Assembly (NCBI GenBank): GCA_017408025.1
Contig: JAFQVJ010000024.1
Span: 1 to 42,280 of the forward strand
DNA length: 42,280 bases
DNA from: Lachnospiraceae bacterium
Lineage (GTDB): Bacteria; Bacillota; Clostridia; Lachnospirales; Lachnospiraceae
Direction: 5' to 3'
Part shown: positions 1 to 42,280 of the stretch, one piece after another
Layout of the letters: the number at the start of each line of letters is the position of its first letter
Position numbering within the stretch: the first letter of the stretch is position 1
The notes under the pieces: generated by a model
Database searches by the model: none
What the model was told of the DNA's origin: nothing
The model's input: only the letters and a program-made list of their open reading frames with translations
Translations under genes and position numbers: made by a program

Positions 1-629
1 CCTGTTGAGAGTATGACTTTTTCTATGCCGTAGTCGCTGTATTCATACTTTGTTTTGTTTCCGTATCTGTCTGTTACGGTTTCTATTTTTCCTTCTTTGT
101 CGTATATGTATGTATGGTTGTTTTCGTTATCTTCGAATATAAACTTTTCTTCTGGTCTTATCAGGGTATATCTTTTGTTATTTCCTCTCTTGTTTTTGTA
201 GACTCCGTTGTCATACTTAAATTCTACTTCTTTTGAATCTGGTAGTATGACTATGGTTGTTTCTCCATCCCTGCATACGCATGTATCTACGCTTAATGTC
301 CACTTCCATCCAATGCTTTTTCTGCTTCCCCTCTCTTTTACTGATATATATCTACGAATGAGGTGAAAGTCGTAGCTGCTCTCACTTAGTATGAAGTCGC
401 TGTCTTCGTAGTAAAAGGCTCCTGTTGCCATGTTGATTGGGTCTCCATTGCTGCAACGTACTGTTGCTTTCTCACCTTGTGTTCCTTTTCCATCATGTGC
501 GCCTGTGTTGGTATTGGATGTGTTTGTCTTTTCTCTATTTGGCTCTGCTTGTTGTGCGCCTTTATGCTTGGATGGTTCTGCTACACCGTTGTCGTTTCGT
601 GTGTAATTGATTTTTATCTGGTTACTCAT
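1..629 (-). CDS. Rhs/YD-repeat protein, N-terminal part (runs off left edge)
   Basis: An open frame of 209 codons starts at ATG 629 behind GGAGG (641-645) and continues past the window edge, so only the N-terminus is seen. After a polar, probably disordered first 50 residues comes CSNGDPINMATGAFYYED, the typical entry to the DUF6531/Rhs shell, then a beta-rich stretch with YD-repeat-like units near the edge (YIYDKEGKIETVTDRYGNK). Rhs proteins are large shells that enclose a variable C-terminal toxin used in competition between cells; the toxin and any immunity gene lie outside the window. There is no signal peptide or membrane segment. It is the last visible gene of a minus-strand unit with the two membrane proteins at 692-1240 and 1273-2757. 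The family call is firm; the toxic activity is unknown. Confidence 0.88.
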   Translation of the reverse strand, partial: MSNQIKINYTRNDNGVAEPSKHKGAQQAEPNREKTNTSNTNTGAHDGKGTQGEKATVRCSNGDPINMATGAFYYEDSDFILSESSYDFHLIRRYISVKERGSRKSIGWKWTLSVDTCVCRDGETTIVILPDSKEVEFKYDNGVYKNKRGNNKRYTLIRPEEKFIFEDNENNHTYIYDKEGKIETVTDRYGNKTKYEYSDYGIEKVILST

Positions 630-691
630 TTCCCCTGTTTCCTCCGTTTAACTAAATATATATTTTAATATTTTTTAAATATTTTCTCCTA

Positions 692-1240
692 CTATTCCGA
701 TACTACATGAACACTATTTATAACCCTAGTATTCGCATAATATGTTATCTCCAACTCCATGCCATGCTCAAACGGAGAAAACTCAAGTAATATACCATTA
801 TATCTATAAATCTCCCTATTTAAGTCCTTTATAATCATATCTGAAAAGTTGCTATTTACAGCCTTTCTCTTCTCTCTGTCAAATTTTCCGCACATATGAC
901 CACAGCCCGATGTAGCCACTCTGATTCTTTTTGTTTCAAGGTTAACATTATTGATATCATCCTCCAGCTTTCCTATAAATGCATCAACATGTCTTATGTG
1001 CATCTTAGACATATACATAGATATAGCACCGAATATACCAAGAAAAACTGTCCATATGATACCAAAGAAATTAAATCCTCCTTCTATAATATCCATAGCT
1101 GTCATAACGCCTACTACCAACGCTATACCTAAGAAGAATATTCCTTCCACCTGGTTACTCCTCTTTACCTTCATTGCAGGTCGTACCTCTTTTAAACCTC
1201 TAAGATAATTTTTAGCATTAATGTTTTCTATATAATCCAT
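692..1240 (-). CDS. Small membrane protein between zinc-ribbon protein and Rhs gene
   Basis: 182 residues, ATG behind AAGGAG. Two adjacent hydrophobic segments (about residues 32-50 and 55-75) form a membrane hairpin, followed by a soluble, mixed alpha/beta C-terminal part of about 105 residues. I do not recognise a family. The gene lies 32 bp after the zinc-ribbon membrane protein and 62 bp before the Rhs gene on the same strand, so the three are probably co-transcribed. The position fits an accessory, chaperone or export factor for the Rhs protein. It is less likely an immunity protein, because those usually follow the toxin C-terminus. Function is inferred from context only. Confidence 0.7.
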   Translation of the reverse strand: MDYIENINAKNYLRGLKEVRPAMKVKRSNQVEGIFFLGIALVVGVMTAMDIIEGGFNFFGIIWTVFLGIFGAISMYMSKMHIRHVDAFIGKLEDDINNVNLETKRIRVATSGCGHMCGKFDREKRKAVNSNFSDMIIKDLNREIYRYNGILLEFSPFEHGMELEITYYANTRVINSVHVVSE

Positions 1241-1272
1241 TTTTTTATCTCCTTTTACACTTCGTTATGTAT

Positions 1273-2757
1273 TTATAAATATTTCATTATATTTAGTATA
1301 ATATCTTCGCATATTAACAATGAAAATCCCACCGTAACTGCTATCAATACACCAAACAATCCCAATAATTGCATTCTTGTTTTCTTAGTTTCTGACATAA
1401 CATTGCTGTCACCACAGTTCACCGCTTTGCTAGTACTATTCATATCCTTCCAGGTCATGTCTGCGTAGTATTTTTCTATAATCAAGCTGTGCTTTTCATA
1501 TGGAAGTCGTTGTCCACAATGTGCACATACGCCACCATTTAGCAGGCTTACACTGCTACCACACGAATCACACTTATACATAGATACAGCTCTTATGTCA
1601 TCTTCATTCATTCCGCTCTGACCTGACAATACTATACATATACTCTCGTAATCTTCCCATATCTTCTCTCCGTCGTATCGTAGTAAGTCCATTTTTGCAT
1701 TAACTAATATTTGATAGTTGAAGCCATCCTCTTTATAATCCAAGAATTTGACATTAGCTAAGCTACAATCTATGACATTTCTATATCTTTCCACTGCTTC
1801 TGATAAATCAACATGTGAAAACACGTTTACCTCGTCTGCTCTATCAGTCATATGTATATTGCGAAGCTTCATCTCCAGATTTTGCGCAAATGCTTCTGCA
1901 AAGAAGCCTGGAATATGTTTACATATCTCATCTAATGCATTATTCCTTTGAACTCTTTTGAACCTATAGCCATCAAATAAGCACCAAGTAGCGATAGTTA
2001 CTACTCCCGCACATAATAATAGTCCTAATGATACCATACATATAGCAAAACCACCTAACAGTATGTAACCTATTTTCTCATCCCATATGATAATATTCAT
2101 AGCATCTGCAACACACATAGCGACAAACAGTAGCACCTCCAGTATTCCCAATACTGCTGTCATCTTTGCCAATGCTTTAGTTATTCCCTTAAATTGCCTC
2201 TTTGTCTTCTTGCCATAATCCTTTTCTATATTGAATGATGATACCTTCACTTCTGCATCATATACTTGAAATTTGGAATTACAGTGGTCACATCCAGCGA
2301 TAAAAGAAGACGCCGTACCTGTATGTCCACAATTTGGACATATCACATAGGCACTGTCTACTTTTTCCTTCATCTGGCTCATACTGACAAGTGTTTCACC
2401 ACTATCCTTGTATAGCTCCCTGCCACCATGCATTATCCTGCGAGTAACGTTTAACCGCTTACTAGTTGTAGCTGACACATTTGTCTTAGTTTCTACAAGC
2501 TGTGACACCTGCACATCTTCTACATGTATTGTAGGTGTTGCATGAGTCTCTCCATATATTAACGTCTTTCTCTCATCTGCATAATCAATTTCAAGAGTAA
2601 GACCCTTTTCATCTAATCTTTTCTTACTGAGTATCAAACTTTGCCAGAACGGCTGAGTACAAATCAAAGTCATATCTTCCTTACTTCGATTCCCTTTGAA
2701 ATAATCTCTATAGAACGACATAAAATTGCCGAAATTTATCTTCATTCTTTCCAACAT
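1273..2757 (-). CDS. Double zinc-ribbon membrane protein, possibly Tim44-like
   Basis: 494 residues, ATG behind AAGGGG. A CPNC...CDHC zinc ribbon lies at residues 140-159, two membrane segments at about 200-222 and 230-260, a soluble domain at about 280-390, a second CDSC...CAHC zinc ribbon at 396-414 and a C-terminal membrane segment at 464-484. The middle domain resembles the Tim44-like domain found in Firmicutes zinc-ribbon transport proteins, a recognition by pattern only. The N-terminal 130 residues show no known domain. It heads the unit that leads into the Rhs gene and has its own promoter (2803-2831). A role in handling or exporting the Rhs protein is an inference; its substrate is unknown. 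Confidence 0.72.
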   Translation of the reverse strand: MLERMKINFGNFMSFYRDYFKGNRSKEDMTLICTQPFWQSLILSKKRLDEKGLTLEIDYADERKTLIYGETHATPTIHVEDVQVSQLVETKTNVSATTSKRLNVTRRIMHGGRELYKDSGETLVSMSQMKEKVDSAYVICPNCGHTGTASSFIAGCDHCNSKFQVYDAEVKVSSFNIEKDYGKKTKRQFKGITKALAKMTAVLGILEVLLFVAMCVADAMNIIIWDEKIGYILLGGFAICMVSLGLLLCAGVVTIATWCLFDGYRFKRVQRNNALDEICKHIPGFFAEAFAQNLEMKLRNIHMTDRADEVNVFSHVDLSEAVERYRNVIDCSLANVKFLDYKEDGFNYQILVNAKMDLLRYDGEKIWEDYESICIVLSGQSGMNEDDIRAVSMYKCDSCGSSVSLLNGGVCAHCGQRLPYEKHSLIIEKYYADMTWKDMNSTSKAVNCGDSNVMSETKKTRMQLLGLFGVLIAVTVGFSLLICEDIILNIMKYL

Positions 2758-2777
2758 AAACTTACCCCTTTTGCTCT

Positions 2778-2795
2778 GTATGAGCTATATCATAC
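2778..2795. promoter_or_regulatory. Inverted repeat just downstream of the Rhs-unit promoter
   Basis: GTATGA, 6 bp, TCATAC: a perfect 6-bp dyad about 7-25 bp past the -10 box, where a repressor could block transcription. The regulator is unknown. Confidence 0.35.
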
Positions 2796-2802
2796 GGGTG
2801 CA

Positions 2803-2831
2803 ATTATACCCTATATTTACCAATATATCAA
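2803..2831 (-). promoter_or_regulatory. Promoter of the zinc-ribbon/Rhs unit
   Basis: On the minus strand TTGATA (2826-2831), 17 bp, then TATAAT (2803-2808). It overlaps the end of the hairpin that closes the polyamine operon, so the two transcription units are packed tightly. Confidence 0.7.
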
Positions 2832-2872
2832 GAAAGACTAGGTAAGTACTTTTTACCTACCCAGTCTTTCTT
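2830..2872 (-). terminator. Hairpin at the end of the polyamine operon
   Basis: A 17-bp stem (2830-2846 with 2856-2872, two G-U pairs) overlaps the last codons and stop of nspC. The U-tract that follows on the minus strand is weak (CTTGATATATT), so termination may be partial. Confidence 0.55.
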
Positions 2873-4094
2873 TGAAGCTTTCATAGCCAAAGCTTACCAA
2901 TGTCTTTATCTCGCCGTTCTTATGCAAACAGCATATATCTGGTAATGGCATACCATTAAATGTGTTATTTTTACATGTGGTATATATAGCCATATCTCCA
3001 AACACGAGTGTATCTCCCACAGATAATTCCCTGTCCAAAAAGTATGTTCCTATAACATCTCCTGCAAGACATGTAGGTCCTGCTAATATATATGGATAAT
3101 TCTTACTATCTGGTGCTTTGCTTCCTGTCTCTCCATTGAATGTAGCGCCTTCCCTATGCGCCATCGCTCCCATAAGCGGTGGCATATAAGGCATCTCTAT
3201 AACGTCAGGCATATGACATGCAGCCGAAGAATCCAGTATTGCTATCTGCTTACCGTCATTCTCAACTACATCCAGCACCTTTGTCACCATATATCCAGCA
3301 TTGAGAGCGCACGCCTCGCCTGGTTCAAGATATACTGTAACACCATATTTCTTCTGTATCCTCTCTATACATTTTATAAGCCTATCCACATCATAGTCCC
3401 TTCTAGTGATATGATGTCCACCACCGAAGTTTATCCACTTAAGATTCTTAAAATATGCTCCGAATCTTTCCTCGACTACCTTCAGAGTTGTCTCCAATGC
3501 GTCACTGTCCTGCTCGCACAATGTATGAAAGTGAATTCCCTCTAATAGCTCTATAAGCTCTGCTGTCATATGCTTCTGCCACTGTTCAAGTGTCACACCT
3601 AGTCTGCTTCCAGACCCACAGGGGTCATATATGTCATGACCATCCTGTGTTGACACCTCTGGATTAATCCTGATGCCCACACTCTTGCCTGCATCCTTTG
3701 CCTGTGAGCCAAACCTCTTAAGCTGCGCCACCGAATTAAACACAATATGGTCTGCATATTTTAACAGTTCTTCAAAGTCCTCATCTCTATACGCTCCACA
3801 GAATACATGTACTTCGCCCTCTGGCATCTCCTCTGCACCCAGTCTTGCCTCATAGAGACCACTTGCCTCCGTACCAGCAAGATACGGAGCAAGTGTTTTA
3901 TACATATTATAGTTAGAAAATGCCTTCTGAGCTAATAATATCTTACAACCTGTTCTATCCTGAATTTCTTTCAAAATCTGGCCATTGGCTATAAGTTGCT
4001 CTTCATCTATAACATAAGCAGGTGTCTTTATTTCTTCAAATATTTTTGGCACATCATATTTTTCCAGACCTGCGAATATCTCTGACTGTTTCAT
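2853..4094 (-). CDS. nspC: Carboxynorspermidine/carboxyspermidine decarboxylase
   Basis: 413 residues, ATG behind GGGAG. This is a PLP enzyme of the alanine-racemase-fold group IV decarboxylases: the PLP lysine is in LLAQKAFS (K57), a GGGH glycine loop follows mid-protein, and EPGEA and the late GPTCLAGD cysteine loop are present. The family removes the carboxyl group from carboxyspermidine (or carboxynorspermidine), the second step of the aspartate-semialdehyde route to spermidine. It lies 100 bp after its partner dehydrogenase and closes the polyamine operon. Because agmatinase and an arginine-type decarboxylase are in the same operon, an agmatine-derived substrate (carboxyaminopropylagmatine) is possible; sequence alone does not decide. 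Confidence 0.93.
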   Translation of the reverse strand: MKQSEIFAGLEKYDVPKIFEEIKTPAYVIDEEQLIANGQILKEIQDRTGCKILLAQKAFSNYNMYKTLAPYLAGTEASGLYEARLGAEEMPEGEVHVFCGAYRDEDFEELLKYADHIVFNSVAQLKRFGSQAKDAGKSVGIRINPEVSTQDGHDIYDPCGSGSRLGVTLEQWQKHMTAELIELLEGIHFHTLCEQDSDALETTLKVVEERFGAYFKNLKWINFGGGHHITRRDYDVDRLIKCIERIQKKYGVTVYLEPGEACALNAGYMVTKVLDVVENDGKQIAILDSSAACHMPDVIEMPYMPPLMGAMAHREGATFNGETGSKAPDSKNYPYILAGPTCLAGDVIGTYFLDRELSVGDTLVFGDMAIYTTCKNNTFNGMPLPDICCLHKNGEIKTLVSFGYESFKERLGR

Positions 4095-4194
4095 TTTTCT
4101 CCCTTCTCAATTTTCCATTGAACAAAACAGACAACTGTTCTTCCACTCAATAAATTCCTAACATATAAGTAACTGACTACATTGCGCTTGTTTT

Positions 4195-5454
4195 TTAATC
4201 AACTAACACAGGTGCAAAGCTCTCCTTATATGGAAGTCCATATTTTGAAAGTGCTTCAAGATATGGATCCGGGTCAAATTCTTCCACAGTATACACACCC
4301 TTCTTGTCCCACTTTCCTGTAAGAAGCATAAGCGCACCACACATAGCCGGAACTCCTGTTGTATAAGAGATAGCCTGTGAGCCAACCTCCTTGTAGCATT
4401 CCTCATGGTCACATATATTGTAGATATAATATGTCTTCTCCTCGCCATCCTTCTTACCAGTAAAGATACAACCAATATTAGTCTTACCCTTTGTGCGTGG
4501 TCCAAGTGTAGCTGGGTCTGGTAAGAGCGCTTTCAAAAACTGAATAGGAACTATCTCCTTACCTTCGTACATTATAGGAGTGGTTGAGAGCATACCAACA
4601 TTTTCAAGACACTTCATATGTGTTAGGTAGCTCTGACCAAATGTCATGAAAAATCTTATTCTTTTAACCTCTGGGAAATTAGCTGCAAGGGATTCTATTT
4701 CCTCGTGGTGAAGAAGGTACATATCCTTCTGTCCTACTCCTTCAAAATCATACTCTCTCTTGATGCTCATAGCCGGTATCTCTATCCACTTACCATTTTC
4801 CCAATAGCTTCCAGGTGCAGACACCTCTCTTAAGTTTATCTCAGGATTGAAATTAGTAGCAAATGGATAACCGTGGTCACCACCATTACAGTCAAGTATA
4901 TCTATAGTATCGATACTGTCAAAATGATGCTTTGCCGCATATGCACAATAGCTTTGTGTTACGCCTGGATCAAAGCCTGAACCTAATAGTGCTGTAAGCC
5001 CTGCCTGCTCAAACTTTTCTCTGTATGCCCACTGCCATGAGTAATCAAAGTATGCTGAAAAGCCGGCTTCCTTGCAACGTTTCTCATATATAGCTCTCCA
5101 CTCTGGGTCTTCTATATCCTCTGGCTCGTAGTTGGCTGTATCCATGTAATTAACCTTGCATATAAGGCACGCATCCATGATAGTTAAATCCTGATATGGC
5201 AATGCTATATTCATTACAAGCTCTGGCTTATAATCATTGATAAGTGCTACAAGCTCGTCTACATTATCTGCATCGACCTGCGCTGTAGTAATATTTGTCT
5301 TTGTTACTCCTCTAAGCTTTTCTGCTAACGCATCACACTTTGACTTGGTACGGCTAGCTATACATATATCTGTAAACACCTCGCTTACCTGACAACATTT
5401 CTGAATGGCTACCGATGCCACACCACCGCAGCCTATTATAAGAACTCTGCTCAT
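4195..5454 (-). CDS. Carboxynorspermidine synthase (saccharopine dehydrogenase family)
   Basis: 419 residues. A start at 5460 would sit 2 nt from the GGAGG at 5463-5467, so ATG 5454 with an 8-nt spacer is preferred (MSRVLIIGCGG). The N-terminal Rossmann fold has GCGGVASVA for NAD(P)H, and the rest matches the Lys9/saccharopine dehydrogenase-like carboxynorspermidine synthases. These couple L-aspartate semialdehyde to a diamine (putrescine gives carboxyspermidine) by reductive condensation. The gene stands between speB and nspC in the same direction, which fixes the polyamine role rather than lysine metabolism. Whether putrescine or agmatine is the acceptor is open. Confidence 0.92.
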   Translation of the reverse strand: MSRVLIIGCGGVASVAIQKCCQVSEVFTDICIASRTKSKCDALAEKLRGVTKTNITTAQVDADNVDELVALINDYKPELVMNIALPYQDLTIMDACLICKVNYMDTANYEPEDIEDPEWRAIYEKRCKEAGFSAYFDYSWQWAYREKFEQAGLTALLGSGFDPGVTQSYCAYAAKHHFDSIDTIDILDCNGGDHGYPFATNFNPEINLREVSAPGSYWENGKWIEIPAMSIKREYDFEGVGQKDMYLLHHEEIESLAANFPEVKRIRFFMTFGQSYLTHMKCLENVGMLSTTPIMYEGKEIVPIQFLKALLPDPATLGPRTKGKTNIGCIFTGKKDGEEKTYYIYNICDHEECYKEVGSQAISYTTGVPAMCGALMLLTGKWDKKGVYTVEEFDPDPYLEALSKYGLPYKESFAPVLVD

Positions 5455-5574
5455 ATTCATATCCTCCTAGTATTAATCCAGCAATATATATTGTTGGCTT
5501 TTGTATATTTTTGTTCTACATTTATGTAGCTTTTGTTGCTTTCTATTGTTTTTCATTACTTCTTATATACTTTA

Positions 5575-6444
5575 TTATTTTTCTGTTTTCTTTAACAATG
5601 CCAGTAACAGCTCTCTAAGTACCTTGCATGCAACCGCTGTCGATGCACCTGAAGCATCAAGCATCGGCGCTAACTCATTTACATCTGCTGCCACTACATT
5701 AGCCTCGCATACCTTTTCTATAGCGCCAAGAAGCTCCTTGAAGCTTACACCACCTGCCTCTGGCGTTCCCGTACCAGGAAATGCTGATGGATCAAGGCAG
5801 TCCAAATCTATAGTAAAGTACACAGGAGCCTGTTCTTTTTTAAGCTTTTCCACCACTTCTGCAAGACCATCAAAATCAAAACGGTGCATATCTGTGTGTG
5901 CATCAGCAAATTTAAATTCTTCCCTCTCACCACTTCGTATACAAAACTGATGGATATGTCCATCTCCCACAAGCTCATGACATCTTCTTATGACACATGC
6001 ATGACTAAGCTTCACTCCCAGATAATCATCTCGCAAATCTGCGTGAGCGTCAAAATGAATAATATGCAAATTCTCATATTTCTTTGCCACTGCTCTGACA
6101 GAACCAAGTGTTACAAGGTGTTCACCGCCTATAAGAAGTGGTAGCTTACCATCATTTAATATAATCTCTGCACGCTCTTCTATATCATCAAGAGCCTCCG
6201 CGGCACTTCCAAAACACAACTCCATATCCCCACTGTCAAACACCCTATAATCCGTCAAATCTTCGTCCTGATATGGGCTGTATGTCTCTATACCAAAGCT
6301 CTCATGACGCATGGCTGCCGAGCCAAATCTTGCCCCTGGTCTAAAGCTTGTGGTTGAGTCAAAGGGTGCTCCGAATAGTACTATATTTGCCTCTTCATAT
6401 TCACTGTCACACCCGATAAAGGTTTCTATATTTCTATCAAGCAT
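5575..6444 (-). CDS. speB: Agmatinase (ureohydrolase family)
   Basis: 289 residues. The two-manganese ureohydrolase ligands are all present: GGEH (H109), FDAHADLR (D132, H134, D136) and TIDLDCLDP (D213, D215), plus SHA and the late DVNELAP acid. The enzyme hydrolyses agmatine to putrescine and urea in the cytoplasm; some relatives act on aminopropylagmatine to give spermidine directly. The start codon follows the speE stop at once (TAAATG), with its GGAGG inside the end of speE, so translation is probably coupled. The arginine-type decarboxylase at the head of the operon supplies agmatine, which supports agmatinase over arginase or formiminoglutamase. Confidence 0.93.
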   Translation of the reverse strand: MLDRNIETFIGCDSEYEEANIVLFGAPFDSTTSFRPGARFGSAAMRHESFGIETYSPYQDEDLTDYRVFDSGDMELCFGSAAEALDDIEERAEIILNDGKLPLLIGGEHLVTLGSVRAVAKKYENLHIIHFDAHADLRDDYLGVKLSHACVIRRCHELVGDGHIHQFCIRSGEREEFKFADAHTDMHRFDFDGLAEVVEKLKKEQAPVYFTIDLDCLDPSAFPGTGTPEAGGVSFKELLGAIEKVCEANVVAADVNELAPMLDASGASTAVACKVLRELLLALLKKTEK

Positions 6445-7296
6445 TTACTCTACCTCCTTCAACATTTCTTCTAGGAAGGCTGGCAAATAAAATGCTCCTT
6501 TGTGAAGTCTTGTTGTATAATATTTCGTTCTAAGATTGTAACTATTCCATCTATCAACATCCATATCGTCGATAGGATGATACTTCTTGCTGGCAAAACC
6601 AAAGAGCCAGTAACCAGCTGCATATGTAGGTATATGTGCCTGATATACTCTGCTTATAGGAAATGTGCTTGCAATACGTCCATGACTGCGCTTCATGGCA
6701 TTTGCATCCTCCTTATAGAATGGACTTCCCTGCTGATTTACCAGTATGCCATCTTCCTTTAATGCCTTGTAGCAATTACCGTAAAACTCCTTTGTAAACA
6801 ACCCCTCTGCCGGACCGAATGGGTCATTTGAATCAACTATAATCAAATCATACTCATCCTCACATTTACGGATGAACTTAAGACCATTTTCAAAGTAGAT
6901 ATGTACTCTTCTATCATCGAGACGGCTAGCATTTTCCGGTAAATACTGCCTGCATACCTTCACAACCTCTTCGTCCATCTCGACTAAATCTATGCGTTTT
7001 ATAGAATCATAACGGGTCAGTTCATGCACAACACCGCCATCGCCAGCCCCAATGACAAGTACCTTCTTTACATGAGGATGAACTGCCATAGGCACATGAG
7101 TTATCATTTCATCATAAATAAATTCATCTCTTTCCGTAAGCATAATGTTGCCGTCAAGGGACAATACACGTCCGAATTCCTTTGTATCAAATACATCTAT
7201 TCTCTGAAAGTCACTTTTTGCTGAATAAAGCTGCTTATTAACTCGAAGACTAAGCTTTACATCAGGTGTGTGATGCTCACTAAACCAAAGCTCCAT
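6445..7296 (-). CDS. speE: Spermidine synthase-family aminopropyltransferase
   Basis: 283 residues, ATG behind AGGAGG. The N-terminal beta domain is followed by the Rossmann-like methyltransferase-fold core with VIGAGDGG (about 81-88), the acidic loop DLVEMDEE and the catalytic-type DSNDPFGPAEGLF segment (about 155-168). SpeE transfers an aminopropyl group from decarboxylated S-adenosylmethionine to putrescine or a related amine. No adenosylmethionine decarboxylase (speD) is in the operon or window, yet the SAM-independent pair (carboxynorspermidine synthase and decarboxylase) is. The donor must come from a distant speD, or this SpeE has a different role. The family call is secure, the physiological substrate is not. 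Confidence 0.9.
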   Translation of the reverse strand: MELWFSEHHTPDVKLSLRVNKQLYSAKSDFQRIDVFDTKEFGRVLSLDGNIMLTERDEFIYDEMITHVPMAVHPHVKKVLVIGAGDGGVVHELTRYDSIKRIDLVEMDEEVVKVCRQYLPENASRLDDRRVHIYFENGLKFIRKCEDEYDLIIVDSNDPFGPAEGLFTKEFYGNCYKALKEDGILVNQQGSPFYKEDANAMKRSHGRIASTFPISRVYQAHIPTYAAGYWLFGFASKKYHPIDDMDVDRWNSYNLRTKYYTTRLHKGAFYLPAFLEEMLKEVE

Positions 7297-7349
7297 ATTC
7301 TATCCTCCTAATCCAGATATTAGTTATTCATATTTCTATATTCATATGT

Positions 7350-8837
7350 CTATCTTGCTGCATTGCTGGTTGTTTCAATATCTAGTACGTTCAGATTCTC
7401 TATACTTGGATCCTCTGGACCTGTCATCTGACAACCAATCTCATGTGCATAGGTTATGTATTTTAGAATATCTGCTGTTATCCTCTCGCCCGGCGCTAGG
7501 ATAGGTATACCTGGGGGATAACACATAACGAATTCACTACATATATATCCCTCTGTCTCCATGATAGGCAGGCTCTTCTTTGATGCATAGAATGCTTCCT
7601 GTGGACTAGCCACAACTTCTGGATCAATATACTCCTGCGTCATCAGTCCTGATGGGTCAGATTTAAAACGTCTTCTTATCTCTGCAAGAGCACTTACCAA
7701 TCGCTCGACCTCTTGGAATCTGTCTCCAATAGAAAGATAGGCCAAAATATTACCTAAGTCACCAAATTCTATCTGTATATCGTACTCATCCCTTAGCAGG
7801 TCATAAACCTGAATACCCGGAAGCCCTACATCTAAAGTGTGTACACTAAGCTTAGTAGGGTCAAAATCATAGACCGCATTGCCATCTATCAATTCCTTAC
7901 CATAAGCATAGTAATCGCCAATAGCATTTATCTCATCTCTTGCATACTCTGCAAGCTTTTTTACCTTTTCAAATATTTCTCTACCGTGAAGCGCAAGGTT
8001 TCTTCTGGATATATCCAGACTAGACATAAGAAGGTAGCTTCCTGATGTAGTCTGTGTCAAGTTAATAATCTGACGGACATAACCTGCATTCACATTCTTA
8101 CCAGCCAGCAAAAAGCTTGACTGTGTAAGACTTCCTCCACTCTTGTGCATAGACACTGCTGCCATGTCTGCACCAGCTGCCATAGCCGATATAGGAAGAT
8201 TATCACCAAAGTAAAAATGTGTACCATGAGCCTCATCAGCAAGACAGAGCATACCTGCTTCATGAGCCATCTTCACGATAGCTTTGAGGTCAGAGCATAT
8301 TCCATAATATGTAGGATTATTTACAAGAACTGCCACTGCATTTGGATGCTCCTTTATAGCCTTAGCAACCTGTTCTCTCTTCATACCAAGAGCTATACCT
8401 AACTTCTTGTCTACCTCTGGATTGACATACACTGGTATAGCACCATTTAATACAAGAGCATTAATGACACTTCTATGTACATTTCTTGGAAGGATGATTT
8501 CATCTCCACGTTTGCAAGCAGAGAGAACCATACTCTGAACAGCACTGGTAGTACCGCCCACCATCAAAAATGCATGTGCTGCTCCAAATGCATCTGCTGC
8601 CAGCTCCTCAGCTTCCTTTATAACAGATATGGGATGACAGAGATTGTCAAGAGGCTTCATACTATTGACATCCACCCCTACACACTGCTGTCCAAGGAAT
8701 TCCGTAAGCTCTGGGTTTCCTCTTCCACGCTTATGTCCCGGCACATCAAATGGTACAACTCGCATCTGACGAAACTGCTCAAGTGCCTCATATATAGGTG
8801 CTCCCGCCTGGTCTAATTTACTAACTGACTGTTCCAA
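7350..8837 (-). CDS. speA: Orn/Lys/Arg decarboxylase, probably arginine decarboxylase
   Basis: 495 residues, TTG start at 8837 with GGAGG (8846-8850) 8 nt upstream. It is a fold-type I (aspartate aminotransferase-like) PLP decarboxylase of the short Bacillus SpeA type without the N-terminal wing domain: DVPGHKRG near residue 31, DEAHGTH, the PLP lysine in SMHKSGGSLTQSS, and a C-terminal domain with EGYICSEFVMCYPPGIP. The agmatinase in the same operon makes arginine the likely substrate, giving agmatine; lysine or ornithine cannot be excluded by sequence. It heads the operon and is separated from its probable promoter by a leader RNA with an intrinsic terminator and by a copy of the dispersed repeat. 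Confidence 0.9.
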   Translation of the reverse strand: MEQSVSKLDQAGAPIYEALEQFRQMRVVPFDVPGHKRGRGNPELTEFLGQQCVGVDVNSMKPLDNLCHPISVIKEAEELAADAFGAAHAFLMVGGTTSAVQSMVLSACKRGDEIILPRNVHRSVINALVLNGAIPVYVNPEVDKKLGIALGMKREQVAKAIKEHPNAVAVLVNNPTYYGICSDLKAIVKMAHEAGMLCLADEAHGTHFYFGDNLPISAMAAGADMAAVSMHKSGGSLTQSSFLLAGKNVNAGYVRQIINLTQTTSGSYLLMSSLDISRRNLALHGREIFEKVKKLAEYARDEINAIGDYYAYGKELIDGNAVYDFDPTKLSVHTLDVGLPGIQVYDLLRDEYDIQIEFGDLGNILAYLSIGDRFQEVERLVSALAEIRRRFKSDPSGLMTQEYIDPEVVASPQEAFYASKKSLPIMETEGYICSEFVMCYPPGIPILAPGERITADILKYITYAHEIGCQMTGPEDPSIENLNVLDIETTSNAAR

Positions 8838-8870
8838 CGTTCATTCCTCCATGTATTTTTTGTATTTGTG

Positions 8871-9009
8871 AGCCGAGCACGGTCAGCTTCAGCTGACATC
8901 TTCTTTTCGTGCGAGTGCTCAAAAAATCGTAGTTGCAAAGCAACTGCGATTAATTCCTTTGCGGAGCATTTTTATTGTATAGGAAAGATCCCTGAACTTT
9001 CCTATACAA
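8871..9009 (+). repeat. Dispersed intergenic repeat, copy A
   Basis: About 139 bp. Modules in order: GGTCAGC...GCTGACATC dyad, GTGCGAGTGCTC, AGTTGC-AAA-GCAACT dyad, GCGGAGCATTTTT, then the end hairpin TTGTATAGGAAAG...AACTTTCCTATACAA. It matches copy D (opposite strand) over nearly its full length by eye and copies B and C in part. The hairpin end abuts the T-tract of the leader terminator at 9018-9044. It fills most of the space between that terminator and speA. Confidence 0.85.
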
Positions 9010-9017
9010 CAAAAAAA

Positions 9018-9044
9018 GTAGCGTACTTAATTTAAATACGCTAC
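9018..9044 (-). terminator. Intrinsic terminator of the speA leader
   Basis: GTAGCGTA...TACGCTAC stem (9037-9044 with 9018-9025) followed on the minus strand by seven T (9011-9017). It sits 5' of speA, so it would attenuate the operon or end a separate small RNA. Confidence 0.85.
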
Positions 9045-9430
9045 ATGCAAAATCAATCAAAATAACAACTAATAATTAGCATAAATATATTTTCATCACA
9101 AGAAAACATAAGTGCAAATAATATGTATGATAATTCAGAGTCTATATAGCAATCATCACTTTTACTACTCTTATTGACTGTTTCACAAGTAAGCGCATCC
9201 GCGCTATTCGGTTTATGAGAAACCAACTGGTTTATTTATAATAAGAAACCAACTTATAAAATAATCGGCAGTGGACCCGGCTGTCCGTATGGCCTTAACT
9301 CTTTCGAGTGGTCCCAGTATAATTGTTATAAGAAAAACTCTGAACTGACTAATTTAGTCCTTTTCAATATGTAACCTTGAGCAAAATCATTTCATGACCT
9401 TGCTCAAGGTTTTCTTCGCTTTCTTAAACT
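9018..9430 (-). ncRNA. Candidate structured leader RNA of the polyamine operon
   Basis: A transcript starting near 9430 from the promoter at 9437-9465 and ending at the terminator 9018-9044 would be about 410 nt. In order on the minus strand it holds a 12-bp-arm hairpin (9400-9411 with 9373-9384), a three-way junction closed by GGACC/GGTCC (9310-9314 with 9273-9277) that contains ACTC-GAAA-GAGT, a GNRA-capped helix, and a GGC...GCC helix, then AGAAACCAACT twice (9244-9254 and 9218-9228, plus-strand reading), a GC hairpin AGCGC-GGAT-GCGCT (9192-9205) and the terminator. I see no convincing protein frame. T-box, SAM, lysine, guanidine, FMN, TPP and cobalamin signatures are absent. It could be a riboswitch or attenuator for speA, or a free-standing sRNA. 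Confidence 0.55.
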
Positions 9431-9436
9431 TTATTC

Positions 9437-9465
9437 AATTTATCATAGCATTAACGCATTGTCAA
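9437..9465 (-). promoter_or_regulatory. Promoter of the polyamine leader/operon
   Basis: Minus-strand TTGACA (9460-9465), 17-bp spacer, TAAATT (9437-9442). The perfect -35 box and spacing make this the best promoter between the TPR gene and speA. Confidence 0.75.
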
Positions 9466-9555
9466 TACATTTATTTATAGCGTTACACTAAACAGTATAT
9501 AAAGTTTAATTAGTCTTTTTCTTTTCAATTTTTTTCACAATGCTACAAATATATT

Positions 9556-10440
9556 TTATTCTGTGATATCAGCTGTGCTTGTTGTTTCACTTTCACTGGA
9601 AGAACTGCTTTCATCCTGTCCCCCATCCTCAGATGATGCATCTGACTGGGATGTAGGTTCTGTCACTGACTCAGATTCACTTGGAGTTTCATCTGTGGAT
9701 TCTTCGTCTGCCTTTGATGTTGTCTCTTCCTCTTTTGTCGTAGACTGATTTTCACTAGCTACCGTAGTTGTTTCTGTATTGTTATTTGCACTACTGGTTG
9801 TGGTTTCTGTTTTTACAGTAGTAGACTTTGTATCTGCCGTTGTTTTTGCAGCTGTCGTTGTCTGAGTAGCCTTTGTAGTCGCTCCTGTTGTCTGCTTTGT
9901 GTCCGCTTGTTTCTTCGTAGTTGTCTGTTCTTTTTTAGTTGTTTTCTCCTCTGATGATGAGACCTCCTCAGATGATATTTCCTCTTCTAATGATGGTTCC
10001 TCATCAATATTAGTAGTTGTTTCTTCTCCACCAGCATCCGCAATCTTATTCTCACGTTCTGCGAGCATACCTTGCAGTTTTTCTGAATTTGTCAATGCCA
10101 CACCTTCTGCCAGTATCTCCCTCGCATCCTTCATATTACCAAGTTCATCATACGCTCTGGCAAGATACTCGTACGCTTCTGTACACTTTGGATTTTCTTC
10201 TAAAATCTTCTCTAGTAATATTGCTGCTTCATTATATTCATTTGACGATAAGTATACCCTACACTGCTCCAACTGCTCATCCAATGTTTTCTCATCCGGT
10301 ATAACCACTATAAGTATTATCAACAGAACGATTGCCAATACAGAGCCACCTGCTATACTTAAAAACTTTTTAGACTTCCACATAGGCCACTTTACTATCT
10401 TGTTCCACAATTCTTTTACTTTTTCCTTAAAAGCTCCCAT
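9556..10440 (-). CDS. Membrane-anchored TPR protein with Thr/Ser/Glu-rich tail
   Basis: 294 residues if started at ATG 10440. The AGGAGA at 10447-10452 is 6 nt upstream, whereas the farther ATG at 10455 overlaps that site and has no ribosome site of its own. A short basic cytoplasmic N-terminus (about 26 residues) is followed by one membrane segment (about 28-48), two to three tetratricopeptide-like helix pairs (about 55-125: EQCRVYLSSNEYNEAAILLE, TEAYEYLARAYDELGN), then about 150 residues of low-complexity T/S/E/K sequence (TTTKKQ, TTATKATQTT). This looks like a type II membrane protein whose TPRs sit outside on a flexible stalk-like tail. Function is unknown. It has its own promoter after eno. 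Confidence 0.82.
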   Translation of the reverse strand: MGAFKEKVKELWNKIVKWPMWKSKKFLSIAGGSVLAIVLLIILIVVIPDEKTLDEQLEQCRVYLSSNEYNEAAILLEKILEENPKCTEAYEYLARAYDELGNMKDAREILAEGVALTNSEKLQGMLAERENKIADAGGEETTTNIDEEPSLEEEISSEEVSSSEEKTTKKEQTTTKKQADTKQTTGATTKATQTTTAAKTTADTKSTTVKTETTTSSANNNTETTTVASENQSTTKEEETTSKADEESTDETPSESESVTEPTSQSDASSEDGGQDESSSSSESETTSTADITE

Positions 10441-10487
10441 CATCATTCTCCTCATGTACTATCTTATGTATGATATCACACAATCTT

Positions 10488-10516
10488 AGTATATCCTATG
10501 TACAAACAAATGTAAA
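10488..10516 (-). promoter_or_regulatory. Promoter of the TPR protein gene
   Basis: Minus-strand TTTACA (10511-10516), 17 bp, TATACT (10488-10493). It lies about 50 bp before the start codon. Confidence 0.6.
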
Positions 10517-10540
10517 TCTGTCAAATTGTACTTTTTTAAT

Positions 10541-10581
10541 GTTTAGTGAATCGTATTTCACTAAAACACGATTCACTAAAC
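10541..10581. terminator. Long hairpin after enolase with nested repeats
   Basis: Arms GTTTAGTGAATCGT (10541-10554) and its perfect complement (10568-10581), with a third TTTAGTGAA-type motif in the loop. It lies 24 bp past the eno stop but has no U-tract on the minus strand; the T-run is on the plus side (10589-10598). It may be a transcript-end stabiliser or an operator for the next gene rather than a standard terminator. Confidence 0.5.
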
Positions 10582-10605
10582 AAAATTTTCTTTTTTTTAA
10601 ATACC

Positions 10606-12084
<1,479 letters not shown>

Positions 12085-12195
12085 CTATTTTTTTATATAC
12101 TTCATATGGAGATTTTTTCCAAGTCACACGAAAATATACATATGTAATATTTCTTTGGTGCACCATGAAAATTTTGAGAACCTTGTCATACAAAA

Positions 12196-12230
12196 AGGAA
12201 GATTAGTACTATTAAAACACCAATCTTCCC
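12196..12230 (-). terminator. Terminator of the radical SAM/ECF/pdxK unit
   Basis: Minus-strand GGAAGATTGG...CTAATCTTCC stem followed by TTTTTG. It separates this unit from eno. Confidence 0.85.
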
Positions 12231-12274
12231 ATAATATGATTTATATACTGATAAATGTCACAGCCCTTTCACCC

Positions 12275-12871
12275 TTACTCAAATTTGCGGATGCGCAGAT
12301 GTATACCTCTGCTGTCCGCGATTTCCTGACATTTCTTGATGTCTTCAGGTGAAAGTACATCTACGATTGAGAGCTGCGTTTTTGGTATGACTTTGTTACA
12401 GCTTTCAGCGAAATCAAGAAGAGCTTCGTAAGCATTTTCAAACTGAGGGCGAGTTACCTTATTGTACGATTCTGCATCAGGTGCATTTAAGCTGATAGAG
12501 ATGCTGTCTATAACCTGAGCCAGGTCAGGTACGATGTCACGCTTGTTGTAAAGGTTACCGAGACCATTTGTGTTGACTCTTATTCTAAGACCAGTCTTCT
12601 CCTTTACGTATTTAGCCACCTCTATTAACATATCAATTTCGCATGTTGGCTCACCATATCCACAGAAAACAAATTCCTCATAGCCGGTAAAATCAAATGC
12701 ATCAATTGCAGCCTTTACTTCCTCAACAGTTGGATTCTTCTTATGCCATAAGTTTTCTGATTCTCCTATACCATCGTGATAAGTGCGTACACAGAAGGTA
12801 CAAGCACAATCACACTTATTCGTTATATTTGCGTAAACCTGATTTTTGTATGTGTAAATAATATCTGCCAT
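12275..12871 (-). CDS. TatD-associated-type radical SAM protein
   Basis: 198 residues, ATG behind GAGGG. The CX3CX2C cluster motif is at C20, C24 and C27 (NKCDCACTFCVR), followed by the glycine-rich FCGYGEPT SAM-binding motif (about 69-76) and VNTNGLGN. The compact length and sequence match the small radical SAM family known as TatD-linked rSAM (TIGR04038), whose chemistry is not established. Here it is not next to a tatD gene but is the last gene after an ECF S component and a pyridoxine kinase, 18 bp downstream of the former. A link to vitamin B6 is only a neighbourhood inference. Confidence 0.86.
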   Translation of the reverse strand: MADIIYTYKNQVYANITNKCDCACTFCVRTYHDGIGESENLWHKKNPTVEEVKAAIDAFDFTGYEEFVFCGYGEPTCEIDMLIEVAKYVKEKTGLRIRVNTNGLGNLYNKRDIVPDLAQVIDSISISLNAPDAESYNKVTRPQFENAYEALLDFAESCNKVIPKTQLSIVDVLSPEDIKKCQEIADSRGIHLRIRKFE

Positions 12872-12889
12872 ATTTTTTCCCTCTCATTT

Positions 12890-13414
12890 CTATAAGCGTT
12901 TTTTTATCTGAACCTTGTCAAGAGCAATGCCGAATATGATAAATACCACAGCACTTCCTGCACTTTGAGCAAGGCTTCCTATGTATGAGCTGATAAAAGC
13001 CACTTCATATCCAAACACAAGTGCCTCAGCCAGATAATATCCTGTTGCTGATATTAAATATGCAATGACTGTAGCGATAACATTTCTCGTATTTACTATA
13101 TTTTTCTGATTTGAAGTAAATGGAATAGTTATAAGCATCTTTATAACCAACGTTGGTAATGTCCACATAGGTGCTGTTAGCAAATCTGCCAAACCTCCAC
13201 CGATAGCACCTGCCACCATGGCATATGGTTTAGGCAAAATGCAGGCCGCTATGTATATAAGACCATCTCCGAAATGAATATATCCACCAGTAGGCGCAAC
13301 CGGTATATGGAATATGTATGCTGTCATAATTGTTATAAGTGCTGCGAATATGGCTGTCAACGCCATATATTTAATCTTTTTGTCTGATTTACTCCCTTGT
13401 GCTGTGTTACTCAT
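12890..13414 (-). CDS. ECF transporter S component, possibly for a B6 vitamer
   Basis: 174 residues with about five to six membrane segments and a short polar N-terminus. It has the small all-helical form and the APTGGYIHFGDGLIY loop typical of ECF-type vitamin transporter substrate-binding (S) components. No EcfA, EcfA' or EcfT genes are near, so it would share a general energising module (group II ECF). Its ATG overlaps the pdxK stop by 8 bp (ATGAGTAA), so the two are translationally coupled. This argues for uptake of pyridoxine or pyridoxal that PdxK then traps by phosphorylation. The substrate is inferred from the neighbour only. Confidence 0.8.
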   Translation of the reverse strand: MSNTAQGSKSDKKIKYMALTAIFAALITIMTAYIFHIPVAPTGGYIHFGDGLIYIAACILPKPYAMVAGAIGGGLADLLTAPMWTLPTLVIKMLITIPFTSNQKNIVNTRNVIATVIAYLISATGYYLAEALVFGYEVAFISSYIGSLAQSAGSAVVFIIFGIALDKVQIKKRL

Positions 13415-14276
13415 TTTTAAGTCCTTCTTTCATTAAAAACATAAGGTTTTTTTCAAAATTTATCCCGTCGTTTCTGGACAAATCATATGATATCGTATCC
13501 ATGATACTCTTATGTATAAACTGCCCCGCTATCTCCATTGACCTGTGTGTAGAGTGCCCATTAATCTTCAAACCACACATTGTAGAGGCAAACAAATCTC
13601 CTGTTCCGGAAAAGCTTCTGTCAAAAAGCTTCTGTCGTTCAGTATACACTCCTTCATCTGTAACAGCCAGATTATACATATAGTCTGTACCATCTTCATT
13701 TATTTTTATGCCTGTAATGATAACATCCTGCTTCACATCAGCATCATCTCTAAGCCATTTGCCAACCTCAGCTGTTTTATCTAAAAGACTTTTCCCAACA
13801 TATGACGATACAAGACTCTCATAATCCACATCAGCCAATAAACACGCCTCTGTCAGATTAGGTGTAATCATGTTAGCTTTCATTGACAATTCCTTCATCT
13901 TCTGAAGTAATTCGGCTGAATATATACCATACACACTACCATTGTCTCCCATAACAGGATCTACTAATACAAATGTATGTTCATTTCTAAACTCTTTTAT
14001 AAATTCTTCAAGACTCTCTATCTGTTTCGGTCCAGTCAAATATCCACTGTATATTCCATCAAAGGTGGCTTTATTCTTCTTCCATGCATCAGTATACTTT
14101 GGGAGCATATCTGTCATATCACTACAGTGAAACACAGGGTAACCACTCTGCCCAGTTAGAACTGCTGTAGGCATTGGATGACCTGTTATACCAAGTGCCG
14201 ATATAACCGGTATTGCAGCTGTCAACGAACATCTGCCAAATCCAGATAAATCATTTATCAACGCTACATTCTTCAT
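13407..14276 (-). CDS. pdxK: Pyridoxine/pyridoxamine kinase
   Basis: 289 residues from ATG 14276, which follows AAGGAAAAGGAT; a 14-residue longer frame exists but lacks a ribosome site. It is a ribokinase-superfamily B6 kinase: N-terminal NDLSGFGRCSLTAAIPVI, TGHPMPTAVLTGQSGYP and HCSDMT, VDPVMGDNGSVYG (about 115-127) for ATP and metal, and the anion-hole FSGTGDLFAS (about 230) with the catalytic aspartate. It phosphorylates pyridoxal, pyridoxine or pyridoxamine with ATP. It starts a three-gene unit with an S component and a radical SAM protein. PLP demand is also implied by the two PLP enzymes of the polyamine operon. Confidence 0.93.
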   Translation of the reverse strand: MKNVALINDLSGFGRCSLTAAIPVISALGITGHPMPTAVLTGQSGYPVFHCSDMTDMLPKYTDAWKKNKATFDGIYSGYLTGPKQIESLEEFIKEFRNEHTFVLVDPVMGDNGSVYGIYSAELLQKMKELSMKANMITPNLTEACLLADVDYESLVSSYVGKSLLDKTAEVGKWLRDDADVKQDVIITGIKINEDGTDYMYNLAVTDEGVYTERQKLFDRSFSGTGDLFASTMCGLKINGHSTHRSMEIAGQFIHKSIMDTISYDLSRNDGINFEKNLMFLMKEGLKNE

Positions 14277-14307
14277 ATCCTTTTCCTTTCCTGTATACTT
14301 TCTCCCT

Positions 14308-14313
14308 ATTATA
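14308..14313 (-). promoter_or_regulatory. -10 element before pdxK
   Basis: Perfect TATAAT on the minus strand, with only a weak -35 match (TATACC) 17 bp upstream. Confidence 0.45.
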
Positions 14314-14363
14314 TACAATTCTCCACTAATGGTATAGCAAATTCTAAAAAAAAGTCAAGAAAA

Positions 14364-14406
14364 AAGGCTGTCCTGTTTTGTTTTTTATTCAAAACATGAC
14401 AGCCTT
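14364..14406 (-). terminator. Terminator after the histidine kinase gene
   Basis: Stem AAGGCTGTC-a-TGTTTTG with its complement, followed on the minus strand by TTTTTTCTT; it begins a few bases after the stop codon. Confidence 0.9.
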
Positions 14407-14409
14407 GGT

Positions 14410-16791
14410 TTACTGTATATACTGCTTTATCAGATTATCGAGTACGACAGAATCTATAGGTTTTGCTATATAACCATCAAAGCCTTCGCCAAGATAATAT
14501 TCTTTTGCTCCATCAACAGCATTAGCTGTAACAGCTATAACTGGTGTAGAAGTATTTAGGTTTTCTTCCGATTCTTTGAATACCCTTAAGGTCTCTATTC
14601 CATCCATACCAGGCATCATGTGATCCAGGAATATTATATCATACATTTCCTTGGTCACCAGCTCTATGCCTTCCTTTCCACTGGCAGCTTCCACAACTTG
14701 GATTCCCGTGTTCTTCATGAGTGAAACGAATATTCTCCTATTGATATTATTATCATCAATGACAAGAACCTTGTGTCCTACTGCATTGACAGCTCCACAT
14801 TGCTCATACTTATGTCTACGATTACGAAAATCTTTATCAAAATCTCCTATTGGTGTAGCATCCGCAATAGGTTGTTCTACTGTAAACGAAAATGTACTTC
14901 CCTCACCATATTTACTGTCAACATACAACTGACTATTCATAAGTTTTAAGATTTCTGCGGTAATGCTTATTCCCAAGCCTACTTCTTCTACAATACGGGT
15001 ATTGTCATCTTCAAGATTTTCAATCAACTCATTGAACTTACGCAGCTCTTCATCCTTTATACCAATTCCGGTATCCGATATAGTAATATGAAGTTTTGCA
15101 CTCTTTCCATCCGGTGCTTTATCACATTTGACAGTAAGCTCTACCAAGCCATCATCCGTGTACTTTACAGCATTAGACAACAGATTTGTCAATACCTGGC
15201 CAAGCTTCGCATCATCTCCACGAAGTGTGGTCGGAATATCCTCATCCACTTCCACCTTGAATATCAAATCCTTTGCCTGAGCACGCACAGCAGTCATATC
15301 AGACACATGATATAATAAATCTTTGGTATTGTACTCAACATCATTGAGTGACATCTTTCCAGTTTCTATCTTAGATAAATCCAGTATTTCATTTATTCTT
15401 CCCAAAAGTGCCTGTGCTGCATCTTCTACTTCTTCTGCATACTCTCTGATATTATTCTCCTTTGTCTCACTTAGAATCATCTTATTCATACCCATCACAG
15501 CATTGATAGGTGTTCTAATCTCATGGGACATTCTGGCGAGAAAGATAGTTTTTGCTTGGTTTTTCTTTTCTGCCAGCTCAATCTTCTGCTGAAGCAGCTT
15601 TGAGTTCTCCTCCATAACATTGGCATATCTTCTCATAATGTACAGGATATGAGCCACTATCATCAATAAGCAGAATACTGTTGTGCCATACCTGCTTAGC
15701 TTTGGAATATGCTCCCATGTAAGTGTGTAGCTTCTAACGATATCACACACACCACATATTCCCAATATGAGCATTGCAGCGAACTCCAGATAATATTCCA
15801 CTTCTCTGTTTCTTTTTGACATCTTATATATATTCCACATAATAACTATAATAGCTGCAAAAAGTATTCCATGAGATACAAATGCCAAGTCCATAAAATC
15901 AGCAATATTTAGCAACTGCATTACCATCTGAACACATGCATTAACTGCTGCCACTACTGCCACTACATAGGTATTTACATGCTCTACCTGATTAAATCTC
16001 TTGATACAATATGATGTGAGCAGCAATGGCAACGACATCAATATCAAAAATATAGTTACTGAGTACAGGGTTTGATTGCCATAGAACAGATGCATAGCCT
16101 TTGTCTCTATAATATAATAGATAAATGAGAGAAAACAATATGCTGCCAGATACTCTGTTCCGTTACTGCCAATCTTACTTTTCTTTCTCACTATCATATG
16201 CATCAATAAAATGAACAGGAAACCACAAGCCACCAGCAACATGATTAGCCCACACCCAAAATCAAATACATTGTCAATCAGCATATCCAATATAGCTATG
16301 TCTCTCTCTGCTATTGTAATCGAATCTATACATGCACCATAATTTTCATAAGGAGATGTAAGTTCAATAACAATGCTGCCTTCTTGGAGCTTAGATGGAA
16401 TATCAATGAAATTAGTAACACTGCCTGGGGTCTGTCCAAATGTTCTCTCATCATCAATACCAAATTCATAGACAACCGTGCCATCTATAATAACTCGCAT
16501 TTCCTTGTCAGCAGTCAGGAGTCTAATAGTTTTTCCCCAGTATTCTTCTGGTATAACATTGCTAATAGTTATACGCTTACCTGCTTCACAATCTTCATAA
16601 TATGGCAGCTCTATCTCTGATTCTGTGCCATCTTCCCTAGTCAACGTCCAGCCAGTATTAAAATCATCTATATCACCTTTGTATAATGTAGTATCATCCA
16701 CCTTAAATGCATTTACGGCATATATAATTATAAGTAACTGTATAAGCAATATAATCCATGGTATTTTTTTTATTATCTTTGTGACTTTCAT
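14410..16791 (-). CDS. Hybrid sensor histidine kinase with 7TM-type sensor and receiver
   Basis: 793 residues, ATG behind GAGGAGG. Domains: an N-terminal membrane segment (10-28), an extracellular beta domain (about 35-165), seven membrane helices (about 170-385), a short coiled coil (390-415), HisKA with the phospho-accepting H423 in FLARMSHEIRTP, HATPase_c with N box LLSNAVKYT (about 537-545) and DTGIGI (573-578), and a C-terminal receiver with the acceptor D723 in IIFLDHMMPGMDG and a conserved lysine in AKPID. The layout is the 7TMR-DISM hybrid kinase type, sensing an unknown outside ligand. No partner regulator gene is adjacent. It follows pyk by 37 bp and may be co-transcribed with pyk and the ATPase. 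Confidence 0.92.
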   Translation of the reverse strand: MKVTKIIKKIPWIILLIQLLIIIYAVNAFKVDDTTLYKGDIDDFNTGWTLTREDGTESEIELPYYEDCEAGKRITISNVIPEEYWGKTIRLLTADKEMRVIIDGTVVYEFGIDDERTFGQTPGSVTNFIDIPSKLQEGSIVIELTSPYENYGACIDSITIAERDIAILDMLIDNVFDFGCGLIMLLVACGFLFILLMHMIVRKKSKIGSNGTEYLAAYCFLSFIYYIIETKAMHLFYGNQTLYSVTIFLILMSLPLLLTSYCIKRFNQVEHVNTYVVAVVAAVNACVQMVMQLLNIADFMDLAFVSHGILFAAIIVIMWNIYKMSKRNREVEYYLEFAAMLILGICGVCDIVRSYTLTWEHIPKLSRYGTTVFCLLMIVAHILYIMRRYANVMEENSKLLQQKIELAEKKNQAKTIFLARMSHEIRTPINAVMGMNKMILSETKENNIREYAEEVEDAAQALLGRINEILDLSKIETGKMSLNDVEYNTKDLLYHVSDMTAVRAQAKDLIFKVEVDEDIPTTLRGDDAKLGQVLTNLLSNAVKYTDDGLVELTVKCDKAPDGKSAKLHITISDTGIGIKDEELRKFNELIENLEDDNTRIVEEVGLGISITAEILKLMNSQLYVDSKYGEGSTFSFTVEQPIADATPIGDFDKDFRNRRHKYEQCGAVNAVGHKVLVIDDNNINRRIFVSLMKNTGIQVVEAASGKEGIELVTKEMYDIIFLDHMMPGMDGIETLRVFKESEENLNTSTPVIAVTANAVDGAKEYYLGEGFDGYIAKPIDSVVLDNLIKQYIQ

Positions 16792-16828
16792 GATTCTGCC
16801 TCCTCTTTAGATAATACCACTTTATCGC

Positions 16829-18244
16829 TTAACAGATGCTTTCAACTTTTATAACGTTTGTATTACCAGTTTCTCCTGTTACCTGGCCACCGGTGAGAAC
16901 CACATTATCTCCTGACTTGAGGTCAAACACTCTCTTTGACTCGCTTACAGCATGATCAAACATATCCTCCAAGGATTCAAAGGTTTTACACATAACCGGT
17001 GTCACTCCCCAGTTCAGGCTGAGCTTTCTCCATACTCTCTCAGATGTAGTCATACCGATAATATCTACCGGACATCTGAAACGGCTAACCAGTCTTGCAG
17101 TTCTTCCACTAAGTGAATTGACAACAATGCTCTTTGCCTTTACATCTATGGCCATATTACATGCCGAATGCGAGATGGCATCCATATTATTATTCATAGG
17201 GAACTCTGTCACCTTGAATCTCTTTACATAATCAATCTGTTGCTCTGTATACTCAGCTATCTTTACCATATTCTTTACGGCATCCACTGGGTATTTTCCT
17301 GCAGCAGTCTCGCCTGAAAGCATCAGTGCTGATGTGCCGTCATACACAGCATTGGCAACATCTGACAGCTCTGCTCTGGTAGGTCTTGGATTTTGAATCA
17401 TTGACTCAAGCATCTCTGTAGCTGTTATAACTCTTTTTCCAAGTCTTCTACATTTCTTGATAAGATGCTTCTGAACAGATGGGAGCTCCATAAACGGAAT
17501 TTCCACACCCAGGTCTCCTCTTGCCACCATGATACCATCTGCTATCTCGCAGATTTCATCAATGTTGTCAACACCAGCTCTGTTTTCAATCTTTGCTATG
17601 ATATCTATATCCTTTCCACCGTTCTCATCAAGGAAATCTCTCATAGATTTGATATCCTGCTTATTTGATACAAAGGATGCAGCCACAAAATCCACCTGAT
17701 TTTGAATTCCATGAAGCAAATCCTCTTTATCCTGTTCACTTAAGAATTCATGCTTCATAACCTTATTAGGGAAATTCATACTCTTTCTATCTGAAAGCTC
17801 TCCGCCTGCTATGACCTTACATACTGCGTTATTTCCCTCAAGGCTGACAACCTGGAAGATAACAAGTCCATTGTTGACAAGAACTGTATCTCCTACATTT
17901 AAGTCCTCTATGAGATGATCATAATTCACCGATACTCGTTCCTGATTTCCTATTACATCATCTGTTGTAAATGTAAATGTATCTCCGTCTGATAATGTAA
18001 TCTTCTTATTCTCAAAAGTCTTTATACGATACTCAGGACCTTTTGTATCAAGCATAATAGCTATAGGCATCACAAGCTTCTCGCGCACTTTTTTTACCAA
18101 ATCAAACTTCGCCTGATGATCCTCGTATGTTCCATGAGAGAAATTGATTCTGGCAACATTCATACCTGCCCTAAACATTTCTGCCAATGTAGCTTCATTT
18201 TCACATGATGGTCCTATAGTACATATAACCTTTGTCTTTCTCAT
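16829..18244 (-). CDS. pyk: Pyruvate kinase
   Basis: 471 residues, the short form without the extra C-terminal PEP-utiliser-like domain seen in many Bacillus-type enzymes. Motifs: KVICTIGPS, RINFSHG, the MLDTKGPEYR barrel strand, the catalytic lysine segment DIIAKIEN, MVARGDLGVEIP for Mg and ADP, and TATEMLESM. It converts phosphoenolpyruvate and ADP to pyruvate and ATP, the last step of glycolysis. The B domain (about 70-170) is present and the C-terminal allosteric domain is of normal size. It lies 25 bp after the P-type ATPase and 37 bp before the hybrid kinase on one strand, so it may be read through from the manganese-riboswitch promoter. Confidence 0.96.
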   Translation of the reverse strand: MRKTKVICTIGPSCENEATLAEMFRAGMNVARINFSHGTYEDHQAKFDLVKKVREKLVMPIAIMLDTKGPEYRIKTFENKKITLSDGDTFTFTTDDVIGNQERVSVNYDHLIEDLNVGDTVLVNNGLVIFQVVSLEGNNAVCKVIAGGELSDRKSMNFPNKVMKHEFLSEQDKEDLLHGIQNQVDFVAASFVSNKQDIKSMRDFLDENGGKDIDIIAKIENRAGVDNIDEICEIADGIMVARGDLGVEIPFMELPSVQKHLIKKCRRLGKRVITATEMLESMIQNPRPTRAELSDVANAVYDGTSALMLSGETAAGKYPVDAVKNMVKIAEYTEQQIDYVKRFKVTEFPMNNNMDAISHSACNMAIDVKAKSIVVNSLSGRTARLVSRFRCPVDIIGMTTSERVWRKLSLNWGVTPVMCKTFESLEDMFDHAVSESKRVFDLKSGDNVVLTGGQVTGETGNTNVIKVESIC

Positions 18245-18269
18245 AACTTCTTACCTTCATTCTCCTGGT

Positions 18270-20888
18270 TTATTTTTTTCTAACACAATCTCTAATCACC
18301 TTAAACACCTGCACAAGCACTGTAGGTATAAAAGCAAGACCTACGATACTGAGCACCTGCGAAGTCACAAGAGGTGTTACCATAAATAGTTTGTGCATAA
18401 ATGGTACAAATAAAACAAATGCAAGGAAAAATACTCCAGCTACGAATGCGCCTATGCTCCACTTATTTGTAAATAAGCCTGCTTTAAATATAGACTTTTC
18501 ACTTCTACAGTTGAATCCGTGGAAAAGTCTTGCAAGTGTAAGTGTTGCAAATGCCATTGTACTGGCTGTTGCCGGATTTGTTTCATAACCGATATAATAA
18601 CCTGTCATTGTTACCACGGCGATAAGTATACCATATATTAATAACTCTGTGGCAAATTTTTTAGTAAAGATTCCAGATTTAGGGTCTCTTGGCTTATTCT
18701 TTAACAATGTTCTGTCAGATGGCTCCATACCTATAGCAAGTGCTGGAAGTGAATCTGTAAGTAAGTTAATAAACAACAAGTGTACTGGTTCAAATGGTGA
18801 CTCAAGAGCCATAAATGAACAAAACAACACCGCAAATATAGCAGCAAGATTTCCTGATAAAAGGAACTGAATTGCATTTAAAATATTTCTATAAACATTT
18901 CTACCGTTAAGTACTGCCTTGATGATTGTTGCAAAATTGTCATCAGCAAGAATCATAGCCGAAGCATCCTTGGAAACCTCTGTACCTGTGATACCCATGG
19001 CAACACCAATATCAGCCTTTTTGAGGGCTGGTGCATCATTTACGCCGTCACCTGTCATAGCTGAAATCTTGCCCTTCTTTTGCCATGCATCAACGATTCT
19101 TATCTTATTCTCTGGTGAAACTCTGGCGTATACAGATATTCTCTCAAGCTTTTCCATCAGCTCCTCATCGCTCATAGCATCAAGCTCCTGACCTGTAATC
19201 GCCATATCGCCTTCGTGGAAAATGCCAATCTGTGTTGCAATAGCCTGTGCTGTAACCTTGTGGTCACCTGTAATCATAACAGGCTTGATACCTGCACTGA
19301 TAGCATCTGCAACTGCCTGAATTGACTCCTCTCTAGGTGGATCAATCATTGATACAAGACCGATAAATGTGTAACCTGTCTCATTTTCAAATGTAAGGAC
19401 GTCATCCTCAGCAGTTTCCTTATATGCAAATGCAAGAACACGCAAACCATTCTCTGAGAAACGCTGGTTTTGCTCTACTATCTTCTGAATATCCTCGTCA
19501 GTAATAGGTCTTACACCATCTTCTGTAGCAATATTGATTGTTCTTTCAAGAAGCACGTCAACTGCACCCTTTGTAAGAACTGTTGGCTGACCATGTATCT
19601 TATACTTGGTACTCATAAGCTTTCTGTCTGAGTCAAATGCAAGCTCTTCCATACGTGGCATCATCTCTCTAATTTCATTTTCAGAGATACCTGCTCTCTC
19701 GAGACCTGCCTCTCTTGCCATTGTAAGTAGACAATATTCTGTAGGGTCACCGATACCCTTTCCGTCATTTATAGATGAATCATTATCAAGAACGGCTGTA
19801 TATAAAAGATATCTATGAAGCTGCTTCTTTATATCAAGCTCCTTAGAATCAAAGCACTTTCCGTCTACATATACTTCCTTGACAGTCATCTTGTTCTGTG
19901 TAAGTGTACCTGTCTTATCCGAGCAAATAACAGACACACAACCAAGGCTTTCAACCGCCTTAAGTTCCTTGATGATAGCGTTGTCTGCTGCCATCTTTCT
20001 TGTTCCCATAGCCTGAACTATAGTTACGATTGAACTAAGAGCCTCTGGAATGGCCGCAACTGCAAGAGCAACTGCAAACATAAGTGAATCAAGAACCTCC
20101 TGACCCTGCCATATTCTTAATCCAAATACAATACAACTGATAATCATAATAACGATAGCAAGCTTCTTGCTAAAATCATCAAGACTGACCTGAAGTGGTG
20201 TTTTCTTGTTCTTTGTACTGTTCATAAGACCAGCAATCTTACCCATCTCAGTATTCATACCTGTACCAGTTACGAGTACCTTGGCTCTTCCGTATGTTAC
20301 AAGACTTCCTGAGTAAACCATGTTCACCCTGTCGCCCAGTGGAACTTCATTGTCTATATTTATATCCTTCTTATCTACATTGGTAGATTCACCTGTAAGG
20401 GAGCTCTCATTGACCTGAAGAGAGAAATTCTCAATAATTCTACCATCAGCAACAATCATATCACCAGCTTCAAGTATAAGTACGTCGCCAGGCACAACAT
20501 CCTTTGACACAATCTCCATCTTGACGCCATCTCTTATAACCTTCGCATGAGGAGATGATAAGGCTTTAAGTGAATCCAGCGACTTCTCTGCCTTCATATA
20601 CTGAACTGTACCAAGAATGGCGTTAAGTATAATAACCGCAAAAATAACAATTGTGCTCTCCACATTGCCTGATACCATGGATATAGCTGCTGCTATTATG
20701 AGAATAATGACCAGCAAATCTGCAAACTGCTCTGCAAATACTGCAAACACACTCTTCTTCTTGCTCTCTGCAAGCTCATTGGGTCCTTTTTCCTCAAGAA
20801 CCTGCGCTGCTTTAACCGATGTCAAACCTTTTTCCATATCAACACCTTTTAACAGCTCTTCCTTTTTCATCTGATAAATTTCATTCAT
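18270..20888 (-). CDS. Calcium/manganese-type P2 ATPase
   Basis: 872 residues, ATG behind AAGGAG. A cation N-terminal domain (1-45), M1-M2, an actuator domain with TGES (165-168), the M4 motif PEALSS (281-286), the phosphorylation site DKTGTLTQNKM (D324), the nucleotide domain, GDGVNDAPALKKADIG hinge and six C-terminal helices (M5-M10) form a standard SERCA/PMR1-like pump. The M4 motif differs from the usual PEGLP of Ca pumps. A yybP-ykoY riboswitch upstream indicates induction by manganese, so the pump probably exports Mn2+ (or Ca2+/Mn2+) from the cytoplasm. This matches known Firmicutes cases where the same riboswitch class controls a P-type ATPase. Confidence 0.93.
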   Translation of the reverse strand: MNEIYQMKKEELLKGVDMEKGLTSVKAAQVLEEKGPNELAESKKKSVFAVFAEQFADLLVIILIIAAAISMVSGNVESTIVIFAVIILNAILGTVQYMKAEKSLDSLKALSSPHAKVIRDGVKMEIVSKDVVPGDVLILEAGDMIVADGRIIENFSLQVNESSLTGESTNVDKKDINIDNEVPLGDRVNMVYSGSLVTYGRAKVLVTGTGMNTEMGKIAGLMNSTKNKKTPLQVSLDDFSKKLAIVIMIISCIVFGLRIWQGQEVLDSLMFAVALAVAAIPEALSSIVTIVQAMGTRKMAADNAIIKELKAVESLGCVSVICSDKTGTLTQNKMTVKEVYVDGKCFDSKELDIKKQLHRYLLYTAVLDNDSSINDGKGIGDPTEYCLLTMAREAGLERAGISENEIREMMPRMEELAFDSDRKLMSTKYKIHGQPTVLTKGAVDVLLERTINIATEDGVRPITDEDIQKIVEQNQRFSENGLRVLAFAYKETAEDDVLTFENETGYTFIGLVSMIDPPREESIQAVADAISAGIKPVMITGDHKVTAQAIATQIGIFHEGDMAITGQELDAMSDEELMEKLERISVYARVSPENKIRIVDAWQKKGKISAMTGDGVNDAPALKKADIGVAMGITGTEVSKDASAMILADDNFATIIKAVLNGRNVYRNILNAIQFLLSGNLAAIFAVLFCSFMALESPFEPVHLLFINLLTDSLPALAIGMEPSDRTLLKNKPRDPKSGIFTKKFATELLIYGILIAVVTMTGYYIGYETNPATASTMAFATLTLARLFHGFNCRSEKSIFKAGLFTNKWSIGAFVAGVFFLAFVLFVPFMHKLFMVTPLVTSQVLSIVGLAFIPTVLVQVFKVIRDCVRKK

Positions 20889-20929
20889 AAACCAAACTCC
20901 TTCCTATGTGAATATGTGGAGAGTTTTTG

Positions 20930-21099
20930 TTGTATAGGGAAGTCGAAGAACTTTCCTATACAATAAAAAAGAATCTTGCTTGCAAGATTCTCCGCCTACG
21001 GCGGGTCGCTTTAGCGACATCTTCCTATTCGCCGTAGTGCGATCCTTAGCGGAGCGTTTTTTGTTTAATAGGGAAGTTTGAAGAACTTTCCTATTAAAT
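20930..21099 (+). repeat. Dispersed intergenic repeat, copy B (composite)
   Basis: Two end-type hairpins bracket a core: TTGTATAGGGAAGT...AACTTTCCTATACAA (20930-20963) and TTTAATAGGGAAGTT...AACTTTCCTATTAAA (21064-21098). Between them are the palindrome GAATCTTGCTTGCAAGATTC, then GGTCGCTTTAGCGACATCTTC and TTAGCGGAGCGTTTTTT, modules shared with copies A and D. The second hairpin abuts the riboswitch terminator. Confidence 0.8.
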
Positions 21100-21105
21100 A
21101 AAAAA

Positions 21106-21146
21106 GAGACCTTTTGCATACACTAAAAGTGTATGCAAAAAGTCTC
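21106..21146 (-). terminator. Expression-platform terminator of the Mn riboswitch
   Basis: GAGAC-t-TTTTGCATACACT stem, loop, complementary arm and GGTCTC, followed by TTTTTT on the minus strand. Its 5' arm includes the aptamer end, allowing switching. Confidence 0.92.
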
Positions 21147-21240
21147 GTTCAACCTTAGGTTACTTAGCATCCGGTCTGATTCTTCAGACGTACTGACGAA
21201 TACTAAGACATGTACAAGTACATGCAACTACTCCCTCTTC
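21106..21240 (-). ncRNA. yybP-ykoY manganese riboswitch
   Basis: On the minus strand the aptamer carries the conserved L1 segment GAGGGAGTAG (21229-21238), a long P2 dyad (GCATGTAC/GTACATG), the P4-type hairpin TCTGA-AGAA-TCAGA followed by CCGGATGCTAAG, and the closing AACGAGACTTTTTG. This matches the L1/L3 manganese-binding layout of the class. The expression platform is a 40-nt intrinsic terminator that shares the end of the aptamer. Known members respond to Mn2+ by preventing termination and often control manganese exporters, as the ATPase downstream would be. Confidence 0.92.
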
Positions 21241-21274
21241 ACATATTCATGTACATTATGAAATTCATTACTAA

Positions 21275-21303
21275 GTTATAGCATACGTTTCACAATTTGT
21301 AAA
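21275..21303 (-). promoter_or_regulatory. Promoter of the Mn riboswitch/ATPase transcript
   Basis: Minus-strand TTTACA (21298-21303), 17 bp, TATAAC (21275-21280); about 35 bp before the aptamer. Confidence 0.75.
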
Positions 21304-21475
21304 TGACTTTTTGCCTTTAAAACTAAATTTATCTTCATGATTATAATAGGTGGCATAATCTTTAATCACAAGCTGATTTTCCTTGATTTCAAAGCAAAAA
21401 AGGTGTAAAATATTGTCAAAATATTCATGCAAATACAGAGGACAAATTATATATATACGAGGAGGATGATCATAG

Positions 21476-23380
21476 TTGAAAAAAATGATTATCGAGCAAT
21501 TAACAACTGTTGTGGCGATTGTTGTTATTTTAACGCTGGCACTTAACTACATGCTGGAGGTATGGAATATAGAGAGAACTGCTAACAATGAATCCTCAAA
21601 ACTCTTTTTGCAGGTAGAACACATTCTAGAGAGAAACAATGAAGAACTTGAGATTATTGAGGCTGAGCACAGGCAGCAATGTATCGACAATGCTACGTCG
21701 GTTGCATACATTCTTTCCCATACACCACATATAATGGAAGACACTGATGAATTAAAAAAGATTGCAGCATTACTCAATGTGGAGGAGATACATATTTTCA
21801 ATGCTGAAGGTGAGATTGTTAAAGGCTCAGAGCCTAAATATTATGGACTAACTTTTGATTCCGGGGAGCAGATAAAATTTTTCAAACCTATGTTAAGCGA
21901 TAAAACCTTAACTCTCTGTCAGGATATAACGCCAAACACGGCTGAGAGTAAGATGATGCAGTATGCTGCCACTTGGAATGATGATGGCACTATGATAGTT
22001 CAGATAGGCATGGAGCCTATACATGTCATTGAGCTTACTAAGAAAAATGAGCTTTCATATATCTTTTCCCTTCTTACAACAGATGATGATAGCGAATTGT
22101 ACGCTGCCGACTGTGCAAGCGGAGAGATACTTGGTTCAACAGACACATCAAGTGTCGGTCTCAGTCTATCCGACCTGGGACTGAATATGGATAGTATCTA
22201 TACCAACGAAGACGGTTTTCATGCCACGATAAATGGAGCGTCCACATATTGTGTCTTTACAGAATATGGGTCAATACTGATAGGACGTGCTTACCCTTCT
22301 TCTACTCTCTATAAAGTAGCTACAGACCACACCTTAGGCACAGGTTGTTATCTCTTAGCTATTACAGCTTTTATGGTTACAGCTATTACTCTTTATATGA
22401 GTAAAAATATTGTTCATGGCATCGCTGATGTCAATAGCAAACTGGCAGAGATAACCACGGGTAACTTTGAGGCAACTGTAAACGTTAACAGCACACCTGA
22501 ATTTAGTGAACTTAGTGCACATATAAACACAATGGTTACCAGCATTTTAAACACTACAGACAAGATTTCTTACATACTTGATAAAGCTAATTTACCAATA
22601 TGTGTATATGAATATAACGCGAAGCTTACACATGTACGCGCAACTCATCAGATACCACAAATACTTGCACTAAACAAAGAACAGGCAGAGACATTATTGG
22701 CAGACCACAATACATTTGAAGCATATCTGGAGCAATTAAAGGAGTGTGCCTTAGAATCAGATCCTTCAATATACAAGCTTCCTAACGAAAATGAGCGTTA
22801 TATCAAAATGGAATCTTTCCAAAAAGATGATTCCATCATGGGATTTATATTGGATGCCACAGATGAAGTGCAGAAGCGCCAGCGTATTGAGCGCGAACGA
22901 GATATTGATCTGTTAACTCAGTTGTATAATAGGCGAGCTTTAGAGCATAAACTTGATATATTATTTGAGCATCCGGATTCAATTAAGCATGGTGCTATGA
23001 TAATGCTTGACTCTGACGGTTTGAAGGTCATCAATGACAAATACGGACATAAAGCTGGTGACAGATACCTGTGTGAAACTGCTAACCTACTTAAAACCCT
23101 TGAGGCTCCTAATAAAATCTTGGCACGCCAGGGTGGTGATGAATTCGTCATATTCATCTATGGCTGTGAAACTGATGAAGAGCTGATGAGATATATTAGT
23201 TCTCTGGCAGACCTAAGGGAAAAAACTTATTTTAAAGTAGATGACACCACATCATTACCTCTCAATTACTCATTTGGATATTCTAAATATAAGACAGATA
23301 GTGATGATTTTATCACTCTTTTACGAGAGGCTGATGTACATATGTACGCCGAAAAGCGTCAGCGAAAAGGAAATAAATAA
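21476..23380 (+). CDS. Membrane diguanylate cyclase (GGDEF)
   Basis: 634 residues from TTG 21476 (GGAGG at 21461-21465, 10-nt spacer; an in-frame TAG at 21473 rules out an earlier start). One membrane helix (about 8-26), an extracellular sensor region of dCache-like size (about 30-285), a second helix (about 288-308), a HAMP-like linker (about 310-365), a PAS-like segment (about 370-470) and a C-terminal GGDEF domain with intact GGDEF at 553-557. It should make cyclic di-GMP from two GTP. No RxxD inhibitory site stands at the usual place upstream of GGDEF, so product inhibition may be absent. It is divergent from the ATPase and has its own terminator. Confidence 0.93.
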   Translation: MKKMIIEQLTTVVAIVVILTLALNYMLEVWNIERTANNESSKLFLQVEHILERNNEELEIIEAEHRQQCIDNATSVAYILSHTPHIMEDTDELKKIAALLNVEEIHIFNAEGEIVKGSEPKYYGLTFDSGEQIKFFKPMLSDKTLTLCQDITPNTAESKMMQYAATWNDDGTMIVQIGMEPIHVIELTKKNELSYIFSLLTTDDDSELYAADCASGEILGSTDTSSVGLSLSDLGLNMDSIYTNEDGFHATINGASTYCVFTEYGSILIGRAYPSSTLYKVATDHTLGTGCYLLAITAFMVTAITLYMSKNIVHGIADVNSKLAEITTGNFEATVNVNSTPEFSELSAHINTMVTSILNTTDKISYILDKANLPICVYEYNAKLTHVRATHQIPQILALNKEQAETLLADHNTFEAYLEQLKECALESDPSIYKLPNENERYIKMESFQKDDSIMGFILDATDEVQKRQRIERERDIDLLTQLYNRRALEHKLDILFEHPDSIKHGAMIMLDSDGLKVINDKYGHKAGDRYLCETANLLKTLEAPNKILARQGGDEFVIFIYGCETDEELMRYISSLADLREKTYFKVDDTTSLPLNYSFGYSKYKTDSDDFITLLREADVHMYAEKRQRKGNK

Positions 23381-23398
23381 TAATATACCCACAAGCAA

Positions 23399-23456
23399 AT
23401 GGCTGTTGCACCTGCTGATAACATAATCATTGCAAAAGTGCGACAGCCATATTTTT
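23399..23456 (+). terminator. Terminator of the GGDEF gene
   Basis: ATGGCTGTtGCAC (23399-23411) pairs with GTGCGACAGCCAT (23438-23450), followed by ATTTTTCTT. Confidence 0.85.
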
Positions 23457-23489
23457 CTTATATCATATTTTTTATATCATATTTCTCTC

Positions 23490-24467
23490 TTAGATATTGG
23501 CATCACTCAAAATCTTTTTCAAGATATTTGATGACTCTATGAGCTTCTCCTGCTCTTCATCATTGAGCGAAATAGGAACCTTTTTCTCTATACCATTTTT
23601 TCCCACAATTGATGGCATACTGAGTACCACATCCTCTATACCGTATTCTCCATCCATCATCACTGATACTGGTAATATAGACTTCTCATCACGGACTATA
23701 ACCTCACATATTCTCTTGATAGCCATTGCCACGCCATAATATGTGGCTTGTTTTCTCTCTATTATCTCATAAGCACTATTCTTTACCTTTTCCGCTATCT
23801 CTTTTGTAGACTGGTCATAATGATGTTCTCCACTCATCTCTTCATAGTCTTCAAGATTGATACCAGATACATTGGCACTACTCCATACAGCAATCTCACT
23901 GTCGCCATGCTCACCTATAATGAATGCATGAACACTTCTACTGTCCACTCCCAGATGCTCACCCAGCTCGTATTTTAACCTGGCTGTATCAAGGACTGTT
24001 CCAGATCCTATAACTCTATGCTTAGGCAGACCAGAAATCTTCTGGGCTACATATGTGAGGATGTCAACAGGATTTGTTACAACTATAAGTATTCCGTCAA
24101 AGCCTCTCTTTGTAAGTTCCGGTATGATAGACTTAAATACTGCTATATTCTTATGAACCAAATCAAGTCTTGTCTCATCTGGTTTCTGATTTGCTCCCGC
24201 CGTAATGATAACAATACCTGCATCCGTTATATCATCATAATCACCTGCATATACCTTCATATGCTTAGCAAATGGAATACCGTGGCTGATATCCATACTC
24301 TCGCCCTCAGCCTTTGCTCTGTCTGCATCAATTAAAAGAAGTTCTGAAAACAAACCGCTCTGCATTAAGCTAAATACTGTTGCTGAACCTACAAATCCGC
24401 AACCTATCATAACAGCCTTACGCATATTTGTACTATTCTTTGGTTCCATATTTTTATCGTATGCCAT
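23490..24467 (-). CDS. ldh: L-lactate dehydrogenase
   Basis: 325 residues from ATG 24467. GGAGG lies 8 nt upstream, and the two earlier in-frame ATGs overlap that site. Rossmann GCGFVGSA (about 22-29), the NAD-binding acid LLIDAD, the substrate-specificity loop GANQKPDETRLDL with Gln94 (lactate, not malate, dehydrogenase) and R100, TVLDTAR (R163) and the catalytic histidine in GEHGDSE (H187). It reduces pyruvate to L-lactate with NADH. A 14-residue polar N-terminal extension precedes the first strand. It has its own promoter, and I see no clear Rex-type operator. Confidence 0.95.
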   Translation of the reverse strand: MAYDKNMEPKNSTNMRKAVMIGCGFVGSATVFSLMQSGLFSELLLIDADRAKAEGESMDISHGIPFAKHMKVYAGDYDDITDAGIVIITAGANQKPDETRLDLVHKNIAVFKSIIPELTKRGFDGILIVVTNPVDILTYVAQKISGLPKHRVIGSGTVLDTARLKYELGEHLGVDSRSVHAFIIGEHGDSEIAVWSSANVSGINLEDYEEMSGEHHYDQSTKEIAEKVKNSAYEIIERKQATYYGVAMAIKRICEVIVRDEKSILPVSVMMDGEYGIEDVVLSMPSIVGKNGIEKKVPISLNDEEQEKLIESSNILKKILSDANI

Positions 24468-24573
24468 AAACATTACCTCCATCTTTTTATTAAACTGCTT
24501 TCATAAACAGTATGTGCAAACATAACCATTTTATGAATAACTAAAATGAATGTTTTTTTAATTATTCACTGGT

Positions 24574-24602
24574 AGTATACTATTATTTCTGACAATTTAC
24601 AA
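24574..24602 (-). promoter_or_regulatory. Promoter of ldh
   Basis: Minus-strand TTGTAA (24597-24602), 17 bp, TATACT (24574-24579). Confidence 0.6.
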
Positions 24603-24643
24603 CAAAAGCAAATATTTTTATTGCACAATTATTTTCAATAAAC

Positions 24644-26407
24644 TTATGATAATGGTAAACTGTCTGCCACACATAGTGCCCCCCAGCCAAGCTGTGGATT
24701 TGGATATTCATTGTACCCAGGCAGCCTCTTTGCTCCTCTTATCATATATGCTTTAACCTTTTCTCCATATAGATATGGGTCATTGCCACGGACAATTCCC
24801 CACTCCATCATAAGCGCCGCACCACCTGCGACAAAGGGTGTTGCAAATGATGTTCCTGTACGCTCAACAAGAATGTCACCAGGTGCTATACACTGAATAT
24901 TAACACCAGGTGCCACAATATCAGGCTTTATCATGTTGGTTGCTCTGGTATATCCTCTCCCCGAAAAATCTGCATAGGAAAAATTATATGCATCATAAGC
25001 CCCTACTGTAATCACTCTTGATGAGGTTGATGGAACCGTAAGGGTTGTAGACACACTTGGTTTTAGAAATCTTGTATCTAAAGATGTTCGCTGTGATGGA
25101 AGCCACATATCCACTCTTCCATCCACAACATTAACTGGTGTAAGCTTTATCTGCCATATTCCCTCATCTATATAGCTTTCCCTTGGTATAAACTCAATAA
25201 ACACCTCCTGATATCGGCTATATGGACTGGGTTCGCCATAATATATTAAAAGCTGTGTATTTTCAACAGTATATCTATATGCCCCAAGCTTGTTTGGGAG
25301 ATTTCCTGTACTAGCGCCTGATGGTGAAACTATCTCAATATGAAAACTGTCCGCATAATTCTTCCATACTTGTATATTAAAGGAAGTCTCAAACTGACCT
25401 ACACCAAACTGAATTCCACTGACACTTCCATTGCTTCCTTTTTCCAGTACTTCCTCCGCATGACTCCCCGATGCTCCTTCATTTCCCGAACCAACCGCTA
25501 TAACAGTTCGCCCCATAGCCGCTACAGTATCTATGTAAGTAGCCAAAAGGGAGCTTCCATCATGTGAACCATAGTTATTGCCAAAGCTAATATTGATAGC
25601 CAATGGTCTGCCGTAGTATAAACCTCTTCTCACACAAAAATCTATGGCAAGCATTAGCTCACTTGTCTTTGGAAAAGAATCAGGTAGCGGATTACCCAGC
25701 TTAACCACTATAATGTCTGCCCTTGTAGCCACTCCTATATCGCCTGATGGGTTTGCAGTTATGATACTGGAAAAATTACCAACTGCTATGCTGGCTACAG
25801 ATGTGCCATGTCCTGATATATCCCTGCTGGGTACTCTTTGGTATCTGGCAGTATTCGCAAGCTTCAGTGCTTCATTTATATCCTCCCTTGAATATAAAAC
25901 ACCCAGGCTATACCCTACTGGCGGGGATTTTTCTGATATGTCTGACAAAGTCTGATCCCACAATTCCAGTATTCTTGTTTCTCCATTTTCATCAAGAAAT
26001 ACTCTGCTCTCGTAGTCTATGCCAGAATCTATAACCGCTACAATGCACCCCTCTCCATGTAGATTGTAGGGGGCTCTTTGCACTGGATTCATGCATGATA
26101 CTCTTTTGCTGTTTTCTATGGCAAAATTCAATCGTTTTGGTTTTTCTACATATAAAATCTCACTGGCAGCAGACACCACATCTACCAGATTTTCTGGCAT
26201 TGTCAATATGGCATAACCTCCTAAAAGCTCCTGCACATCCACGCCCAGCTGCCTTATATTGTCCAAAGAGCCTGCATATCGTACTATAAGCTGCCAGGTT
26301 TTGTCTGATGTATTATATCCTACATTTAAATTACCGGATTTTGCCCGCTCCGCCTCTGTAGAATCCAAAGCAAGATTCAATTGGTTATCTATTTTCTGGC
26401 TATCCAT
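24644..26407 (-). CDS. S8 (subtilisin-like) protease of the Csp type
   Basis: 587 residues with no signal peptide or membrane segment. A prodomain-like region (about 1-90) is followed by the subtilase core with catalytic D127 (AVIDSGID), H200 (SGHGTSVAS) and S520 (GTSFATP), all present. Between H and S a beta-rich jelly-roll-like insertion (about 340-465) interrupts the core. This layout is that of the clostridial Csp proteases, which cleave the spore cortex hydrolase precursor during germination. Homologues also occur in Lachnospiraceae with unknown targets. The ribosome site is weak (GAGAG). No cortex hydrolase gene is near, so the substrate is not known; the triad indicates an active enzyme. 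Confidence 0.88.
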   Translation of the reverse strand: MDSQKIDNQLNLALDSTEAERAKSGNLNVGYNTSDKTWQLIVRYAGSLDNIRQLGVDVQELLGGYAILTMPENLVDVVSAASEILYVEKPKRLNFAIENSKRVSCMNPVQRAPYNLHGEGCIVAVIDSGIDYESRVFLDENGETRILELWDQTLSDISEKSPPVGYSLGVLYSREDINEALKLANTARYQRVPSRDISGHGTSVASIAVGNFSSIITANPSGDIGVATRADIIVVKLGNPLPDSFPKTSELMLAIDFCVRRGLYYGRPLAINISFGNNYGSHDGSSLLATYIDTVAAMGRTVIAVGSGNEGASGSHAEEVLEKGSNGSVSGIQFGVGQFETSFNIQVWKNYADSFHIEIVSPSGASTGNLPNKLGAYRYTVENTQLLIYYGEPSPYSRYQEVFIEFIPRESYIDEGIWQIKLTPVNVVDGRVDMWLPSQRTSLDTRFLKPSVSTTLTVPSTSSRVITVGAYDAYNFSYADFSGRGYTRATNMIKPDIVAPGVNIQCIAPGDILVERTGTSFATPFVAGGAALMMEWGIVRGNDPYLYGEKVKAYMIRGAKRLPGYNEYPNPQLGWGALCVADSLPLS

Positions 26408-26577
26408 TTTTCATTCACTCTCATGAATTATATAATTATTTTTATTATTATTTTTTTGCAGGGTTTGATATGCTATTTAACCTTTCCTTCTACAATTTTT
26501 TTCTTTAAGACATGCACCTGCTGTGACCTGCAAGCACAACACTCTTCTGATGGACGCTCGTAAATTCAGTTGTTTAA

Positions 26578-27624
26578 TTACTCAAAGCTTCTAATTTCTC
26601 TTGCAAGACTAAATGGAATAATCGCGCCATTTGATGTCTCCTTGTATGCTCTTTCTTCATGCATATAATTTACAATTTCAGAAGCTTTAAAATTCTTAAA
26701 TTTATTAATCACATCATCAAGAATATCTTTTTCCTCTCGGCTTAAGATTGAGTAATCCGCTTTTTTGCTAGGATACACATGAAGCATCGAATCATAGCTG
26801 TAGCTTATCTCCTCTTTAATATTTAAATTCTCTAAGTTCATTAAACTATAATGACCAATAGGGAGAGCTCCTATCGTATCATGTCTATATACCAGACCTG
26901 TCATTGCTCTTCCTGTCCGTTTATAGGATAAAGCATCAGAATACCATAAAGACTTCATAAGCTTAACCTTATATAAGTTTGTCATAAATTTCGCCAAATA
27001 AGATACTACTGCTTCTAATTTATCAATATCAAGTGTTTTGTATCCATTAGAATCAGATGGCTCATCAAAACCAACATACTCACCTTTAAATGCTTGTCTT
27101 GTAAGAAATTCTTTTCCATAAGAATCTAATTTTTCGATAATATGCTCTCTTATTTCTAATTTTTTATATACAGAAAATTTATCACTATTCTTATTCAAAA
27201 ATTCCAACGCTTTTAATGGATTATCCTTAATCAGGCGAAGCATTGTATCATATGCTTCATCTTGAATCGCCTTGCTCTCATATCTTGAAATGGTTACTTC
27301 TCCCCATCCCAGTAATCTCGCCAAATCAACTTGAGATAATCCGTAGCTCTCGCGAATCTCAATTATTTCATCAGATGTAAGAAGTCCCATTTTTATACGA
27401 TATGCATTGCGCGCACATAAAAGATTTTCATTTGTCATCTTACATGTTTCAAATTCACTTTCATCTTCCTCAACATTTGCGCAAAAATAAAATCTTTCTT
27501 CATAGGTTACTTCCTCACCTTTAATAATCGTAGTGGTTATACGCTTTCTTTCATCAATTTCATGAGTTTTATCACATAGTGGACACTCCATATGAATTTT
27601 TCTAATCAATGTGCTTGTTTCCAT
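26578..27624 (-). CDS. MqsA-type zinc-finger/HTH antitoxin fused to a Panacea (SocA-like) domain
   Basis: 348 residues, ATG behind GGAGG. An N-terminal zinc finger of the MqsA/YgiT type (C14-x2-C17 and C48, C61), an Xre-like helix-turn-helix (about 84-118: YGLSQVDLARLLGWGEVTIS), a helical linker, and a C-terminal DUF4065/Panacea domain (about 195-300). Panacea domains are known as antitoxin modules that neutralise diverse toxins. The gene lies 25 bp after a broken MqsR-like toxin gene in toxin-first order, as in mqsRA. It probably binds the long palindrome over the shared promoter (28000-28028) and represses its own operon. The antitoxin frame is intact although its adjacent toxin is not. Confidence 0.85.
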   Translation of the reverse strand: METSTLIRKIHMECPLCDKTHEIDERKRITTTIIKGEEVTYEERFYFCANVEEDESEFETCKMTNENLLCARNAYRIKMGLLTSDEIIEIRESYGLSQVDLARLLGWGEVTISRYESKAIQDEAYDTMLRLIKDNPLKALEFLNKNSDKFSVYKKLEIREHIIEKLDSYGKEFLTRQAFKGEYVGFDEPSDSNGYKTLDIDKLEAVVSYLAKFMTNLYKVKLMKSLWYSDALSYKRTGRAMTGLVYRHDTIGALPIGHYSLMNLENLNIKEEISYSYDSMLHVYPSKKADYSILSREEKDILDDVINKFKNFKASEIVNYMHEERAYKETSNGAIIPFSLAREIRSFE

Positions 27625-27649
27625 ATTCCATCCTCCTTTTCATTCTCCA

Positions 27650-27994
27650 CTATGCATACGGAAATGACATCTTTTGTTCTGCATAGTGGAAAGACACGCA
27701 TAGCACATGCCTTGTCTGAACTCCTTTTATTTTCAGTTTAATATAAACTTGTTTACCATTAATATCTTTTCCAAAGACAAACAACAAAAGGGGGGGTAAG
27801 ATCATCTTTATCAACTAATGTTTCGGAGTATTCCCTGATTGTTAGCTCTTTTAAACGTTCCACAACATCAGCAATATCATAATCCAAATCTAACAAAGTG
27901 TATGGTGTAGAATATTCTTTAATTCACTTAAAAATTCGGTTATTTCTTTTTCCTTTGATTGAACACTTAATTTAATGTAAATCGCCTCCATCAT
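27650..27994 (-). pseudogene. MqsR-like toxin gene with two frameshifts
   Basis: Three overlapping minus-strand frame pieces together give one toxin of about 110 residues: a first part ending EFLSELKNI, a middle part starting TPYTLLDLDYDIADVVERL, and a last part FGKDINGKQVYIKLKIKG...MSFPYA then stop. The first break is near 27907-27915 and needs one added base. The second is at a run of seven C (27790-27796 region) and would be repaired by six. The C-terminal strand pattern fits MqsR/RelE-like RNases, and the downstream antitoxin is MqsA-like. The first ATG lies only about 10 nt from the expected transcript start. It could be a decayed gene, a phase-variable one, or in part a sequencing error at the homopolymer. 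Confidence 0.72.
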
Positions 27995-27999
27995 CTTCT

Positions 28000-28028
28000 A
28001 TCAATTGATTGTATATCAATCATTTGAT
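28000..28028. promoter_or_regulatory. Palindromic operator of the toxin-antitoxin locus
   Basis: Arms ATCAATTGATTG (28000-28011) and CAATCATTTGAT (28017-28028), 11 of 12 matched, around TATAT. It covers the -10 box of the toxin promoter, as expected for antitoxin autorepression. Confidence 0.7.
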
Positions 28029-28038
28029 AAAAAGTCAA
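28010..28038 (-). promoter_or_regulatory. Promoter of the toxin-antitoxin locus
   Basis: Minus-strand TTGACT (28033-28038), 17 bp, TATACA (28010-28015). The leader before the toxin ATG would be only about 10 nt. Confidence 0.7.
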
Positions 28039-28087
28039 GCGTATTAAAGCCAAAAGAGATCCTCTCTTCGTATCCGCCATAGACATA

Positions 28088-28175
28088 ATCGTAGTTGTAA
28101 AACACCTCGATTAACCAGGTCTTAGCAGAACGTTTTTATCATATAAGAAAGTTCTTCCAACTTTCCTATATGATA
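28088..28175 (+). repeat. Dispersed intergenic repeat, copy C (degenerate)
   Basis: AATCGTAGTTGTAAAAC, CGATTAACCAGG, TTAGCAGAACGTTTTTAT and end hairpin ATCATATAAGAAAGTT...AACTTTCCTATATGAT (28138-28174), in the module order of copy A but with more changes. The hairpin abuts the mcp terminator. Confidence 0.7.
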
Positions 28176-28179
28176 AAAA

Positions 28180-28217
28180 CCCTTGGAAACATTAAAGTTT
28201 CCAAGGGTTTTTTTTTT
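28180..28217. terminator. Bidirectional terminator after the chemoreceptor gene
   Basis: CCCTTGGAAAC...GTTTCCAAGGG (28180-28207). Ten T follow on the plus strand and TTTTT on the minus strand, where it ends the mcp transcript. Confidence 0.85.
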
Positions 28218-28277
28218 AACATGTCATTACCACTTTACTCTAAATCAATTACCTGCTTTATGTATTTATTTTGATAT

Positions 28278-29711
28278 TTACTGCGCCTCAAATACTCTCT
28301 TATTCTCTGCATCTAATTCTTCTGTCAATCTTATAACTGTATCAAAATCATTCATAAGCTTCTTTGATACTTCTACGGCCTTATCATAGCAGTTTCTTGC
28401 CTCTGACTGGTTACCATTCTTCAGTGCTGCAACAGCTTTCTTACCATAATCATGCAACTGTCCGTGAACATTTCTCAAGCTTCCCCATACACCTGTCACC
28501 TTAGGATGTTGAGGCTTAACCGCATAGTAAAAATGACCAAATGCACATCTGTGTTGTCTTGTCTGAAGTGGCATAAGCTTGTTCTCTCTAACCATTTCCT
28601 CAAGAGTGTTAAGCCATTTGCTATGAGCCTCTATAGCACCTGCCACAGCATTGACAAATATCTTATTCTCAGGCATATAGAACACATCAAGTGCCATATC
28701 ACCCATTTCCTGATTAGTTGCCATCAGCTTGTCTTCCACAGCTGTTATCGGTGCTATGACTTCACCCAGGTTTTCTGTTACGTTCTTAAGTTCACCGGCC
28801 ATGTCATTTAACTCACCTACGCGCTCGTCCAAATCACTTGTATATGTTTCCACTTCATTCATAGAACCACTTATCTCTTCACTGGTGGCAGCTATGTTTG
28901 TAAGACTCTCGTTGATGTTCTGAAGTGACTTTCTATTCTCAACATTTGCTTCAACTACAACTGCAAGGTCATCATTAATCTGATTTAACGCTGCAACAGT
29001 TGTCACAACACTCTCTGCACTCTTCTTTGAAGCTGACTGTACATTGCCAATATACTCGCCCATGTTTGTTGTAAGAGCTTTTGTCTGCTCTGCCAGCTTA
29101 CGAATCTCATCAGCAACTACTGCAAAACCAGCACCTGCTTCGCCTGCTCTGGCTGCCTCGATTGAAGCGTTTAATGCAAGAAGATTGGTTTGTCCAGAAA
29201 TATTGTTAATCGCATCTAGAACTGCATTCATCTGCTCAATGACAGAATTCAAATCTTCCATATCATGCTTCATAAGCTTTGAATCCTCTGCAGCATCAAT
29301 TGACAGCTTCTGAATCTCTGTGATTCGCTCTTCACTTAACTCTATCTCTCTGAGACAATCGATAGTATTGCCAGAAATCTCAGTAATAGATGTTGTCAAA
29401 ATCTCATGAGCCTCAGACACCTGCTTAGTAATATTTGCAGTTTGCGATGATATCTCATCTACACTTGCAACAGTATTAAACATATGATTAGTAATACCCT
29501 TAAGCTTATCAACATCCAAATCTATCCGTAGATACAAGGTACTCAGATGCTGTGCTGACGAAAGTGTTCCCTGCACTACATCCTCAAATGCCTTTCTGCC
29601 TTTCATCAGTCTTGTATGAACATTCATAAGCACAGGAGAACATCCCGATGCCTCTACTGCTGGTTGCATTGTTGATATTGCCTCAATAAGCTTTTTGTCT
29701 TTGTTCGCCAT
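28278..29711 (-). CDS. Soluble methyl-accepting chemotaxis protein with C-terminal CZB domain
   Basis: 477 residues, ATG behind GAGG. No membrane segment. A short N-terminus, then a long coiled-coil signalling domain whose hairpin tip holds [18 protein letters not shown] (about 190-207), and a C-terminal chemoreceptor zinc-binding (CZB) domain (about 350-460). This has the conserved histidine in EAHSKWL, the cysteine in CAFGHFYY and histidines in [10 protein letters not shown] that bind zinc. CZB receptors sense zinc or zinc-cysteine oxidation inside the cell. Partners CheA and CheW are not in the window, so it would act on distant signalling arrays or a non-motility pathway. Confidence 0.9.
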
Positions 29712-29797
29712 AATTATCTACCTCATGTCTTTCCTGTAATGTAATAATTTAGATTACGTCCTGTGTATTCAATTTTTCACACATATCTATGAGAGAT

Positions 29798-29826
29798 ATT
29801 ATACCAATTTTGACAAAATATGTCCA
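29798..29826 (-). promoter_or_regulatory. Promoter of the chemoreceptor gene
   Basis: Minus-strand TGGACA (29821-29826), 17 bp, TATAAT (29798-29803); leader of about 80 nt. Confidence 0.7.
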
Positions 29827-29855
29827 TACCTTTTGAAGCCATGTTTTCTTTCATG

Positions 29856-31712
29856 TTATAATCCTATATTTTCCTCAAGAAAATATACCCCATACCATAC
29901 AAGAAATACATATATAGTCCATATTTTTCTACTGTTGTCCACCTTGCCTGCTCTATGCTCATCTAACAGTTCAACAATCTTGTCAGTATTGAAGAATCTC
30001 TTAGCAGCCTCGCTTGTAAAGGTTTCCTTAACCTTATTGAAATACTTGTCCTCTTTAAGCCACACTCTGATAGGTACTGGAAAGCCCAATTTCTTTTTAT
30101 TTGCAGTTGCCTCTGGAATATGGCGTTTTGCTGCTATTCTAAATGCATATTTTGTCGCCTTTTTATTACATCTGTAATCTATAGGCATCTTCTTTGTATA
30201 ATCAAATACATTAATGTCAAGGAATGGCACTCTTGACTCAAGAGAATGTGCCATGCTCATCTTGTCAGCTTTCAATAAGATGTCTCCCTGAAGCCAGAAA
30301 TTGATATCAATATACTGCATTTTTGCTATATCATTAAGATGCTTGCAATGGGCATAGCATGATTCCACAATCTGACTTGGCTTAACATGTGTAAGCTTTG
30401 TCTTCAACAGCTGCTCTCGCTCCTCAACAGAAAACATATTAGCATTGCCAATAAATCTCTCTTCAACAGTCTTTGAACCTCTTATGAGGAAATCTCTTCC
30501 CTTAAAGTCAGGAAGCTTCTTCATCAATGCTCCAATCGGCTTCTTTATAAATCTTGGAATATACTTAAATGCCTTAAGCGATATAGGCTCATGGTAAATG
30601 TTATACCCACCAAAAAACTCATCGGCACCCTCTCCTGACAGCACAACCTTAAGCTGCTCCGCAGCCAGCTTGTCTACAAAGTAGAGCGCAATACATGATG
30701 GATCTGCAAGTGGCTCGTCCATGTAGTACATTACCTTTGGAATAGAGTCAAAATACTCATCACTTCCAATATTTTTGCTGTAATTTTCCTTACCTAATTC
30801 CTTGACAAGTCCCTCTGCATATCTAATCTCATTGTACTTGCTGTTTTTGTCCAGGAATCCTACTGTAAATGTCTTTTTGCCTGGAAATTCTGACACAACA
30901 TAGCTTGAATCAACACCACTTGAAAGAAGTGACCCAACCTCAACATCAGCTATCATATGAGCATCAACTGTCTCATGTACAACTGCTTCAATATCTGTCA
31001 CCGTATCCTCAAGAGATATTTCCGATTCCTTCATCGGTTCCATAGCTGGGTCAAAATATCTTTGCACATTTAATTGGCCATCCTTATATATCATATAATG
31101 GCCTGCTGGCAGCTTATATATTCCCTTAAAAAACGTCTCTGGCAAAACTGAATACTGAAAACTCATATACTGCTCAAGGGCTGCTTCATTGACTTTTCTC
31201 TCTACACCAGGGAACTGAAGTATTCCCTTAATCTCGGAACAAAATACAAGGTTACCTGTCTTTGTCTTTGTATAATAAAATGGTTTAATTCCAAAGAAGT
31301 CTCTGGCCCCAAAGAACATTTTTTTCTTCATATCATATATCATAAATGCAAACATTCCGCGAAGTCTGTATAGAAGCTCTGTGCCATATTCCTCATATCC
31401 ATGCACGAGAACCTCTGTATCTGCATTGTTGGCAAACACGTGTCCCTTTGCCATAAGCTCTTCACGGAGCTCCTTATGATTATAAATCTCACCGTTAAAC
31501 ACTATAGCAATATCCTTATTTTCATTGAACATTGGCTGTGAACCATGGTCGAGATCGATAATGCTTAATCTTCTAAATCCAAGGGCAGCCTCATCATCTA
31601 TAAAGGTTCCCGCCTGGTCTGGACCTCTGTGAGCAATCTTGTTCATCATCTTTATGAGTATTTCCTCTTTGTCACCAGTTACTTTTCCAGTAAATCCACT
31701 AATTCCGCACAT
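29856..31712 (-). CDS. asnB: Asparagine synthase (glutamine-hydrolysing)
   Basis: 618 residues, ATG behind GGGAG. The class II glutaminase domain starts with the nucleophile Cys2 (MCGISGF) and carries AHRGPDQAG, RRLSIIDL and FNGEIYNH. The C-terminal ATP-pyrophosphatase domain has the PP-loop SSGVDSSYV (about residue 265), LSGEGADEFFGGY and a late SLESRVPFLD. It makes asparagine from aspartate, ATP and glutamine. Some AsnB enzymes instead amidate peptidoglycan meso-diaminopimelate. The position 76 bp after murE and near dapF makes that alternative worth keeping, though the length and motifs are those of ordinary AsnB. Confidence 0.93.
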   Translation of the reverse strand: MCGISGFTGKVTGDKEEILIKMMNKIAHRGPDQAGTFIDDEAALGFRRLSIIDLDHGSQPMFNENKDIAIVFNGEIYNHKELREELMAKGHVFANNADTEVLVHGYEEYGTELLYRLRGMFAFMIYDMKKKMFFGARDFFGIKPFYYTKTKTGNLVFCSEIKGILQFPGVERKVNEAALEQYMSFQYSVLPETFFKGIYKLPAGHYMIYKDGQLNVQRYFDPAMEPMKESEISLEDTVTDIEAVVHETVDAHMIADVEVGSLLSSGVDSSYVVSEFPGKKTFTVGFLDKNSKYNEIRYAEGLVKELGKENYSKNIGSDEYFDSIPKVMYYMDEPLADPSCIALYFVDKLAAEQLKVVLSGEGADEFFGGYNIYHEPISLKAFKYIPRFIKKPIGALMKKLPDFKGRDFLIRGSKTVEERFIGNANMFSVEEREQLLKTKLTHVKPSQIVESCYAHCKHLNDIAKMQYIDINFWLQGDILLKADKMSMAHSLESRVPFLDINVFDYTKKMPIDYRCNKKATKYAFRIAAKRHIPEATANKKKLGFPVPIRVWLKEDKYFNKVKETFTSEAAKRFFNTDKIVELLDEHRAGKVDNSRKIWTIYVFLVWYGVYFLEENIGL

Positions 31713-31788
31713 ATATGCCTGCTCCCTTATCCTATATTTTTATAATCCATTCTGATAAAAATTCATCTTAGATATCTTCTATAATATG

Positions 31789-33297
31789 TTACTGCATTTC
31801 GGTCAAAATCTCCTGTATAAGCACTCGCTCATCCATAGGATACTTGACACCCTCTATTTCCTGATAATCCTCGTGACCCTTTCCAGCCAAAACGATTACA
31901 TCGCCTTCCGCTCCATGCTCAATAGCATATCTTATAGCTTCTTTTCTGTCTGGAATGGTAATATATTGGCCCTCTGCTCTCTTAACACCTGTAACTATAT
32001 CTGCTATAATATCTTCCGGCTTTTCAAACCTTGGATTATCAGAGGTAACTATGGTCAAATCAGACAATCTAGACGATACTTCGCCCATCTCGAAACGCCT
32101 ATCCTTTGAGCGATTGCCTCCACATCCAAACACTGTAACTACCCTCTTTGGATTGTATTCTTTAAGACTTAAAAGAAGACTCTCCAGGCTCATGGCATTG
32201 TGAGCATAGTCAATCATAAGTGTAAACTTTGGGGATACCTTTATTATCTCAACTCTTCCCTTTACTCTTATATCCTGAAGCACCTTTTCTATAAGCTCCA
32301 AGTCCTTTGTAAAATGATGACAAACCGCTATAGCCGTCATAGTATTATATACATTAAAGCTGCCAGGTATGTCTATTTCCACTGGCATATTAATCTTTCC
32401 CTGTAAATCATAAGAAATACCTATAACACCAGGCTTTTGTAACAATCTTATATTTTTTGCCATTATATCTGCTTCTTTTTCAACTGCAAATGTCTCTATA
32501 GTACATGTAGCATCCTTCATCATATCCTCTGCATGCTTGTCATCCACATTGAAAATGCCATGCTTACACATTTTGAAAAGCTTTGCTTTGCAGTTCATAT
32601 AGTCATCAAAATCCTTGTGTTCGTTCTCTCCTATATGATCCTTTGAAAGATTTGTAAATATACCATAATCAAACTCAAATCCCGCCACTCGGTGCAGCAT
32701 AAGCCCCTGGGACGAAACCTCCATAACCACAGCCTTGCAGCCTGCCTCGACCATTTTTGAGAAATACTCCTGAACTACGTAAGATTCAGGGGTCGTGTTG
32801 GCCGCTGGTATATGTTCATCACCTATGATTGCTTCTATAGTTCCTATAAGTCCTGTCTTAATGCCTGTCTTTTCAAGAACTGAGCGAATCATATATGCTG
32901 TTGTTGTCTTGCCCTTTGTACCTGTAACACCTATAGTTACAAGCTTCTTTGCCGGGTACCCGAAATATGCAGCTGACATACAGCCAAGAGCATATCGCGT
33001 AGACTCCACTTTTACTATGGCAACTGACTCAATTTTACCGTTTGTCTCTTCCTTCAGCTGCTCGTATTGCTCCTTAGTAATATCTTTTTCTACCACAACT
33101 GCTGACGCACCCTTATTTACAACATCACCTATAAAATTATGGGCATCCATCTTTGCCCCCGATATGCATACAAACACATCCTGTGGCTGTACTTTTCTAG
33201 AATCATATACAAGCTTGTTTACTTCTGTATGGGTTTTATATGAGTTTTCATTTGCTATGTCATATTTTAAATTTTCCAATAAATCTATAAGCTTCAT
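31789..33297 (-). CDS. murE: UDP-MurNAc-tripeptide synthetase (meso-DAP adding)
   Basis: 502 residues from ATG 33297 (AAGGAG 5 nt upstream; the in-frame GTG at 33303 overlaps that site). The three Mur-ligase domains are present: N-terminal uridine-binding (1-100), central ATPase with GVTGTKGKTTT (about 124-133), NTTPES and the carbamylated lysine region CKAKLFK, and a C-terminal domain with YAHNAMSLESLL. The specificity motif DNPR (SDNPRFEKPEDI) is that of enzymes adding meso-diaminopimelate rather than lysine. It acts in cytoplasmic peptidoglycan precursor synthesis. It lies 10 bp after dapF, which makes meso-DAP, so the two are surely co-transcribed. Confidence 0.95.
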   Translation of the reverse strand: MKLIDLLENLKYDIANENSYKTHTEVNKLVYDSRKVQPQDVFVCISGAKMDAHNFIGDVVNKGASAVVVEKDITKEQYEQLKEETNGKIESVAIVKVESTRYALGCMSAAYFGYPAKKLVTIGVTGTKGKTTTAYMIRSVLEKTGIKTGLIGTIEAIIGDEHIPAANTTPESYVVQEYFSKMVEAGCKAVVMEVSSQGLMLHRVAGFEFDYGIFTNLSKDHIGENEHKDFDDYMNCKAKLFKMCKHGIFNVDDKHAEDMMKDATCTIETFAVEKEADIMAKNIRLLQKPGVIGISYDLQGKINMPVEIDIPGSFNVYNTMTAIAVCHHFTKDLELIEKVLQDIRVKGRVEIIKVSPKFTLMIDYAHNAMSLESLLLSLKEYNPKRVVTVFGCGGNRSKDRRFEMGEVSSRLSDLTIVTSDNPRFEKPEDIIADIVTGVKRAEGQYITIPDRKEAIRYAIEHGAEGDVIVLAGKGHEDYQEIEGVKYPMDERVLIQEILTEMQ

Positions 33298-33307
33298 AGG
33301 CACTCCT

Positions 33308-34141
33308 TTACACTATAAAATCTCCATTGCAAACTACTACCGCTGGACCTGTCATAAAGATAGTATTTTTCTCTCTGTCATACTCTATATATAAATCTCC
33401 ACCTACAAGATGAACTGTAACCCTGTCATCTGTGTGTCCATTGAGTATACATGCCATAACACAGGCGCAGGCACCTGTCCCACATGCCCATGTTTCCCCT
33501 GAGCCGCGTTCCCATACACGCATATTTACAGTCTGTCTGTCAATTACCTGAACAAATTCTGTATTTACTCTGTCTGGAAAAACCTCATGATTCTCAAACA
33601 TCGGTCCAATATGTTCAAGATCAAGAGCCTTTGTGTCTTCCACAAATGTTACACAGTGTGGATTTCCCATAGAGACACATGTGACCATATATTTCTTATC
33701 ATTTACACATAAGGGCTGATTTATCATATCTTCTCCATCAAATTTCACTGGAATAAGTGCAGGCTTCAGGATAGGAGCTCCCATGTCAACTCTGACAGTA
33801 TCAACCTTGCCATCATTTACATTGAGCTCAAGAATTTTAATCCCTGCTTTTGTCTCAACTGTAATATTTGTCTTATCTGTCATCTTGTTGTCATATACAT
33901 ACTTGCCCACACATCGTATAGCATTTCCGCACATAGCCCCTTCTGAACCATCTGCATTGTACATCTTCATTTTAAAATCTGCCACATCTGATGGATGTAT
34001 AACCACCATACCATCAGAGCCAATTCCAAATCTCACATGGCTGACCTTCTCTGCCATCTCATTTGGATTGTCAATATCTTCTTCAAATCCATTGACATAT
34101 ATATAATCATTTCCACAACCGTGCATTTTTGTAAACTTCAT
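33308..34141 (-). CDS. dapF: Diaminopimelate epimerase
   Basis: 277 residues, ATG behind GGAAGTGGAG. The two-fold symmetric PLP-independent epimerase has both catalytic cysteines: C71 in AMCGNAIRC and C220 in WACGTGACA, plus the N-terminal MHGCGNDYIYV and MGNPHCVTF motifs. It converts LL- to meso-diaminopimelate for peptidoglycan and lysine. Length is normal for the family. It lies directly upstream of murE, whose DNPR motif uses its product. Confidence 0.96.
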   Translation of the reverse strand: MKFTKMHGCGNDYIYVNGFEEDIDNPNEMAEKVSHVRFGIGSDGMVVIHPSDVADFKMKMYNADGSEGAMCGNAIRCVGKYVYDNKMTDKTNITVETKAGIKILELNVNDGKVDTVRVDMGAPILKPALIPVKFDGEDMINQPLCVNDKKYMVTCVSMGNPHCVTFVEDTKALDLEHIGPMFENHEVFPDRVNTEFVQVIDRQTVNMRVWERGSGETWACGTGACACVMACILNGHTDDRVTVHLVGGDLYIEYDREKNTIFMTGPAVVVCNGDFIV

Positions 34142-34229
34142 ATCTCCACTTCCTCTTTCTATATTTCTGTCATATTTCTGCGTGCATTCCCGTCTATATT
34201 TCTGTGTGTATTCTCGTCTATATTTCCGT

Positions 34230-35090
34230 CTATATACCCAGGTACGCCTTCAAATCCTCAAAACAAGCCTCTGCTTCTTTATACCCACAATTATAAAGAG
34301 CCTTCATTTTTTCACCATCTTTTTCCAATCGACCCACTTCCACCTGTTCCTTAGGTCTGATAACAAATATTTTTCCATCTTTTTCAAGTTTTGCAATGGC
34401 CGCAAGGTTCTTGTTATACTTGATATAACGATCCTTTACAGCTCTCACAAGACCTGGATATTTTCGATATTTCAGCTTTATAAGCCACATCATTTTATTA
34501 GGTGATTTTCTATATTCCCCATCTCTGGTCAGAACTACAACTACCTTCTCATTTCCGTCTTTTATAGCCTTCAATACAGGTATGGAATCTGACACGCCAC
34601 CATCAAGATACTCTCTTCCGTCTACGTGAACCATTTTAGAAAGAAGGGGCAACGTACAACTAGCCCATACCTTATCGATATCCTGCTTCATATTCTCTAC
34701 CTTAAGATATGCAGGTTCTCCTGTTTTGCAATCTGTAGCAACTGCATAAAAATTTGCTCCTGTTTTTGTATACTCATCATAGTCGAACAATTCCAGCTCA
34801 TTTGGTATGGTTTCCATAGTGAATTTTTTACCAAAATAATTGCCTTCCTTCACGAGATTTCCAAAGCTGGCATAACGTTTATCTTTCATATACTCTACAT
34901 TAATCTTAAGAGCTCGTCCTTTCTGCTTGGAAAGATAACTACAACACTGTGTAGCGCCAGCAGATACGCCATAACAGTTCTTGAAATACAATCCCTTATC
35001 TATAAACAAATCAAGGACTCCTGCCGTATACACTCCACGCATACCTCCACCTTCAAGCACAAGCCCTGCATTTATCAGTATATCACTCAA
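34230..35090 (-). CDS. Patatin-like phospholipase/acylhydrolase
   Basis: 286 residues if started at TTG 35090, 9 nt after GGAGG (35100-35104); a longer frame from TTG 35117 would cover the ribosome site. The patatin Ser-Asp dyad is complete: oxyanion loop LEGGGMRG (about 12-19), nucleophile elbow GVSAG (about 42) and DGG (about residue 168). It is a cytoplasmic bacterial patatin of the YjjU/RssA-like size, with a basic C-terminal part that may touch membranes. It would hydrolyse acyl esters, and the natural lipid substrate is unknown. It is 88 bp upstream of dapF on the same strand; short 12-bp repeats fill that gap. Confidence 0.87.
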   Translation of the reverse strand: MSDILINAGLVLEGGGMRGVYTAGVLDLFIDKGLYFKNCYGVSAGATQCCSYLSKQKGRALKINVEYMKDKRYASFGNLVKEGNYFGKKFTMETIPNELELFDYDEYTKTGANFYAVATDCKTGEPAYLKVENMKQDIDKVWASCTLPLLSKMVHVDGREYLDGGVSDSIPVLKAIKDGNEKVVVVLTRDGEYRKSPNKMMWLIKLKYRKYPGLVRAVKDRYIKYNKNLAAIAKLEKDGKIFVIRPKEQVEVGRLEKDGEKMKALYNCGYKEAEACFEDLKAYLGI

Positions 35091-35214
35091 CCTTTTTCGC
35101 CTCCTCAACTTATACAAAAACCTATTTTACCGTTTTTCATAATACCACAAATACCCACCTACGTAAAGAAGAGACAACCTCTTTTATTTAGCAAACGCGG
35201 TTGTCCCTTCTTAT

Positions 35215-36756
35215 CTATACATGATTTATTCTACTTTTTTTTGTTTCAGCCTTTTTTTCATCCTCGGCTTCTTCTACATTATTGAATCGTCCATATAACT
35301 TAGCCATCTTAGCCATTTTCTTCAAAAGTCTCTTATCAAATGCCTTAGGTGAAAGTCTCCATTTCCAGTTATTGCCTACTGTAGAAGGAGTATTCACTCT
35401 TGCAGTACTTCCAATTCCAAGGTAATCCTGTGCTGGGATTATACAATACTTTGAAACACTACCCATAGCCGCTGCTATCATAGCATCACAAATATTGCTA
35501 TCATCAGCAAGCATAAGATACTCTTTAGTAAACTTCTTTGATGGCTTATCCAGTTCACTGTACCATCCTGCAACTGTATCATTATCATGTGTTCCAGTAT
35601 AAACCACACTGTTCTCTGTATAGTTGTATGGAAGATATTCACTATCTGAATCCTCGAAAAATGCGAACTGGAGCACCTTCATACCTGGATATGCTGTATC
35701 CTTAAGAAGCTGTCTAACTGTTTCTGTAAGGAATCCTAAATCCTCTGCGATAATATTCATCTCTCCAAACTCTTTATTAAGCTCGTTAAACAAATCAATG
35801 CCAGGACCCTTTTCCCACTTACCATTACGTGCAGTATCATCACCAAATGGAATTGCATAATATTCGTCAAATCCTCTAAAATGATCGATACGAACCATAT
35901 CATACATCTTGTTACATGCAGCTATTCTATCCTTCCACCACTTGTAACCTGTCTTTTTATGATAATCCCACTTGTATAATGGATTGCCCCAAAGCTGACC
36001 ATCCTCACTAAATGCATCTGGTGGGCATCCTGCAACCTTTATTGGCTGAAGGTTTTTATCAAGCTTAAATAAATCGGGATTTGTCCACACATCTGCACTA
36101 TCATAAGCAACATAGATAGGAATATCACCTATAATCTCTATACCATTTTCATTGGCATATGCCTTTAATGCATCCCACTGTTTGAAGAACTCATACTGAA
36201 TAAAGCTATAAAACTCTACTTCCTCTTTATACTTTTCAAGATATGCTTTTACAGTTTTTGGACGTCTTAACTTAATATCATCATCCCACTCTATAAAGCT
36301 TTTGCCATCATTGGCATCCTTAACCGCCATAAATAAAGCGTAATCAGTGAGCCATGCAGCATTGTCCGATACGAACTTCTGATAATCTTTATCTTCTTCA
36401 ATGTTACTATTTAAAAATGCCTTCTTAAGAACTGCATAACGTCCATTGTACACTCTCTCATAATCCACATATTCTGGATGTCCTTCCATATCAGCTTTCT
36501 TACAATCTGCCTTTGTTATGTAACCAGCTTTTACAAATTCCTTCAAAGATACGAAGTATGGGTTGCCTGCAAAAGTCGAAAACGACTGATATGGCGAATC
36601 ACCATAACTTGTATGTCCAAATGGAAGCACCTGCCAATACTTCTGCCCTGCTGCTTTAAGCTTATCTACAAATGCATAAGCTGCTTCGTCAAAGCATCCT
36701 ATTCCATATTCTGATGGTAAGCTTGACACTGGTAATAAAACTCCACATGATCTCAT
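35215..36756 (-). CDS. malQ: 4-alpha-glucanotransferase
   Basis: 513 residues, ATG behind GGAG. GH77 family: the N-terminal LLPVSSLPSEYGIG and YWQVLPFGHTSYGDSPYQ, the nucleophile region MVRIDHFRGFDEYYAIP, the acid/base IIAEDLGF, and the TGTHDNDT motif are all in place. It transfers alpha-1,4-glucan chains between maltodextrins and releases glucose, in maltose or glycogen metabolism. The C-terminus has a K/E-rich tail of about 20 residues. A LacI-type operator-like dyad lies just after its promoter, so sugar control is likely. No other mal genes are adjacent. Confidence 0.95.
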   Translation of the reverse strand: MRSCGVLLPVSSLPSEYGIGCFDEAAYAFVDKLKAAGQKYWQVLPFGHTSYGDSPYQSFSTFAGNPYFVSLKEFVKAGYITKADCKKADMEGHPEYVDYERVYNGRYAVLKKAFLNSNIEEDKDYQKFVSDNAAWLTDYALFMAVKDANDGKSFIEWDDDIKLRRPKTVKAYLEKYKEEVEFYSFIQYEFFKQWDALKAYANENGIEIIGDIPIYVAYDSADVWTNPDLFKLDKNLQPIKVAGCPPDAFSEDGQLWGNPLYKWDYHKKTGYKWWKDRIAACNKMYDMVRIDHFRGFDEYYAIPFGDDTARNGKWEKGPGIDLFNELNKEFGEMNIIAEDLGFLTETVRQLLKDTAYPGMKVLQFAFFEDSDSEYLPYNYTENSVVYTGTHDNDTVAGWYSELDKPSKKFTKEYLMLADDSNICDAMIAAAMGSVSKYCIIPAQDYLGIGSTARVNTPSTVGNNWKWRLSPKAFDKRLLKKMAKMAKLYGRFNNVEEAEDEKKAETKKSRINHV

Positions 36757-36826
36757 AATTCTGTCTCCTCGTAAAAATCAATTTTCCCTTAAATATATTA
36801 TTTCTCCTAGATTTTGGCATTGCCTC

Positions 36827-36838
36827 GGTATCGTTACC
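36827..36838. promoter_or_regulatory. LacI-family operator-like dyad before malQ
   Basis: GGTATCGTTACC, a 12-bp near-palindrome with a central CG, about 13 bp past the malQ -10 box. A MalR/LacI-type repressor is plausible; none is encoded nearby. Confidence 0.45.
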
Positions 36839-36850
36839 AATATTGTTATG

Positions 36851-36879
36851 AATATATCATATTTCGACACTCTTATCAA
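36851..36879 (-). promoter_or_regulatory. Promoter of malQ
   Basis: Minus-strand TTGATA (36874-36879), 17 bp, TATATT (36851-36856). The rest of the gap up to the lysozyme gene is very A+T-rich with no further gene seen. Confidence 0.65.
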
Positions 36880-37030
36880 GTTTTACATTGTAATTTATTT
36901 AAAAAATTATTAACAGATTTATACATTTTCTTTTATGTATTTTTTATATATTCTTCCATATAATTCCTTTATACTTTTTTAGTTTATTCTATTGAAAATA
37001 TATACAATTATATGTAAAATAGACCTAGCT

Positions 37031-37036
37031 TATAAT
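37031..37036 (+). promoter_or_regulatory. -10 element of the GH25 gene
   Basis: Perfect TATAAT; the -35 match (TTATAT, 17 bp upstream) is weak. Confidence 0.45.
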
Positions 37037-37086
37037 ACGGTTAAAAAAAATGACTAATTATCAAAATCAGAATGCGAGGACACAAT

Positions 37087-39057
37087 ATGACAAAATTTAT
37101 TACCTTACTAAAGAATTCAGCTACAAAACTTGTAGCCTTTTTGAAATCCGGTACAGTCGCTTCCTATGTTACTATAGGCGCAACTTCCGTAGTTACTATA
37201 ACAGCTGTTACCGTAGGCGCTGTTGCTATTATATCTCACACCACATCAGCATCAGAAACTGCAACTACAAAAGTTGTGGCTGAAATGAGTGAGTCTGAGA
37301 CAACTACTGAGATTACCACAACTGAAGCTCCTACTACTACGGAAGCCCCTACTACAGAGGCGCCTACTACTGTCCCACCAGAGACAACTACTGAGCCAGC
37401 TACCACAGCTCCAGAAACTATTCCTTTAGAGGACTTGGATATCAGAGACGACTCAGAATCTGACGAAACACAGCCTGTTCGAAAGGAAGTAGATATTGAG
37501 CCAGAAACCGAGCCTCCTACAACAAAGGTTGTTACAAAAACTGAAACTCCTACCGAGGCACCTACAGAAGCTCCTATAAGTGAATACGCATGTGTTGTAA
37601 AAGGCATAGATATTTCAAAGTGGAACTCATTAAATAAAACCGCTATTGACTGGAAAAAAGTAAAAGATTCAGGTGTTACCTTTGTTATTATCAGAGCTGG
37701 CTACAGATCTATATCTTCAACTTCCATGTACAAGGATCCTTACTTTGAAGAACACATCGAAGGTGCACTTGCTGCTGGCTTACAGGTAGGCGTTTACTTC
37801 TACTCACAGGCCATCACAGAGACAGAAGCATTGGAAGAAGCCTCATTCCTTCTTTCACTTATTAAAGATTATAAGCTTACATACCCTGTTTGCCTTGACT
37901 GGGAGCCTACTTCCGGCACTCGTGTCAGAAATGCTAAGCTTACTAAGACACAGGCAACAAATATTGCTAAAAAATTCTTATCAACCATAGAAGCCTCAGG
38001 CTACGATGCCATGCTATATAGCTACCATTCAGCTATAAATGAATTTTTCTACATGGATCAATTGTCTGACTACAAGGCCTGGGTTGCTTATTATTTTTCA
38101 AAATATAAGGAGACTGGCGTACAGTACCAGATTGGTGATCCTCTTCCAACAGAAAAGTATCCTTATCAGATGTGGCAGTATACAAGTACCGCAACATGTC
38201 CTGGTATACAGGGTTGGGTTGATATGAATGTAGCATTCTTCTCGTACAGTGGAAGTGGTGTACCAACATCGGCTATTGTACTAAACCTGCCATCAACATC
38301 TTACACAACTAATGTTGGTACTTCTGTTGATTATAAAAAAGGCGTAAAAGCATATAACACCGCTGGTTTGGATGTTTCCTCATCTGTTACTACTACAATC
38401 ACTAACAGTAGTGGCAAGACAGTATCTGAATCGTCAGCATTTAATACTCCTGGCGTATATACTATAACCTATACTGTTAAAGATTTTACTGGTACTAAGA
38501 AAACAGCAACCGCAAAATTAACAGTCAGAAGAAAACCAGTTATTAACCTTACAAGTAAGGAGCTTACTTTTGATCGCAAGGATGTAGATTATGCTACTAT
38601 CGAAGATGCCATCAAGAAGAATATTATCTCAGCATATGATTATGAAAACAAAACATTAGACATCTCTAAGATAACTATAAATGGACTTGACGCAATAATC
38701 GATACTGAGACAACAACACAGACCGAGCCTGACAGCTCAGATGAAACAACTACTGTTGAAGCTACTACTGCTGAAACCGATACTTCTGAGACAAGTGCTT
38801 CGGAAACTGAGTCTTCGGATTCTGGTTCTTCGGATTCTGGTTCTTCGGAAACTGGTTCTTCGGAAACTGGCTCTTCCGGTTCCGGCTCTTCCGAGACAAC
38901 CACTTTGGAAACTGAGTCAGAAAGCACAAGCAAAGAACCTGTTTATGATACGCATGAACTTTTAACAGGTGACTTCGTGATAACCTACACTATAACAGAC
39001 AGCAAAGGATTGTCTAACACAGCAAGCATTACACTTCACATCATAGATAAACGGTAA
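37087..39057 (+). CDS. Membrane-anchored GH25 muramidase with Ig-like domains
   Basis: 656 residues from ATG 37087 (CGAGGA 6 nt upstream; an ATG at 37072 precedes that site). A cytoplasmic N-terminus (about 20) and one membrane helix (about 24-50) lead to a T/P/E-rich stalk (about 60-165), a GH25 lysozyme domain (about 172-390; KGIDISKWN with the catalytic Asp, LDWEP with the catalytic Glu), a bacterial Ig-like domain (about 395-480), and a second Ig/DUF5011-like domain. That second domain is split by an S/T/E/G-rich stretch (about 545-620) and ends in GDFVITYTITDSKGLSNTAS. It should cut peptidoglycan between MurNAc and GlcNAc outside the cell, in wall turnover. The Glu/Thr stalk resembles the tail of the TPR protein at 9556-10440. 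Confidence 0.92.
   Translation: MTKFITLLKNSATKLVAFLKSGTVASYVTIGATSVVTITAVTVGAVAIISHTTSASETATTKVVAEMSESETTTEITTTEAPTTTEAPTTEAPTTVPPETTTEPATTAPETIPLEDLDIRDDSESDETQPVRKEVDIEPETEPPTTKVVTKTETPTEAPTEAPISEYACVVKGIDISKWNSLNKTAIDWKKVKDSGVTFVIIRAGYRSISSTSMYKDPYFEEHIEGALAAGLQVGVYFYSQAITETEALEEASFLLSLIKDYKLTYPVCLDWEPTSGTRVRNAKLTKTQATNIAKKFLSTIEASGYDAMLYSYHSAINEFFYMDQLSDYKAWVAYYFSKYKETGVQYQIGDPLPTEKYPYQMWQYTSTATCPGIQGWVDMNVAFFSYSGSGVPTSAIVLNLPSTSYTTNVGTSVDYKKGVKAYNTAGLDVSSSVTTTITNSSGKTVSESSAFNTPGVYTITYTVKDFTGTKKTATAKLTVRRKPVINLTSKELTFDRKDVDYATIEDAIKKNIISAYDYENKTLDISKITINGLDAIIDTETTTQTEPDSSDETTTVEATTAETDTSETSASETESSDSGSSDSGSSETGSSETGSSGSGSSETTTLETESESTSKEPVYDTHELLTGDFVITYTITDSKGLSNTASITLHIIDKR
38812..38892 (+). 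repeat. 15-bp coding tandem repeat in the GH25 gene
   Basis: Five units of type TCTTCGGATTCTGGT (38812-38886) and a partial sixth encode SSDSG/SSETG/SSGSG. Such in-frame arrays change length by slippage, so linker length may vary between strains. Confidence 0.85.
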
Positions 39058-39072
39058 AGTTTCGTTTTGTAC

Positions 39073-39123
39073 CTTAATGGCTCTTGATACTTAACGGCTC
39101 TTGATACTTAACGGCTCTTGATA
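39073..39123. repeat. 17-bp tandem repeat, three copies
   Basis: CTTAAcGGCTCTTGATA three times in a row with one change in the first copy. It begins 16 bp after the GH25 stop; no function apparent. Confidence 0.85.
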
Positions 39124-39150
39124 TAAGATTAAATATTTTAAGCTAAAATT

Positions 39151-39195
39151 ACAAGAACTAATGGTAGTTGCTATGCAACTACCATTAGTTCTTGT
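39151..39195 (+). terminator. Perfect 21-bp-arm hairpin after the GH25 gene
   Basis: Arms 39151-39171 and 39175-39195 are exact complements around TAT, centred on GTAGTTGC/GCAACTAC. The U-tract is weak (CTTGT), then copy D of the dispersed repeat starts at once. Probably the GH25 terminator. Confidence 0.65.
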
Positions 39196-39340
39196 ATAGG
39201 AAAGTTCTAAAAAATTTCCTATACAACAAAAGCGCTCCGCGAGAAATTAACCGCAGTTGCTATGCAACTACAACTTTTTGAACACTCGCATGAAAAGTAG
39301 ATGCCAGCTGAAACTGACCGTTCTCAACTCGCAAAGCGAA
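39192..39340 (-). repeat. Dispersed intergenic repeat, copy D
   Basis: Minus-strand reading matches copy A nearly throughout: GGTCAGTTTCAGCTGGCATC, TGCGAGTGTTCAAAAA, GTAGTTGC-ATA-GCAACT, GCGGAGCG and end hairpin with AACTTTCCTATACAA. Its hairpin end abuts the GH25 terminator hairpin. Confidence 0.85.
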
Positions 39341-39482
39341 GCAAGTCCGCATCATGTCCATCGTCCTATGTACGCTTTAGAACAATTTGCTTGAGTGTAT
39401 ATATATATGACGCAGCTATCTTGATTATTTCTTAAGCAATCATAACATATTATATATTACCCACTATAATCATAAGAGTTGA

Positions 39483-39686
39483 TTCCAGTAGGTAATTTTG
39501 CGGATAAATGAAATTATCATTACCAACCCCATGAAGAATAGTTCATTCCACTAGGCGACAAAAATAAGAGAGCATATATCTTTCGTAACCAAGAATCAGG
39601 AAAAATATATACTCTCTTATTGTATAGTAGCTGTTTTTAGATGAGCATGAGCCATGCCCACACTCGCAAGCTTCCAGTAGGCAATT
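39483..39686. repeat. Three TTCCAsTAGG motifs in the sufB-GH25 gap
   Basis: TTCCAGTAGGTAATT (39483-39497), TTCCACTAGGCGAC (39546-39559) and TTCCAGTAGGCAATT (39672-39686). The remainder of the 674-bp gap (39058-39731) holds the 17-bp repeats, copy D, terminators and AT-rich DNA; I see no gene in it. Confidence 0.5.
39563..39621 (-). terminator. Terminator of the sufCB unit
   Basis: AATAAGAGAG-c-ATATAT arm (39563-39579) pairs with the arm ending CTCTCTTATT (39612-39621); the minus strand continues with TTTTTG. Confidence 0.75.
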
Positions 39687-39731
39687 CAGCTCATCTGTGC
39701 ATAGCTCATTGCTTCACGCATAAACAAGAAT

Positions 39732-40649
39732 TTATTTTAAAAATCCATTGACAATCTGTGCCTCTGCCTCTTCCTCTGTCAATCCAAGTGTCATGAGTTT
39801 GATTAACTGCTCGCCTGCAATTTTTCCGATAGCAGCTTCATGTATAAGCTCTGCCTCAAGGTGATTTGCTGTAATCTCAGGGATAGCACTTATCTTTGCA
39901 TTATCCATAATAATGGCATCACATTCTGAGTGACCTGCGCACTTGTTATTACCCTGGATCTTTGCAAGGAATATCTGATGAGAATCATCCTTTGCTACTG
40001 CTCTTGAGATAATATTTGCACTTGAGCCTTCTCCATTCATTTCCACCTCAAAGGTAGTTTTGGCATATTGATTGCCATGAGTCATAAGCTTCTCATTGAC
40101 TACAACGGATGCACCTTCTGCAAGATATGCTTTCGTTATCCTATCTGTGGAGTCGACTCCCTTTATCTGAACAGTCTCCATCTCCAGATGACCATTCTCC
40201 TCGATGTTGACAATGGTGGTTGGATTCATGATTTTCTCGCCTGTTCCTTCGCCACGTCCATAGTGTTTTTCGACATACTTAACCTTAGCATTTTTGCCTA
40301 TGTAAAATGTATGAATACCATCATGCTGTGACTTTCTTTCGCCACCGTTATGGATACCACATCCAGCTATTATTGTTACATCACAGTCATCACCAATATG
40401 AAAATCATTGTAAACCATCTCAGTAATACCACTCTCGCTTAAGATAACTGGAATATGTACACTTTCTTTCTTTGTTCCTGGCTTAATGATAATATCTATT
40501 CCCTGCTTATCATCTTTTGTAACTATATCAATGTTGGCTGTTGTATTTCTACTAGAGGTGGAACCATTTGCGCGGATATTGTAAGCACCTGCTGGTATTT
40601 CATGAAGCCCTGCTATCTCTTCTAATAATGTCTTTTGTATCTCATCCAT
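39732..40649 (-). CDS. sufB: SufB-like Fe-S scaffold protein (short form)
   Basis: 305 residues, ATG behind GGAGGG. It holds the SufB/SufD beta-helix core and C-terminal helix domain but lacks the long N-terminal region of usual SufB (about 470). Residues used by SufB for cluster assembly seem conserved: C243 in SECDAI (aligns with E. coli C405), and H270-E271 in LIHEAAIGKI (aligns with H433-E434). The tail EEAEAQIVNGFLK is also typical. It therefore looks like SufB rather than SufD. It follows sufC by 11 bp, with no sufD, sufS or sufU near, the arrangement of the minimal two-gene SufBC systems. It would build Fe-S clusters in the cytoplasm with SufC. Confidence 0.87.
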   Translation of the reverse strand: MDEIQKTLLEEIAGLHEIPAGAYNIRANGSTSSRNTTANIDIVTKDDKQGIDIIIKPGTKKESVHIPVILSESGITEMVYNDFHIGDDCDVTIIAGCGIHNGGERKSQHDGIHTFYIGKNAKVKYVEKHYGRGEGTGEKIMNPTTIVNIEENGHLEMETVQIKGVDSTDRITKAYLAEGASVVVNEKLMTHGNQYAKTTFEVEMNGEGSSANIISRAVAKDDSHQIFLAKIQGNNKCAGHSECDAIIMDNAKISAIPEITANHLEAELIHEAAIGKIAGEQLIKLMTLGLTEEEAEAQIVNGFLK

Positions 40650-40660
40650 GTCCGTCCCTC

Positions 40661-41386
40661 CTAGTCGTTGTAATATTTGCAGCCTTCTAATGTATTGCCA
40701 TTGAGAACCTCTGGAAGTATCTCATCCTTGGTACCTCTTGACTTAACCTGTCCTGCTGCCACAACTATAATCTCATCCGCAATATTCAATATTCTCTCCT
40801 GGTGAGAAATAATGATAATTGATTTCTCGCTTTGCTTATGCATTTTTTCAAACACCTTTATAAGGTTCTTGAAGCTCCATAAATCAATACCTGCCTCCGG
40901 CTCATCAAATACAGATAGTTCCGTATTTCTAGCAATAATAGTAGCTATCTCTATTCTCTTTAATTCGCCACCAGATAGGCTGCCATCAACATCTCTGTTG
41001 ATATAATCTCTGGCACACAAGCCTACCTCCGAAAGATAGTCACATGCGCTTGCCACGCTAACACCCTCACCAGCTGCAAGCTTTATAAGATCTTTAACCT
41101 TGATTCCCTTAAATCTTACCGGTTGCTGAAATGCATAACTTATACCAAGCTTTGCTCTGTCAGTAATGCTCATATCTGTAATATCAGTGCCATTAAACAA
41201 AATCTTACCTGCCGTTGGCTTTTCAATGCCTGCGATAATCTTTGCAAGTGTGGATTTACCACCACCATTTGGTCCTGTGATGGCTACGAACTTCTTGTCA
41301 TCTATAGTTATATTTATATCTTTTAAAATTTCTTTAACCTTACCATCTTCTTCTACAGAAAAGGAAATATCTATTAACTCTAACAT
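40661..41386 (-). CDS. sufC: SufC ATPase of Fe-S cluster assembly
   Basis: 241 residues, ATG behind AAGGAGG. ABC ATPase with Walker A GPNGGGKST (about 40-48), Q-loop AFQQP, signature LSGGELKR (about 137-144), Walker B LSVFDEPEAGID and the switch histidine in IISHQ. The DEPEAGID segment in place of the usual DEPTSGLD variant and the length fit SufC. It powers conformational change of the SufB scaffold. It is first in a two-gene unit with the short SufB and stands behind a strong promoter overlapped by a palindrome at 41410-41434, so transcription is probably tuned by Fe-S status. Confidence 0.92.
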   Translation of the reverse strand: MLELIDISFSVEEDGKVKEILKDINITIDDKKFVAITGPNGGGKSTLAKIIAGIEKPTAGKILFNGTDITDMSITDRAKLGISYAFQQPVRFKGIKVKDLIKLAAGEGVSVASACDYLSEVGLCARDYINRDVDGSLSGGELKRIEIATIIARNTELSVFDEPEAGIDLWSFKNLIKVFEKMHKQSEKSIIIISHQERILNIADEIIVVAAGQVKSRGTKDEILPEVLNGNTLEGCKYYND

Positions 41387-41409
41387 GCGTTCCTCCTTTG
41401 TTACAATAT

Positions 41410-41434
41410 ATAATACCTATTAAATGGGTATTAT
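41410..41434. promoter_or_regulatory. Palindromic operator over the sufC promoter
   Basis: ATAATACC (41410-41417), 9 bp (itself ATT/AAT symmetric), GGTATTAT (41427-41434). It overlaps the -10 box. The ATACC/GGTAT symmetry recalls Rrf2-family (IscR/CymR-like) sites; the regulator is not in the window. Confidence 0.6.
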
Positions 41435-41458
41435 ATCAAACCCGAACCCACTTTGCAA
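41430..41458 (-). promoter_or_regulatory. Promoter of sufCB
   Basis: Minus-strand TTGCAA (41453-41458), 17 bp, TATAAT (41430-41435). Confidence 0.8.
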
Positions 41459-41530
41459 TATCTCCACACCTCATTTCAGATAGATTTCCGTATTCTCATT
41501 TTTATAGTAGTTACTTTTTTCCGTTATGAT

Positions 41531-41650
41531 TCGTTTATTCCCATGTGAACAGCCCTTTTTTCATTGCGTTTCATTTATTCCTATATAGACAGCCTTTTTT
41601 CCATTGCGATTCATTTATTCCATATTAGACAGCTCTCTTTTTCTTTTAGT
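41531..41650. repeat. 40-bp tandem repeat derived from the SASP gene end
   Basis: TC(G/A)TTTATTCC begins units at 41531, 41571 and 41611, exactly 40 bp apart; each continues with an AGACAGCC/AACAGCCC-type block and a T-run. The third unit contains the last codons and stop of the SASP gene, so the other two look like copies of the coding 3' end. The rest of 41387-41614 holds only the sufC promoter. Confidence 0.75.
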
Positions 41651-41812
41651 CATAAGTCCACCGATTTTCCCTGTTTCCTTGGCAGTTAAGGACTTCCACC
41701 CATTTTCAAGAACACGATCAAGCAAGCCTAGTTCGCCTGCAATCTCATATTTTAACTGTTCTTCCGGTGTTATCTCTGACAGCTTTATCTTTTTTTCTTT
41801 CTTCTTTCCCAT
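41615..41812 (-). CDS. Small acid-soluble spore protein, alpha/beta type
   Basis: 65 residues from ATG 41812 (GGAG 6 nt upstream; the ATG at 41824 overlaps that site). After a lysine-rich start, QLKYEIAGELGLLDRV and GWKSLTAKETGKIGGLMTKRK match the two conserved helices and the glycine-rich turn of alpha/beta SASPs, which coat DNA in spores. The glutamate in the KYEIA helix is where the germination protease GPR normally cuts SASPs. Compared with SspA/B types it has more lysine and a shorter C-terminus. Together with the Csp-like protease it indicates a sporulating ancestry. I could not identify a forespore (sigma-G) promoter with confidence. Confidence 0.8.
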   Translation of the reverse strand: MGKKKEKKIKLSEITPEEQLKYEIAGELGLLDRVLENGWKSLTAKETGKIGGLMTKRKRELSNME

Positions 41813-42006
41813 GACATACTCCATTTCGCTTTATGTTTTTTATAATACTAACGACTTCTTCCTAATTTATCGCAGCTTTATAATTCACAGTAAATTATAT
41901 CCATGGAATAAATGTTTATACCCTCACTCCTAATTTATAGGAAAAAAATCTTCTATATCACATTAAAACATGTGGGCTGCACAATTATAATATAATTCAC
42001 ATTATG

Positions 42007-42046
42007 GGAAGATTAGCTTATAGTCAACACCGACTGCTAATCTTCC
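42007..42046. terminator. Hairpin next to the right-end structured region
   Basis: GGAAGATTAGC (42007-42017) pairs with GCTAATCTTCC (42036-42046). The T-rich side is on plus (TTTCT); the minus strand lacks a U-tract, so which transcript it ends is unclear. Confidence 0.5.
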
Positions 42047-42280
42047 TTTCTATGCCCGCTGAAAGCTATTGCTACCCTCGTACACCGAATTGTCTGTGTA
42101 TATTTTAAACGCGCATTGAGAGGTTTCGTGAACTTTCTTAACGCCCTTTTTCGAAAAAGTGGTTCGTCTTTTATGAAGGCAGACAATAGCTACAGCTGTG
42201 TGCCATAGTAAGACATACCTGAAAAAATTGCTATTTTCTTGCAGGTTCGCCGAGAAAACCTTATTATAGCCCCGCTAATC
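42047..42280 (-). ncRNA. Candidate structured non-coding RNA (partial at right edge)
   Basis: No long frame on either strand, and it looks less A+T-rich than the neighbouring spacers. Minus-strand pairings: AGCTATTG (about 42188-42195) with CAATAGCT (about 42066-42073), CTTTTTC-GAAAAAG, GTCT/AGAC, TACAC/GTGTA and GCGTT/AATGC, nested inside the long stem. The compact nested pattern suggests a stable RNA of more than 200 nt that begins beyond the window. It lacks tmRNA, RNase P and SRP hallmarks. From memory only, the widespread clostridial raiA RNA is a possibility of about this size. Confidence 0.5.

Follow-up and report, generated by a model that had tools for sequence, protein, structure and literature searches.

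A small repeat of Lachnospiraceae, inserted behind intrinsic terminators, appears to choose its sites by the same rule as IS200

The window analysed here is a 42,280-nucleotide stretch of DNA from a Lachnospiraceae bacterium (contig JAFQVJ010000024.1 of assembly GCA_017408025.1), and it houses four copies of a structured repeat, in the leaders of speA and of an ATPase gene and 3' of mcp and GH25 genes (Table 1). The copies were located where an earlier note on this DNA had placed them, at 8871-9009, 20930-21099, 28088-28175 and 39192-39340; that observation is real, and larger in extent than noted. The ordered modules that the note ascribed to all four are indeed shared by copies 1 and 4 (C hairpin, core, B and A), but not every module is present in every copy: copy 2 departs in having C, core, the alternative middle E and a second C hairpin, and copy 3 has a decayed C, a core-like box and a remnant of B. 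The fixed polarity towards the terminator holds for all four, in the order stem, T-run, C hairpin, A-run and core. As to the host structures, the proposed Mn riboswitch at about 21106-21240 was unconfirmed by Rfam, the leader being nonetheless conserved in one congener; and the GH25 hairpin does abut copy 4 with its stem, but the supposed terminator is itself a B-type hairpin. With up to 3 mismatches allowed, the window contains 12 occurrences of the 15-mer AACTTTCCTATACAA, compared to a mean of 2.73 in shuffled sequence, where none of 100 shuffles reached 12. The speA leader also contains, at 9265-9314, a match well above the gathering score to RF02440 (SpF59/ldcC RNA, described from Streptococcus).

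Table 1. The four copies in the window, their parts, and the host structures that they abut
Feature	Position	Strand	Remarks
Copy 1, in speA leader, right end truncated (no D/RE hairpin)	8867..9017	-	T-run 9011-9017
Copy 1, host terminator stem (speA leader attenuator)	9018..9044	-	From sequence; same stem without element in G004/G007
Copy 1, C hairpin (left-end palindrome)	8975..9009	-	
Copy 1, GCTCCGC core box (GCGGAGC on +)	8961..8967	-	
Copy 1, B module, ATCGCAGTTGC..GCAACTACGAT dyad	8926..8951	-	
Copy 1, A module, GAGCACTCGCACGA..GTCAGC..GCTGAC..GTGCTCGGCTC	8867..8921	-	
Copy 2	20930..21105	-	C hairpin 21062-21099, core 21049-21055, T-run 21100-21105
Copy 2, middle E and second C hairpin		-	Right hairpin of middle E 20971-20990; second C hairpin 20930-20963
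Copy 2, host terminator stem, ATPase leader	21106..21146	-	Leader kept in G002 with a different insert
Copy 3, decayed	28088..28179	-	C hairpin 28139-28173, GTTCTGC core-like box 28125-28131, B remnant 28088-28113
Copy 3, host terminator stem, 3' of mcp gene	28180..28207	-	Gene name from the earlier note
B-type hairpin 3' of GH25 gene, abutted by copy 4	39156..39190	+	Gene name from the earlier note
Copy 4	39191..39340	+	C hairpin 39192-39226, GCGCTCCGC core 39232-39240, B 39250-39277, A 39279-39335

Read from the terminator side, the host stem and its T-run are followed by the palindromic C hairpin, an A-run and a core, GCTCCGC..AGGATG, 3' of which lie a stem with an apical hairpin, a terminator-like right hairpin and a T-rich tail. 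The arms of the C hairpin are ATTGTATAGGAAAGTTC..GAACTTTCCTATACAAT or GTTTAATAGG..CCTATTAAAC; after the A-run comes CGCTCCGCTAAGGA, and then one of two alternative middles, either A-D (TGAGCACTCGCACGA..GTCAGC..GCTGAC..GTGCTCGGCTC, then CCCTCATGAATGAGGG..AAGTGGACTTGTCCACTTTGTT) or E (CTACGGCGG..GTCGC..GCGAC..CCGCCGTAG, then GAATCTTGCAAGCAAGATTC-TTTTTT). The extra dyad B is optional and stands between the core and the A module. The element is about 50-340 bp long and lacks tnpA, and many copies are incomplete. An A-run of 4-7 is present in 65 of 71 copies, and the hairpin just 3' of it is weak (CGC-TCC-GCG, often only 2-3 bp). The tail seen most often, TTTGTT, recurs at the right end of the IS200 copy in locus L329.

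An alignment was made from 37 of 82 pattern matches (full length and dereplicated, one dropped by hand). In 13 of its 28 predicted pairs both partners have changed in at least one sequence, and these paired changes are borne by the C hairpin and the right hairpin (columns 26-60, for example, read AU 13, UA 12, GC 8 and CG 1), so that both terminal palindromes have been kept as palindromes while their letters changed. The central box is almost invariant across the 37 copies, partly since the search pattern required it: the pattern fixes about 22 alignment columns, and conservation in these is to that extent by construction. The alignment and fold of the 37 copies revealed palindromes near both ends and no terminal inverted repeats; the two ends differ, unlike those of a classical MITE of the DDE type.

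The possibility that the A-run arises as an inverted copy of the host T-run was mostly rejected, because few deviant letters in the T-run are mirrored in the A-run of the same copy. In the own genome these amounted to 2 of 10 at position 7, 1 of 6 at position 8 and 0 of 3 at position 9 (shuffle means 0.18, 0.08 and 0.10, respectively), while inside the palindrome mirrored changes are common (13 of 22 at position 4). The A-run is therefore mostly a fixed part of the element, which is compatible with a role as guide and is no proof of pairing.

The search of the full genome and of relatives that the earlier note had proposed revealed a large family. Copy 1 alone gave 108 blast pieces in the 2.35-Mb genome (best 40 candidates scored), and three queries combined (copy 1, a long copy and copy 2) gave at least 73 clusters, or at least 74 once the decayed copy 3, missed by all three, is added; this is a lower bound, because for each query the best 40 of 156-182 candidates were scored. 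Searching 41 genomes (the own genome and 40 relatives) with element DNA gave matches in 15, all in the own family. The pattern GCTCCGCN{1,3}AGGATGMGCACTCGC matched at least 118 stretches, and the titles of those listed are mostly of Lachnospiraceae or presumed Lachnospiraceae genera; they include Butyrivibrio, Roseburia, Agathobacter, Herbinix, Eubacterium oxidoreducens, Clostridium fessum and Eisenbergiella, which we take to belong to Lachnospiraceae. A covariance model built from the 37 copies, with the best 10 candidates scored per genome, matched at least 30 of 295 genomes of the order. Four of these, from one genus of another family (g75, f24; G072, G104, G114 and G133), had ten matches each, and three further families had single or double weak matches. 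The repeat thus ranges across Lachnospiraceae and into at least one further family of the order, and by eye the parts follow the same order in the inspected loci of relatives, L365 not being covered. A Lachnospiraceae-type element was also seen on two contigs labelled Anaerolineaceae MAG4 (L106 and L148), through either mis-binning or transfer. Twelve draft contigs of G006 terminate within an element (C9, C11, C14, C19, C21, C27, C29, C30, C42, C58, C59 and C65), which suggests that short-read assembly tends to break at these repeats. The scanned copies matched no Rfam family even at a relaxed threshold, which returned sub-threshold chance matches only, RF02440 aside, and no paper among those listed by literature searches names the repeat. 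This is, then, a high-copy repeat family, unmatched in Rfam and located where RNA polymerase stops.

When distance and polarity to terminators were tabulated, as the earlier note had also suggested, a terminator-like stem was found to abut the T-run in 55 of 68 own copies and in 60 of the 71 family copies (out of 82 matches) with enough left flank, the element lying 3' of this short T-rich site and oriented the same way. Among other T-runs in these loci the same scorer accepted 109 of 1674, and among intergenic ones 26 of 160. Two clusters, C16:28413 and C3:26990, and the window copy at 28088 were oriented by hand for this count. Inspection shows several of the misses to be terminators with a long loop or with mismatches; others, among them C37:4788 and L146, have no clear stem. 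The left flanks have median folding energies of -14.6 kcal/mol (family, 69 flanks) and -11.95 kcal/mol (own, 68 flanks, including three clusters in the wrong orientation), as against -4.9 and -4.2 kcal/mol after shuffling. The upstream open reading frame is on the same strand in 60 of 71 clusters, on the opposite strand in eight, and was not found in three, the three re-oriented clusters being left out. The neighbouring genes are diverse, and one copy lies between a SAM riboswitch and metK. A second C left arm begins no more than 20 nt from the element's own right end in 21 of 74 clusters (of which C23:2134 is probably a chance match), and 8 of 12 second C hairpins stand behind a stem and T-run. 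Other structured repeats were also seen at congener terminators (L219, L222, L224 (G006, G002), L302, L317 and L325), among them repeats bracketed by TGAGCC..GGCGAA, and TTTTTGTATGATATGGGGTTC.. behind the speA terminator, and terminators may therefore be common landing sites for several element families.

Comparison with congeners showed that sites may be filled or empty. The speA terminator occupied by copy 1 is, by eye, present without any insert in G004 and G007, and in G006 and G002 has other structured inserts behind it. Around 12 conserved genes beside own elements, in seven congeners, an element was detected in 5 of 62 orthologous regions (tested out of 84 possible gene-by-congener pairs, some of them differing in neighbour or terminator), namely at metK in G001, G003 (decayed) and G006 (C hairpin only), at rny in G001 and at thrS in G003 (decayed); by eye, metK of G004 also has a remnant and thrS of G005 may have one. 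The copies were therefore inserted. In the congener empty sites, divergence blurs the junctions at the level of single bases. These presence/absence data and the adjacency counts support the small, non-autonomous, terminator-choosing element that the earlier note had suspected. Neither of the findings that the note had named as contrary, a majority of copies away from terminators or constant presence at orthologous sites, was seen in the sampled data. The thrS leader contains what we take, by eye and from its motif, to be a T-box, with no Rfam match at the gathering threshold.

The same site rule holds for the IS200 copies that were read. Eight IS200-type loci from six Lachnospiraceae genomes, recognised by KWxCKYHxVF (L031, L327, L328, L329, L332, L333, L343 and L353; three of them from the element-free genome G012), all lie behind a terminator-like stem. 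With copies from Tetragenococcus and Smac51, 10 of 10 score 13 or more, against 27 of 300 pseudo-sites. E. coli-type IS200 was sampled at 10 of 10,533 IS200C places and two plasmid sites. All 11 readable copies (at yfeY, ydcL, kdsA, yiaA, uhpT, mukB, potE and fbaB, on two plasmids and behind another IS200) stand behind a terminator-like stem, with scores of 14-18 (threshold 9), whereas 44 of 600 pseudo-sites in E. coli loci reach 14; the decayed copy L389, on which the parser failed, was left unscored, its left side reading as stem-like sequence, T-run and IS200 start. The scorer is laxer than the element test, accepting any T-run of at least 2 within a distance of 8-26 nt (E. coli) or 90 nt (others) from the left hairpin, and the pseudo-sites are its control. 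In two loci, L329 and L353, the left end contains a hairpin that scores as well, the terminator stem being further out, at -79 and -65. Eight loci of other TnpA subtypes (PF01797; L326, L330, L331, L344-L347 and L354) were read outside the scored set, and L377, a decayed IS200 of Lachnospira eligens, has no terminator. Alleles without IS200 at kdsA, yiaA and potE have the bare terminator, and in the filled kdsA allele IS200 is flanked by T's on either side.

TnpA of the own genome shares 57% identity with the E. coli IS200C transposase, and its IS200 (L031:195-1184, on contig C45) has a c-di-GMP-I riboswitch on each side and follows immediately on the terminator of the first. In E. coli a tandem IS200C (L384) has its second copy right behind the RE hairpin of the first, as elements do. 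The Smac51 copy (L375) lies between 12-base direct repeats (TTTCACGCTTTA), which is unusual for a family described as non-duplicating. At the left end of IS200, T-run, palindrome, A-run and LE hairpin follow one another (TTTTTTGTGCACAGAAAA-CCCCCAGC in E. coli, TTTTTTTGTATACACATACAATAAAA-CCACCTGC in the own copy), a series that occupies the position of the cleavage site and guide of IS608. According to extracts of published accounts, the IS608 guide lies 5' of the LE hairpin base and pairs with the target (PMC5934647); a stem-loop of IS200 has been interpreted as a Rho-independent terminator that guards against read-through (PMC2515195); convergent genes have more IS200 between them than expected (PMC9208149); and insertion of the related IStrons follows T-rich pentanucleotides and leaves no target duplication (PMC4227781). 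A terminator rule for IS200 was not found in the extracts searched, ISfinder and most subscription papers lying outside their scope.

The shared site rule and the series T-run, palindrome, A-run lead us to read the element as an IS200-like single-strand transposon without an enzyme of its own. It is probable that it is a non-autonomous element of the HUH, Y1-type kind, inserting immediately 3' of intrinsic-terminator T-tracts; mismatched ends, genomes in which no Y1 was detected and an enrichment that comes post hoc from one panel hold our confidence at that level. Membership of IS200/IS605 is not established, because the end sequences do not match, and we do not claim it: in the ends examined (eight left ends, and right ends from three of the eight loci), comparison gave only pieces of 13-25 nt with E about 0.01, and none shared with an autonomous Y1 element. 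The search for a parent likewise found no matching ends among these IS200 ends, and no copy above about 350 bp with an open reading frame among the copies read. L332 and L333, where an element lies right behind an IS200-type copy, were considered as parents and are read as insertions behind the right hairpin of the IS. Y1_Tnp was detected in 20 of 24 element-bearing and 6 of 15 element-free genomes (both panels, Fisher p 0.013, post hoc; G043 and G200, which give identical places, count as one). By panel the counts are 8 of 9 versus 1 of 8, the element-free genomes here being defined by the covariance model with the best 10 candidates per genome, and 13 of 16 versus 5 of 7, which is no association.

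That another recombinase, for example of IS110 type or a lost enzyme, moves the element, and that the resemblance to IS200 is convergent, is unlikely. It would fit the failure to find a parent with matching ends and the four of 24 element-bearing genomes, all drafts or MAGs, in which Y1_Tnp was not found (G002, G042, G049 and G104), but the left-end layout and site rule held in common with IS200 would then be coincidence, and the IS110 DEDD transposase (E up to 0.001), rejected as partner, shows no association (8 of 15 element-bearing versus 6 of 8 element-free genomes).

A retroelement resembling a group IIC intron or a SINE, whose antisense RNA ends in the A-run and is primed by the nicked terminator T-run, is more doubtful still. 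Group IIC introns, the precedent offered by the earlier note, do insert at the same class of target (extracts of PMC3240598), and the A-run is complementary to the T-run. Such an element should have a fixed left end and truncated right ends, and 23 of 74 clusters retain the left C hairpin without the right end, as 5' truncation would give, but these were counted by motif matching and the excess is biased, because the queries contained the C hairpin. There is no Rfam intron match, and reverse transcriptases (PF00078), also rejected as partner, are no commoner in element-bearing genomes (10 of 16 versus 5 of 8 element-free) and were not found in the element-rich G104, G114, G292, G041 and G049, so that the target class stands as a parallel and the intron mechanism is unlikely.

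A structured RNA or second terminator that benefits the host and has spread by gene conversion would suit the strong compensatory changes in both terminal hairpins, the terminator-like right end and the broad taxonomic range, but is very improbable for copies that are truncated, nested and modular, detected at so few orthologous places, set beside such diverse genes and, in one case, lodged between the SAM riboswitch and metK.

In the IS200-like single-strand reading, the left end would be laid out as in IS200, with the target T-run as cleavage site, then the palindrome, then the A-run in the guide position. The A-run would pair with a terminator's T-tract once this is single-stranded, and the element would therefore be joined behind the T's in one fixed polarity, presumably leaving no target duplication. 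The transposase would act in trans, IS200-type TnpA being the candidate. Since the right end offers a terminator-like hairpin and a T-rich tail, an inserted copy would itself be a new target, giving head-to-tail arrays. It is tempting to suggest, more tentatively, that IS200-type transposition in general uses intrinsic terminators as a safe harbour, the T-tract being single-stranded next to its hairpin and pairing with the transposon A-run, and that the Lachnospiraceae element is a rider exploiting them, each copy a landing site. If so, tens of terminators in each genome are occupied by the rider (at least 74 here), those of riboswitches and attenuators in leaders among them, and IS200 has a testable target rule that would explain how it avoids genes. 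The rule predicts that insertions will separate regulatory terminators from their genes, as at metK.

Among known systems, group IIC introns share with the element their insertion downstream of intrinsic terminators, as extracts of PMC3240598 describe. The element differs in being smaller than about 350 bp and in having no ribozyme or reverse transcriptase, no Rfam match and no associated reverse transcriptase. Pneumococcal BOX elements are of modular build. Like the element, they are high-copy intergenic repeats with extensive secondary structure that have been read as parasitic; the extracts of PMC3049150 do not mention a terminator rule, and the comparison is by description, not sequence. 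REP/BIME repeats with RAYT transposases are likewise palindromic, non-autonomous and tied to Y1-type enzymes, in the extracts available, and the element is set apart from them, by description, by its greater length, two different ends and T-tract target; REP/BIME carry GTAG/CGTC tags, according to a title in the literature, and terms for Firmicutes are absent from extracts of a published account of these tags. IS200 is a closer precedent than group IIC introns. The element differs from it in having no tnpA, a length of only about 50-340 bp, a larger palindrome at the left end, at least 74 clusters in one genome and no end-sequence similarity in the eight left ends and three of eight right ends compared; it shares with IS200 the insertion in one polarity behind a terminator stem and T-tract, the left end of T-run, palindrome and A-run, hairpins at both ends, and tandem copies behind its own right end.
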